Shown in pieces: positions 1 through 64,000 of a DNA stretch of 64,000 nt. The number at the start of each line of letters is the position of its first letter. Positions within the stretch are counted from its first letter, which is position 1. The stretch spans positions 62,001 to 126,000 of the forward strand of contig JANBQC010000006.1 in NCBI GenBank assembly GCA_027576995.1, written 5' to 3'. A model generated the notes under the pieces. The model did no database searches. It was not told the origin of the DNA and was given only the letters and a program-made list of their open reading frames with translations. The position numbers and the translations under genes are program-made. This stretch comes from Dimargaris cristalligena. Taxonomy: Eukaryota; Kickxellomycota; Dimargaritomycetes; Dimargaritales; Dimargaritaceae.

Positions 1-851
1 TGCTTAGTAAACATGCCATATTAACCCCAACTACACTATTCCCCTGATAAAATCCACACAGCAGCATTCTAGTGGAAAAGACCCCCTCCTCCTCCCTCTG
101 AGCAGCCAAAAGGCAGAGGGAAAGTCCCAAAAGCACCCCCTCCCACACCTCAACGCTGCTCACCAACAAACAACTGACCCAACCCTTGCTTTGATAGACT
201 ATACCCCTCCCCACACGAGGTTTCCATTTCGCCACAGTCTAAAGGGGGTTGAGTTACTTCTGTAGTGTTTTGGCCAGAGTGCCCATTAGATACTTCTACA
301 TCACACGGATGCTGCCCCTTCCTCCCGCCTCCGCTTTTTATCACCGGGCTCGGCTATATCATTAGCCCGCCATGGCCATCTAAGAAGTTTGATAAATAGG
401 GGCCTATTTAATAACCAACGAACGACTGAACCTTAAACTGAGCCTTAGCCACGGTTATTAAATAGTCCCAAGAAGAAAATAATACCATGCACCGTGATGG
501 GGATGATCAGCAGGGGAGGGGGGCACAGTCCAGCTAAAATTACCCGTGGTTCTAGCAACCCCCCAGGCAAAAAAACTGGCTAGCAGTCTGTGCGACCGGC
601 AGTTCCAATCAGAACAGGGCTGTGTTTAACCATCCGCGGACTGGTGTATCCTAAATAACCTATGCGGCTTCCACCAATCCTGCCTGATTCACCGCCATTT
701 AGCTGCCATACTGGCAACCACCACATGCGGACTGATATATGAATGACGAGGTTTATATAAACGAGCGTATAACAAACTCCTTTGGTCCAATATATATATC
801 TAAATAAAAAATAAGAGCGGTCCAATCCTCCCATGAGCATCACACATCCAT
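1..851. other. intergenic, 3' flank of uS5m
   Basis: No gene is supported here. The open frames at 150-344 and 580-843 (minus) have no recognisable domain and no splice partners. The stretch holds short G/C runs and the presumed 3' untranslated region of the minus-strand uS5m gene that ends at 852. Confidence 0.5.
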
Positions 852-2127
852 CTATGGCATACCGCCGTAGTAAATGTGGTGGACATCCACCAGCTTCTTG
901 CCCCGGGCCATGGCGATTTCCCCGGGAGTACGCTGAGTCTGCAGGGCCTCAAACATTCCCTTGATGACGTTCATGGGGTTACGTGATCCGTTCACCTTAC
1001 CGGCAATATCCTCAATACCGGCACAGTAGCAAATTTCGTAGAGGTAAGGGTTGACGCGCTTCCCAAAGCCGGGTGGGCGGGCAAAGAGGTCAATATGGGT
1101 CGCCTTAAACTTGTGCTTAATATCATGGAAAATCGTCCGGTTGTCGTACCGGGGGATAAACTCCATCGCCTTGATGGCCCGAACGGTCGCCTTACGCACG
1201 GCATCGGCCACTTCCTCGCTCTTGGCCTCTCCGTAGCCAGCGGCCCCTTCGCCGTTACCCACCACTACCAGTGCGTACATACTGGGCATCTTACCCTTTC
1301 GGGTCATGTTGGACGTGCGGCGAACGTGCAGCACTCGCTTCTTGAGCCGCTGGAACTGCTTCATCGAAATACCCATGCTCTCCGACCATAAAAGTTCATC
1401 CTCTTGGAATACCACAGAGATATTACCCATGTCCCTCTGGCTGGGTGTGGGGATCGTCAGCATTTCGATTATGGGCGAGGTGCCCGCCTTGCGGGTGTGG
1501 TCTCCGTGCCAGAGGTTTTCTCCCTTACCGGCCAATTCAGCAACCGTCGGCTCATCTTTAGAGGCAGCGACAGGGGCCTTAGGGGTACTAGGCTCCGCGG
1601 CCGACTCAATGGGGGTTTTATCCGTAGGTTCATTGAAAGCCGGGCGAGAAGTGATAAGGGTTCGGGAGGCCGGCACTAGGAATCTGGGGGTGGCAGTGGC
1701 CGCTTTAAATGTAAAATATATGATTTTTGAAGATACGTTGATATACAAATATAAATAATGTTAGTATATCAGATTGGGGTTAGATAGTTATGGTTACGGC
1801 GGTATGATATTCATAGTACAATATGAGCAGTACCGGTGGTAGAGGCCAAGTCCATTTGGTCGAATTGAACAATGCCGCATGTTCATCAGTATTTCGATAA
1901 AATGTTATTATAGAGCAGCCATTCCTAGCCCCGCGAATAGCATATGATTATACTATTATCGATTTTCACATGTAAGGCATCGATTTCGCGTTCGAGGACC
2001 GGATCGAGGCAAAATCCGGATTCACCGCGGCAACGGGGAATCCTCAGCACATCGTCTGCGATTCATAGACACCGTCTAGTATATAAGCCTGCGAAAGTTG
2101 GGGTATTTACTTACCGATCCGACCCAT
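852..2127 (-). CDS. MRPS5: mitochondrial small-subunit ribosomal protein uS5m
   Basis: The gene encodes the mitoribosomal counterpart of bacterial S5, a small-subunit protein at the decoding and mRNA-entry region. The model is two coding exons, 2115-2127 and 852-1702, giving 287 aa. Exon 1 is only 13 nt (ATG plus ten bases) and ends at a GTAAGT donor; exon 2 follows an acceptor ending TTTAAAG. The joined frame reads MGRI-AATATPRFLV, an Arg/Ser/Ala-rich stretch expected of a mitochondrial presequence. The double-stranded-RNA-binding-like half of S5 is visible as RRTSNMTRKGKMPSMYALVVVGN, followed by GYGEAKSEEVADAVRKA, and the C-terminal S5 fold continues with FARPPGFG and NVIKGMFEAL. The family call is firm. 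The tiny first exon is inference from splice sites and matching phase; the ATG in the raw open frame at 1748 would lie inside the intron. Confidence 0.88.
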
Positions 2128-3196
2128 GGGAAGGGCCCGGGACTGATGTGGCAGGGATCGGGCTAGAAGTGCGGAATTCAAACGGAACATGGCGGCGGGC
2201 TTACTAATTGAATGAGAAAAACCAAAACCCAAATGAAAAACCAGCGAGTAGGCGTAGATCGTCAGGAAGATCTATAGGCTGAATGGGGTTCACAAGTAAC
2301 TGCAAAGGCAACGAATGGATCAATCAGTCCTTAGACCACGGTAAATTCGAGATCCCCAAGCTGACCCTCCAGTAACGAATTCACTCTACCAATAGCCAGT
2401 TGAGCATTTTCTGATACGAAATTCCCCCATCTTGGCTTGACCATAAGCACTGAGGGCTGCTTTTAGAGAGTGGAATTGATCAACCCCCCAGTCTTGTTGA
2501 CTGGAGTACCTTTAGCCCCTTACACATGTAATAACCATGTCCATTGTATCCCCCCCTCGCCCCAGGTTATATAAACGCAAAAGGCATTAGTAGTGTGAAT
2601 ACGCATCCTGGCATTCCTATCACACTATAACCTACCCTTCGTCAACTCCTAGCCGTATGGCATGTTTCGCCAGTCCCCTCAAATCCATATACTCCATAAT
2701 ATTAGAATATTCTGGGGCCGGCTTTCTCCACCTTCACCCATTCATGTTACTACCACTCACCTGATTCGGTTTATTATGGTACGTTGTTGTTAACCAACAA
2801 TTACCCTTGACGTCCTATTGAGTGCGTATTTCACCATTACTTATGATTAAGTTATAAAGGTTTGGCCCAATAACCCACTATCCACTGTTACATGTTGATG
2901 TATTTTTACCCCCACCTATAAATAGTAGACAATATCAAATCCCATGATATCCTCTATACATGCATCCTTTTGTTTAATTGCCACACTCGGTACGGACCCA
3001 TTGAATCAGGGAGTTTTCTCACCCTCCAAGGAAAGTTGAACCCCATATATCTCTGGTTACTATCACCTACTTTTCAAAATAAATTTATACAACTACTCTC
3101 CTGGGATTTATAGAAATCATTGGCATTGCTAGTCGATGGCCTTGGTGAGCGCACCTTTATTTATAGGTCAATATAAATTTAACTAGGTGATATTGC
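2128..3196. other. intergenic between uS5m and BET2
   Basis: No gene is supported. The stretch lies upstream of uS5m and downstream of BET2, both on the minus strand, so it should hold the uS5m promoter and the BET2 3' untranslated region. The sequence is AT-rich with no long open frame, repeat or RNA gene that I can see. Confidence 0.5.
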
Positions 3197-5732
3197 CTAT
3201 TTAGAACCGGGCTCGGAATGGAGCCCCAGCTGTTCGGTTAATTTGAGGGGTAGACAATACATTGGGTCAACCGGTTCTAGGTCTTCGTAGCCCAAAAGGG
3301 AAAGGCCTGGTTGATTATAAGTCAGGGTGATAGCATATACAATATGGCATAATACATCTGATTCAGAAAATTAAGCAGTGTCGAGAAAAGTTACTTAGCC
3401 GTATACTGTAAATGATTACACAACTTTGATGGCTGAAGGATTTCGGTGTAAGTCAAATGATTTCACTATGGAACAATCAGGAAATACTTACCGGCAATGC
3501 CAAAAAGGGTGTGGAAGACGTCAGGGACGTCCCCAGCACGGTCGGCGATACCCCCGGTTTCAGGATCCTATAAATATTTATTCGATAATTATAGCCAGCC
3601 AAATCAATCGCTAATTAGTCATTTTAGATCCACTTGGAACCACTAATGAGTAGTTCATAACCAAGCCGGGCCTTTGTAATACAAGTGATTAAACCTTACC
3701 TGGCTTGAGAGAATAAAGTCGCGCAGCTTAGCCCGATCGATCCAATGCTGGCGGCCAATGATGCTCAGTGACGAAAGCACCCACCATGAGTAACAAACCT
3801 TCGACATTAGTATCCCGGTATTACATACAGGAGCTTGATTAGTGTAAAGTATAATTTCTTTAGTATAGCCATGGGCCTAAGTTGCCCTCCCTCAACTAAG
3901 CCCGATTATACGTATAGCCCAATCCTAACTTACAGTAGAGTGTACCCATCTCAAGTATATTTCGGGACACGCGTGGGGATGGTGCTACAGATTACTTACA
4001 TCCTCGAGCTTCTGGGGCCGGCCATTAAGACCGCCATTCTTCAGCTGGCGGTTCGCAAGCCAGGTACCAAGAAGATCCCGATCAATCGAGTCTAATTGAC
4101 GAACAATGGCCAAGGCCCCGACACAGCAGAACACTAAGGGAATTTGGACAAGTACAATAGCAATTGGTATGTAATAGATTAAATACCGATTGGGTTAAGG
4201 CAGTGGTCTGAAAGAGGACCGTGCCCTTGTAAGACTGCTATTATATTCCAACCCCCTTACCAACCCTGCATTTTATTACAGGTTAATATATAATAAGTGC
4301 AAGAATTAAACAATGGGGATCAGTGTAACCTACCTTGACCAGCGTGGGATTCGGCACCCGGTTTACTTCCAAACCCGCCATCGACATTTCGACAGGCCAG
4401 TATAAACTCGACAACGCGAGGTAAATCGATGGAATCTAGAGCCTGTAATAGGGAGAGGCACGCCACGGCACAATACGAGAATCGGGTATCGATTTCGCCC
4501 CAGCGATCGCCCTTAAAGGAACCGGTATCCTTATCATAGAGCGACTGGATAACTGTGGCGTATTAAAAGGCATATTAAATGAAGTAGCATCCGATAAGGT
4601 GAGTGAGTGTGTAGGTGCTAATGAGTCATTTGGGTCTATATCTACATATTTGGTACTGGGGGGCTACTTCTAAAGATTGATACTGATGGCCCTATTGTAC
4701 AAAGTACTGAAGAATACTTACACGAAACCACGGCATACGTATTGATGTGGTCCATAGCGTCATACATGAGCAGGATTTGTATGGCACTTAACGTATAAAG
4801 GAGATGAGGGTCGTGGTCAGGGTGGCCGCCGAATCCACCTGCTCGCGATAATACAGTTGAGGAGTTCCCGCATATCAACGGTTTTACAGCACACGCTCTT
4901 AGATCATGGAGTTAGTATCATGCCATCTATTCATTATGTTATTTTGTAACAATATAAATAAACTCCCCGGAAGGTGGAGGAGATGTGGCAGCCACCCTCC
5001 TCTTTCAAGGGCTGGAGAAGGCCAACTTATGTGAATGGTGCAGCTTACGATGAATAGTAAAGGGCTACTACTTACCATTCGGGTGCTGACACGAAAGGAC
5101 GTATTTGATAACAGCGTCCCGGCCTAGAAGGTCAGGACAGCCCATCAGCTGTAGGGCGGTTAGCCCCCAGTAGACACCACTTAATCGGAGGTGTTCGGAG
5201 TACCAGTATTCGAGCGCATCTTGTTTCTGGTTATAAACCGGGATAAAGTATGAGAAGGAGTATGTGAGTTGAGGGAAATGTTGGGTTAGAGAGCGTTGAG
5301 CATGACTAAATGAGGAAAGAGGGGGAGGCAATGCCTCGTCGGTTCTGATGGGGTAGGCACTAATGGACCTTCGGTTATTACTACGCTAAAACCCCCAACA
5401 CCCCTTTCTCGAGTCTAGTGGGCCCCAGGTACGCCTAATGTGGTCACATACTTTGTCCAATTGTTCAATGAACTGAATGTGGAGATTCCTTAGAAACTGG
5501 TGGTTCGACATGTAGGGCAGGGTCGAATGGGAGGGCGAATTGCTTAATGGGATGGAAAAGATGGTTTAAGGAAAATAAAGTGAATAGGAAGAATGGCGAA
5601 TAGGGTGGACGACTTGGAGAGTCATGGGATATCCACGTTAAGAGGACTTCCAGTACTTACTGCCCGGTGGCATAATTTATAAAGGACATGTAAGTTTAAT
5701 CGATTCCCGATTTCCCGGTCACGCCAGCGCGA
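3197..5732 (-). CDS. BET2: Rab geranylgeranyltransferase beta subunit (multi-exon)
   Basis: This is the catalytic beta subunit of type II protein geranylgeranyltransferase, which adds geranylgeranyl groups to C-terminal cysteines of Rab GTPases presented by the escort protein. Exons on the minus strand are 5076-5226, 4722-4838, 4334-4552, 4000-4133, 3700-3798, 3492-3567 and 3197-3306; all seven join in phase through GTAAGT, GTAGGT or GTAAGG donors and give 301 residues. Family blocks in order are [79 protein letters not shown] and [16 protein letters not shown]. The zinc ligands are visible: Asp and Cys in EDVCYSWW and His in VFHTLFG. An upstream exon ending at 5661 supplies [11 protein letters not shown], which matches the family's N-terminal spacing and phase. 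Its frame runs back to an in-frame TAA at 5733-5735 with no ATG, so the true 5' end is unresolved. The human protein is about 330 aa. Confidence 0.9.
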
Positions 5733-5735
5733 TTA

Positions 5736-6372
5736 TTTAAGAGCCATGGCAGTAGCCAACAATAATTAGGGCTTACCACCCCCATGTTTGCCATCGTATT
5801 ACATCGTTCGGGTGTGCATCTCCGGGTCAATTATAGAAAATATGTTAGTCACCATAGTGCCAACTTAAGAAATTATCGAAGTGGTAATTCAAAGTTCTCA
5901 AACACTTCAAGGTTTGTGTTGAAGATAATTACGGGGCTTACCGTCCCTTTTACGAACCAATTTGCAGTTTAGCCCAAATGAATATCTCTAAAAGTACTAA
6001 CACAGAAACAAAATTGACGCCATAATTGATTCAACATCTACACAGAACAGGGGCTTTATTTCAAAGGCATTTCGTGAGAATAACAGCCAGACTTTCACAA
6101 TGCTCCTTTAACTATTCTCAGAAGTTAAGATTCGTCTAATACAACTGCCGGCCAAAGATAGCGCTTGCTTTTATTAGTTAAACGATAAACCACCACTCCG
6201 GCAGACGGCGGATCCCGGCAAAATGGCGAACCGTGAACAGAACTGTCGTAAGCGCAACCCGAAGATACAGAATGATGGAGGGAGAGAACGCGCCAACTCC
6301 GCCGGCGCAACGCATAGGAGAGGGAGAGACGAGGAGAGGAGGGGTATGTTGTTGTTGTTGGGAGAGGGTTGT
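5736..6372. other. intergenic, BET2 upstream / eS24 downstream
   Basis: This stretch carries the presumed BET2 promoter and any missing BET2 5' exon. Minus-strand donor-like GTAAGC sites are at about 5774 and 5942, but I could not connect them in frame. It also holds the eS24 3' flank, with a minus-strand AATAAA at 6170-6175 and a short TTG repeat near 6348-6360. Confidence 0.4.
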
Positions 6373-7249
6373 TTATTTCTTGTCCTTGCCGGCGGCCTTG
6401 GTCTTGGCAGTACCACGGAGCTTCTTGGCCCGGTTCTTGCGCTCCTTCCGCTGCTTACGGGACACCTTGATGGTCTCGGCCTGACCGTGACGAACCATAC
6501 GGTACTTGGGCTCGAAGGACTGGGCGGACTTCAGGGAGTCGTAGATGAGGGCGAAGCCGGAGGACTTGCCACCACCGAACTGGTTGCGCATGCCGAAGAC
6601 GAAGACGCATTCCTTGTCGGCCTTGTAGAGCTTGCCAAGACGCTCGCGGATGTCAACCTTGGAGAGGTTGGACAGACCGGGGTGAAGCACGTCCACGATC
6701 TACAGGGTCAGAGAACACAGCGGAACATACAGTAGTCGAACAAATAGGTTTCGGTCAGCAATCGCGCTGGAAATATTACAAAGAGATGTAGTATAGCTAC
6801 GGTGCTACATAGCTACAACGCATTCGGATTCCACCTCCAGGAATCCCGGACATTCCAATGTTAACGATGAGAATCCCGGACCAAAAACCGACCACGGCGA
6901 ATATGGATGATTACTTACCATCTGCTTGCGCTGAAGCAGGCGGTTGGTCATGAACTTGCGGGTACGGAGGGTAACAAGCGATGAGTCGGCCTAAAATTGT
7001 AATTCGACGGGATAGTTCGATCATCGAGATGCCGGTTGGGGATAGTTACGGAAACATTGATTACGGTTATGTGAGCGATACGGCGTATGGGAAAACGGAT
7101 GGATGGATATATAGAGTAGGTAAGTTAGAATATGTCAACGAACGAACGGGAGGACAGACGGATGGATGGATGGGTAGCCGAATAGGCCCAGCGGAGAGTG
7201 TACGAGGGTGCGTTGACGAGTATCGAGAGGGGGCGAGAGGCCTTACCAT
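6373..7249 (-). CDS. RPS24: 40S ribosomal protein eS24
   Basis: This is a structural protein of the cytosolic small ribosomal subunit. The three coding exons are 7247-7249 (the ATG alone), 6919-6990 and 6373-6699, giving 133 aa, the same length as human eS24. Donors are GTAAGG and GTAAGT; acceptors end TTTTAG and CTGTAG. The joined N-terminus reads [20 protein letters not shown], and the protein continues [35 protein letters not shown] and [11 protein letters not shown] with a Lys-rich tail, all hallmark eS24 segments. A first exon consisting only of the start codon is a common layout for fungal ribosomal-protein genes. The raw frame's first Met lies one codon inside exon 3 and is not the start. 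The stop codon overlaps an AATAAA hexamer (6372-6377), with another at 6170-6175. Confidence 0.96.
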
Positions 7250-9182
7250 CTTGTCAAATGTATCGATTCGAGCAGCTTGGAGCTGGTGTACAAAATAGAC
7301 TGTTGCAGCGGTTCAATCGAAACGAAAAGGGGGAACCTTCAGTGAGCCAGGGTTGATTTTACATTTATGGATATCTTAGCCATCCACGCATATTAAATTT
7401 ACTATGGGGACAATTGTTAGTAGGGATGGCTTTTTCTTCGTGCGGAATAGGGCACACTCAGTGTGTGAGTATGTGGGTTGTATTGGCTGGCTGGAACAGG
7501 CACAATCATTAGCCAGTAATGGGGCACGTGATTGGATAATTATGTTAAGATGGGGGGGGGCAAGGAGGGGTGCTTAGCTGGGCTAGTTCACATTGGTATA
7601 TTAAAGTGGATGATAATATGGCCGGGTGGGAGGAAATCCCTCTATAGGCAATTTATTTCTTTCAGGTCTTTTGGGGCTTTGGAGCTTACGTTACTGAGCG
7701 CCCATCTCTCTAAATACGTATATATCGATTGATTTTGAGGTGTTTTACTTTAACTATATTGCCATTTCTATTTGGCATTATTCGAGCCCTACTTCTATGT
7801 CCAACTGCTGCCATATAAGTGAACGCTACTTCTATTTCAGACACCTGTTTTACCTCTGGGCTATACAACCTACACCAGTCAAGGGAATCGATGCAGGTTT
7901 ATACTTGACCATTATTTCACCCTGGGCGGGAAAGCCAGACCTAAAGGTGTATGCTTAACGACGTCAATTCGCCCGTAAAGATTGGATTGGTGTGCTGGCA
8001 AATAAGCTGTGCACGAACATGGATGATAAGTCTCAAACTGGGCCGAAAGAGGCCACCTAAATGGCATGCCCTCCCTTATACCAAAACATACTGGTATTAA
8101 GCAAGTCCAACCACACGATTCAAGTAAATAAACGGTCGCTTGAAACAATGACGCTCCTCTATTTCCAGATGGCTCTCGCCCATCACATGGATAACCATTA
8201 CGACGCACCCAGTGGTACAATGAATTATCTCCCAGTCACTCATTGGAAGCGAAGGGCTGGCCACCGTTCCTATTGAAAGGGCCACCTCACGAAAACCCTT
8301 CAAAAAGGACCCAGCCTTTACCTATACAGGGCTCCTCAAATCTCGCCGTATATTTTACTATCCGCCCTCATGTAGAATCCAAGAAAAAATTGACTTTTAT
8401 TATCTATTAGCCTGGTATGGCTTAGAGAATTTTACAGTAGTAAGGATATGGTAGATTTAACCATAGCTTAGTGACAAAAACCCAATGCTTTCTTTTATCG
8501 TTTTATCATAGTCTGCCGGACCAAATAGTTACCAATGTTAAGTGCAGAGGGGAGAGAGCGCCGGGTCTGGGTGAAAAAGTGGCCGGTCCTTGATCCACAG
8601 GGCGTAATAAAGGCGGCAATTATGAGCAGATAAGGGAACGGGTGTTTAAGTGGAACCGACCATACGTGTCACTAATGCTACAAGAGGGCGGTTATGGTGG
8701 TGCAGTATAATTCTCAAAAATACATTCGTACCACGACACCCAAATGACAAGCTGCTACTGCCGTGGCCAAGCCATTCCCAATGATTATCCTAAGGTCAGC
8801 CCTGGTCGAAGGGCTCGGATGGTTAATACGGTGCCGGATTTTCGAAGAAAGGGCGCGTACGATAATTGTGACTAATATGGACGCCTGCTCAACTGGCCAG
8901 ACTGATGGCATGCTCATATATAAAGGCTGAAGGGCCCGATTGGGGAGACAGGTCGTTAATTTCCACTCCTACTAGCACTTTAACAGGCCAGATAACTCAC
9001 CCACCATCATCGGAATTCATTAACCCAGCAGCACCCCATTTCTAGTTCAATTTTCACCTACGAGGCTATACTTCGGCTTCTATCGTCCGTCCTTCCCCAT
9101 CCCACATTATCCTAGCATCTAGCTTGTACTCTATAGTAAGCTTGGCACCTAAGGAACCCCCCTCTCTTTCCAGCTCACCAAC
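7250..9182. other. intergenic between divergent eS24 and CE4 genes
   Basis: A 1.9-kb divergent intergenic region. The open frames at 7912-8220 and 8097-8303 (minus) and 8061-8276 (plus) overlap each other, have no recognisable domain and no coding-like splice structure, so I do not call them. It should hold the eS24 promoter and the CE4 promoter (see the TATA-like site at 8917). Confidence 0.45.
8917..8924 (+). promoter_or_regulatory. TATA-like element upstream of CE4 gene
   Basis: TATATAAA lies 259 bp upstream of the CE4 deacetylase ATG at 9183, in a stretch without an open frame. The spacing implies a leader of roughly 230 nt if it is the core promoter. Sequence match and position are the only support. 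Confidence 0.35.
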
Positions 9183-10043
9183 ATGAAGTGCACATTTATT
9201 GCTCTGGGCTTGCTTCTCGTGGTCAGCGCCGGCCAATCCGTTCATGCCACTACCTACCGCTGCCCCCCGGGCCAATTGGCCTTTACCTTTGATGATGGTC
9301 CGCACCCGAAACACACCCCCCAGGTCCTCGATGTACTCCAAAAAGCGGGCATCAAGGGCACCTTTTACCTTCTCGGAGAAAAAGTTAAAGCCCACCCCGA
9401 ACTAGTCCAGCGTATCCACCGGGAAGGCCACGAAATCGGGATTCACGGGTGGGACCACCAACGAATGGACAAATTGTCCGGCGGTGCCACCGCCGTGGAA
9501 AAGCAGCTGCGGGACACTTGGGATGCCATTCTCAAAGCACTCGGGAATACCCGCAACCCCGCCGTTATCAAAACCATGCGACCCCCCTACGGTAAAACCG
9601 GGCGTCAATTGGTGCCCAAAGTGGCCGGTAAACTGTATCTTGAAGCAGTAAATTGGTCGTTTAGCCCCCAGGACTGGCAGTACATTGGCGAGGGCACACT
9701 GGATTCCCAGCCGGCGGATGTCGCGGTCGGAAAGGTTAACGCAGCAACCACACAGATGCTGGCCGACATTGACTGGCGACTGAAACACATGAATCCCGTC
9801 AAACGGGGCGAAATTATTCTACAGCACGACACTCTACCCCAAACCCCCGGGGTGCTGGCCAATCTAATTGAAAGGATCCAGTCTAAGCAGTTTCGCATAG
9901 TGACCGTATCCCAGTGTCTGGCGGATAATCCATCCAAGGCCAATCTGCAGTCCGAACGTTTGGTCGATAAACTGGAGATTGGGTATAGGCACGTCAAAAA
10001 TGCCACTCGTAACCTGGTAGCCTCCGTTCGTAAATCGAGGTAA
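9183..10043 (+). CDS. secreted CE4 polysaccharide (chitin) deacetylase
   Basis: Carbohydrate esterase family 4 protein of 286 aa, predicted to remove acetyl groups from N-acetylglucosamine polymers such as chitin at the cell surface. A signal peptide covers about residues 1-23 (hydrophobic ALGLLLVVSA, then a likely cleavage after VHA). All five CE4 motifs are present in order: FTFDDGP near residue 34, holding the catalytic base and metal Asp; a His-x-x-x-His metal pair in IGIHGWDHQRM; RPPYG; the Trp-bearing VNWSFSPQDW; and IILQHDT with the second catalytic His. The second motif is HGWDH rather than the usual HS/TxxH. There is no chitin-binding module, and the C-terminus is basic rather than hydrophobic, so no GPI anchor is seen. 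It is intronless, and the ATG context CCAACATGA is good. Chitin is the likely substrate in a fungus, but CE4 sequence alone does not prove it. Confidence 0.93.
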   Translation: MKCTFIALGLLLVVSAGQSVHATTYRCPPGQLAFTFDDGPHPKHTPQVLDVLQKAGIKGTFYLLGEKVKAHPELVQRIHREGHEIGIHGWDHQRMDKLSGGATAVEKQLRDTWDAILKALGNTRNPAVIKTMRPPYGKTGRQLVPKVAGKLYLEAVNWSFSPQDWQYIGEGTLDSQPADVAVGKVNAATTQMLADIDWRLKHMNPVKRGEIILQHDTLPQTPGVLANLIERIQSKQFRIVTVSQCLADNPSKANLQSERLVDKLEIGYRHVKNATRNLVASVRKSR

Positions 10044-10177
10044 TAGCCCGCTGGTCTAATTCGGCAACTTACCACGGCCCATATCAGTAGAGGTTCGGCC
10101 CTAGGATATATCTTAGCAATATGTGATTATATTAAGCATCTCGGTGCCTTTTAAGGCTAACCAGGATTTGTAAACCT

Positions 10178-10183
10178 ACACAT

Positions 10184-10214
<31 letters not shown>

Positions 10215-10225
10215 AATAAATAAAT
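10178..10225. repeat. CA / TA / AAAT microsatellite
   Basis: A run of CA dinucleotides passes into TA and then AAAT repeats. It sits between the convergent 3' ends of the CE4 gene (+) and PSMG3 (-). An AATAAA follows at 10240-10245 and could serve the CE4 transcript. Confidence 0.85.
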
Positions 10226-10289
10226 TGAATTTTATCGGAAATAAAGGGATATACAAGGTGAATTGTGATTTAGTAAAATTCTAAATTGA

Positions 10290-10966
10290 CTACCAGACTC
10301 GACATTGTTTAATAGCTTCCACCAGTGGCCCTAGATTTTCGCGCAGTTGGTTGCCGGAAGTAGTATCGTTGAGTTGAGTCAATGTCCGGTGGTCTTTGAG
10401 AGATATCCCCAGTAAAAGTTGACGTCCATCGTAGCGGTTCGCCTGATAGATGGTGTTGGTAATTTGGGTGGCCAACAGCTGGTATATCATACCGAGTGCA
10501 GGATCACCAGGGGTTCCGAGAATAAACCGGGTATCAATGGGGACTGAAGACTCAGCCAAATCCTTCGAACCATCGGAGTTGTGCATCGGTGCCGATATCA
10601 TGGGGTTTTCGGCCGATGATGCGAGCTGGGTCATGAGCTGGCAAGGGGGATAGGAAGGGGAGCGGAGAGAAACATATCGGAAAACATGGTCAACGTAAGC
10701 TTCAGGGCCTCAGCTAATCTATCTGGGTTGCAGTGGGCCAAATGAGTCAAGGGTGGAAGGGGGGAGGAGTACCGCTATAAACCGAGTCCAGCGTTGGCGG
10801 TTGCACTTACTAAAGAGCCGATATTGTCCAGTTGAGTAACCAGTACGACGATGCGATTGCTGAACCCAAGCACTACAATGTCAGTGGGATTTCCAGCAAT
10901 CAGGATACATGCTTGCTCGATTGGGACCGGGAAAGCACGGTCAGTATTGGAAGTTTCGTTTTCCAT
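10290..10966 (-). CDS. PSMG3: proteasome assembly chaperone 3 (PAC3) homologue
   Basis: A small chaperone that, with PAC4, helps assemble the 20S proteasome alpha ring. Two exons, 10811-10966 and 10290-10637, join in phase 0 through a GTAAGT donor and a pyrimidine-rich acceptor ending GCCAG, giving 167 aa. The family pattern is clear: a strand with NPTDIVVLGFSNRIVVLVTQ, then DNIGSL, later RFILG, QLLATQI, GRQLLLGISLKD, and the C-terminal ending EAIKQCRVW, nearly identical to the human CQVW end. It is longer than human PSMG3 (122 aa) because of a Ser/Asp-rich segment before RFILG. I chose the ATG at 10966 (MENETSN), where homology begins. The upstream frame remains open, so a longer N-terminus is possible. 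Confidence 0.85.
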
Positions 10967-11589
10967 CGTTTTTATTAGGGCACCCGGCAGTAATAGTGGT
11001 CGCCTTGACAAATGGGTATTGAATGGCGTGAGTTAATTGCCAATAAAAGGGGTTATAAAAAAATTTAGAAACAGTCAAGCAAACAGGTACTTGTTGTCGT
11101 GGGTGGAGCCCCAATAGCCAGGTTAGACTACCAGCGAAAGCTCAGTCTTAAAGTGCGAAAATAGTCAAGGGCCAGCGTTATATCGTACATGAACCGCACT
11201 GTTCTCCCAGAGCAGGGTACTTTGGGCTTCAATAAATCGACCACGGGGCCAATTTCCTTATATTCCGTTGGGCTTATGACACATCTACCCACGTCCGCAT
11301 ATTAATACGAATGACTTTTGTAACCCTAAACCAAAGATATCATCTAAACCGGGCTGAGCACGGATCATAGCCAGCCACACCAGGAGGATGGTTAGTTTGA
11401 TAAAGAATCGGATTCTATTCCTAGTTGCTTTTACCTATTCCTCGGCTCAATCTAGCCGGATAGATCACCCCCCCTGGTGACAGCAAATTCCAGAATGTGA
11501 AAACACGAAATATTTATTAAGCACTACCAGATATTAAGTATCCATTCAAACTTAAGGGGACATTGCCCATTGGAAGGAAACAGCGGTAT
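10967..11589. other. intergenic, PSMG3 upstream / cullin downstream
   Basis: No gene is supported. It holds the presumed PSMG3 promoter and the cullin 3' untranslated region, with a minus-strand AATAAA at 11513-11518, 72 nt beyond the cullin stop codon. Confidence 0.5.
11513..11518 (-). terminator. AATAAA polyadenylation-like hexamer of cullin gene
   Basis: AATAAA on the minus strand, 72 nt downstream of the cullin stop codon, in AT-rich sequence. It is the canonical hexamer at a plausible distance; the support is positional only. Confidence 0.4.
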
Positions 11590-14500
11590 CTAAGTTACAT
11601 AAACATACATATCCCGGTTGTTTTCATCCCGCTCAATATACTCCTTATTGATCAGTTGCTCAACGCATTTTTTAACCAACGGCACGTCTGGTCGGAACCG
11701 CTGTTGGCCCATCTGTATGACCTCAGCCACCAACTGATTATGGCTTAGCTGCCGTCTTGTTTTCATGATGCGCACAATCAGGGCCTGGAGATACAGTCGA
11801 CGATCTTCCTCCACTACCCGCCGGGTTGCTTCCGAACTCTCCTCCGCGTCGCCCAGGAGGCCATCGCCCTTCGGCGAATACGAAGCGGAGGGGTTGGAAT
11901 CATCACTGCCGGCCCCGGCAGAGGCCCCAGTGGCTGACGAAGCCATCGCATTGGCTGCAGGGACGCGCAGCTTGAAGCGCCGGTGACTAAACCGTTGATT
12001 AAGTAGGAGGACTGAATGTAAAGTACAGCCGGGTTGGGTTTGGGGGGCTTGTCGGACTAGCGAGTCCCCCCGGCCTTTGGTCAGGGCACTACGCTCATTG
12101 GTTGGAGGGACAGTTGTGTCGTCGGACACGGCAGATACCGATGGGGTGGAGGAGGAGGATGCGTCTACCGTCAACAGACCCATATCGACCAGTGGTTGGG
12201 TGTGGTAAAGGGTCTCCAAGGGACTCAGTTCGGTCAAGGCGGCTAGTTCAGGTATACTCAGCCGATCTATGCGTTCAAACTGGAGCAGTAGGGCCAGTTG
12301 GTGCAATGTCATGTGGACTTCGTACTTTTTGTCCAAATAGTTGAGTTTCACGTCGGCTTTAGCGAACTGCCACAGCCACGTCAGTTTACGGCCACTGTGT
12401 TTGCTGTGGTAAAATTCCACGAAGCGATTAAAGCTGTCGAGCAACTCCCCGGGAAATTTGAAGTCCCGGCCCGCCGCCGCCGTCGAAGAAAGCTGACTGC
12501 CGCTGCCACTACGGCTTCCGCCGTTATAATTAGGGTTACTATTGCCATTACCCCCGCCGTTCAGGGGCCACGACCGGGCCGTCAGAACCATACTTTTCAT
12601 GCGGGTGACTGGTGCTCCCGGACCGGACCGGGCGAACTCCTGGCTCAGCGTCTCACTCATGGCCACGTCGTTGAACATCTGGTTGAGTTTATTAGTGTAC
12701 TCCACCCCGCAGACACTCTGCAATTGGGCCACAATGGTGGCCTCTGTATCGGGGGAGGCACACTGGTTGAACATCAACCGGCGGGCGAGGGCCCGGGTGT
12801 AAAATTTCTGGAACACGTCCTTGTCGTCAATATACTTGAATAAATGCAGCATCTGGTGGAGACGACCTTCCCGATCGGTCTCGCTGAGACTGGCCCGGGT
12901 CGGTCGGCGTAGGAGGACCAGGTCACAGTATTTGGCGAAGAGTTCCGGGGCATAAAGAGCCTTGGCTAATTTACCCTCCAAGTCCGGCCGGGTACCACCC
13001 CCACCGGTGGCGGGTGGGGGAGTAGTCTGACTTCCCCCGATGGAAGAAGGGCCACTGGTGGCCGGGGTGGGTAGCGACGATGGACTGGCAACCTCCGTAC
13101 CCGGGGTCGCCGTGAGTGCCCATAGACTCCGCTGCTCGTTCACCACCGTTCGGAAGGCCTTGTCCAAGGCGGCCGTAAAGGCCGGGTCATTCCGGAAGAC
13201 GTCCTGACACGCCTGGAGCTGTTTGGTATGGAAATGCATGAGCTTCTCCACCACCTCCCGCAGGTCCTTAAACTCGGTCGAGGCCACCGCTCGCTTGATC
13301 TGCCGGCCACCCTCCACCACAAACTGTTCATAAGTTTCCAGGGCCGGTTGAATGCCGTCAGCAATGCGGGCCAACAGCGAATACGCCAACGCACAGCTGT
13401 ACAGATTGCCAGTAAAGATGGCCATGTCCAGTTCGGTTTGTAAGCGTGTCACATAGGGGCTAATAAGGGCCCGTTCGCAGCAGGTAACTACTTCCTGGAG
13501 AGAACTGGGGTGACAGTAACGTTCGCCGTTGGCCGTTTCGGTGACTAAAAGGGCGCTGATTTGCTCCATAAACGACACGATATCCAGCGAATCAAACAGA
13601 TCACGGGCCCGTTTTTGGCAGTAGTGGCGAAGCCGGGAAATATAGGGGCTTTTGAACTCGATAAAGTACCAGCTCAGATGGGAGGACGGCGTGGGATCAA
13701 TAACACACACGGAATCGACGAATCGCCGGACGAGCGATGGATGGGTGGCCGACGCGGCGCTGGTAACAATGGTAGTGGCGGCGTTATGGACGCCCTGTCG
13801 ACCGGAGGCGATGATACCAAACGCCTGATTCACCAGTAAATTATCATACTGGTCCCGGATCGCATTGAGGACCCGATAGCGCCAGATCCGGCGGGACAAC
13901 GAGAGGATATCCTCGAGGTCGTAATAAGGCGGCTGACTGGTGTTCGGCGAGGCAGATCCCGAAGTCCATAAATCGTTGCTTAGACTACCCGGAAGACCGT
14001 CGTATATTACCGAGGGGTGGGCCGTCAGTCTTGTGGCATAGTTTTGGGTCGGGCCCGTTTCGCTGGCTAATTTCTGGAGCCGTTTGTTTAAGTAGATGCA
14101 GAGCGAGTCGATGTAGATGGAGGCGAGGGAGTACTGCTCCCAGTGGGTGGCGTACGCCTGGAGCGGGTTGTCGCTGTGGATAATTTGCTATAATCGCGGG
14201 GAGATAATGGGGTTGATGGGTAGTTGTTAGTGAGGCCGTGGGTGGTGACGCATAATCTGGCCTAGGTATTAGAAAGGTCGGGATAGGTTTTGTAGAAGGT
14301 CGCCGGTTATCCCCCACCATAATATTTAAATCCCCGATAGGGGTAATAACGGCAGGATTGGCAAGGGGGCTGGGGGGTTTGATTTTATAAACAGCTAAAA
14401 CTCGATCGTTGCGGGATACCGGGACGGGCCAGAAACGAAACTCACACCCTCCCATACTAACTACTTGGTCAAGGCACACTCCAACAGCATAGAAACTCCT

Positions 14501-14744
14501 ACCATATAGCGCAACTTACAAGTAGCAGATGACTGGTGTGTTCCTCCAGGTACCGGGCCAATGCATGGAATAGCTGTTGAATGTAAGGTTGGGGTCGGGC
14601 GGTACACATATCGTAGATAAGCTGGATAATATGCACGCCCGAGACACTATCGAAGTTTGAAAAAGAGTATAGTTTGGTCAAGTCATTGCTCAGCTTGGCG
14701 AACATTTGCCCAAACGGAATGCGACGCTTCTTTAAAAGCAACAT
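11590..14744 (-). CDS. CUL1: CUL1/Cdc53-type cullin, SCF ubiquitin-ligase scaffold
   Basis: Scaffold of an SCF-type E3 ubiquitin ligase: the N-terminal cullin repeats bind adaptor and F-box proteins, and the C-terminus binds the RING protein. Two exons, 14520-14744 and 11590-14187, join in phase 0 (GTAAGT donor, acceptor TTATAG), giving 940 aa. The N-terminus has LYSFSNFDSVSG, typical of CUL1. Later come FTAALDKAF, AKYCDLVLLRR, FKYIDDKDVFQKFYTRALARRL and the cullin-homology block HSGRKLTWLWQFAKADV. The C-terminal winged-helix domain carries the NEDD8 site IVRIMKTRR (modified Lys about residue 884) and ends NKEYIERDENNRDMYVYVT. Three low-complexity inserts rich in Ser, Gly, Thr and Pro explain the extra length over human CUL1 (776 aa). 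The CUL1 subtype is inferred from the N-terminus and overall order of blocks. Confidence 0.93.
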
Positions 14745-15504
14745 AGTGGGCGAATGGGGCGCATGTGAAGTCCGAAAGGGCGAGAAGTGTGTGTATGCGT
14801 GTATATGAAGGGATTGTTAAGAAGTGATAAATATAATGTGGATGGGGGGATGGGCAGAGAATGTGGCCAAGGTAAATGAAACGAAACTCAAAGCTAACAA
14901 TCTACACTCAACTGTTTATAAGTTCAGTTCTCAATAACAAAAGAAATCTAGGGCCTTACTCAGTCCTCAGGGTCCCTAAGAGATGCAAGGGGGAGGGAGG
15001 TTCCTTCTAGCAAACCAAGGGCCTAATGGGGGGGGGATGAAGTTCCGAGCTGCCTTGGGCATATAGCACCTGTAAATCTCCCTAGAAGCCAATAAATGGC
15101 CCAAAAATAGTTTGCTCTATTATACCGAGATTGCGGTGAAGTTTATTCCAAAGTATGTGATTAGTGGGAGGATATAAGAGTATCAATGACATCTTAGCAT
15201 AACTATTGATAAAGTAGCAATTGTTGGGGTACAAAAACTCAATTTGTTAAATTCATCATATTTCTCAACATAAATGGGCCACGAGTCACTTAATCGGCGG
15301 CTTAGATTAGGGCACGTAAATCACCGTATTTTTACTTAAAAATGGTATATGATAGCAATAAATAATAAAAGGTAGTACAAAACAGAGCGCGACATCCGTC
15401 TAGTCTGATGGCCAGATCAATTCGGTAAAAATTGCAATTTAGAGCACAGGAAGTATGGGTAGAAATTACAGCAGGCTCAAAAGGGAGAGGCATAATAACG
15501 ATGG
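14745..15504. other. intergenic, cullin upstream / RIF1 downstream
   Basis: No gene is supported. It should hold the cullin promoter and the RIF1 3' flank. The sequence is AT-rich with a short G run near 15030. Confidence 0.5.
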
Positions 15505-18500
15505 CTACGCATTGCCGCTATCCATCTTGGACTCGAGGGCCTTGACAATAGTATTGGAGAGGGAGGTGGTATAACGCTGGATTTGCAAGAGCTGCCTACA
15601 ATTTGGATTTAGAGATGGTGTAAATGGCAGTATTTTTAAAATAAAGCAACAAAAGGTTAGATTAGTAAGTCTGGGGTATTCATAGTATCTAAAACTTGGT
15701 ACATAGACACCCCACCCAGGATAGTGACACTATTTTGCGCAGTATATAGGATATAAGGGCCAGATTTCAGCTGACTTGGTGCGGAAAGGTGCACCCACTT
15801 ACTTAATACTAAATGACGAAAAGTTGGTGTGTGCCTGGCAGTCCTGTAAATCCTGCAAGAGTTCAATTAGATCATCGGGGGACGAGGGTGACCGGTGTTG
15901 GTGACTGGCAGTATCGGACGAATTCACCTTGGTGGCCTTAATAACTGGTTGGGAGGGCTTTGATACATTGACATCCGCCGCTGGCACGCTGAGCTTCCGT
16001 TTACGCGGCAGTAGCGTCGCAGTGAGGGATCCATTCGTCGAGCCGTCCGGGGAGGGGGCCGAATCCGACTCATCCGACACTTGTGGACTACCGGACCGAC
16101 TATTGGTCCCATTGGCAGGGTTCTGGCTTACCAGCTGGTCCCGCGTCATCAATAGCCGTTGGTGGAATGCGTCAGGCACGGTAAAAACGACCCGGATCGG
16201 TGATGGACGGAATGCCAGGGTAGCAGGGTTCGTATTGCCATTCGTTCGAGAATATTTGGGTGACTTGAGGTAGCACAGTGATATGGGACGCGCCTGGTTC
16301 AAAGCATCGGCTTGGCACGGAACCAGGATTCCTGTGACCGGTGCAAAGAGGTGGTTCCAAAAAAGAATGGCACAGCGGGCGAGTCGGGTGGATTTGTGAG
16401 TCAAGGCGGTAGTTAAGAGAGGCATGATGATGCTAAATAGTTTAGCATCGACGACTTTGGTGTACAAGGCCATGGCTCGAAGAATGGCCCGAAGAAGCTG
16501 ACCTAGCTCGGTATGATACAGTGCCTGAACCTGCCGGGTTTGGTCGGCCACATAATGTCGCTCGTCACTCAGCCAGAGGCGTAGGGCCCCCAAAAGGGAT
16601 GAGTGGGCATCCTGGAATACGGCTCCATCGGCAAAGTAACAAGGGAAAAGCTCGAGCAATTGGCAGATGCATCGGAACGTGGTCTGTAAAAAGACCGGAA
16701 GCTGTTTTTTATCCTGAGGGACCTGGTCTAGCCAGTTGTAGCAGTCGTAAAGGAAGGACGTGGCTGTTTGTAGTGTATGCTCGTAATCAGTTAGAAATAG
16801 AGTGGGTTCCGATTGCGAATTAAGGGCGTCGACAAGGGCCTCAGGGAACACAGAGAGACCCATGGGGGAATTGATGGCGATATCAGTCGGATCAGCCGTG
16901 CCCAACGTTCGGCAGACAATGTCGAAAGCAAAGGTCTGCCAAAAAAAGGAGCTACAACCCAGCATGTCCAAGATTAAAGATACACAAAAGTCCGATTTTT
17001 AGTAACGGGGTTGGTTCAAATATATTAATGTCGCAATCAGCGCCAACACAAGTATGCCTGTCTAAATCGGTGTATCAAATGGCGGGAGTAGTTCGATTTA
17101 GAGTGTCTAAAAATCTCGACTTACCTGGATACGGTTAAGAGGGCGCCGTGGTGCCAGTATCGGGCCAGTTGGGTATAAAGGGGGAGTAATAAAAAAGTCA
17201 AGCCCCAAGTTGCTTCGCCAATCCCACTTTGGTGGTCAATCAAGCGGGTGAATAACAGAGTCCACTGGGATCGGATCTGATCCAAAAGCGAAGGTGAACA
17301 GTCTTCCGGATTCAGTAATTTCATGGGCTGGAGTAGCAGAGCAAGGCACTGGGTCAACGCTTCGGTGGGTAACCGGCAGGCCGGGGATAGCTGCGCCAGT
17401 TGCGCATTAGTCCACTGGGCCCACACTACCCAAGTGACTATGGACGACCGGTGGGGCGCAGGGAAAGCGTTGTGCCATTGTAGCCAGAATGGGTGCATGG
17501 CCAAAAAACACTCTTTTGGGCTGTTTGGTTCGACCTGAGGGCGATTATGTTGTATTAACGCGAGTAAATGGCATTGGGTACTTTTGATCAGGTCCTGGAC
17601 GCAATCATTGGATTCGATTGGGATGCGGTCGAGATGGCGGAGAATCGCCAGGAATAAATCGTTGAGCGCGTCTAAAGGTCGAGTATATTTAGGTAAATCG
17701 GCATTAAAAAGAAAACCAGGTGAGGGATAATGAAATTCCTAGGATAGTTATAAACCCCTCATTGGTATCGGCCATCCACGGTATCCTTAGCATAAGAGCC
17801 AGTAACCAATTATAGGGAAGTCAGAGCGGAGAAAAATGGAGGGGCACTGGGCTATCGATGATAAACCTACCTATGAGTGTAGATGGCGATGATACAGATG
17901 ACTGGCGGCTTGGGGGGGTGAACGCCCCGGTTTTATCGCCGTTTTCGCGGTCCGAATCAATTTCGGCGCCACTATCCCCAGGCTCCCCGATTTTGCCAGC
18001 CGGGCCATCTGCCTGGGTATTGGAGGACGAATCAGATGTCCGAGTTGCGGTGGGGTCACTTGGCAATCCAAGACCGGCGGGGGTAATACATTGGTCATTC
18101 AGCAGAGGCCAGAGATGGGTCGAGTTAATAAGGCTTGTGACGAGTCGCTCGAATAGAAATAATTCACTGAGATGATACGGCGGAGTAAACGGAGCGGAGT
18201 TAGAGGTGTCATCAGTAGGTGGAGAGGCGGTTTCCGATTCAGGGTAGAGCCAAGTGGGTGGTTTTGCGACACATGGTGGGTCCGTCCGCTGGGATACGGT
18301 GCGTAAGGCATTAATATACGCCTCGATAGAAGGGCGAGCGGGCAGCCCGGTAGGGTCTAACGTGGCCATAGCGCTAGGGGACGGTAAGGAATTCATCCCG
18401 TCCGAGGCTTCCGTTATCTCGATTGGATCGCCCTGCAGCAGGTATAGGAGGGCATCCCAGACGGAGGCTAAATAATTATCGCAGAGAGGAATCCGGGTCG

Positions 18501-21500
18501 AGTCAATCTGGCTCTCAGGATGGTCGGGAGGCAGATACACCATCGCTTGGTCCGACCACGAAGCCATAGCGGAAGGAGGGTCTGAAGGGGTTATAGCTAG
18601 GTTGGTGGGGTCAATATTATCGATAGGGGTATTAGAGGACCACGTGAGGGGATTTGGTGGCAGGTCCGCGGACGGCTCTATAGCAGTGTCCTGCAGGGAT
18701 TTGCCTAATGTAAACTGGAACCATTCGATAATTAGCGGGAATTGCTGAAGCACAGTCGCCAAGTCCAACCCAGTCGACTGAAAAAGAAGTGAACGGCAAT
18801 GAAGGGCTTCAACAGCCATCGACTGGATATTTACAGCCGCCGGACTCCCAATTGCCTGGGGTGGATCCCCATCTTCCGCGGATGCCGACGTAGCATCAAC
18901 TGGGGTGCCCCACTGGCGGGTATAAGAAAGCCACCGGGGGGTTAAAATAGGGTTCGGTGGATAGGGGGAAAATGAGAGGTATTCTAGGATGCGGGAGGGC
19001 TGCCATGTGGGGGTAGCATCCGTGACTGGTGTAGGGGTAGACGTACGATCCCGGTTGAGACGTATTAGAGCAGGAGCCACCATGGCCTCAAGCGAATATA
19101 GAGCTAATGAGCGAACCTCGTCGAAGGGGTCAGTCAGGGCCCGCGGGAGTAGCGGCTCAACTACAATGGAGAAAAATACGCCAAGGTGGGTGCCCAAGGC
19201 ATACACCAAGGTGACCCAGGTCCGGAGACAGACACTGCGTATACACCGATTCTTCTCAAACATGAAGCAGTTAATCAGCGGTACCATGATGAGGCGCACC
19301 CGTTTTTCGTGGAACAGGTTACCGTCCAGGGAAAGGGTGTAAATCAAACAGCGCCAGTGCCGGAATGCAGTCGTTTTCACATCGGCCTTGCGACTATTGA
19401 AGGCCTTCTCTAGCACTTTAAGAAATGGGTTGAGCATGGCGCTCTTGTGGAGCTGGCGACCGAGGTAAGCGATGAGAATCCCCCAGACTCGGGTGACTAG
19501 TTTCTCCTCACCCTTTGCGAACAGGCGGTTCATGGCATCAATTACGGCCACGGCATTATTGGTTAAAAAGTTCTAACGGCAGTGGATATGACATACAGGT
19601 CCAATTGGTGGCTGATGGTTAGAATTGATATAAGGTGATTGTTAAGGGACACGCCCCCCTGATCTTATGACTGCATGCAGAGGTGCTGCCCAGCCTTCAC
19701 TTGCAATTAACAATATCCATGTCATAATTTCCGGCAAACTATACCAATCCAGGGAGATAGTAGTTTATCCCATAACAACTTACTTTGAATACCAAGTCAG
19801 TTAGTTTGGAATCCACGGGCCCTTTATCCGTCGATTTCTCGTGCGGCTGTGGCGTAGGATCCACAAACTGCAGGTAAACCAACCGCATGATCCGTTCCGA
19901 CTTAATGCGTGCCATGGGTGGATCGCTAAATACGTAGTCAATTAGGGTATTAAACCAATCACTTAAATACTGGGTGGCGACCGGTGGGTGTACCGTAAAG
20001 GCCCTTTCGAGTACTACAAGTGCCTCCATTTTAATGGAAACCGATTTGGGACACTGTCGTAGTATCTGGGTGGTCACACTGACCATCCGAGGAGCCAATT
20101 CCTGGATCAGTTCAGAAGGTACTTGGGCATTTGCGATACAATTAAGGCAGAGTCCGCTGGTCGTCTGATGTATTTACCGAGGCACATGAGTACAAGTATG
20201 GTTAAACAGTATGTGCGTATTATAGGCGGGTTAGTATATTAAATGGCCACAGTCAATTCCCTAATTCGGGGGGGGGGGTGTTCATTTGGGAAAATCAACC
20301 ATGATTCAATAGACGTCGGATAGTACTGGCTGGACTAGGGGGTGAGTGGGTTAGGGCATTAAACGAATAAAAAGTAGGTTACACAATAGAATGTTAAATG
20401 ACAATATACCTTTTCCTGGGTTACGGCTAGACGCTCAAGAATCCAGTTCAGAACGGCCTCCAATTGGTCCTGGGGCACTGATTGGGTACATTCGGGAATC
20501 CGGAACCAATACACGAGGCACCGTAAGGCATAGAGACTAATGACGTGGTTGCTGCTTTCCTTGAGATCGGTGTGAAACGCCTGAAGAAAGAGGGGGGCAC
20601 TCTCGATTAGGGCTCGACAGGGCGGAAATGATGTTAATGTGTTGGTATCAACCGTTTCGGCTACTTCGACGGATAGTGAAGGATCAGCTAGCTCGGCCGA
20701 AGCCTGGTGATCATTGGTAGTAGAGGAACATTCATCTACGGGGATTGTCGCCATAACCGAAGGTGTAGTAGGGCGCAGTTGATGATAGAGGCCCGAGTAC
20801 AGCTCAATCCGTTGCTCCACATCCATGATAGCCCATACTAAATTGGGCGATTCGTCCTTCACGTTCATTGGGGACGATTCATCGAAGTCCTTCGGGATAC
20901 ATTTTGACAGAGGAGTACTCGAATCGGTAGAGTCGGTCTTGGCGGCATCGGATTGGTAGTGGGCGGACCATAGCTGGATAGCGATTTGGGCAAAATTACA
21001 GGTGTCGGTGGAGGGGTCGGAATCAGTTCCCGGGAATTCATCTTCCGGGGACCAGGCCACGGGAAAGAGCGGGCCATGGCCACCGGCTTCCGATATTTGG
21101 GCCTGCCGGAGCTTAGCCTGGAAGAGCGGGGACGGAGAAACCGCGGATGCGCCGGCCTCGAGAACCGCCGCGATGGAGTCCGCCGCCGGGCGAGAGCGGG
21201 GGCTACTAGCAAATAAACTCACATACTGGCGTAATTTAGACGGGGTTTTCAGGATTCCCTTGACCACATTGGGAGCGGGGGACAGACCAGGCGGGTTGGT
21301 ATGGGTAGGCAAATAACTGGGAGTTCCGGTGGCGGTGGGAGGGGCTGCTGGGACAGGGGTAAGGTCAGTGGAAGCGACTGTGGTAGCGTTTGTGGTTGTG
21401 GTTGAAGTTGAAGTTGTGGAAGCTGCGCCGGAAGAATCTTCCGGGTGACCCATGAACCGGGGGACAGGTGACCCAGCAGGGATAGGAGAGTAGACAGAAT

Positions 21501-21597
21501 GAGTCAGTGGCGACACTAGGCTGCGGGGGCCCAACTGGCAGGAACTGAACGAGACCTGCTTGGCCTTATTACGGGCACTGGCCGGGGTGGCGGGCAT
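15505..21597 (-). CDS. RIF1: RIF1 telomere / replication-timing protein
   Basis: RIF1 recruits protein phosphatase 1 to control replication origins and acts at telomeres and DNA breaks. Exons are 20410-21597, 19784-20164, 17871-19572, 17125-17671, 15803-16951 and 15505-15595; all phases match, giving about 1685 aa. The Rif1 N-terminal HEAT-like domain runs through exons 1-3: an ALRCLVYWFR helix, LCLNCIANAQVPSELI, a Pro-rich hinge, then VWGILIAYLGRQLHKS and FRHWRCLIYTLSLDGN. Near the N-terminus lie two PP1-docking motifs, KQVSF (13-17, RVxF class) and GILK (114-117, SILK class), the arrangement known from yeast Rif1. The C-terminal part is divergent, with a basic RKRKL segment. I start at the ATG at 21597; the raw open frame begins further upstream only with a non-ATG codon. 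Donors are GTAAGT or GTAGGT, except GTATAT after exon 1. Confidence 0.88.
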
Positions 21598-23329
21598 AGC
21601 GAGAAAGAACGTTTCGAATGAAAGGAACGGGACTTGGGCGGATTCGCGTATAAGAAGAATATATGGGCCGCAGGGCAATTTAAAGAATAAGGTGAGGGTG
21701 GTGGAATCGGTCAGGTACTATTAAAAAATAAGAGTATTTTTGAGAGTCCAGCAGGTTCGCTTGTTACGGCCTGCACTACTGTTCAATAGAGGGTCCCTGC
21801 TATGCAAAGGTGGTGGTGGTGGACAGGTGCTGTTGTTGCGGATCGGGGGCGGGGTTTCGGGGAGGGCGAGTTGAAGAAACCAAAAGAATAAAGGAATAAC
21901 AATGCAAAAAAAATGGCATTTATATATAAGTAGATTTATGGAAATGGGTGAGGGGGGATATACAATATGAGAGAAATATTCAGAAGGATTTAAACAATGC
22001 CAACGAGAAAGAACTCGCTTTGTCAATGAAATGGAAATCAGAAGGTCAAAGACGGGCAGCACGGCCGGGAAACCGTTAGGGTTAACAGGCACACTACAGC
22101 CAATTGGTAGGCGTTATCGAGCAATGGGTTAGGTTAGCAGGGTAACGTGGGTTGAGGAGTAGGAAGGGGGGCTTGGTAATAAACAAGGCCCCCCGCTAAA
22201 CTAAGCCGGCTATTTGGTTTGGAAGCGCGAGAGCCAGCCGCGATGATTGGTTGATCTAATAGACTAATTCCGAAATCATAACAAAGACCAGTGACATTCA
22301 AAATACTCGTCTTCAATCTCACTCCCTTAATTACCTGACTCAGTCCTCCCCCTCCTCCTCCTTGAAAATAAGACCCTAATATACCCGGTTACCCTTGGAA
22401 CAATCCGCTGTTTAATTCCACCGAATCAATGTGGTATAGTATGTATATTATTATATCATAGGTTTGGATACGTTGAGGATGATCACATTATCTAAGAAAT
22501 AGAGAAAGAGAGGGGAGCTCATCTCAGCTGCAAAAGGTTTCCAATAAAAATAATATCTCAGAATGATACATTATTATTATCTAGACATCGGACAAATGCG
22601 ATTTGGAATACGGACTGTTCATTTTATACCGGTTGTGTCGAGTGGGACTGGGGGTTACCGAGAGTTGGGATCCAAGTGGGGATCTAGGTTAGGGCTACGC
22701 GGATTAGTGGGGGGTGTTTAAATTAGGATTTTATCAAGACATGTCTATTTCCGGATTCGGTGGCCAATTTTAGGTTTTATACTATTGGTTCCGTTTCGGG
22801 TTCAGTCGGGTCGAATATCGTTCGCTCATCGCTTGGCAGGTTCTCCCGCCATGGTGGGCTACATGGTTGATACGGTTCGTGGGCGTTCTGGTCGCTTGGC
22901 GGTTGTAATTTAAAAAGCGGGGCAGCTGAGCGAAACTCTTATTCAGCTAGAAATACAAACCCACAGGACAGGGGAGGACCACTCCAACTTTATCAGTTTA
23001 TAGGCACTATCAATTACAGAGACGGAAATCATCATAGAAGCAATTACAAGAGGAAGGGAGGGGATGGAAATCAACAGCCGGCATATACTTCGAGTCAGCG
23101 GATAATCCACATCTGTGAATAAGTATGTCGTAAGCAATGTATGGGTTGTAGATTGGTTATTGGGGTATTACATTGTTAGAAACTGTCGTAAAAAACTACA
23201 AATAGATCCAGTTTGGGTGAAATACGCCAACTTGTAATAAGGGAGGGTATATGGTAGACGTCGCGGGTAAATTAGGGTATCGGGTGTGCGCGCACACTTA
23301 TCCTCTCCCCTCGCTTGCATTCCGATGCC
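21598..23329. other. intergenic, RIF1 upstream / deubiquitinase downstream
   Basis: No gene is supported in this 1.7 kb. The minus-strand open frame 21721-22092 is low-complexity and hydrophobic, with no recognisable domain. The stretch should contain the RIF1 promoter (purine-rich on the plus strand, so pyrimidine-rich in the RIF1 sense) and the 3' untranslated region of the deubiquitinase. Confidence 0.45.
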
Positions 23330-26300
23330 TCATTTAAGGGTATTCCGAACATAGAACAAATTATACGCTGCCTTAGTCTTGACCTTCGTTTCATCCGACT
23401 CCAGTACCCGAGAGTCGTCAAATAGGTACCATTGGTCCCGCAGGCCGTTTCGGACATGGGCGGTATAATGCCCCCCGGTCAAACTGCCATAGTGATTGGA
23501 TACGGCATAGAGATCGTATAGGCTCGATTCGCCCGCCGTGGAATTGGAATTGGAAGCCGAGGCTGAAGCTAAAGCAGGATAATTCGGGGAGGAACCCATC
23601 ATCGACCCATTTGTACTTGTCGGGGGGCGTAAGGGAGCCGCAATAAACCGGTCCATGTTAAGGCCCCGCACGGGGAAATCCACGTCCGTTTCCAGTTTGT
23701 TTCGGAACGGTCCCGAGAACGAAAACCGTTTCAGGTGAATAATCAGCACATCGGGCAACCGCGTAATGACCAGTCGTTTACTCGTCCGGCGGTGCACTTG
23801 GCACCGGGGACAAAACCACTGATCATCACCATCCAGAATTTCCTCCTGGACGAAACTTTCGAGGCATTGGGCGAGGGTGACCCGGGCGAGCTGCGCCCCG
23901 TCTGCCACCGAGGCGGCCGACGGAACGGGTACGGACAGGGTGGTAAAAGGCGCATAAGTAGTCGAAGTTTGGCCGCACGTAATGCACCGTAAGCGGGACT
24001 GGATTTGGCCCTGGAATAGACCCACCACCACCGACCGGTCGCGCAGGAGATGTTTCTCCCAGGCCAGTTCCATGGCTTGGCGGACCGGCAGGGCTTCGAG
24101 GGCCTGGTCGGACATGGTGTCGGTCACATGGGCGGGGGGTTTGGCCCCGGGGGGCAACACCACCAGGTTTAGGTCCTCGTGCAACCCATCGAGTAAAAAC
24201 ACTAGCAACTCCTGGGAATCCTGTTGGTCGTCGCCTTTGAACTGGGGGGCAAACCGACCAATGGCCTCCCGGAACCCCACCGGGGAAATCACCGAGTACT
24301 GGCCGCTCCACATGGTTCGAACCAGGACCGCAAAGGACTCGGCCAAAACGCCTTGGGTGCCCAAGGGATTCGTTCGGTTGAGGTGGGGTCGGTAGCTGCC
24401 GTCCATAAAATACCGGGCGAGGGGCACGGTGGCGCTTAAGCACTGGACGATGGAATTCATAAAGCAGGTATTGCCGAAATTGCGCAGGCCCGTGGTGCCC
24501 ACGTTGACCAGTTGATTGGACAGGGCCAGTTTCGGGGCAGCGAGCCGAGCGGATGAATCCGACTGAGACTGAGGCTGAGGCTGGGCCGGGGTCGGGGATG
24601 GTTTGGGAACCGGTGGCGGGGGCATGGTAGGTTTCCATTGGGGCCCGGGTACGGAAATGGATTTAGTCATGGGCTGGGGAGTGAGATGGGTAGTAACCGC
24701 TGTGAAAGCCGGGTCCTGGGGGCTGGTGGCACTACCGCTGGTACTCACCATGGCCTGGGCCTGCATTTCAAGGGGTTTGGCAGGCAGTGGGGGAAGGGCC
24801 CCCGAGACTTGTTTACGTGCGGCCACGGGGATGATGGGCTGGGGCCCTGGTGACCGCGGAGGGGCAGGTCCGGTGCTTCCTAGCGGCCGTAGTCCACCTA
24901 ACTGTCCCATGGATTGGCTAGCGGGGGGTGAATCCTTCGTGACAGCACCAGTCACCCCAGAAATAGGTGAACTCGCCGCGGACAAGGCCGGGATTTGTGG
25001 GTAGGCCGGGGCGGAACGCGGGGGAGGCTTAGGCTTCACTGGTGAATCAGGAGTGTGAGTGAACCCATAGTACGGATTATCGAATATCGATTTCCGCCGG
25101 TTCAGTGCCGATGAACCGGCCACCCGGGAAGGTTTAGATACCCCGCCATGGGGGCTATTAGGCTGGCCATTGTGCGCTGCTCGGTCCGGGTGTTGAGTAG
25201 TTGAGGAAGGCTGCTGTTGATCCACAGACTGGGCCAGGGCGTGGACCGAGGCTGAACCACCGTACATACGGCTCAGCACAGCCGAGGGTAAATCAGACGA
25301 ATACACAGGCGAGTCCGGGCCACGCGTAGGAAAGACACCCGAGGCCGTTGCGGCTGTATCCACCGTGGGTCTGGGCGTGGGTTTGAGTTTGGGGGCGGCC
25401 GCTGCCGATGACGCCAGAGAAACGCTCGAGGACCCATTATTGGGTGAGGATGTGTAGAAATACGGACTCGATGCCTTAGGGTAGGCGTGGGCAATATGGG
25501 GGCTATAGTCGAACACAGAACTGGTTGGTCGGGAGGAGGAAGCTGCCGAAGGTGCGTCAAATGATGGACGACTCAGATTAGAGGTGGAAGTGCCACTATC
25601 ATTCCGGGGCGGATCGGGTCGCTGTCCATGCGCATGGGGGCCTGGGCGATCCGCCAGCCCCCCTTTAGTGCTCGTCCGTTCACTGGAATTATTCAAGTAA
25701 TCGTAGATGGACCGATTAATACCCGTGGTTGACGAAGCTGGCGAGGCCACCGCCGACCCGGGCGTAGGTGCAGTTCCCGGGGCGACCCCATTTTGGTCGC
25801 GGGTGGCCGGTGGGATGATCAGGTCGACTGGGGCGGTCGAAGACTGCATAATCAATTGTCGCCAGGCGTTGAATCCGCCTTCCAAGAGCACGGGCATCCG
25901 CCGCAGGCTTTTGGTGAATGCCCGCTCATAAATGATACCAAAGAGCCGGCGAGTGGGGGAGTTTTCGAAGCTGATGGACGAGGGTAGCGAAGGGTTCGAG
26001 GCACCCGGAACCGGGATTAGGGCAGACGGAAGGCCAGGCGGGGCCGTCGTAGTGGTCCGCTCGTCATAATATACAATAAGATCAAATTTATCCCGCTGCC
26101 GGAAGTAGTCGTAACTCGGTGCATTGCATTCGGTCGCCAGATGACGTTCGATATCCAGGGCGGTGGTGGACCCGGCGGCGATCCAGGCCGGTTGGATATG
26201 AACACTGTAGATGTGGTTGATGCGACTGGCTTCCCAGTATTCCCGGGGCCGGACATCAAGGAGCAGGACGGTGGGGCGCTGGGTAATTGGGAACACGGTT

Positions 26301-27620
26301 AAATACCGGAGTAAAACGACCGGAGTAACGCTGGTGCCAAACGGAAAAGTGGCTGTCGACCGGCTAATGGGGATGGAATAGTCGTAGGTTTCCGCCATGG
26401 TATTCAATACCGGAGAGGGGTATTTTTTATCAATGTCGGTAATGGTTACCTCGGGAGGCGGACTGGGTGCGTGGGGGATATCGTGGTCGAAAAAGGGTGA
26501 CACCGATCGAGGTGCTGGCTCCGCGTCGACCGGATTTTGGACATTTTTCCGGTCCAAAGGGGGTGGTAGATCAGACACCTGGGCCAAATCACTCAGTGAC
26601 GGAAGCGAAGAATCGGCGGCGATCGACGGGTTGGAACTGGCGGAATCTGAGCCCTGGGACACCAGTGAATTGGAGCGAGAGGTGGCCGACCGCGCCTTGG
26701 CCCGTAGAATTTCGGCATAAAGACCTTTGCCGCCGGCTTCATAGTAGACCTGGTGGGATGGATTTAATGGATACTTGGAAGGTTCATCGGATTGGGATAG
26801 TCGTGGGGAAGATGTTCGAGGGATGGCGGCGGTACCGTGGTTACTTGACGTTTTTGCGGGGAGTGGGCTGGTTGGGCTGGTTAAAGTAGGTTTGCTACTC
26901 TCTCGGGTACGACCTGGGACCCGGTTCAGGGGACGCACTGGTGTGGCTTTAGTACCGGCGCTGCCTTGGGCTCGCTGGAGAAACTGTTGGATACGGGCAT
27001 TGGTATTGCCGGTGGGGATATCTTCCACACTCGATGGGTCGGGTGTCGACTCAGAGACTAGAGCGGGGGCCAGGTCGCTAGGTTTTTTATCGTCGGAGGC
27101 CACATTGACAGGGGTTTTGTCCTGAATCTCCTGGGCCAGGGTTTCGAGTATTGGCATGACCTCTACTACTTTCTATGGGGGGCGTGGTGCATTGTAATAT
27201 TGGGGCGCAAAAATAGGAAATTGTAGAGTGGTTGAGTGTCATGGGGGTGGGTTATATTGACAATTATTGGACAACGCCGACGATAGTCTTGCGCTGCATG
27301 GGCCAGGCAGGGTACATTCAAGTGCACCACGGACTTACCTTACGTAGGTCTAAATACGACGGGTCTTTCTGTACAAGTTGAAAGTCCCGGTGCTTGGGAA
27401 CCACCTCAACAGCGACGGAACAGAATTTCATAAAAGCGACATAGGCGTCCTCGGTATGGTGCTCGATGCGGGCCAAGGTGCCCTGTTCGTACAATTTAAA
27501 GGCGGAGTGAATCCAGCTGCGGACCGAAAAGTTCTTCTGGGCCGTGACTTGGGCCCGCTGGTTGAGCTGGGCCAACGATGGATGCACCTGGTACGGCTCT
27601 GAAGCCATCGCAGTCAGCAT
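23330..27620 (-). CDS. DOA4: ubiquitin-specific protease, DOA4/USP8 type with rhodanese domain
   Basis: Cysteine protease that removes ubiquitin, in the Doa4/USP8 group that acts on endosomal cargo before multivesicular-body sorting. Two exons, 27339-27620 and 23330-27172, join in phase 0, giving 1374 aa. Residues 1-100 are a USP8-dimer/MIT-like helical domain (WIHSAFKLYEQGTLARIE, then AYVAFMKFCSVAVE). A rhodanese domain spans about 375-540 (LLLDVRPREYW, EGGFNAW), with YYDE where an active rhodanese has a catalytic Cys, so it is a non-enzymatic copy. A long Pro/Ser-rich linker follows. The protease domain from about 985 has the Cys box GLRNFGNTCFMNS, two zinc-finger pairs (CITC and CPRC), and the His box GSLTGGHYTAHVRN with DDSRV. 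The gene could equally be called UBP5 or USP8; the symbol marks the group. A second in-frame ATG lies four codons downstream of the first. Confidence 0.92.
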
Positions 27621-29064
27621 GCTGAAGGGGACTGGCGAGGTCTACGGTACAGCGGATAGGAATGCACGATTTTTGAGAAGTAGATAGATAAGGAGAGGGT
27701 AACGGGCGACTGGAATGGGCCAAACGTAGAAAAGGACAAGGGAAAGTAGAGTCCAATGGGAAGAGTGAGCAGCCAAAGTGGTGGTACGGGACCTGCACTC
27801 GCGGAGATGGTCACCGGACAAAGCAACCCTATTATTAGAAATACAAGTACAGATAAGCACGGGGTTGAACAAAGGAATGCGCGGGAGAATGAGAGAGAGA
27901 TAGAAAGTAAAGTTCCAGCGACGGGGAAGTAATATAGGAGGGAACCAGTACTACACTGGAAAGGCTTCTGGGGAAGAATGGGATGGAGCTCCGCCTGCGC
28001 AGGCCTACGGGAAATAACTGGTAAGGCTGAGACTAAAGGGTAAACAAAAGCAGCGACGGGCGGCAGCTACTTGGCTATAACAGCCGTCACGACACCCACA
28101 CTCACCTAATAGATACAGCCAAAACCATATTGAAGGCAGTAAGTAAGTAGTAAAGTAGGCCTCTCCCCACAAGGGCTACTGCTGCTGGTGGCCTTCGTAT
28201 TGCTTTGGTATACTATATATTGGGGTTCTTTATCACAAATACACTGGTCTTTTCTTGGGGATGCACTGACCCTGTAAGTACTGCTGGTGATGCTCGCTAA
28301 ATTAAAGGATCTGGGAGGTCACAAGATCTATGGCTGGCTGATGACCACCCCCCCTACCATGCCAAGATTGCTTAGCTTCAGGGCCAAGACTACACCACTC
28401 ATTTTGTCAATATCCGCTGGACTATTCGCACAATCAACTCCCTTAACTATGGCAAGTCCCTCTCTTGGCGATATTATTATGTAATTCGCCGGTGAATCCT
28501 TTTAACCCAATAAACTGCTCCTAGGCTGTAGCACCGTCACTACCTCCCAATAACCACGGCCCGTACGCTTGGACCGTTGCTCATGGACCAATCGGACGGG
28601 AAAAAGCCGGGGTCCCCCTGGAATGGTGGTCCGTCTTGGAATAATGATATTGGCATATTATACCGTAAGAATGCGATGCCAGGTGGTTTCCGGCCACTGC
28701 GGGTGCCCATAACCCCGCCTGCCGACTCTCTCATCCAAAGCCATCAATAGATAAATAGTTGAGGGACTTACACCAATCACCTAGCACTAGTCATTTCAAC
28801 CTGTCTGGAATATTCCTATGTCCTTTTATTGACACACCAGTGTGGGAGAGACCACCCCAAGAACACTCATTTAATTTAATCCCAATCATGGCACCGACTA
28901 GGTACCGCCCTTCTAATGAAACAACGGAACCTTGTCCGCCGGGATCCTCTAAACTCTCACTAGTTAGTGCCCCGCCGAATGCCACTACTGCTATAGCCAA
29001 GGAAAGGCCCTCGAGTCAAAGTCACGCCATCAAGAATATTTCCACCGGAATAGCAGATATGGGA
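27621..29064. other. intergenic, deubiquitinase upstream region
   Basis: No gene is supported. Positions 27621-27920 are purine-rich on the plus strand, so the deubiquitinase transcript would have a pyrimidine-rich leader. The small open frames at 28287 and 28759 (plus) have no recognisable domain. Confidence 0.45.
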
Positions 29065-30604
29065 CTACTCTTCTGCATCAGTTGGTAGAGTGGTGTCTAT
29101 CTCGTCGAAATCAACTATACGGGAGGCTAGGTCGGGAAAATCAACCAGTACGCCAAACTGGCCGGGGTGCCGGTACTCGACAATTTCAGAATGAAACTCC
29201 TGCGCGCAGTCGAGATCCTCGGGCCGATCGGGCAAAATAAATTCGGGGAGCCCATTCTCCCGCCGGGAAATTTGGTAATTTTCCACGACCCGGAAGTAGT
29301 TCAAATCCGTAGCGCATTGCAGGGCCAATACCAACTCCCGGGAGTTGCGCGTTGTAAGCTGAGCGGCAAACTCCATAGTATAATCGGCGGCATTGGAATC
29401 GGCACTGAGCAGGAAACCCAGGGTATAGAAGCGCACCAGACGAGAGTCCCGGCCGGGATCAGGCCGGTGGTTCCAGAGGACCAGGTCCTGATAGATGGGG
29501 TCAAGTTGCCGGATAAATATAAGCATATTTTTGAACTGCCGGTCTTTGGCCAGGGCCATCAGGGCAATGGTGATCATTACCGCAATCGTTTCCCGAGCCA
29601 GATAGATACATGTGTCATAGAAATTGTAGCTGTGGTGATTCTGCATCTCCTGGGAAATGTATTTGCCGAAATAGGTCTGGGCCACCGGGAGAGCGACTTC
29701 CCGACGGAGCGCCTGGGCTAGGACGCGGGCGGCCCGGCCGTCGGACGGATCGTAGGTCAGGGGAACGAACGGAAACGCTTGGGCAACCTCAGTCGGACTT
29801 AGGGCCGAGAAACTGATCCTCTGGAAACGCTGCCGGGCGTTGCGTAGAAGTTCCCTGGGTCGGTGGGTAAGGGATACCGGCCGACCATTCAGGTTATTAG
29901 GGGGTTGGGCTGCTATTTGCTGATATTCTCTCAAAGTATAGGCGCCAATATGGCCACCTAGTTCGGTTTTGGCCAGTATCTTCCAGATGTGGGCCGGTTC
30001 TTGGTTATTCACATCAGGTTGGATTTTGAGTTTGGCGAAATCTCGGAAATCCGCCCTGGTCTGGTGGATCATATATTATTCAAAGCAAGGTCAATTAAAC
30101 CCCCCAAATAACAAAAGAGGCGTAGTTGTAAGAATAAAAACGATTAGTGGACGAGATGAATTAATTTAAAAATCCATTTGGGTCATCCAATAAACGATCT
30201 AATAGGATGTGATGGTTGACCATTTATGGCCAAATATATATAGGCCATGGGAGCCTAGGGGGATACAGGCTAAGTCATGGATTTTCTAGGATAAGCATAC
30301 TAAGTTAGGTAATTGAGGAGGGGGTCATTCTCACTAAAACTACCTCTCGTTGTTTGACCTCCAGGGTATAGCGAACGCCCGCACGGTAGCAACTGTCGAT
30401 GAGGTACAGGGCTTTGAGGGATGGAATGTCCTGTTGTTTCAGAATTTCGCCCTGGATTTCCACCGGTAGCTTGATAAATAGAGCGGCGTTTAGAGTGGGT
30501 TGACGTTTACGGGCGGCAATCCATTGATCAGGATTCTTCCAGACGACATTAGCCGTTAATGCCGCCCCGAAAAAGTAAAACCATATCCAAATGGAGAGCA
30601 TCAT
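29065..30604 (-). CDS. unrecognised protein with signal-like N-terminus and F-box-like segment
   Basis: I do not recognise a named family. The model joins two minus-strand exons. Exon 1 starts at 30604 (MMLSIWIW) and ends at a GTAGTT donor (exon end 30344) or a GTGAGA donor (30335). Exon 2 runs 30060-29065 after an acceptor ending CACCAG. All choices are phase 0, giving about 420 aa. Residues 1-20 are hydrophobic (WIWFYFFGAALTANVVW), like a signal peptide or membrane anchor. They are followed by LPVEIQGEILKQQDIPSLKALYLI, which resembles an F-box core, ending in SCYRAGVRYTLEVKQRE. Exon 2 is largely helical and acidic at the C-terminus, with a hydrophobic ETIAVMITIALMALA segment. A signal-like leader before an F-box-like segment is odd, since F-box proteins act in cytosol or nucleus. 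The two exons could be separate genes; the first alone would be about 99 aa. Confidence 0.6.
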
Positions 30605-32625
30605 TAAATAGATCGAATTGTACGATACGGTGCTTTTTAAATGCAGGCTACTTAATATAGGGGATTGGAGAGTGAATGGGGCAGAGTGGTTGAAGTGAAA
30701 TAATAATAAATGATAAGCCGGCTATTTAGGGCCAACGTTGGCGAAGAAGCGAAATCGGCAATTAGTTAAAAGGGAATATATCTAGGAGAAAGTTGCCAAC
30801 CACCCGTGCAGTCGACTAATTAATCGAGCCGGGAAAATACTAGAGAAGGGCGGTTCTTATGGGGAACAACAGAGGGAAGGAAATACAAATCGGGTGATGG
30901 AGGAGGCTCAGGGCGCCCCCAGCCTGACTATTTATGGTATGAGTTCCAGCCAACCTCGTCTGGTCTTTCCCTAATTGTATTTTGATGTATAGACATCGGT
31001 GGGTCGGCAGGGGCGGCACTTACCTTGTGCTCTGGAGCAAGAAGTATACACCTGTGTCACCTAGTGACCTACAAAAAAATCAGTCAAGTCAAGGGGTTCT
31101 TCAAACAAGCCCGTAGGTAGGAGAAACAGAAGGCTAACCAACCCAAGCGAATTCCCGAAAATGGTGTAACTCAAGCCACACTGCCAGCAATGGAAACCAA
31201 AGATACGCCCTGCAGTGATTTGCGGAGATGGCCGGCATTATTACATGGGCCTACGGCAATAGAAATAACCTAATAAATCAAACGACCATGCTGAGCCGGC
31301 CGGAGTCCTTCGACCTTTTGCTGCTAGAGCCCCATTTTAGATCCACAGACAATTGATTCGCCGTGGGGATGTATCAAACGCGAAAAGGATTTAGGCCTCG
31401 CCACTGTGGATCCCAGAGTGCTGGGGAGATGGGATATACAATTGATTGTCCCACAGGGAGTGGATTAGCACAATAGAAACGGCGCTACCGATATTATAAT
31501 ACAGCGCCATCGCTAGCTGAGCCAAATCTGGCCTGGAGATAACTCAGGCAATGAATATAGATGTATTGGAAGGCGGGAGGGTAGGAGGGCTACACCGTCG
31601 GCATTGAACGACCCGACGATATAGCACCAGCCGGAAGGAGTGAAGGGATGAGAGGGGAGGTTGGAAACAGGCAGACTATTCCGCTGCCGAAAGGTTGATG
31701 ATTAATTATATATATATCTATGAATTATACCGTGGTATTCGCGAAGTATATAGAGCGCGCTCCAATAAGGGAATGTTGAGCCCCCGTCATTTTCGGGCAG
31801 GCCGGGGTTTGATATAGGCTCGGATGGAGCAGTTCTTATCTAATGCAAGTAGAGAACCCTTGGATACAGTCCAAAATCCACGCGCAGAGTTGGTCTGCGA
31901 AGGGAGGTGGGATTTGCAAGGTGGAAGGATGTGTACATCCGCCTGCCCAGCTGACCAAAGGCCCGGCAATGTGAATGGCTGCTGCTGTTGCTTTCGCCCG
32001 TTACGCGATGGTATATTATGGTAGGAGGGATTTATAAATACTTGGTTAGAGTCCGACAATCTCGGCCAAACCACCGATAATTTATTCTTCTTAATTACCC
32101 CTTGTGCTTCGTCCGTTACGGCTCCTTCATCCTCCACCGTGGGCAAGAGAGCCTGAGTGGAGTGGGTGAATGAAAAATACGTTGCGTTGATTAACCTTCA
32201 GTTTCTGGAGTGGACCCTGACTGAGAAGAACGCCACTTTCGCTTCCGCATCTCTGCAGAATTGTTCACTCTCAAACTATTTATATCCCGCTTGACCTCGA
32301 CTACGATATAGAGAGCGCCGCTCATCCTGTTAAATATAATACAGCCGCCGTCCCTTCTATTATATATTACACAGCACCTTCTTCCCACACCTGTTTTTCC
32401 CCTTCCGACTCAACCCTGCTTTTTCCCTGCCGTCGTATTGGCTTTCTCACCTCGTCAAACCGTGCTCTTCCTTATGAGAAGATCCCCCCCTCCTCTGCTA
32501 TTCCACTGCTACCTTCTTTACGCCTTTCTTTATCTGGTCTTCTTCTTTTACCACTATTATTGCTGACTTTCAGTTGCTGTTGTTGTTGCATTCTATCAAG
32601 CATTACTCCCTTCCACCCCACTGCC
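30605..32625. other. divergent intergenic region
   Basis: A 2-kb divergent spacer between minus- and plus-strand genes of unknown function. No gene is supported: the open frame 31787-32146 (minus) has no recognisable domain. From about 32380 to 32625 the plus strand is strongly C/T-rich, consistent with the leader of the gene starting at 32626. A short TA run lies near 31700-31715. Confidence 0.45.
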
Positions 32626-33450
32626 ATGATTCGGACCTACCGCATTCAAACTGGGCTATTCAGCCCCTCCACGGTAACCCTACACCTCGACCGAGCCCTT
32701 CCAGGCCTCCTGGTGCTAGCGTCAAGCGGCCCTTCCCGCCAGCGCCAGCATTCCTTTTCGCAATCCTCCGCCCGCCTCAACTCCGTGGACTCTGCCTACT
32801 TAACCGAGGGAAGGTCGCGTGCCCAATCCCACAGCCACGACGCCCCCAGGGGTCTCGCCAGTAATTCTTCCTCCTCCTACGCCGGAGACAGCCCCACATC
32901 GAGCCAGGCCTCCAAAGATTCCAGCGACTCACAACTGTCCACCACCCTGGAGGCGGCCCCTGAACTGGCCTCCTGGCGCAAATCGAGCGTGGCCCTTCCC
33001 CAGGGTCGCCGGGTGATTCTACATAGCCTAGCGACCGGCCAGGTCCTCTGGGAAACCGATGTGGTGGTCCCGGACCCGACCAGTTTCGTGGGGCAGGGTC
33101 ACGGTATCAAACTGGAACTGCGTCAGCCGAAAGTGCCGGGTGCCCGCTCCATTACCCTGCGGCTCCGGGTGGAGTTCTGCCTGGCGACGGCGTCGTTCCA
33201 GTTAAACGGCCACAAACTCCGGTGGACTTTGCTGAGCAACGCCCTGGGCGTCGGGGACGGGGCCTTTATCTGCATGGATACCGTGGCCCGGCAGCCGGTG
33301 GCGCGGCTCGAGTATTCCCCGCTCAAACTCTTCCGACAGTCCGGGCGCTTCTCCATTCAAGACCAGGGCCAGTCCGGGGCCGACTCACTTATTGTCTTCA
33401 CCCTCCTGGTCGCCCTGGAGTTTTGTCGCCAATGCGGCCTGGCCCTCTAA
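32626..33450 (+). CDS. hypothetical protein, possibly tubby-like (DUF6593-like) fold
   Basis: Single-exon frame of 274 aa starting MIRTYRIQTGLFSPS. I prefer this ATG to the in-frame one at 32560 because that adds a poly-Cys leader inside the C/T-rich 5' region. The middle (about 45-125) is a Ser-rich disordered stretch. The C-terminal 130 residues look folded: repeated beta-strand-like segments such as RVILHSLATGQVLWETDVV, ITLRLRVEF, FQLNGHKLRWTLLSNA and PVARLEYSPL, followed by GRFSIQD and a closing helix DSLIVFTLLVALEFCRQ. That order (a variable head, klrW strand, VA-x-x-x strand, G-x-f-x-I strand, final hydrophobic helix) recalls fungal tubby-C-terminal-like DUF6593 proteins. This is inference from pattern only; no catalytic motif is visible. 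Codon use is GC-rich and clearly coding. Confidence 0.7.
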   Translation: MIRTYRIQTGLFSPSTVTLHLDRALPGLLVLASSGPSRQRQHSFSQSSARLNSVDSAYLTEGRSRAQSHSHDAPRGLASNSSSSYAGDSPTSSQASKDSSDSQLSTTLEAAPELASWRKSSVALPQGRRVILHSLATGQVLWETDVVVPDPTSFVGQGHGIKLELRQPKVPGARSITLRLRVEFCLATASFQLNGHKLRWTLLSNALGVGDGAFICMDTVARQPVARLEYSPLKLFRQSGRFSIQDQGQSGADSLIVFTLLVALEFCRQCGLAL

Positions 33451-34481
33451 AGAGAGGGGTGCCCTCTCCCCGCACTATTTGCTATTTTATACTACCTCAT
33501 CTCTCTGTATATGCTCTAGTTGCCCTTGCTTATTTAGTCTAGCTAAACGACCCTTTTCTTCTTGCATGTTACATTATCCGGGCGCATATACCCGGCCGGT
33601 CCATAACCACCTTCCCGTGGCTCTGTGGCTATTTAATTGTAGATATCTCCTCCTCATGCTGTTTGCAATATCTTCATTTGGCATGGCATTGGCTTTGCAC
33701 AATCATCTTCACGTACTCCGCCCCTCGCTCTTACCCCTTATATATATATCCGACCCCCCCCTCTTTGTAATGTATAATAATAATACACATATACTCGTAC
33801 ACCCACTAGAGCCTGGTTTGGCGCCAACAATAAGTTCACTAATACCTGGGTTGATAGGCAAAGGTCTCTGTATCTATTGAACTCCCGTATCTGCGGCTAA
33901 TTGAGCCAACTAATAAGGAGCTGCTGGGACTAAATTTTCGAAACGCTCGAGTGGATGATGGGACTAGTGTGGTATGCAGCTGCGCTACAGTAAACAGACG
34001 CAGCCACTAATGGCGCTTAATCCCAAATGAATGCATTTCTCAAAATATACCGCTTTACCTTGTTTAGCAAAGAAAGGCATGGTGTTATTGGCCCTGCTGT
34101 TTTCAAGACCTTGGCCCACGTAGGTTTCTAGCTTAAGCCCCACGCCTGCTCGTTTGCCTGCATCTGTCAAGTTATTTGAATTCCTTAATCCTCCAGTCTC
34201 GTTCACCCACCTTTGTGAATGCCGCAGTCGGCCCGTAAAACCTCCTCCATTGGCTACTCCATTCGTTTAACTCCTCGTCCACCACAACAGCCCCCCGATC
34301 TCCCGGTGTTTGTCCGTTTGCCCTAGACCACCAGCAGCTACTTCGTGAACCCCCTCTTTTGTACCCCGCTACTTGGCGTACCTCATACATCGGCTATTTC
34401 CGTAAGGGATTTGCTTACCACTGCCAGTTCGCCCCGTGTTGTGTTCAAAAACCCTCTCTCAACCCAGGCCCCTCTGCTACC
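33451..34481. other. intergenic between two plus-strand genes
   Basis: No gene is supported. It holds the 3' flank of the upstream gene, a TA run near 33741, and the pyrimidine-rich leader of the gene starting at 34482 (from about 34230). The overlapping open frames on both strands lack recognisable domains. Confidence 0.45.
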
Positions 34482-35577
34482 ATGTTTGACAGCGCGCTCC
34501 CTGTCAAACCCAAGCTAAGTTTATCTTCTCGGAAACGCCGCCTTGAACACACCGAACAACTTGTAGTAGACACGCCCGACTCCTCCCCAAAGTCCCTCTC
34601 CTCTTATGAGATTGATGAATTAGCCCAATTATTCGATGAATTTATCGACGAATCGGGCCCGTACAAAAAGAATCGACTGGTAAGTGGTTTACACTATACC
34701 AACAATGGTTGCACACCTGCCTGTCTTTGCCAGCGCTAGTGCCTTCCCTGTCTGGATCGGAGAGACCATAAATCCAATAACCTATAAGCCCATCCATTAT
34801 CTTTATCTCTACATGGCCAATTTTCCTGGCCCCACTCTCCATTAGATTCCCGAAACAAGCGAGTCGATCGTTGCAATTCCCAATGCATCACCTCCTCGTA
34901 TATTGCCCCCATCAACCGCTTCAGCCACACCTAACAGCACCCGTCCGGCGACTAAATCCAACCCTGACACGTCAATACCACTCACCAAGGCCACCATTGA
35001 AATCGACGGTTCTCCTCATGCCCACCAGCCATCCCCTCCCCCAATTACCCGCGCCCCACCACCGAAAGTGCCCCGCAAGTTAGGTAGTCTAGAAAACGTA
35101 TTTACCGAGGACCAAGTTCGATCATGGTCCGCCGCCCGAATCCACGCCTGGAATATTCGACACACCAACCCAGAGGCCTATTATTACCGTTTTGTGGACC
35201 CAACCGAAGGGCAATTCAACGGAGGGTTCAAGCGATCGGACCATGATGCTTTTATGGCCCGACTGGCGGAATGGCGGGAAAGTGGCTACAAAATTGGCTC
35301 GGCCTGGGGCTTATTTAGCAAAGGCATTCCCCATAAGGCCGGCTATATGTGCAGCTCCTATTACCGCAAATTATTGGAGCAACGGCGATTAACAGACGAA
35401 GCCTACGGTTGGGTCGATGGCAAATTAGTCATGGTCAACAAGCAGCGCCAGGCCGGATCTGGTCCTACCCCAGAGTCTCGCCTCAGTGGCCTCTGGGATT
35501 CCCCCGAGGTTAAGCTAGTGGAGGACAACGTCAACCGGTGGCTCAAACAGTATCACAATACAGCCATATCTAGGTAA
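34482..35577 (+). CDS. Myb/SANT-like domain protein, possibly the N-terminal part of the MT-A70 gene
   Basis: Two exons, 34482-34679 and 34846-35577, join in phase 0 (GTAAGT donor, acceptor CATTAG), giving 309 aa if translation stops at 35577. The start context CTACCATGT is good. Residues 1-160 are disordered, with Ser/Pro/Thr runs and a basic SRKRRLEH near the start. About residues 160-260 are folded: WSAARIHAWNIRH, then a three-helix pattern with spaced aromatic residues (LAEWRESGYK, AWGLFSKGIPHKAGYMCSSYYRKLLEQ) like a Myb/SANT DNA-binding unit. The C-terminus ends AISR followed by TAA. The last codons contain CTAG followed by GTAATT, a possible donor at 35574. If used, the stop falls in an intron and the frame continues into the MT-A70 exon at 35958 without a phase change, giving one 870-aa protein. 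Both readings are open. The Myb-like call is by pattern. Confidence 0.75.
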
Positions 35578-35957
35578 TTCTACCATTTTTTTATGCATCG
35601 ATAATCCTACATCCACCGATTGTCATACTGCGCCTGGTTGAGAATCTCTAGAGATTGNNNNNNNNNNCCCGATCACTGTATACCCAAACGATAGTGCCCC
35701 TAAAGCAAGCCCCACCCGTAATTCCACATTGGCATTGTCTGCCTCACTAGCGTCCCCCAAATCTAGCAAAGTCAAGTAAGTCGTTTTCCAACACTCCGGA
35801 GTCGGCATTTGATTACAGCTGTATTGCTAGGTATTACTCTGTGCTAATGTAATGGTTGCAAATTTTATAGTAGGCTAATTTAGATGATGATGTTTTTTTT
35901 TCCAATCCCCTGCCCCCTTGCTATTCTGACGAACCTTCACCGGTAAATGTGATCTAG
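35578..35957 (+). other. candidate intron or spacer between Myb-like and MT-A70 regions
   Basis: Between the Myb-like frame and the MT-A70 exon. It holds a 10-N gap and, near its end, a pyrimidine-rich tract (about 35888-35930), a CTGAC branch-like motif near 35925 and an acceptor ending GATCTAG at 35957. These 3' splice signals are strong. The matching 5' site (GTAATT at 35574) is weaker than the usual GTAAGT. Confidence 0.55.
35658..35667. other. assembly gap (10 N)
   Basis: Ten N bases, an assembly gap of nominal length. The left flank is a perfect 14-bp palindrome at 35643-35656 (AATCTCTAGAGATT), which may have caused the break. True distance across the gap is unknown, so unseen sequence could lie here. 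Confidence 0.98.
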
Positions 35958-37644
35958 ACATCTACCTAAAGTGGTGGCGGTTTCATCGGAGGCTGAATCA
36001 ATTGACAAGGGCATGCTGGCTACCTCCCCTGCTAATACGGCAACTGCCACGAATAGTGGCTCTAGTTCCAGTGCTAACAATACCAGTGCCAAATTCAAGG
36101 CACCTTACACCATTCCCAATTTGGAATACAAGAACCGGATGCGGCAGCTGGCCGAAATTCGCGCCAATCAGGCCAAACAAGCAAACACAGCATCACCGTC
36201 TCGGCCACCTGCTCCATTAGCAACTACTAATGCCAAACCTACCACTTCTACCCCAGTAAGGACTGCAACTTTGACTGAACTCCGGGTGACAAAGGTCCCG
36301 ACTGCCGCCATGGTAGACCCAGACTCCGATTTTGCACTGCCCCCCACTACCATTCGAACCAGGTCGACCCAGATTGATTTATCCCGATTTTGGAAAGATG
36401 TCAAAGCCCCCGAGGCACCCATCCCGGAGCCTATTATGGCCCGGATTCCAAACCCCATTCCTAACACCTGGGCCAAGTGTATTCAAACATTGGAAACCCA
36501 GTTCGAGACTATACCCGAACCCACCGAGTACATTTGGATGGAAGTAAAACAAATGGAAGACTTGGACTTGCCCGCAATCGGACAAGCGTGCCTTGAAAAC
36601 TTGGATCTGGCAACTGCCTCGACCGATAAATCAATCGAAACCCCGGATAGCACCCCGGTACTCGAGTTTGAGGGTATCGTTGTCGACCCCCCGTGGACTT
36701 ATCTTTACGACGAAGAATCCTATTTGGCGTGTTTGCCCCCACCCGAAGAACCACCGAACCTATCCTCTCCTCCCCCAGGAGGCATGGGGGTCACCGTGGA
36801 CAAGGTGGCATCCATTCTAGAAAAGATTCTCCCGAGTTTGCCGCGCGGCATGGTGTTTCTGTGGACCCACAAAACGATGCTCCCCCAAGTGGTCGAAATG
36901 ATGCAGGCCTTGGACTGCCGCTACGTGGAAAACCTCATTTGGTTCAAAAAGGCCCTCCACCACGGCCCCCTCAACCGACCGTCTCCCTATTTCCGGTCCG
37001 CCAAGGAAACCCTCCTGCTCTTTAAGAAAGGGGACGGATTCGATATTCGGCACCAACGGTCAGCGGATGTTATTATCGATTTCGCTCGGCCCGTCCGAGA
37101 CTGGATTTACCACGACTGGACCGAACCCAAACCAGATGCGGTTTACGATATGATAGAAACCCTATTGCCCAATGCGGCCTACGACTGTGCCCTGGGGCGT
37201 GGTAAACTTTTAGAACTATGGAGTAGCTACGATGGCCCGCGGCGGCCTGGCTGGGTCTATGTGCGCGAACCGAAATGCGGGCTAGAACACCTGGAAGACC
37301 CCTACCGTTTGGTGCCCTCTCTCGCCGCAGCCATGGCTGGTACCGCCTCGAGAATAACGGAAGTTAATGGCACCCACGAACCTCCATCGACTCATCCCAA
37401 TCGCGAGCCCGTGGCGCCCGGGCAGTCTCTGCAATACCACCAGCAAAAATGGCGGAAATCGCGGCTCATCCGGAAAACGTGCCAAACTATTCGGGCTGGA
37501 TCGGCCCCATCGATGGTGATCGATGCCGAACACGAGGCATGGCTTATCCCAAGACGATTGGCTCTGTTTAAGGAATTGACCATGGTACTACCTAGTGAGG
37601 AAGCCGATGAAGTGTGTGCCGAAATTATCACTCAGATTCAATGA
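35958..37644 (+). CDS. MT-A70 family adenine methyltransferase
   Basis: S-adenosylmethionine-dependent N6-adenine methyltransferase of the MT-A70 family, which includes RNA m6A writers (METTL3/Ime4, METTL4) and the DNA 6mA enzymes MTA1/MTA9. The catalytic motif DPPW is intact at 36685-36696 (GIVVDPPWTY). Family blocks follow: RGMVFLWTHKTMLPQVVEMM, YVENLIWFKKAL, the RSAKETLLLFKKG loop, ADVIIDFARPVRDW, KPDAVYDMIETLLP, and LELWSSYDGPRRPGWVYV, where METTL3 has a grP-x-x-gW element. The N-terminal 200 residues are disordered and Thr/Pro-rich. The frame has no ATG until 36014 (MLATS) but is open back to a clear splice acceptor at 35957, so either translation starts at 36014 or this is the last exon of the upstream Myb-like gene. 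RNA or DNA as substrate cannot be told from the sequence. Intact DPPW argues against the inactive METTL14/MTA9 class. Confidence 0.9.
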
Positions 37645-38084
37645 GTTTCCCCTTGTAGCATGACCAGGGGAAGCGGTGGAGTGGTATGTACACTGTCGAG
37701 GGACTTGTGGTCCATTTTACTAAACTAGCTGATTTGTACACTTTTCGCCCCCTTCATCCAGGTATGCTGTTTATACCTTTCTATTTCGATATTTATAATA
37801 ATTTATATATTCGTGATAGTGGTTTTGCCAAAAACAGTGGGTTTACCTGACTTATATTTAATATATAATATGTAGTGTTTTTTGGGTTAAAAAAAGGAAA
37901 TACTCTCTCAAGAAGTGGGAGTTGTTGAGGGAATGAAGGTAAGTAAAGGAGGATTGAACATTATTGAATCGGGGTTCGGAGTGCATAAGGGGGATCCACC
38001 CGAGTAAAGCTTCGGGGAGGGGAGGGGAGGGGAGAGGAGAGGAGAGGAGGGTTAGGGGGGGTTTGGATTGAACCGAAGTCTCGT
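37645..38084. other. convergent 3' region of MT-A70 gene and RPB8
   Basis: Convergent spacer without a gene. It is AT-rich to about 37880, then G-rich, including the quadruplex-like block at 38014-38061 just beyond the RPB8 stop codon. Confidence 0.55.
38014..38061 (+). repeat. G-rich tandem block, G-quadruplex candidate
   Basis: Four GGGG tracts separated by single A bases (38014-38032), then GGAGA repeats and a seven-G run at 38055-38061. The plus strand fits a four-tetrad quadruplex with one-base loops. The RPB8 transcript, read from the minus strand, would carry the C-rich complement 24 nt or more past its stop. Confidence 0.7.
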
Positions 38085-38606
38085 CTACTTGCGCATCAGT
38101 AGGTACACATGCTCACCCACGATAATATTCTGCAAGTGACGGAACTCGCCTTCCAATTTCATGAGCAAACCACCAAACGAAACGAACACGGCCACCTTGG
38201 TTCCGGACGCATCGTCGTACCGGTAAACTTTACCGTACATGACGTATTCGTAATCGTCGGCCAGGGTCCGTTCCGTCTGGTTCGGACGCCACGTATCTTG
38301 TTTAACGGACGGACCCCGTCCACTCCCGCCGTTTGGGCCACCACCGCCATTGCCCGCGGCGGAAGCGGAAGAAGCGGTTGCAGCGTCAGCGGCCCCATCG
38401 AGCGAAAGCGACGAAGCGAGCACCAACGAGAATTTAGTGCCGATTTCCAATGGGTAGAGCTCGATGTTGTAGTCGAGGATCAGTTCCATGCCGTAATTCT
38501 CACTGCGCGCGTTCAGGCGGGACACCCGGTCGAAATGCTTGCCATCCTTGTCGATGTCGTTACAGTCGAAAATGTCGGAAAATAGGATATTATCTTTCTT
38601 CTCCAT
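38085..38606 (-). CDS. RPB8: RNA polymerases I, II and III shared subunit RPB8 (ABC14.5)
   Basis: OB-fold subunit common to the three nuclear RNA polymerases. Single exon of 173 aa from ATG at 38606. The N-terminal half matches the family: ILFSDIFDCNDIDKDGKHFDRVSRLNARSENYGMELILDYNIELYPLEIG then FSLVLASSLSLDG. The C-terminal half has DDYEYVMYGKVYRYDD, VFVSFGGLLMKLEG and VYLLMRK. Human RPB8 is 150 aa; the difference is a Gly/Ser/Ala-rich insert at about residues 72-100 (runs of GGGG and ASSAS) placed in the loop between the two halves, which is flexible in known structures. The gene is minus strand and convergent with the MT-A70 gene; its upstream flank has a G run on the plus strand, making a pyrimidine-rich leader. 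Confidence 0.97.
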   Translation of the reverse strand: MEKKDNILFSDIFDCNDIDKDGKHFDRVSRLNARSENYGMELILDYNIELYPLEIGTKFSLVLASSLSLDGAADAATASSASAAGNGGGGPNGGSGRGPSVKQDTWRPNQTERTLADDYEYVMYGKVYRYDDASGTKVAVFVSFGGLLMKLEGEFRHLQNIIVGEHVYLLMRK

Positions 38607-39653
38607 AGTGGCCGTAGGGTGTGTGATCTATAATGGGGGTGAAGGGGGGGGGGAAGTGGATAGCTAGGATAGTGAAAAGTGAATTCGCGGCAGTTGAGAA
38701 GGCCCTAATGTAAAATATATGATAATATAAAAAAAACTCGTATAGATAGGTCTAATCGAAAACCGAAAAAGAATTAACGAATGGAAGGCCTCTGGGTATG
38801 TGTGCATCTATAAGCGGGTGTGTTGAAAACCAAAGGGAAAAAAAGGAAGCCAGTTGAGTGCGTGGGGAGGCTTATGGTGGTTGGTGGTAGGATTGGCCCT
38901 GATTATCCACGAAAATATTCCCTATACTGCCTGTTTTTTTCTAACTCTATTTGTGTGATTTCGAACTGACGGTTACTACACTACGAGTTTCCTTCGATTA
39001 AACAGCAGCTAACCAGAAATCATTTATTTAGCCGTTATTGTATAGTAACCCAACTTACCCCGAGTGATTCAGAAACCAAAACTTTTATAGTATTCTTGAC
39101 GACAAATTCCTCTCGTATTAGCAAAAATATTCGACATAGAGAAAGAGGCTTCTATAATACACGACCCTCCCCCCCACAATATCTCGTCAACGAGGCTAGA
39201 GATAGCTCCAACTATAAACATTAATAAGCTCGATTTATAGATATCTCGAAATAATGAGGTAAAATCGAAGTATGCTCGGTCGGGTCCACGAATCGAAAAT
39301 GAGCCAGTCTGGGATCCGAAAAAAAAACTAAAAGAGCGTGGGGTGTGTGTGGATGTGTTGTTGTTCGGTTGTAAATGATTATGTACAACTGAGGCCAGAA
39401 GTAATGATAAAAGTCGCCTGAGGAGAAGTAAACTGGATTAAAAATAAAATAAAAACCAACTAATAAAACATGAATGGAAGAGCTATAGAAATGGTGATGC
39501 TAACTAACGGGGGAAGACAACGATATAGCTGACTGATCCACATTTCATATAAAAAAGTAACCGAGGAAAACTATTCGATTAGAGGATTTAACGAAACGGT
39601 AAGTATGAACGCAGAAAATATAGAAAAAAATATAAAGGTACTTAAAACCGACC
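38607..39653. other. intergenic, RPB8 upstream / EDC3 downstream
   Basis: No gene is supported. The sequence is AT-rich with A runs. It should hold the RPB8 promoter and the EDC3 3' untranslated region. Confidence 0.5.
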
Positions 39654-42600
39654 CTAGCAGTACTCCAAAGCCGTCAAGAAATCCGCACCCCACGGCATGC
39701 GCCATTGGCGAACCCCCACCCGTTTCCACAGGGCATGGGGGATACCAATATCGGCCAGGGTCAATTCGCCCGAAATGGCCCGGGAGGTCAGTACGGAGCT
39801 GGGGGCACCCAGGCAGAGGGTCCATTTGGGGGCAATCACATTACGGCTGGGAGTACTGACCGAGGAGGTTGTGCCACTGTTGGAACCGGCCCCTTTAACC
39901 CCAGAGGCCGTGATAGTGGACGACGAGCCAGTGACGGCTTCGGACGGGCGTCGCGACACGGGTTTAGTCGCCGACTGAGTGATGAGGGTTTCGCTACTCA
40001 GGCCACTGGGGGCTTCCAAAGCCAGAATAGGCGCCTTATTATCGTTGGCCCAAAGAATTAGGCGGGTGACGGCCTCTAATTCACCGTCATCCTCCATATC
40101 GGTGAATTTCTGATGGGGGGCCATCAAGCCGTCCACAATCAGGTCTAAAGGTGCGATGTACTGATCCGGCAGTTCGGCCAAATCACTGATTAGAATAGCA
40201 CCCGCCGACCGAGCCAGCTTCTGTTGAAAATACACTTGCTTGGCCAGATCCCGATCAGGCCCAGCCACGAAAAAGTGGACTTCGCAGCCGTGGTTGGCGA
40301 CGTGCCGGGCGGCACAAAGAGCAATAGAGCCCTGTAGGTTATTACCGCACATGATAAACACTGCGGGGGGTGAGTTGTGGTTGTTGGGCTGTATCCGGCG
40401 GTCACCTCCTGTAGAAAGTAAGAAGTGATTCGACAAATCGTTACAGATATCACAGCAAAAATGAAAATGGATTAGTAGCTAGCATGAATAAGCGAGTGAC
40501 ATCAAGTTCACGCAAACGTATTTGCATATACTGTGAATGTTTAAATCATTTAGCTAATGCATCTAGCCCATCTTAATCATTTTAAAAGTAAAACAGAAGC
40601 AACGACCTACCTAGAATCTGCAAGCAGCGGGAAGCGCAGCTACGGCCGGCGTTTTCAATGATCTGTTCCCGATTCGGGCCAGCCTCCATAGCGATAAGCC
40701 GGTCGACCTCAGCCGCCTGGGTTTCGCTGATGGCCGGAACCACCACCCCCGAAGTAGAGCGGAATTTAGGTTTAGTGACGGGTGAATGCGGCAGACTGTG
40801 GGGTGAACCGGAGGTGCGGGTAGACACCCCCGCGCCAGTCGGACTATCCTCAACCACGGTACCCTTGAGGGCCGATAAAAGGTTGAAGGGGTCGTTGATT
40901 GAGTTAGTTGGCCGTTTGCTGATGCTGCTAGCACCCATGGGCCAGTCGCCTAGGTTCCGGGAGCGTGAGGCATTGCCGGCGGGGGGAACACCGGTACTGG
41001 GCTTACCGTTCCGACCCGGGGCCGACGACGACGTCGCTGTGGCCGGAAGCATAGTAAGGGGCTTACCGACCTTAAGTGCATTTAGAGCGGACTGCAGGGT
41101 GGCCAGTTTGCTGGGGGGGGCGTCACTACCATCGGGCGAAGTCTGGCCCTGGGTAAGAGGAGCGACCGCCAACGAGTCGGAAGCATCGTCTTCCAAAGCC
41201 GAGTCACCCAGGGGGTCGTAGCCCAAATGCGTATCCGACCCGTTGGACGCCACGGTCGCCATATTCGAGGTAGGGGCGGCGTCTAGCACATTTTCGTTGT
41301 GGGCCAGGTTACGGACTAGAGTGGCCAGTGGTTGGCTGGGGCGACCGTAACCGGTATTGATGTTGAGGTTAACCAACAGGGTTTCGGGATCGGTGGGGTC
41401 GTTGGAACGAATCTCGTCGAAGATCTTTTTCTTGTCAAACAGGCCAAGGTTACTTTGGAAATCGAACTCTTCCTCCTTGAATTGGTCGACGCATTCATCG
41501 GCCCAGGCGTGATTATCGCTCTTGCGGCCATTTTGGCGAGGAGTACGGCGGTTCTGGCCTGTGGTTGAAATTGAAGCAACCAAGACATGGCATGGGTTAG
41601 TTTAAAAATAGGCGTATCAGGTAAACTGCAGTGGCAATGGCAACAGCAGTCTATGCAGGTCTCACGGGGGGTGGTTTACAACAATGAACAAACGCCGTAC
41701 AGCGGCTGGATATTTAGATTAGATACCAAGACGAATATGATATTTACCTGGCGAATCATAACCCCGCGATGGCCGGGAAGACCCTTTGGACCGGTACTGG
41801 TTACCGTACTTATAGTACTGATCATTGTTGGGTTCCGAGTCGTCCAGCAGACCTTCGGAGTCGCTGGGAAGCGGGGAATTGCGGTAGCCGGTCCGGTTCA
41901 ATTGGCGGTGATGATGATTAGGCAAGTCGCGGGACTTCCGGGGAGTATGCGTGGCGTAGTCACCGCTGGGGGAATAAGGGTATGCACCCTTCTTGCCGCC
42001 GGCTCTGTCCCTCTTATCGTCACCGCGCTTGGTGCCGGGTTGTTGGCGGAAGCCGTTGGTCTTACCACCACCACTACCGCCTTGGGGGGCCTTAACGCCT
42101 GTAATAAAATATTGGAAATCAAAAGTCGGCGGATTCGAAGGACTCAAGGTGTCCTGTCCGGTTTGAGTGCCGGTACGACCGGAATGAGGAGTGAACCCAC
42201 CTCCATTACCATCATCATCCTCGTCATCGTCGTCATCATCATCATCATCCTCTTGGACAGCCCTATGACCGTGACGGTTGCCCAGGGACAAGATAGCGGG
42301 ATCCACATGAGCCGGAGCGGTCCGTTTGTTGCCGGTAGCCATGGCAGACACGGAGGGATAACCACCACCACTTCCACCTCCCACCACAACGGCCGGTTCG
42401 CTTTCGCTGGGGGAAGAAGCGGAGGAAGAGGAGGACATGCTGTCACTGTCGTCGGAGAGAATCTGGATGTCGGTCACATCTTGGCCGGCTACGCGAAACG
42501 TGGGCATGTGCCGGGGTTTGCCGGGACCACCGGAAGTGGCATTGATGAGAGTTAGAACTTGGGTATGGGGGTCGATGGAATCCACCATACCCGTAACTGA

Positions 42601-42654
42601 TACGCCATTCTTAAGGGTGGCGCGAACGTTGACGCCAATGAACGCTTCCGACAT
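39654..42654 (-). CDS. EDC3: enhancer of mRNA-decapping protein 3
   Basis: P-body scaffold that activates the Dcp1/Dcp2 decapping enzyme and binds the helicase Dhh1/DDX6. Three exons, 41748-42654, 40611-41558 and 39654-40408, join in phase (GTAAAT and GTAGGT donors; acceptors ACCACAG and CTACAG), giving 869 aa. Domains in order: a divergent LSm domain at 1-75 (MSEAFIGVNVRATLKNGVSV, ending FRVAGQDVTDIQIL), a disordered linker with a run of about nine Asp near residue 140, an FDF motif in EEEFDFQSNLGLFDKKKIFDEIR, a second linker, and the C-terminal YjeF-N Rossmann-like domain (AAEVDRLIAMEAG, IENAGRSCASRCLQILG, VFIMCGNNLQGSIALCAARHV, LIVDGLMAP). In this family the YjeF-N domain mediates dimerisation. 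The protein is longer than yeast Edc3 (551 aa) because of the linkers. Plus-strand frames over it are antisense shadows. Confidence 0.95.
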
Positions 42655-45600
42655 GGGGTGTTTCGAGGGAGGAAACCGAAGGAGAAAGGGGGGGGTGCGA
42701 TTGTTGGATTGGCAAAAAGATGGGAATGCGGAAGAGGCCAGTAAAGGAAAAAGGCCTTTTTGGGAAACGGATAGACAGCAATGAGAAGGCGTAAGTAGTA
42801 GTAAGTAGAGATGATGAGAAATCTTTTGGGTAAACTAAAAGAGGTCAGAAGTCAATTAAGGGGAGTAATAGCTTCGCAAAGTAGTACGGGGCACTCGAAG
42901 TCTGATGGGCAAAGTGGGGAAAGGTGGCGATGGGCGGGGAGTATGGCGCATAATTGGTGATATTTTTGGAGAAGCTGGAGATTGCCCCACCCACGCCAGT
43001 CTGCGTATGTAATGGTCAAGGACAATAGGCAGTGTTCCAAAGGCTGCGGGGGATTTTGGATAGTCTCTATAATTGGATCACCCCGCCCACCGAAAATGCC
43101 TATTGCTGGCTTAAATCCTGAATACCAGCCCAAACCTGGTGAAATCCTGGATTGTTCACAAATGACCAGCATTAAGCAATATAGAAGCCATTAAACGACA
43201 GACCATGTGTATTTCCATCAAGACATTAAAAGACGATTTAAATAACTAGATTATCCGATGAATTACAAATTATAAACTGACTATAGAGAACACTGGCATT
43301 TGATAAACAGCGCTTTAAAAATACCCCTAATCCAACCGCCGATGCTCGAGGATTCACTAAATGCCTGGGTTAGACGTAAGCGGATACAGTGTATACCTTG
43401 AAAACATTGCATTGCTTTGGAGAAATCGACTGTTCACAAACTGGGGTGCTAGCCTGGACTACAGGTGATCAATCTACGAATATCGACAATCTGGATTCAT
43501 CACTGAGCCGTAAACCCAAACCCTACGGAATTCGCCTTCGCTCATCCGAACTATGTTTTGTATTTGCCGTTCGCCACTGATTTGCGAACATTGCAATCAA
43601 TGATTAAGCAAAGAGCCCCGTATTCCCAATTCTTAGATTAAAGAAACCAACACGTTGATATTTTTGTAATTACCTGCGTTTACAAGTATCAGTCGAGTAG
43701 CAGTACATCAATAGTTGGGCATTAGCGAACCATTAGGCAATTCCGCCTGAATAAAGAATACAGTTGTTCGCCAATCTACATTGTCGCCGATACCACCCCA
43801 ATGATAAAAATTGAACTAAACAACGTAAAAAGCCCCCTGCAAGTCCACTGTTGAACAATTGGGGGGACTCGGTCGGATATATTTAGAATACTAGCAACGA
43901 GGGTTCCTTTCGGAATTGGTATTTAATAGTTCATCTTTTAACCATCAACCAAGCACATGTTTATATCCATTTTTGCATATATACGAGATCCTTCAACATC
44001 AAGAATAGCAAGATGTGCTGCACACCCTTTGGAAATCAATTCGACTTTGTACCTTCTCTCCCAGTGCAATGCCAATAGATCTTCTAGTAGCAATATGCGA
44101 TAAGATCTAGTCACCTCGACTGTGAAGTATCGCCAAGATGGGGATAAATCGATTTCCCCAGTGGTTCAAGAGAAGATCAAAAATGATCCTAGAACGACTG
44201 GTCGTAGACTACATTAAAAAATACAAGTAATGGTTTGGTGGTCAGAGGCAAAAATATACGGCGATTCAATGGAACTATCATGGTTTTCACGGCCACCCAC
44301 TATATGGGATCCTCGGGAAGAGCTAAAATAAAAGTACAGCCCTACCCCCAATACAACCAAGTCCCATTGCACAGCCTATGCAGGACCTAAAGGAACATAT
44401 CAGTGTAACCTACAGCTACCAAACTAACACCACTAGGTTGTTTAGGTGAACAATAGCAGGTAGCCCATTTTTATTACATTAACAGTATCGCCCAGATGGT
44501 ACGCCAAAATTAAGTCACGCGTAAACACCACAGGCGTTTACCACGCATACAATTTAAATAGATATCAGATATAATATTTTTGGATTCCGCGATCCTATAA
44601 TTTCCAAAGCGATTGCATTTTTCCCTAATGGACCGGGACGACTGGGAAAGAATTAGAAACATGATATCGTTATAGAAGCTTATAGATATGAACCAGTTTG
44701 ATGGGTTTGGGATGTGTTGATGGATTGCATACACATTTACGCACGTAAGTATTTCAATTGTATTCGATATTTCCGCCAATTGATTACGCATTACCCCCAA
44801 AATGGCAGTCGTGGGGACCCGTCGGCCTCGCCCTTCCTTAGCCGCTGGCTGACTTTAACATTGGCCAAAAATAAACAATTTGGGGGTTATTGATTAATCA
44901 AGCTAGTCCCAACCTCTAGAAGAATCCAACACCCCCCCCTCCCTTACCCTGCAAGCATCGCTCATATATGAATGCTGCACCCGAATACACCCTACAATGC
45001 AGACTTATTTGCATTCATATCAGGAGAATGGGTCCGCTCTTCACATGATCGTTTCGAGTACCTACGACTGGACACACGCACACCCGAGAAAAGGCCAGCA
45101 TTTGATTTGGGGGGGGGGGAGATGTTGATAAACAGTGTCAGCCCCTGAGTAGCTAAACAGGACAGATAGGTAAGACGTCACGCTGGCCACTCTAAATGAT
45201 TATTTACGGCGAAGCAGCAGGCTTCGGCCATGGATATAATGGCAAAGAATTCTTAGAATCAAGTAAAATGGGGATAGTGACATGTCCACATGGGTACTAT
45301 GAAACTAACATTTAGAACAAATGCAGCCAATCTAGATCCGGCCCATGACCTGAAGTAGATTAATCACCTTTTTACAATCAATGTAGTCTCTCCCCAACCA
45401 AGTGGAACTCGAGGTGTGGAATGAGAAAGGGAACACAATATTTGAACGCTACGGCTGGTTTACTTGACAACACGGGTGAACCAGAGGCACAGTTGGTTTC
45501 ATCGATTAAACCAGACCTGCTAGATGTAAGCCCCCCTGCTTAGCTAAATGATGTGATATTCTTGGACAAGTGTGGCCTGTCACTAACGGAACTCGCTCAT

Positions 45601-46300
45601 GGGACCTACCTCCGTGAAAAACCGGCCGGGTTTTTTGGGGTTAGTGGTCGATGAATGAAAAAATATGATTTTAGAGGGTTAACGAGTTGCCAATGCATGC
45701 GGGAATAACTGGGCTGACTAGTCAAGATTGTTGCTGGGACATTCCTAGACGAGGGAGGGAGATGCCCCCTAACCAGAACTTGCGGATTCAATTCTACCCT
45801 ACATCTGCGACGCATATGCAGGATGATTGGAGGATCTTCAAGCCTACATCTTAGCTTACTAGATGAGAGATGAAAAATCCGATATTTAAAATATCCGCTG
45901 GTTTAATTCGTTTGGGTGGGACAGTTCCTTTGCACCACTGTCACCGGATCTGTGGTCGACGTTGGGGTTATAGTAGACTGTTGTTCCTAATAGTAAAGGA
46001 CCTTCATCGTACTTTCACTTTGGTGCTGAAAACATCCGCAAGTACTTATCACATCTATCCAAACATGCACATTACCCTAGCCGATTAAGCACCCAACGGA
46101 TGCGGGCTCCTGGATGATCCGACTATTTCCAATGGAAATCGAAGTGAAAAAAAAACGAATAGCGGAATTACACTTTAAACCCACCATCGCCATTGATGTA
46201 CCTGCCTTTTAATAATATGCATTCAGGTCATTGTAAAAGTGGGGGCACCGAAACCGGCGGCGCCACCGAGCAAAGCATTATTTCAAATAGGTATGGGCCG
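42655..46300. other. gene-free region, part 1 (EDC3-proximal)
   Basis: Positions 42655-42900 are G/A-rich on the plus strand, which gives EDC3 a pyrimidine-rich leader. From about 43200 the sequence turns AT-rich with scattered short frames (for example 43389-43580 and 44510-44800) that lack domains and splice partners. I see no tRNA, transposase or reverse-transcriptase fragment. Confidence 0.45.
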
Positions 46301-49156
46301 CCCCACCTGCCACGGTGCCTTTATAAAACCCGGGAGCAGAGCTCGGAAAAGGGATAGGGGAATAAGATGTACAATATTATAGATACTGGTATTCTCGGTC
46401 TATGGCATCTAAGAGGCGATGGGGGAAGAAGAGACCCCTTCAATTACTCACAGTTGCCGTACATGGGTTATAGGGACTTGGTGGAGTTTAAACTGGGCAT
46501 GCTACCTATAGTTAGAAAAGTAGGTGGGTTCGGGAACGCGTCCTTTATCGCATGTCCTCCAGCTCGACCCACGCCTGAAAAGCGGATGCCATATAGTTTG
46601 ATAGCATCTGATGTATTTACGACCATCCTTTAGAGTGGTGCTATTATCCTACTTCCACGGAAGGGGATATTGGTAAAGCTCGAGGGCCTCGCTACATTAG
46701 ATTCGGAGTCCCACGGGACCTACCTGCCCACCCTTACCCCCACACATACACCCACATAGTTTACCGGTTGAGATGTTTACAATGAATTTGGAAGGTTATG
46801 CTGAATCCAGGTGAGCCCCTAAGTCCATTTAGCTGGCCTACGAACCCATACCGAGCCAAAAGTGGCGGAGTGGGCGGTGGGGAAGGGGCAGCCTACGCCC
46901 TTGGTCACCACCATTGACAATGACACCTATACTGGGATATATTGGCCAAGGGGCGTCGTAATGGGAGGGGGGGAGAACGTGAGTGACATTAGCGGAGCGG
47001 GGCGGGTTCCCCACAACACGGCCAGCCCCCTCCCCTCCTTCTACAGTTGCTATATTTAAGGAATTGTTGGGCTAAATTGAAGGACTTCGAAGGCACGAGG
47101 GGAGATGGTGAGTGATACAAGGGTAACTACTATATGATCTCGGCTGCCTAATATAGCCCACCTCCCGTTTACCACATGATTGTATTAGCCTGTCTCCCTT
47201 CGCTTCTCGGGCCCGGTTGCCTGTGATCCAGAGGCGGACTAAATATATGTTTTACACAGGGTCATACGTGTTAGGCGTGCCGAGAACCACTCCACTCCAC
47301 CCCCCCTCCAAGAACCCGCATACTCGGACAGCCCACATACTCCACCCCCATGCCAATTTTATCCGCAATGAATACGTGGGGTTTGCAAGTTCACAGCCGG
47401 GCTTGAAAAATACCACCTAATATCCCAACTATTACTACATTCTCCCCCAACCGCATTATCATTTTGGTACCTGTATTTTCCACAATCCCAGTCAATTTCC
47501 ACCACCACCACCCTAGTACCCCGGCTGGTGGATGGATTGGGGAAGGAGGAAGGGGCTTTGATGGGGCTTTAGGATCACACTACCAGTTCTATCCAATTCC
47601 CTTTGGGCAGGTCATGGGCAACAGCCTGACACCCACCCCCTCCCTCCCTCACACACACACTCGCCTTATTATTCACAATGGGCAATCCGATTGAGTGACC
47701 GCTTTACGTGATTCCTCAGCTCAATCATCCACCGGATATACTTTCCCAATATATAAAACCTAAAACATCCAAAAACGAATATCTAACCCCCCCCCCCCTC
47801 ATCACCAGTGGACCGGATAGGGCAGGTTGGGTGGATTTGAAGGTGGTTGGGTCGATCCTAGAGGAAACAATCAATACCCAATGCTACCATATACTAATGC
47901 ATCCTCCTCCCCAAACTCACGCGACGGGCTTCCCCCCGGCATTGATTACTTTAAGGGTGTAGGTAAGGCACCCCGAGAGGAATTAAAGCTCGGAAGAGGC
48001 GGCGGCGGTGATTGCGCCTGATGGCATTCCTACCTGCTTGAAAATTAAAGTAATGTAGGGTTGTACACTTATTAAACCAATGACTAACTGCAACCACCGG
48101 TAAAGGAAAGGGGGTAAATGATTAACAACCCTAACCATTCCAAAGCATTGGAGGGCGCCTGGATGGCAGCCTCCACATGGACCTTCACTTTCCCCGTGTA
48201 AAGGGAAGGAAGACCATTGCCCCAGCCTTCTCTTTGGTGGAGTTGCACAGCGAATGAAAAAGGAAAGGCCGGAAGGGAGGAGGAGGGGGCTGTAATGGCC
48301 CACCACCCCGTCTACATTGGTGTATATTTATTTATAAATGTACCTTCGACTTGGTGAAGAGTAGAGGAGGCCAAGGGATGGAAGGATTGAAGACAATGAG
48401 GCACCAATGGGAATTATCGGTGTATGTCAACAACGACGCGGTCTACATGTCCTCCCCCATCAACCCAAGTGCACCCAAATCCATCTACAGATTGCCACTC
48501 TCCATAATTGGGACCCCCCCTCCTCATACGCTAATTAGCCCCAGGAAAAGGGTAAAGAGGAGAAGAGGGAGGGGGCACAATAATGGCCACGAAAAGAGAT
48601 GGGGGGTCACGTGTAGATGAGACGACAAGGCTGAGGAGGTTCGTTGTTAATGGAAATACTCAACTAATCCCTCCGAAAGCCCATCCGCTTGTTTTGTTTT
48701 GGGGGGATGTCCTTCCTACATGACTAGAAACAACTACTAAAAGGAGAGAGACAACTGGCCCTACCTACTCGGCTAGCACAGCATCATACCATTTCCCACC
48801 TCCCCCTTTAGGGGGAAAATGCCATTTAGAGTATATTTGGGAAACAGCGGCCCATGCAAAAGGAAAGGAGGAAGGGGGTGGAAAAACAATAGGTACAGCT
48901 GCGCCTTACGCCCAATTATAGCCAACGCTAGTCCAACTGGTGACTTTTGGCATAACCGACACATGCCCAGTTTAATAATAGGGAGGTGATGCCTACCTTG
49001 GCCTACTTAGTACGTGTACGTGCAAAATCCCAAATCCATTATCAATGATGATGTAACAACCCTCTTCGCTTTTTCGTTCATAGCCGGAACATCTACAATT
49101 TACGGGTGTAGTACATCACTTTGCAACGGGGGAGGGACGGGGTGGTGTATTTTTTC

Positions 49157-49176
49157 ATATATATATATATATATAT
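49157..49176. repeat. AT microsatellite
   Basis: Ten AT units inside the long gene-free region. Confidence 0.9.
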
Positions 49177-51084
49177 TGTAAATGAAGGGGTGATTATAAT
49201 ATATATTAGGAAAGGGATATGGAAAAAAAGCGGTGCAGTCCAATTCGGCTGAGGGATGCCTTAGACATGCCGATTTCCCTTTTTAAATAGGACACGATAG
49301 AAATGTAGGCGATCTGTGGTACCCGCCATCACCGCTGCCCACCCCCTCCCGCCGGTGTAATGATGATGAGCGAAGCGGTCCTAAATGGTACCTCCCATCT
49401 CCCTCCATACTACCCCGCCCGTGTGGCTATTGTGTTCATGCAAATGGAGGGGCAGTTCAGCCCATGTTATTTAGGGATGCCATGCTATTTATTTACTTTG
49501 GACAGAAAACGACCAATGCATATTTATTTGTATATAAACATACCGGAAAAGAGGGGCGGCTATGCAGTGGGGCAATCAAGGCTCGCCCGAACTTTGCCAG
49601 CCATGTAGAAATCCTGTACGTAAAGCAAAAGGGCCTGGGAGTATATCACGTAAGAGTAGTTTTCACTTTGGTTGATTTTTTTTCTACATCCTTCAAAATG
49701 TGCAGTTGATTCATGGGTTGGCCGGCCACAACTAGAGAAAGGGGTGGAATGGTGGTGGTTATTCCGCTGGGGCATTTTAAAATCTCCGAAAGGCGTGTTT
49801 TCATGGCGTCGCCTTTTAATGAGAAGCTTAACCCTGGGCGCGTCCGAAGTATTGTCCCCATTTTCAGCTACGTGACTCCGAACCCAGGAATATGATCTTC
49901 ATTCCTCGGCTACGCGCTACACTCAAGTCGGGAGGGGGTGATTCTACATGGAAAGCTCGTATGGAAAAACCTTATCTTTCGACAAAGAATTTAACTTGGG
50001 CGCTTTTCAGCGAAGTAGTGAGTGGGAAGGGGGGAGGAGGGAATGGCACAAAGACCATCATCATAGGATGGCTGCTAATCCATGTTTGGTAATAGGATTC
50101 CCCCGCCCTCAAGCAATGATGATGGATCACTCTCTTTGACCCTCTCGACAGGGTGTGGTTGATTGCCCTGACCTAGTGGGTAGTGAACGGTGCCAGGAGT
50201 GTTGCTTGTTGGCTTATTAATAGTCAGTATGAAGCATCAACCGCCCAACTCATCATTACGTAGAGTTGCCCTGGCGCGTACTCAATCGACCACGATATGT
50301 GGGGTAGTTTAGTTGTTGTTTTTTTGGTAATAGAGACGACGAAACCCCTGGCCGAAATGATGGCGCAGGATGCGCCAGAAAGGAGGCGTGTTCGGCTACT
50401 GTATCCCTTGTTCAGAATGGCATGCCATGAGTTGTTGGGTGGGTACCATCCCCGTCCATTTGACATACATCAATCCCCCCCCCCAAATCAAGCATGACAT
50501 GCCCCCCTCTCCCTCCTTCCTCTTCTAAACCCTTCAGGGTTATCAAATGGCTTTCAAGGGAGATGATGTGGTCACTTGTTAACCAATAGCCAATAAAATA
50601 TTACAGCGTCCGATCACCCAACCAGTGATTTCAAGTGTCGCCCTTTCCCCATGTCATTTTGATGAATCCTTTCCTTATGACTAACTAACCCTACCATGCC
50701 AATAAACTTGGCCCAGCGAGTATACGAATACCTTCATTAACTCAATAGCTCAATAATAAAGGAAATCCTAGAGAGTGGAAGGGGGAAGGCAATGTAAAAA
50801 AAATCAGCAGGGGGGGGCAAACTGAGGTGGGCCGCCCACAGAGAAGTGCCGTGAATGTCAAATCTGACGCAGTAGTTACCGCATTTGGACATTTGGAGTA
50901 ACCTTCCCAGTAATGCCGGCTAGGACAAAGCCATACGAAACAAAATATAAGTACGGGAGAAGGAAGTAGTGGGAGTAGACGGGGGGCAAATCCTCGCAAG
51001 TCTTTGGAATTGGCACCTAGTGCAGAGAAGGGAGGTGGTGGAGGCATGGCGGCCAAAGATACCCATCGTTGAGCTGCGCCGCCG

Positions 51085-51112
51085 TTGCTGATGCTGATGC
51101 TGATGCTGATGC
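51085..51112. repeat. TGATGC hexanucleotide repeat
   Basis: About four to five copies of a TGATGC unit. Flanking sequence continues with degenerate copies (CCATTG, TCATTG). It has no gene context. Confidence 0.85.
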
Positions 51113-51908
51113 CATTGTCATTGCCGCCGCCTTCGCGGCAACATACGGGTTGGGTGGAAAATACCGTAAAGGCAAAAGGAGAGGGGGTTTATTCACAGAT
51201 TCACGCACCTACGCCGATAATATACATACACATCGATACACCCTTTTTGCAACAGTTCGGGGTGAACCTGAGACTCGGACCCCTTGGCTGGGTCAGGCAG
51301 GGGTCGCTTTATTTTCTGTGCCCTTTAAAATCTATATTATTGCATGGGTCATTGGGACCGCCTACCACAAAATGATGCGCGGGTTGGTGTTTAGGTCCGC
51401 GGAAGGCCAGATGTAGCCGCATTTTTCCTTTTCTATTTATTTTTTACTCACGAAGGTAGCCCTTATGGTGGGGTTGTAGTCCAATAATATATATATACAT
51501 CTGTATATAGCCAAAGAATCTGAGTAATGGTGAATCAAGAATTAAAATAACCGAACCGTCTTGGCTGTTTAAAGGGGGTCTGTGGGGAGTGTGAAACGGC
51601 CAAGATAATTGGATTTCATAGGGTAAAAAATCCTGTCCCACTTGAGTTGTCTAGGCAAAGGCGGCTGCTGTATAGATAATTCAAGGTAAAAATGGGGTGT
51701 TTAATGTAGGCGGTAAAACGGACAGCCATGAAATGGGGTTGGGTCCCTCCCTCTCTCTCCTTCCAGCAAGGAAGCACAGATGCATCGCTTATTGGCCATG
51801 GCGGTCACGTACAACGGCTGTGCGGGTATGTGGGAGGGGTCGTCCATCAAGTGGGTAGGGTAATCAACCCACTATGAAATTGGGCAGTCTAGCTAGCTTT
51901 TACCCGTG

Positions 51909-51951
51909 GCCACTGCCACTGCCACTGCCACTGCCACTGCCATTGCCATTG
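51909..51951. repeat. CCACTG hexanucleotide repeat
   Basis: About seven copies of a CCACTG unit, the last two drifting to CCATTG. It lies 0.8 kb from the TGATGC repeat. Confidence 0.85.
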
Positions 51952-52308
51952 ACTTGGGGTATGTGGGACTGAGTTAAATGGGTCGAATTGCGGGAAGGGG
52001 AAATCGATCCCGGCGTTGAAGCGACCCGGAGGGTAAGCACTGTTTGGGCCATCTGTAGTTAAAGGAGGAGGCTCGACTTAGGATATAGATATACCCCTCC
52101 ATACACTATAGAGTGAATACTACCCAATTACCCAATACCGAGTCGATGAGTTAGTGTGATTAAGCAGCGAACTGTCCTTTTTATTTGGCCATCTTCACTG
52201 CTGCCACTCGAAAATGGCCCGACATGCCGTATCATTTTTATTTACACCTTTCCCTCACCAACCCCCCAGTCAATTTGGCATCTATTAAGTCATCTCTCTG
52301 GGAAAGAC

Positions 52309-52324
52309 AGAGAGAGAGAGAGAG
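52309..52324. repeat. AG microsatellite
   Basis: Eight AG units in the gene-free region. Confidence 0.85.
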
Positions 52325-53821
52325 GTGCCTCCAACACATTCGCTACAGTTGTTACACCCGGCAGATACTGCTCCCAATGCCCATGATGCTACAACGTCGG
52401 ATGCGGCACATCCACTGTCAAAGTTGGCCAATCCCCGGTGGTGGTAGCGACATGGGTGAATGGGAAATATAGTATAAAGAAAAATACCCCACCATTTCCC
52501 TCTCTTCAAAGGCTCTAAAACTAGGGGCAATGGTATTAAATTGATACATCTTGTGTAGGGCGTGCTCTCCCCAACTTTTGGCATTTCGGATCCGAAATTA
52601 ATTACACTGGGGCCAATATACCAGTTGCCTTATAACAAGCCTATGTAGCATCAGCATTGGCGTCATCTCCACCATTACCATGACAATGGGCAGTGGTGAT
52701 GAGTAAGTGTGGGGAGGAGGGATAAAGCAGGGAGTTGGAGTTGCGGTTGTGGTTGTGGAGAGTCTAGGGTGGACATCTGTTCGGTCCAGGGATGCCAACG
52801 AATCAAGTAGGTATGGGCCCAAATAAGGTGATGACCCGGGATAATTACCATATCCCGACATCGACCCCCCCTCCACATAATCCCTGCCCCCGCTTAATGG
52901 AACCCCGCCACGCGCGCCGCTGCCAATTTCATGAACCACGGCGGAATCCCTAAATCCGATTCAGCCCAGGAAATGGTCGGCCACTTTTCCCAATCTATAT
53001 TTTTGACGTTATAATGCAGGCAGACGGGCTGGGACATCCGCACTAACTCGCACATACATACAGCCATTCGCATTGATGGGGTGTATATTACGTCCATTGG
53101 CAGCCCATCTAAATAAAAGGGTATACACTCTGCAGACCACTTTCTCTGGCCATGCAAATTTATAGCACCTCTAAAATTGGCCACCAATTGCTTCATTAGT
53201 CATTTATCCGCCTTCGGGGTTTGAGTGGATTTTGACAGGTCAGCGGATCCCTTGGGATATTGTTAAGGAAAAGCGGTATAGTGTGCGAAAGGGAAGAAAT
53301 CGAATGAAAGACAAATAATATTAGAGAGAAAAAGAGAGAGAGTATGAGAGTCCGATGACGGATAGCCTCCAAACAGCGTTCGTTGAAGGGAAACACAGAG
53401 CTAGCTCTCCCTGGCTTCAGCATTGGTTGATCTCGGCCAAAAGAAGACGACGCTTGGTGTTGTACGAAATAGGGGGCTCGCTATTTTAATCCGTCCAACA
53501 ACGAGGGGGGGGTGGTCACCCCACTTTCGCCCAAGGAGAGAGAGAGGAAAGGGCAATGATTAGCGGAGGATGTTGTGATGAAGCTCAATACTCATCATAA
53601 TAGCCGGTTCGGTTCGCCAATGGGCATAGAGAACACAGGAGTTAATGTGATGATGACGAACAGACACTTATCCCGTCGTTCGATGGGTTATTCACTCACT
53701 GGCTACGGCTAAAGGCGAGTGGCAGCAAATTAGTATGACTCCCCCCGTTGTGGTAGTATATGGCAGACGAGGAGAAGGAGGAAGAATACGCCCTTGAATC
53801 TATTATTTTTTTACTCGCTTG

Positions 53822-53841
53822 CTCTCTCTCTCTCTCTCTCT
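53822..53841. repeat. CT microsatellite
   Basis: Ten CT units in the gene-free region. Confidence 0.9.
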
Positions 53842-56571
53842 TTCCTGTCTCAATCGACCTCTCGATTAGGAAACGGCGATCATTCCCCGTCCAACAGTGG
53901 ACCGGGAATGTGCGACTCAAACTGGTCCCAACATGTGTCCCACCCTTAACTGCAGTCGAGTCAATCGAATCAGCCGTTGTTGGGAAGGAGAGAGATGGAG
54001 AAAGCGAAGCCCCTCCCTCCTCCACACACGTGGGCCGGACCCGGGGGAGCCCCATTGTTAGGGAGTTTGCCTCGTTCCACCCAATCCACATCAAAAAATC
54101 ACACACACACAGAGAAAGACCGAGACAGGCACACTCCACATTCTAGCCAGTCACTCGGTTGATGGCGTGTACCCAGGAGTTTCATTTACCATATACCATT
54201 TTTTATTCCATACGCTTCTCCACCCGACCTTGTAATCAATCGGATTTGGGGGGATCTTGCTATTTTTATCACCTCCGCGAATTAACATCTGAAAGGCATT
54301 TGAATATCTTGGCAAAGTTAATATAGCCGCCCCAGCTGTCTTACCAAACCCCCGGCCAAGTATCGCTGCCGTGCGCAGCTGGAAGGGCGAAGGCTAAAAA
54401 TACGATTAGGATTATTCTTCAGCCCGACACACCGTTGGAGATGTGTGCGTGATTCACCTGCCTATTTGTCTCACCCACGGTTAAAAGATCCGCTAAATCG
54501 GGCGAGTGGAACAATACCGGAAAAGAATGAATCTAGTAGTAGTATTGTCCATAGGGGTCATGCCGACCTAGACTCGGATATATATCATGGAAGAAGTATA
54601 GAGAAGGGTGCGCTAAAGTTCACTGATCTCCGCCTTGTTCTATCCCACTCACCTGGATTAGGACAAAATAAATCCATTACATATTTGTGTGGGCGGTAGA
54701 CATGTGGGTGTAGGTGTGGACGTCAGTATATATATGTGTGTGGTGTAGGTGGGTGGGTATACGTGTCGCCCGTATTTCCCTTCCATTGCTGTGAATAATG
54801 TACTTTTCTGCAGCAATTCGAGCCGTCGTCCAAGAGAGGATGTTCCAATAGCAATGGTTGGAAATAAGGAGTGTGAAGCCGAGAGAAGATGGAATGGGTC
54901 GTTGGTCTTGGTTCAACTGATGCGGCGTCGGCTTCAAGCTACAGGGTCACTCTCTTTAAGGAGGTACAATTCGTAAAATTTATCGGGAATGATTGGCCGT
55001 ATAAGTTTTTGGGGGGCGGCCGGGACGAAGGGAGGGGTGTATGGATATGACAGGGGGGGTCGATGATGATGATGGTGGTGGTGGAGGAGAGATTATCCTA
55101 GAATTAGATGATGGGTTTGGGTTACCCTTTGGATGAATGGATTGTAGGCCAAGGGGGAAGGGATAAAAGGCGTTATGTGGAATGACGATGGCGGAAAATG
55201 TGTACCGCCTCCACATAGATTCAACCGGACAGTAGGAGTGGGAGGTATGATTTTAAGTAGGGGCTACAACTGGTAAAGGAATATAATCCCCAACCACTCC
55301 CACCCAATGTGTAGCCGCTGAAAGGGACAATACTGTCGCAAACCCTGAGGAGGACGAGGATCAGAATAGGGGCAGCGGGAGGAGGCTAAAGGGGGGAGCA
55401 AACCCGCAATGGGAGAGTATGAGGGAAAGACGGCTGCGTGTGTCACCCGCTCGTTCCGGCCCCGTCCTGGTGACTTGGAAACATTGGTTGGGAATGTCAG
55501 TGAGCCCTGGTCACATCCTCCCCCCCCCAGCCAGCCAACTGACTAGTGGTGGAAAAGACGAACATCACTATAACTAACAGATGTTCATAGTGGGACCTAA
55601 ATCTACACCACCACCATATACAGACACATATACATATATAAAAGAGATATAGACACACCTACGCACGCCCAGTTTCCTACATTCACCGACTCCCCTCTTT
55701 TACCATGGCTTCGCATTTCCCGGACCCACTGGCATTGGTGTCGGTTCTTGGCTTAGATTATGGGGTTGACGGGATTGTCCGGCGCAACTAACAGCAGGGG
55801 GCGAAGGGGTGCGACGAAGCAGTGGAATATTCAACCACCGATACACACATATATATACACACCCATCTACAATGACCACATCTCCCCTTCTTGTCGAATT
55901 GCCGAATATAGTACAAGGGATAAGTGCGAATGTGATTTCGTTTCATAATTACCCACCACAACTGGCAGGGAGAATTATGTAGGAAGGAGCCACGGTGGTT
56001 GGGACTGGACTTGAGCTACACAGTACGCCATTATTTCCACTTTGATTGTATTCCTCTCTCCGATTAGGCCAGTTCCTTCTCATGTTTCCTTTCTTTTTAT
56101 TATTATTATTACTACAGTATATATATATATATACTATTAGTAATTAGTGAGAAGAAATGAAATATGGATATTGGCACTGCCGACGGGGGCGACGAGTAGG
56201 GGGGGGCCCCCCCCAAAAAAAAAACAGATAAAATGAAAGAGAGGGGAGATGGAGGGAACTTCGACTACTGTGGGCCTCGTTTTCCGTCCCTTGGATTTAT
56301 ATTTTAAGTTCCCAAAGGGCCTATAGGGGGGGCACACTTCGTTCATGAGTAGGCCTTTGTCGCACACCCTACTATACCCTGCACACACTAGTTGGGTGCC
56401 TCTTTTTCGCCTTTCCGTAGTCTGAGTAAGGTTTACATTCGTCAACCCATTTTCCTAGTTCACACCACCAACCAATAGTATAAAGCTACTATTGGATAGA
56501 GAGAGGGACTGTGTGGTGTATTTGGGAGGGGGGAAGGTATGATCCACACCTACACCACCCGCACGCGCGGA

Positions 56572-56615
56572 TGTGTGTGTGTGTGTGTGTGGGTTGGTTG
56601 GTTGGTTGGTGGTGT
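56572..56615. repeat. compound GT / GGTT microsatellite
   Basis: A GT run of about nine units passes directly into five GGTT units. It has no gene context. Confidence 0.9.
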
Positions 56616-56938
56616 GTGAGCGGCACGGTCGAGTAGTATTAGTTCCTTTCAGCAGATTGTTTATGGTGGATCCCAAAGAAACTACCTCCCACCGTGGCTA
56701 AATTACCACCAGGCGGCATTGGTGGTGGAAATAAGAAAGAGGCAGGAGGTACGGCCAAGGGGCACACACATACACAATATCACACACAAAACCCCTTCGA
56801 AACCAACTATTGAAGGAGAGAAGAGAGAGAGGCATTCATATAACCTGACCAGGGAGAGGAACGAGAGGGATTCAGCCACCAGTAAAAGTATGGTATCTGT
56901 GTGCCAAAAGGGAGAGAGGGGGGGGGGTTGTGAGATGG

Positions 56939-56955
56939 ATAATAATAATAATAAT
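56939..56955. repeat. AAT microsatellite
   Basis: About five and a half AAT units, just after a nine-G run. Confidence 0.85.
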
Positions 56956-58721
56956 GGCCGGTTTTAGTGGTGTGATTTTTTCGAAAGGCCAGAGGTAGGA
57001 GGATTCGATTCTATTATTTCTATAGAGAGGGAGTTGTTGGGTCGCCCCAACTCTTAATTGAGCCGAGCCTAGATAAATAAATAAATGGCGGGTTGATTGT
57101 ATCCGCCGACCTGACCTAACTTCTAGTCTAGGAGTGCGTGTGTAGGTTTAAATGGGCGGGATGTGGGAGTTGTGCCCCCCGTGTAAAGAGTACAGCACAG
57201 CCGCCGCATTCGGTTAAACATCCCGCGTCATTTACACGGATGGGCACCCTTTCCGGCATAGTATAATAATACCCCTTGTCAGGCTGGCGTAGTGGTGTAG
57301 GGGGGGGAATGACATATTGGTATTTTCTAAATGGGCTGGGGGAAGGCGCGGAAGCATCCGGGAAGGATAAAAATCTACTATTTGGGCCACGCACTACCAC
57401 CACCAGTCTTGACGTGACCTGTGTAATCTATCGCACTCCTTTGACTCTCCTGCCTCTTGTACATAGCCAGGGTGATGTGATACTATTTTACTCTCTCCTC
57501 ACCTTAATCCGTGCGGCGGGTTTTCTCAGGTCCCGCCCGGAGATTACAGACAAGGACTATTATATATATTGAATGCAGCGGTGGGTGTAATAATAGAAGC
57601 CAAGCCAAGCCAGAGGCGCCTTGGCTGGATAGAAAGAATGGTGTACATTCATCCATAGTGGGGTTCCTCTGCCTATGAGAAGAAGAAACCGAACCCATCA
57701 AATGGAATAGTGGAATGACGGCGGCGGTCGTATCAGTCAGCCAGTCAATAGGCCACCCAACTAGCCCATTCCACCATCCACACAGCGAACACGCCGAAGG
57801 GCCGAGAAATGGTGGCAATGATGCTAGTTAGTAATACTGCGCCTGGCAGCGGACCAATCGTATATTACAATGGCGGTTGGAGCTTTTTTGTGGCATGCTG
57901 TACGGTGAAGAATATAGCAATGGTAACCTAGAGAAGGGAGGCTTCACAGCCAATTAGTCGCCCGATAGGGAAAAGTGGGGGTGGAGTAGATGGGAAAAAT
58001 AAATGTACCACACCGATACGGCCCTGTAGCTGGAAGCAAAGCAGGACACACCAAGGAGGGGGGGTGTATGAAAAAAGAGGGTGGCCACGATAGATAGGAA
58101 GAACAACAACACTTATGTATGTACGAAGAGATGAACAACAAGCATGATGAAAAGCAGGACGCGCAATCCACCCTAATAGTAATAGTGGTGGTTAGTTAGT
58201 GGCTGGCTGGGGACGGGAAGAGTATCGTGGAGGATAATCACAGCCTGTAGCAGTGGCAAAAAGAACCACCAATCCTTGTGTGTCTATCCCCTTCCTTCAT
58301 CACACACTCCCCCCCCCATTCGGTCCATCCTCTCTTCTCTCCGTAGCCGTCGGAAAACACAATCTATTAGCCAAGCCCAATAATCAAAGGGAAGCAATCC
58401 CGCTCTCCTATTGGAACCGCCCCCCAAAGAGATCCTTGTGATATGAGGAAAGTGGCCAGATGGAATATAATACTTCCCCATTCCGGCCACTGTCGGTCGG
58501 CGTATCTTATTGACACCCCCCTCCCTCTCTCTTAGCCCATCCACATCATACTCCCCCCCCACTACTACCAGCCAACCAACCAACCACACACCCTGTTCTC
58601 ACTCTCAAGAAGAAAAAAACACCCCACCACCCCTCCCTCCCTTCTTCATATGCAATAACATATACGCATTATATATAACCGTCACATTTAGCCTCCCCTC
58701 TATATATCCCCTCGATTGTTT

Positions 58722-58735
58722 ATGTGTGTGTGTGT
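58722..58735. repeat. GT microsatellite
   Basis: Short TG/GT run inside the pyrimidine-rich stretch upstream of the cyclin gene. Confidence 0.8.
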
Positions 58736-58880
58736 AATATGTACGCGCCTTCTATCCCAATTTTTCTGTAGTCTTTCTAAACCAGCCGATTCTTCCCTAT
58801 TATATCTCCGGCTCTTCTAGCGCTCCTTGGCCATTTTATATCCCATTCTGCATATATCCAAGCCCTTTCCCTCCCTACCC

Positions 58881-59008
58881 TTCCTGCGCATACATCCAAC
58901 TACTAGTTAACTGACTATTCCTGCGCATACAGCCAACTGCTAGTTAACTGACTATTCCTGCGCATACAGCCAACTGCTAGTTAACCTACCCTTCCTGCGC
59001 ATATAGCC
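58881..59008 (+). repeat. 37-bp tandem repeat in cyclin leader, 3.5 copies
   Basis: Copies start at 58881, 58918, 58955 and 58992 (partial, 17 bp). The period is exactly 37 bp with few mismatches. Each full unit begins TTCCTGCGCATA and contains CTAGTTAAC. The junction CTACCC precedes both the first and the partial last copy. It lies 380-507 bp upstream of the cyclin ATG in a C/T-rich stretch, so it is in the promoter or the transcribed leader. Confidence 0.92.
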
Positions 59009-59387
59009 TGCTGTATCCTCCCACTTCCTTTAAAATAACCTCGTTTCCAGTTTCTCCTCTCTACTACTGTCGTCCTTTTTTCCTCATATTGCTTAACCTA
59101 CATTCCCCCCCTCTCAGTATTTACCATAGTAGTAGTAGACCTCTCTTCTATTGCCCACGTCGTCGTCTCTTTCTCTCACTTTATTCGTATCAACTTCATG
59201 GCTGGTCCTTGCCTTTAGTGACGGGTCTCTTTTTAGTTTGCCGTGTTCCCGCCCGTGTTCAGTCCTAGCCGTATCTCCTTCCCTACCACACGACCTCGTA
59301 TCCTCCTCGAAAATCTGGTGTCCCCCATAACTATATCTATCCCTCCCATATTCTCCCTCCCTCCCTATATATACTCATAACTAAACC

Positions 59388-61055
59388 ATGGCCGTGGCTA
59401 CCTACGCACCTGCCCTCGCCCACACTTTCGGGTTGGTTCCCCAGCCACCCGCCCCCTTTGGCGCCGCCAGCCGGCATTCCCCCCGGTCACTCCACCCAAT
59501 CTATCCCTCGCTCTTCAACCCTACCCCCGTGCCCACCGTGGGCCACAAGTCCCTATACCCGTCGCCGGCTCCCCACTCGACCTTGGCCCTCCGCGACCTG
59601 CCTCCCTTCAAATCTATCGACCCCTTGACCCTCGAGCAGCACCTCACCCTGATGGCCGACCTGGCCGGCCGCGCCGCCCTATACTTGTGGTACGATACCT
59701 TCTACCCCAACATCCCCCTCGACAGCTTCCACAAGTTCGTCCACCAGGTGCTCAAATCGACATCATTATCCTCGTCGGTGGTCCTACTGGCCCTCAAATA
59801 CATTCATCGCTTCAAGACCGGTTTAATCTACCGGGAGGTCAAGAAGGGCTCCGAGTTCCGCGTTTTCACCGTAGCCTTGATGCTCGCGAGCAAATTTCTC
59901 GAAGACAATACCTTCACCACCAAGACCTGGGCCGAAGTGTCCGGCCTTCCCTTTAAGGAGCTGCACCGCATCCAGGTCGAGTTCCTCAACACCCTTAACC
60001 ACAATCTATATGTCTCGGGTGTCGAATACTTCGATTGGCTCCATAGCCTCAGCCGCCTGGTTCACCAGGAGAGCTCCCATTTTCAGTACCCACGCGCTTC
60101 CCGCCAGGTCCTGAGTGCCTTTGTGCAGGAGGGTCCGGCCGAGGTGAACGGCATCTCCTGTAGCCCCGTGGAGCGGAAACGTCCCAGTCCCGCTCTGCTC
60201 AGTCCCCTGGCTCACGGTTTCGCTACTCCCAACCCCTCCCCCTATCTGGACCGACCCGCCTCTTCCCCCGTTGCTCCTCACCGCCGGTCGTCTTTGGCCT
60301 ACACCGCCGACCTGCCCCAGCACCTGATGGCCTACCCCCATACCTCAAAGCGTCGCTGTGTCCTCTCCGCCGCCACCGGTGCCCTGGCCGCAGTGCCTAC
60401 CCCCAACTCCTCCTACCACTATGTGCCCGCCACCGTGACCGCCCTCACTCCCAATGAACTGCCCGTAAGCCGCTCCAACTACTCCGGCGATGCCCTAGTC
60501 CCTGCGTCCACTTCCACGGCCTTCCACGGTTCTCTTCCGGACACGTCCTCGTCCGTCTTCACAGCCACCGCCAATTCCTTCCAGAATATGAGCATTGACT
60601 ACAACCCTGGTCACCCCCGCTTAAATTACTCTCGGTCAACCACCGCGCAAGCAAATGCCGTCCCTACTGCCGAGTCGTACACTAACGCCTACCACACCCC
60701 GGAGGCTTCCGTCTACGACTCCACCCACCACTCCAGCCAATATTCCCCCGCCGTCTCCCACCTGTCCTACCACCACCACCAGCAACAGCAGCCTTCCTCG
60801 GCATTTGCCAAGACGGCCCCTGTAGCTCACCACCGGGATTCGCTAGCTGCCTACCCCCAGTTCCATCACGCCCAGCACCAGTACCAACAGGTCCCTTCCA
60901 TGAATACAATGGTCCAAACCCTCAATCACCCCTATCCACCTGAGGTGCACACCGGTTATCCCTCAGTATACCCACTGGACCACTTCGGCTACACCACTGC
61001 CAACGCTACTCACCCCACTGTCTCTTTTGGGGCTGACCGGAGTTTCCGCTGGTAG
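59388..61055 (+). CDS. PHO80/PCL-CLG1 family cyclin
   Basis: A cyclin of the fungal PCL/PHO80 group, expected to activate a Pho85-type kinase. Single exon, 555 aa, ATG context AAACCATGG. The N-terminal 80 residues are Pro/His/Ser-rich. The cyclin box spans about 85-225: HLTLMADLAGRAALYLWY, FHKFVHQVLKSTSLSSSVVLLALKYIHRFK, then the diagnostic FRVFTVALMLASKFLEDNTF, TWAEVSGLPFKELHRIQVEFLNTLNHNLYVS and EYFDWLHSL. That helix order and the ASKFLEDN-x-x-x-x-x-x-W pattern fit fungal Pcl and Clg1-like cyclins rather than B-type cyclins. The C-terminal 300 residues are disordered, rich in Ser, Pro, Tyr and His, with a short His/Gln run near residue 465. It stands alone after a 16.7-kb gene-free stretch, behind a pyrimidine-rich leader with a 37-bp tandem repeat. 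The exact PCL subgroup is not resolved. Confidence 0.92.
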   Translation: MAVATYAPALAHTFGLVPQPPAPFGAASRHSPRSLHPIYPSLFNPTPVPTVGHKSLYPSPAPHSTLALRDLPPFKSIDPLTLEQHLTLMADLAGRAALYLWYDTFYPNIPLDSFHKFVHQVLKSTSLSSSVVLLALKYIHRFKTGLIYREVKKGSEFRVFTVALMLASKFLEDNTFTTKTWAEVSGLPFKELHRIQVEFLNTLNHNLYVSGVEYFDWLHSLSRLVHQESSHFQYPRASRQVLSAFVQEGPAEVNGISCSPVERKRPSPALLSPLAHGFATPNPSPYLDRPASSPVAPHRRSSLAYTADLPQHLMAYPHTSKRRCVLSAATGALAAVPTPNSSYHYVPATVTALTPNELPVSRSNYSGDALVPASTSTAFHGSLPDTSSSVFTATANSFQNMSIDYNPGHPRLNYSRSTTAQANAVPTAESYTNAYHTPEASVYDSTHHSSQYSPAVSHLSYHHHQQQQPSSAFAKTAPVAHHRDSLAAYPQFHHAQHQYQQVPSMNTMVQTLNHPYPPEVHTGYPSVYPLDHFGYTTANATHPTVSFGADRSFRW

Positions 61056-62948
61056 GGTTGTATTAAGTTTGAGACTCTGTCAACCTACTTTGGGGTTTCT
61101 ATTCCAATGGGTTGACTACTGCTGCACAGTATCGTGGGTGGTGTAGGGTTCAATAACCCATAATCAATGAGGTGAATGGCCCATGTCACCAGGGGCCCTC
61201 TTCCCTCAAGCCCAATTGAATGGGGCCATACGAGCTTGCCTTAGCATTCCTTCTCAACCCCCACCAATACCCTCTAATTACACTCCCTCTCCCCTAACGG
61301 CCAGCGGTTTCCAAATGCAAAGGCGGTCAACGTCCATCGTCAAGATGCTCCGATTCAATCTCCTCCCTGGCTCTGTTTCTTGGCGACTGGCTCAGCTATC
61401 TCGTGGAATACAATCTCTTTTTTCCCCTGTTCAGATGGTTCCACTTCGTTAGCGCTGCACTACTTGTTTTCCGCCTCCCCTTGATTTCCGCGTGCCGCCT
61501 CCCCTTTTCTTCTTCACCTCGACCGACTGTGTCCATCCTTGACGGCCATTGTCTGTTTGAGGCGATGAACACCCCTCGCTTCCTATTGGGTGACGTATGG
61601 CCTGGTCTTTTGCTCCCTTTGGTTGCTCACTCTTTAATGACCGTCGTTAAACTGTAGATCGGTAAATATCGGTCCATTGTAGGTCTTCTCGTCATGCACC
61701 TCTCAGTATCCCTCATTTGTCTTGGTAGTTGTATCTACACTTATTCTTTTTTATTCATTCCACCACTCTGTGATCTTCCAGCTTGTGAACTTTTCGGTTT
61801 ACACACTATTTATCCCTTTGGTGTATGTTTATACCCCTTCTCTTCTGTTCACCTCCGCCGGCGCTATTTCGTCATCACAAGGGTCTCTCCTATTCTTGTT
61901 CGTCACCCCATCCATTCGTCCATACTTTGTGCCCCTAGATTCTCATGCCTCTTTCGTTGCTCTTGTATTCCTCCATCTACCCTTTTTCTATTCTGAAATT
62001 ATATATTATAATATTCGTATACTATTTCACGCTAATTTCCGTATTCCTCTGCGTTATTTATCTCACCAGGCATTTTCATTTATCGTTTCTTCACCTCTTC
62101 CTGCTCTCGCGTCCAATTGTTGTATAGTCCTCCTCCCTCCCCCTCACTACAGCCACTTTACAAGGTCGCTCATATAATATTACGTCCCCTAACCCCTCCA
62201 CCTCCCTCTCCATCACTGTAATTTTAATACCACAATAAAAGAAATCCCAGCTCCATTTACTAAAGTAACTTATCTGTTACATTATTATCCATATCGATTG
62301 AGTTTTCAACGTATGGTAGGGATGGCCGACATGGTATTGATAATGTGTAGTAGTGAAATGGGCTAAACAGCTATCATGCCGAATTTTTGTCGGCCGAATA
62401 TGGCCTGGCTTACTAGGCTATTCATGCCGACCACTTCTGCGGGTTAAATTTTCAAGGAATTGAGCGGTAACTATGAAACATTAGGTGTAACGGAATGAAA
62501 GGCTTGGCGGCAGAGGGGGGTATGCCTATATTTATCCGGCTGCCCTAGTTTTAATATCTTGTAGTTGAGATTGGGCCATCTTATCCACACCATTCTCTCC
62601 AATTTTACCTTGGCTCCCAAACCACGTGCATGGATGACGCAGTCAATTGCCCCCCAACCATGGGAAACCCTGTTCCAAAACTCCCCCCATCAACCCCCTC
62701 CCCCCACTCTATGTTAGAAACCAGACTCTTGGTCCAATACCCCTAATGAGGTCAGTGGGACTGCCTGTAGGGCATTTGAATGTTGAATTCAAGCCCTCCC
62801 CTCCCCTGTTAGCATTCGTTTCCAATATGCGAATTGAGTTTACTAGACATTCACCCAGGTCCCCTTCACGAATAAATGCCACTTGCTTATCTGTTGCTTG
62901 AATTGTCCCAGTTGTTCTAGTAGAGTCATATTATAGAGGTATTCCACC
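61056..62948. other. intergenic between cyclin and HSCB
   Basis: No gene is supported. Positions 61180-62230 remain C/T-rich on the plus strand with overlapping hydrophobic frames (61694-62177) that look like translated pyrimidine-rich DNA, so this may be a long 3' untranslated region. From about 62300 the composition turns mixed; the HSCB promoter should lie in 62500-62948. Confidence 0.45.
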
Positions 62949-64000
62949 ATGTCTTTCAATACATTGACCGCAAAGCTATCCTTAACCAAGTCCAGCTCAC
63001 AACTTCAGGTTAGTCGTCTCGCTAGCCTGGCTTCCGTTTCTTGCCAATTACCGAAATGCAGCAAGCGATCTCGAAGAATTTATAGTGTCAATTCGGAGAA
63101 ACTCAGCCATGTTTCCTCCCCTCGTTCACACCCTTGGGGCTCACCCATTCGTCCCCCCTTAAAGTGGCCGACTAAAATTTGGTCCGATGTTATCCCAAGT
63201 AGTTGCCGCCCGCAGCGTTATTTGACGACCCAGTCCTCCCCAACCTCGTCCACACCGTCATCACCACCACCATCCCCGGCCAAGAAAATCTGCTGGAAGT
63301 GCGATGCTAAAGTCGAGCATGACGCTATCGTATGCGATAATTCCGACTGCCAAACCATCGTACCCATCACCCAGGACATCACCTACTTTGACGTTCTACT
63401 CGACTCGGAAACGTTCGACGTTGATTTTCCGACTTTGCGTCGCAATTTTTTAAAATTACAGCAGCAGGTACATCCGGACAACTTTTCTCAAAGCGATGCG
63501 GTAAGTTACGGGTATTTATTCCTATATATATATAAATGTGTGTATGTTGTTTAAATCCAAATTCTAAGTGGTTGAATCATGCCTAATAGGGCGTTGTCAT
63601 TCATCCTAAAGTCATTTTAAAACATTACACTATATCTACTTATTTGTTTATCTAACCTATTAACTATACCGCCGCCCTTTTCATACCGCCTTGCAACTCT
63701 ACATTACAGAAAGAAAAAAAGATTGCTGAAGTCCAATCCACATGGCTCAATACCGCCTACCATACTCTCCGTAACCCCCTTCTTCGGGCCAAATACATGG
63801 TAAGTTCTATGGCCCAAGCCCTACTTATTCCAGCGGTGCTCTACCCATCGACTATCGGGATAGCTTGTAATCACTTTTTAATGCGTTTCTATATATAAAA
63901 TTGTATATTTTTTCGATCCACATCCACCTCGACTGTCCCAATCATGGGTCCAAATAGCTTGAATTGCGTGGCTATAAATTTGGCGAAGCAGGTACACCCC
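62949..64000 (+). CDS. HSCB: HSCB/JAC1 mitochondrial iron-sulfur co-chaperone (partial, runs off the window)
   Basis: J-protein that brings the scaffold-bound iron-sulfur cluster to mitochondrial Hsp70. Exons seen are 62949-63500, 63710-63799 and 63958 to the window end, all phase 0 with GTAAGT donors, covering 228 residues; the helical C-terminal domain is outside the window. Residues 1-90 are Ser/Arg-rich with few acidic residues, like a mitochondrial presequence. Then comes a zinc-binding domain, CWKC followed by CDNSDC (CX2C-X11-CX4C, about residues 114-134). The J-domain has YFDVLLDSETFDVD, LRRNFLKLQQQVHPDNFSQ with the HPD motif that stimulates Hsp70, then WLNTAYHTLRNPLLRAKYM and LELRGYKFGE. 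The N-terminal zinc domain is known from human HSCB and missing in yeast Jac1. Confidence 0.93.

What the first reader, a model, noticed from the sequence alone, without database searches (positions are those of the whole stretch)
34482..37644. Possible fusion of a Myb/SANT-like domain to an MT-A70 adenine methyltransferase
The Myb-like frame ends with CTAG followed by GTAATT, and its stop codon lies inside that donor. The MT-A70 frame has no ATG for its first 43 nt but is open back to a strong acceptor (pyrimidine tract, CTGAC, then CTAG at 35957). Splicing 35574-35957 completes one Arg codon and keeps frame, giving an 870-aa protein with the Myb-like unit at about 195-245 and DPPW at 552-555. 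In ciliates the DNA 6mA complex MTA1c uses separate proteins, with the DNA-binding homeobox-like p1 apart from MTA1; a single polypeptide joining both roles would be notable. The fusion is my inference; two tandem genes remain possible.
Basis: partly seen in the sequence, partly recalled or inferred. Interest (0 to 1): 0.78.

Follow-up and report, generated by a model that had tools for sequence, protein, structure and literature searches.

The report
Myb-MT-A70 fusion protein in fungi
This fungal gene very probably makes one protein that joins a DNA-binding domain to a relative of the DNA adenine-methylation machinery, and relatives in several early-branching fungal groups share the same layout plus a short motif that looks able to grip the DNA-replication clamp.

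Summary
The fusion is real at family level. A search with the Myb-like half alone returned 23 proteins; 21 also carry the MT-A70 half, from Dimargaritales, Mortierellaceae, Mucorales, Bifiguratus and one unnamed source. The exact splice in this window stays open: a 10-N gap and a possible extra exon lie inside the proposed intron. Correction: the methyltransferase half is not MTA1 but AMT6/7 (MTA9)-type; 45 family rows form one clade (SH-aLRT 98) next to AMT6/7 rows. The same genome carries separate AMT1, conventional AMT6/7, METTL3 and METTL14 genes. The family keeps DPPW (44 of 44 rows with letters; 1 of 19 other AMT6/7 rows), but not several AMT1 SAM-pocket residues. New here: a PIP-box-like QxxLxxF[FW] motif before the MT-A70 domain in 44 of 46 family proteins and 0 of 19 other AMT6/7 proteins. 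Best reading: a DNA- and PCNA-tethered AMT6/7-type partner of AMT1 that helps restore 6mA after replication. Architecture and kinship are shown by comparison; partner, PCNA binding and function are inferred.

The parts
34482..34679 (+). exon 1, residues 1-66, poorly conserved N-terminus
   Evidence: ATG start, in-frame GTAAGT donor at 34680
34680..34845 (+). intron 1 (166 nt, GTAAGT...TTAG)
34846..35573 (+). exon 2, residues 67-308, holds the Myb/SANT-like domain
   Evidence: open frame; conserved block from about residue 145 to its end
35098..35562 (+). conserved Myb/SANT-like region, residues 151-305 (core 189-243 at 35212-35376)
   Evidence: homologues; AF2 pLDDT mostly above 85; Myb-fold chains among VIA matches; PF00249 in relatives
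35652..35775 (+). possible extra exon interrupted by the N gap (acceptor CTCTAG 35646-35651, donor GTAAGT 35776-35781)
   Evidence: codon score favourable, homologue alignment not; unproven
35658..35667 (.). assembly gap, 10 N
35958..37644 (+). last exon: completes the Arg codon at residue 309 and runs to the stop; linker, PIP-like motif, MT-A70 domain, C-terminal tail
36370..36393 (+). PIP-box-like motif QIDLSRFW (residues 447-454)
   Evidence: 44 of 46 family proteins, 0 of 19 other AMT6/7; conservation profile
36424..37278 (+). AMT6/7-type MT-A70 domain (residues about 465-749), DPPW at 36685-36696
   Evidence: PF05063; MTA9 best among solved structures; tree

Best explanation
One gene encodes a fusion protein of a fungal family: an N-terminal Myb/SANT-like DNA-binding domain, a poorly conserved linker with a PCNA-binding (PIP-box-like) motif at its end, and an MT-A70 domain of the AMT6/7 (MTA9) type. 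Most likely mechanism: the MT-A70 domain pairs with the separate AMT1 catalytic subunit, as MTA9 pairs with MTA1, while the Myb domain and the PIP-like motif hold that heterodimer on newly replicated DNA so that hemimethylated ApT sites are re-methylated. Shown by computation: the architecture in the family, its AMT6/7 kinship, conserved DPPW, conserved PIP-like motif, and AMT1, conventional AMT6/7 and PCNA genes in this genome. Inferred: that the halves are spliced together in this very window, that DNA and PCNA are bound, that AMT1 is the partner, and that the role is maintenance of 6mA.
For: Fusion: 21 of 23 hits of the Myb-half search carry the MT-A70 half. Over all three searches 64 non-window proteins were kept (P0024 and P0025 set aside): 40 have the Myb WGxFS and the MT-A70 [RK]HQR strings, P0016 has Myb and DPPW but ends early, and of the 23 without the WGxFS string 4 fall in the fused clade (P0060 and P0063 begin inside the Myb region, P0064 matches it at 4e-16 with a piece missing, P0065 begins after it). 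Family: profile E 2.1e-24 and 2.6e-23 to MTA9-type chains, 5.5e-11 to MTA1, 0.08 to METTL3; Foldseek top 7yi8_A MTA9 2.4e-12; 45 rows one clade, SH-aLRT 98, with AMT6/7 apart from the three outgroup rows at 99. Myb: PF00249 above cut-off in the relatives P0024 and P0025; Myb-fold chains among VIA matches. PIP-like motif 44 of 46 against 0 of 19, at the end of a variable linker. Own genome: AMT1, METTL14, METTL3, AMT6/7, PCNA. Precedent: an AMT1-AMT6 complex recruited by PCNA in Tetrahymena, as told by a review (PMC13297926 section 29; original paper not seen).
Confidence: 0.5

Rival explanations
1. The fusion is itself an active, DNA-targeted 6mA writer: the Myb domain brings it to chosen sites and its own DPPW centre transfers the methyl group, perhaps de novo.
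For: DPPW in 44 of 44 family rows with letters against 1 of 19 other AMT6/7 rows; AMT1 K334 and E353 equivalents kept in 43 of 45 and 44 of 45 rows (gaps make up the rest), R357 mostly K (38 of 45).
Against: Other AMT1 residues that PMC9174199 names as critical or strongly contributing are not kept: N360 stays N in 1 of 45 rows, N359 in 2 of 45, N370 in 1 of 45. The equivalent of the critical D182 could not be placed with certainty. The own METTL14 orthologue also keeps DPPW, so the motif alone does not show activity.
Confidence: 0.2
2. An AMT6/7-type partner of AMT1 targeted by the Myb domain to promoters or open chromatin, with no replication link; the QxxLxxF[FW] block is only a structural element in front of the MT-A70 domain.
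For: The motif sits at the edge of a conserved block that continues towards the MT-A70 domain; W in place of F/Y is not the strict PIP form; fungal 6mA clusters near transcription starts (review PMC13297926, passages).
Against: Strict QxxLxxFF followed by basic residues in 13 of 46 proteins, and no such motif in 19 other AMT6/7 proteins.
Confidence: 0.22
3. In this window the two frames are separate tandem genes, or the gene is broken at the N gap.
For: No contiguous DNA across the 10-N gap; a stop codon lies inside the donor; an ATG is available at 36013.
Confidence: 0.05
4. An RNA m6A factor rather than a DNA 6mA factor.
For: The MT-A70 fold is shared with METTL3 and METTL14.
Against: METTL3 and METTL14 are separate genes here; the domain groups with AMT6/7, not with them; the added domain is Myb-like.
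Confidence: 0.03

Closest known systems
AMT6/7 family (MTA9, MTA9-B; non-catalytic partner of AMT1/MTA1)
   Same: MT-A70 domain best matched by MTA9-type solved chains; RHQR, YVEN and ETLLP-type blocks shared; tree places them together
   Different: fused N-terminal Myb/SANT-like domain, PIP-like motif, DPPW kept; a conventional AMT6/7 gene is present as well (contig C335, DPPL)
MTA1c p1 (homeobox-like in ciliates; called Myb-like P1 in Rhizopus by a review)
   Same: a DNA-binding component of the same pathway; Myb and homeobox domains are both small helix-turn-helix folds (recalled)
   Different: here the DNA-binding domain is on the MT-A70 chain; no match to a p1 chain was found; fungal P1 sequence not available to compare
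Tetrahymena AMT6 complex recruited by PCNA (review PMC13297926)
   Same: AMT6/7-type subunit and a putative PCNA link
   Different: the PCNA link here is a motif only; whether Tetrahymena AMT6 has a PIP box was not checked
DNMT1 (5mC maintenance enzyme with a PCNA-binding region; review figure legend)
   Same: by analogy: methylation machinery with a PCNA-binding part on the same chain
   Different: unrelated enzyme family, different base
Myb/U-box-like protein on contig C464 (L005) and Mucor P0025
   Same: the same YYYRF...WGxFS...GYxCSxYYR Myb-like region, 45% identity for C464
   Different: no MT-A70 hit; U-box-like C-terminus in L005 (below the Pfam cut-off)

Membership tests
MT-A70 superfamily (PF05063) | Pfam model above curated cut-off | tested here: met
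   26.2 bits against 23.9
AMT6/7 (MTA9) | groups with AMT6/7 rather than AMT1, METTL3, METTL14 | tested here: met
   profile scores; tree, 99 for fused plus AMT6/7 against the three own-genome outgroup rows; the AMT6/7 rows are not one side of a branch there, and AMT2/5 and METTL4 were not in the tree
AMT6/7 (MTA9) | eroded catalytic motif (NALW in Tetrahymena MTA9, PMC9852454; DPPL in the 10 named fungal AMT6/7 proteins here) | tested here: not met
   DPPW in 44 of 44 family rows with letters; so filed as a related clade or variant, not a plain AMT6/7
AMT1 (MTA1) | SAM-pocket residues N360, N370, E371 | tested here: not met
   kept in 1, 1 and 0 of 45 rows
AMT1 (MTA1) | closest match to MTA1 chains | tested here: not met
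   MTA9 4.9e-15 against MTA1 2.5e-6; the genome's AMT1 is on C218
AMT2/5 | C-terminal ZZ zinc finger (PMC12695648, passages) | tested here: not met
   only MT-A70 hit P0002 at E up to 1; phylogenetic test not done
Myb/SANT domain | PF00249 match | tested here: inconclusive
   none in the window protein at E up to 1; 15.6 bits, below the cut-off of 24.4, in P0018; 31.1 and 33.4 in the relatives P0024 and P0025
Myb/SANT domain | Myb helix-turn-helix fold | tested here: inconclusive
PIP-box proteins | QxxLxxF[FY] consensus (recalled) with PCNA binding | tested here: inconclusive
   QIDLSRFW in the window, strict form in 13 of 46 family proteins; binding not testable here
MTA1c p1 | sequence similarity to p1 | tested here: inconclusive
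   profile A4 hit no p1 chain among PDB sequences at E up to 10; p1 sequence not in hand

The most novel reading that the evidence does not exclude
Early-diverging fungi evolved a dedicated replication-coupled 6mA maintenance subunit: a second, DPPW-bearing AMT6/7 paralogue carrying its own DNA-binding (Myb) domain and a PCNA-binding motif on one chain, a counterpart for adenine methylation of DNMT1's targeting half. It would date back at least to the common ancestor of Dimargaritales, Mortierellomycota and Mucoromycotina.
Probability: 0.38. Interest if true: 0.82.

Novelty: new variant of a known kind. Interest (0 to 1): 0.64.

Why it matters
[quoted passage not shown] A conserved protein that joins an AMT6/7-type domain to a DNA-binding domain and a PCNA-type motif gives a direct, single-gene test of that question in fungi. 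It also bears on the published scheme of six MT-A70 families (PMC12695648): by the tree these fungi have a further, distinct DPPW-bearing branch next to AMT6/7.

Tried and rejected

Literature: ten searches ran. None of the listings or passages I saw describes this fusion or a PIP motif in an MT-A70 protein. Papers seen: PMC13297926 passages and sections 28 and 29; PMC11258239 passages and section 12; PMC12695648, PMC9852454, PMC9174199 and PMC8298701 passages only. The two Rhizopus microsporus 6mA papers (PMC12019607, PMC12638772) and the 2019 AMT paper (PMC7145601) are not held and were not read; any of them could already describe Mucorales members, for instance as Mta9. Some database entries are already named 'MT-A70-domain-containing' or 'Myb-like domain-containing' protein.

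Limits of the tree: one AMT1, one METTL3 and one METTL14 outgroup row, quick search, several long branches flagged, and the fork between the fused clade and the AMT6/7 groups is open. Whether Mucorales also have a conventional AMT6/7 was not tested. Phylum and order names beyond those in the hit names are recalled.

Full report
What is in the window. The window is part of contig C6 of a 27.1-Mb, 779-contig genome. Its closest relatives found are Dimargaritales fungi, up to 68% identical over the Myb-like region. The next gene downstream, on the other strand, is RPB8 (38085-38606, PF03870).

Is it one gene? The Myb-like part alone (residues 148-312 of the model) was used to search 5.8 billion proteins: 23 hits among 402 candidates. 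Of these 23, 21 also contain the DPPW-bearing MT-A70 half and 2 do not (P0024, P0025). The converse search with the MT-A70 part gave 31 hits among 2137 candidates, 15 with and 16 without the Myb signature. A profile search (38 hits, the 7990 candidates sharing most words scored) added Umbelopsis, Endogone, Blakeslea, Chlamydoabsidia and more Mortierellaceae; Calcarisporiella and Rhizopus stolonifer came. Of the 64 non-window proteins gathered (P0003-P0068 less P0024 and P0025), 40 show both signature strings, 1 (P0016) shows Myb and DPPW without the [RK]HQR end, and 23 have MT-A70 without the Myb string. Four of those 23 (P0060, P0063, P0064, P0065) fall inside the fused clade: two begin inside the Myb region, P0064 matches it at 4e-16 with a piece missing, and P0065 begins after it. 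Most of these are database entries called 'hypothetical protein', so each alone is weak, but the same joint product in many genera is hard to explain by annotation error. In this window the exact junction remains open: the gap and a GTAAGT donor at 35776 leave room for a small extra exon, whose coding support is mixed.

What the C-terminal half is. Against solved structures the single sequence prefers MTA9 (4.9e-15) to MTA1 (2.5e-6); the family profile gives MTA9-type chains 2.1e-24 and 2.6e-23, MTA1 5.5e-11, METTL3 0.08. Foldseek ranks 7yi8_A (MTA9) first at 2.4e-12, though MTA1, METTL14 and METTL3 chains follow within three orders of magnitude. In a 68-row tree 45 family rows are one clade (SH-aLRT 98), and together with 20 AMT6/7 rows they stand apart from the own AMT1, METTL3 and METTL14 at 99. 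It is a quick tree with flagged long branches, an open fork between the fused clade and the AMT6/7 groups, and no AMT2/5 or METTL4. The own genome holds AMT1 (C218, 5.5e-72 to MTA1), METTL14 (C433), METTL3 (C40) and a conventional AMT6/7 with DPPL (C335), so the fusion is an additional gene, not a replacement.

Catalysis. DPPW is kept in 44 of 44 family rows with letters (P0028 has a gap there) and in 1 of 19 other AMT6/7 rows, the Acanthamoeba protein P0035. AMT1 residues reported to hold SAM (PMC9174199 and PMC9852454, passages) fare unevenly: K334 and E353 equivalents are kept, R357 is mostly K (38 of 45), N359, N360, N370 and E371 are kept in 2, 1, 1 and 0 of 45 rows. The D182 equivalent could not be placed with certainty. 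DPPW in the own METTL14 orthologue warns that the motif alone does not prove activity. I favour a partner role, with activity open.

A PCNA-type motif. The proteins show QxxLxxF[FW] about 80-130 residues before DPPW: QIDLSRFW here, QTGLSLFW in most Mortierellaceae members, QxxLSRFF or similar in Mucorales, Umbelopsis, Endogone and Bifiguratus. It is present in 44 of 46 family proteins, in the strict form in 13, and in 0 of 19 other AMT6/7 proteins; shuffled family proteins show it in 15 of 920. The two exceptions are P0011, whose predicted protein lacks the block, and P0030, with SSIFSPFYK. The motif sits where a variable linker gives way to conserved sequence, which is also what a structural element would do. 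PCNA is encoded (C142). The PIP-box consensus is recalled, not from a call. [quoted passage not shown]

How it most likely works. AMT1 supplies catalysis; the fusion's MT-A70 domain pairs with it as MTA9 does; the Myb domain and the PIP-like motif place the pair on newly made DNA. Steps shown: architecture in the family, kinship, conserved motifs, co-existing genes. Steps inferred: junction in this window, pairing, DNA and PCNA binding, maintenance role.

Novelty. The parts are known; their joint occurrence on one conserved, DPPW-bearing AMT6/7-like chain was not described in what ten searches and the readable papers showed. Three relevant papers could not be read, so prior description is not excluded. 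I rate it a new variant of a known kind.

Noticed in passing
   Followed up: partly
L005 481-2049 (-), contig C464: A Myb-like region 45% identical to the window's, followed by a U-box-like C-terminus; no MT-A70 hit in that open frame.
   Followed up: partly
L006, contig C119: A third copy of the Myb-like region, apparently split by introns.
   Followed up: partly
L010 1944-2861 (-), contig C433: The METTL14 orthologue of this fungus keeps DPPW, where human METTL14 has EPPL (recalled).
   Followed up: no
P0036, P0040, P0041 (Dipsacomyces, Coemansia): Conventional AMT6/7 proteins listed with cytidine deaminase domains (PF00383, PF08211) on one chain; fusion or merged gene models.
   Followed up: no
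P0030 residue 91, P0064 residue 166: N-terminal CxxC...HxxxC pattern resembling a ubiquitin-binding zinc finger (recalled) in the Calcarisporiella and Endogone members; no Pfam family above cut-off.
   Followed up: partly
P0035: The Acanthamoeba AMT6/7-type protein also keeps DPPW but has no WGxFS Myb string or PIP-like motif.
   Followed up: no
window 38085-38606 (-): RNA polymerase subunit RPB8 gene next door.
   Followed up: yes
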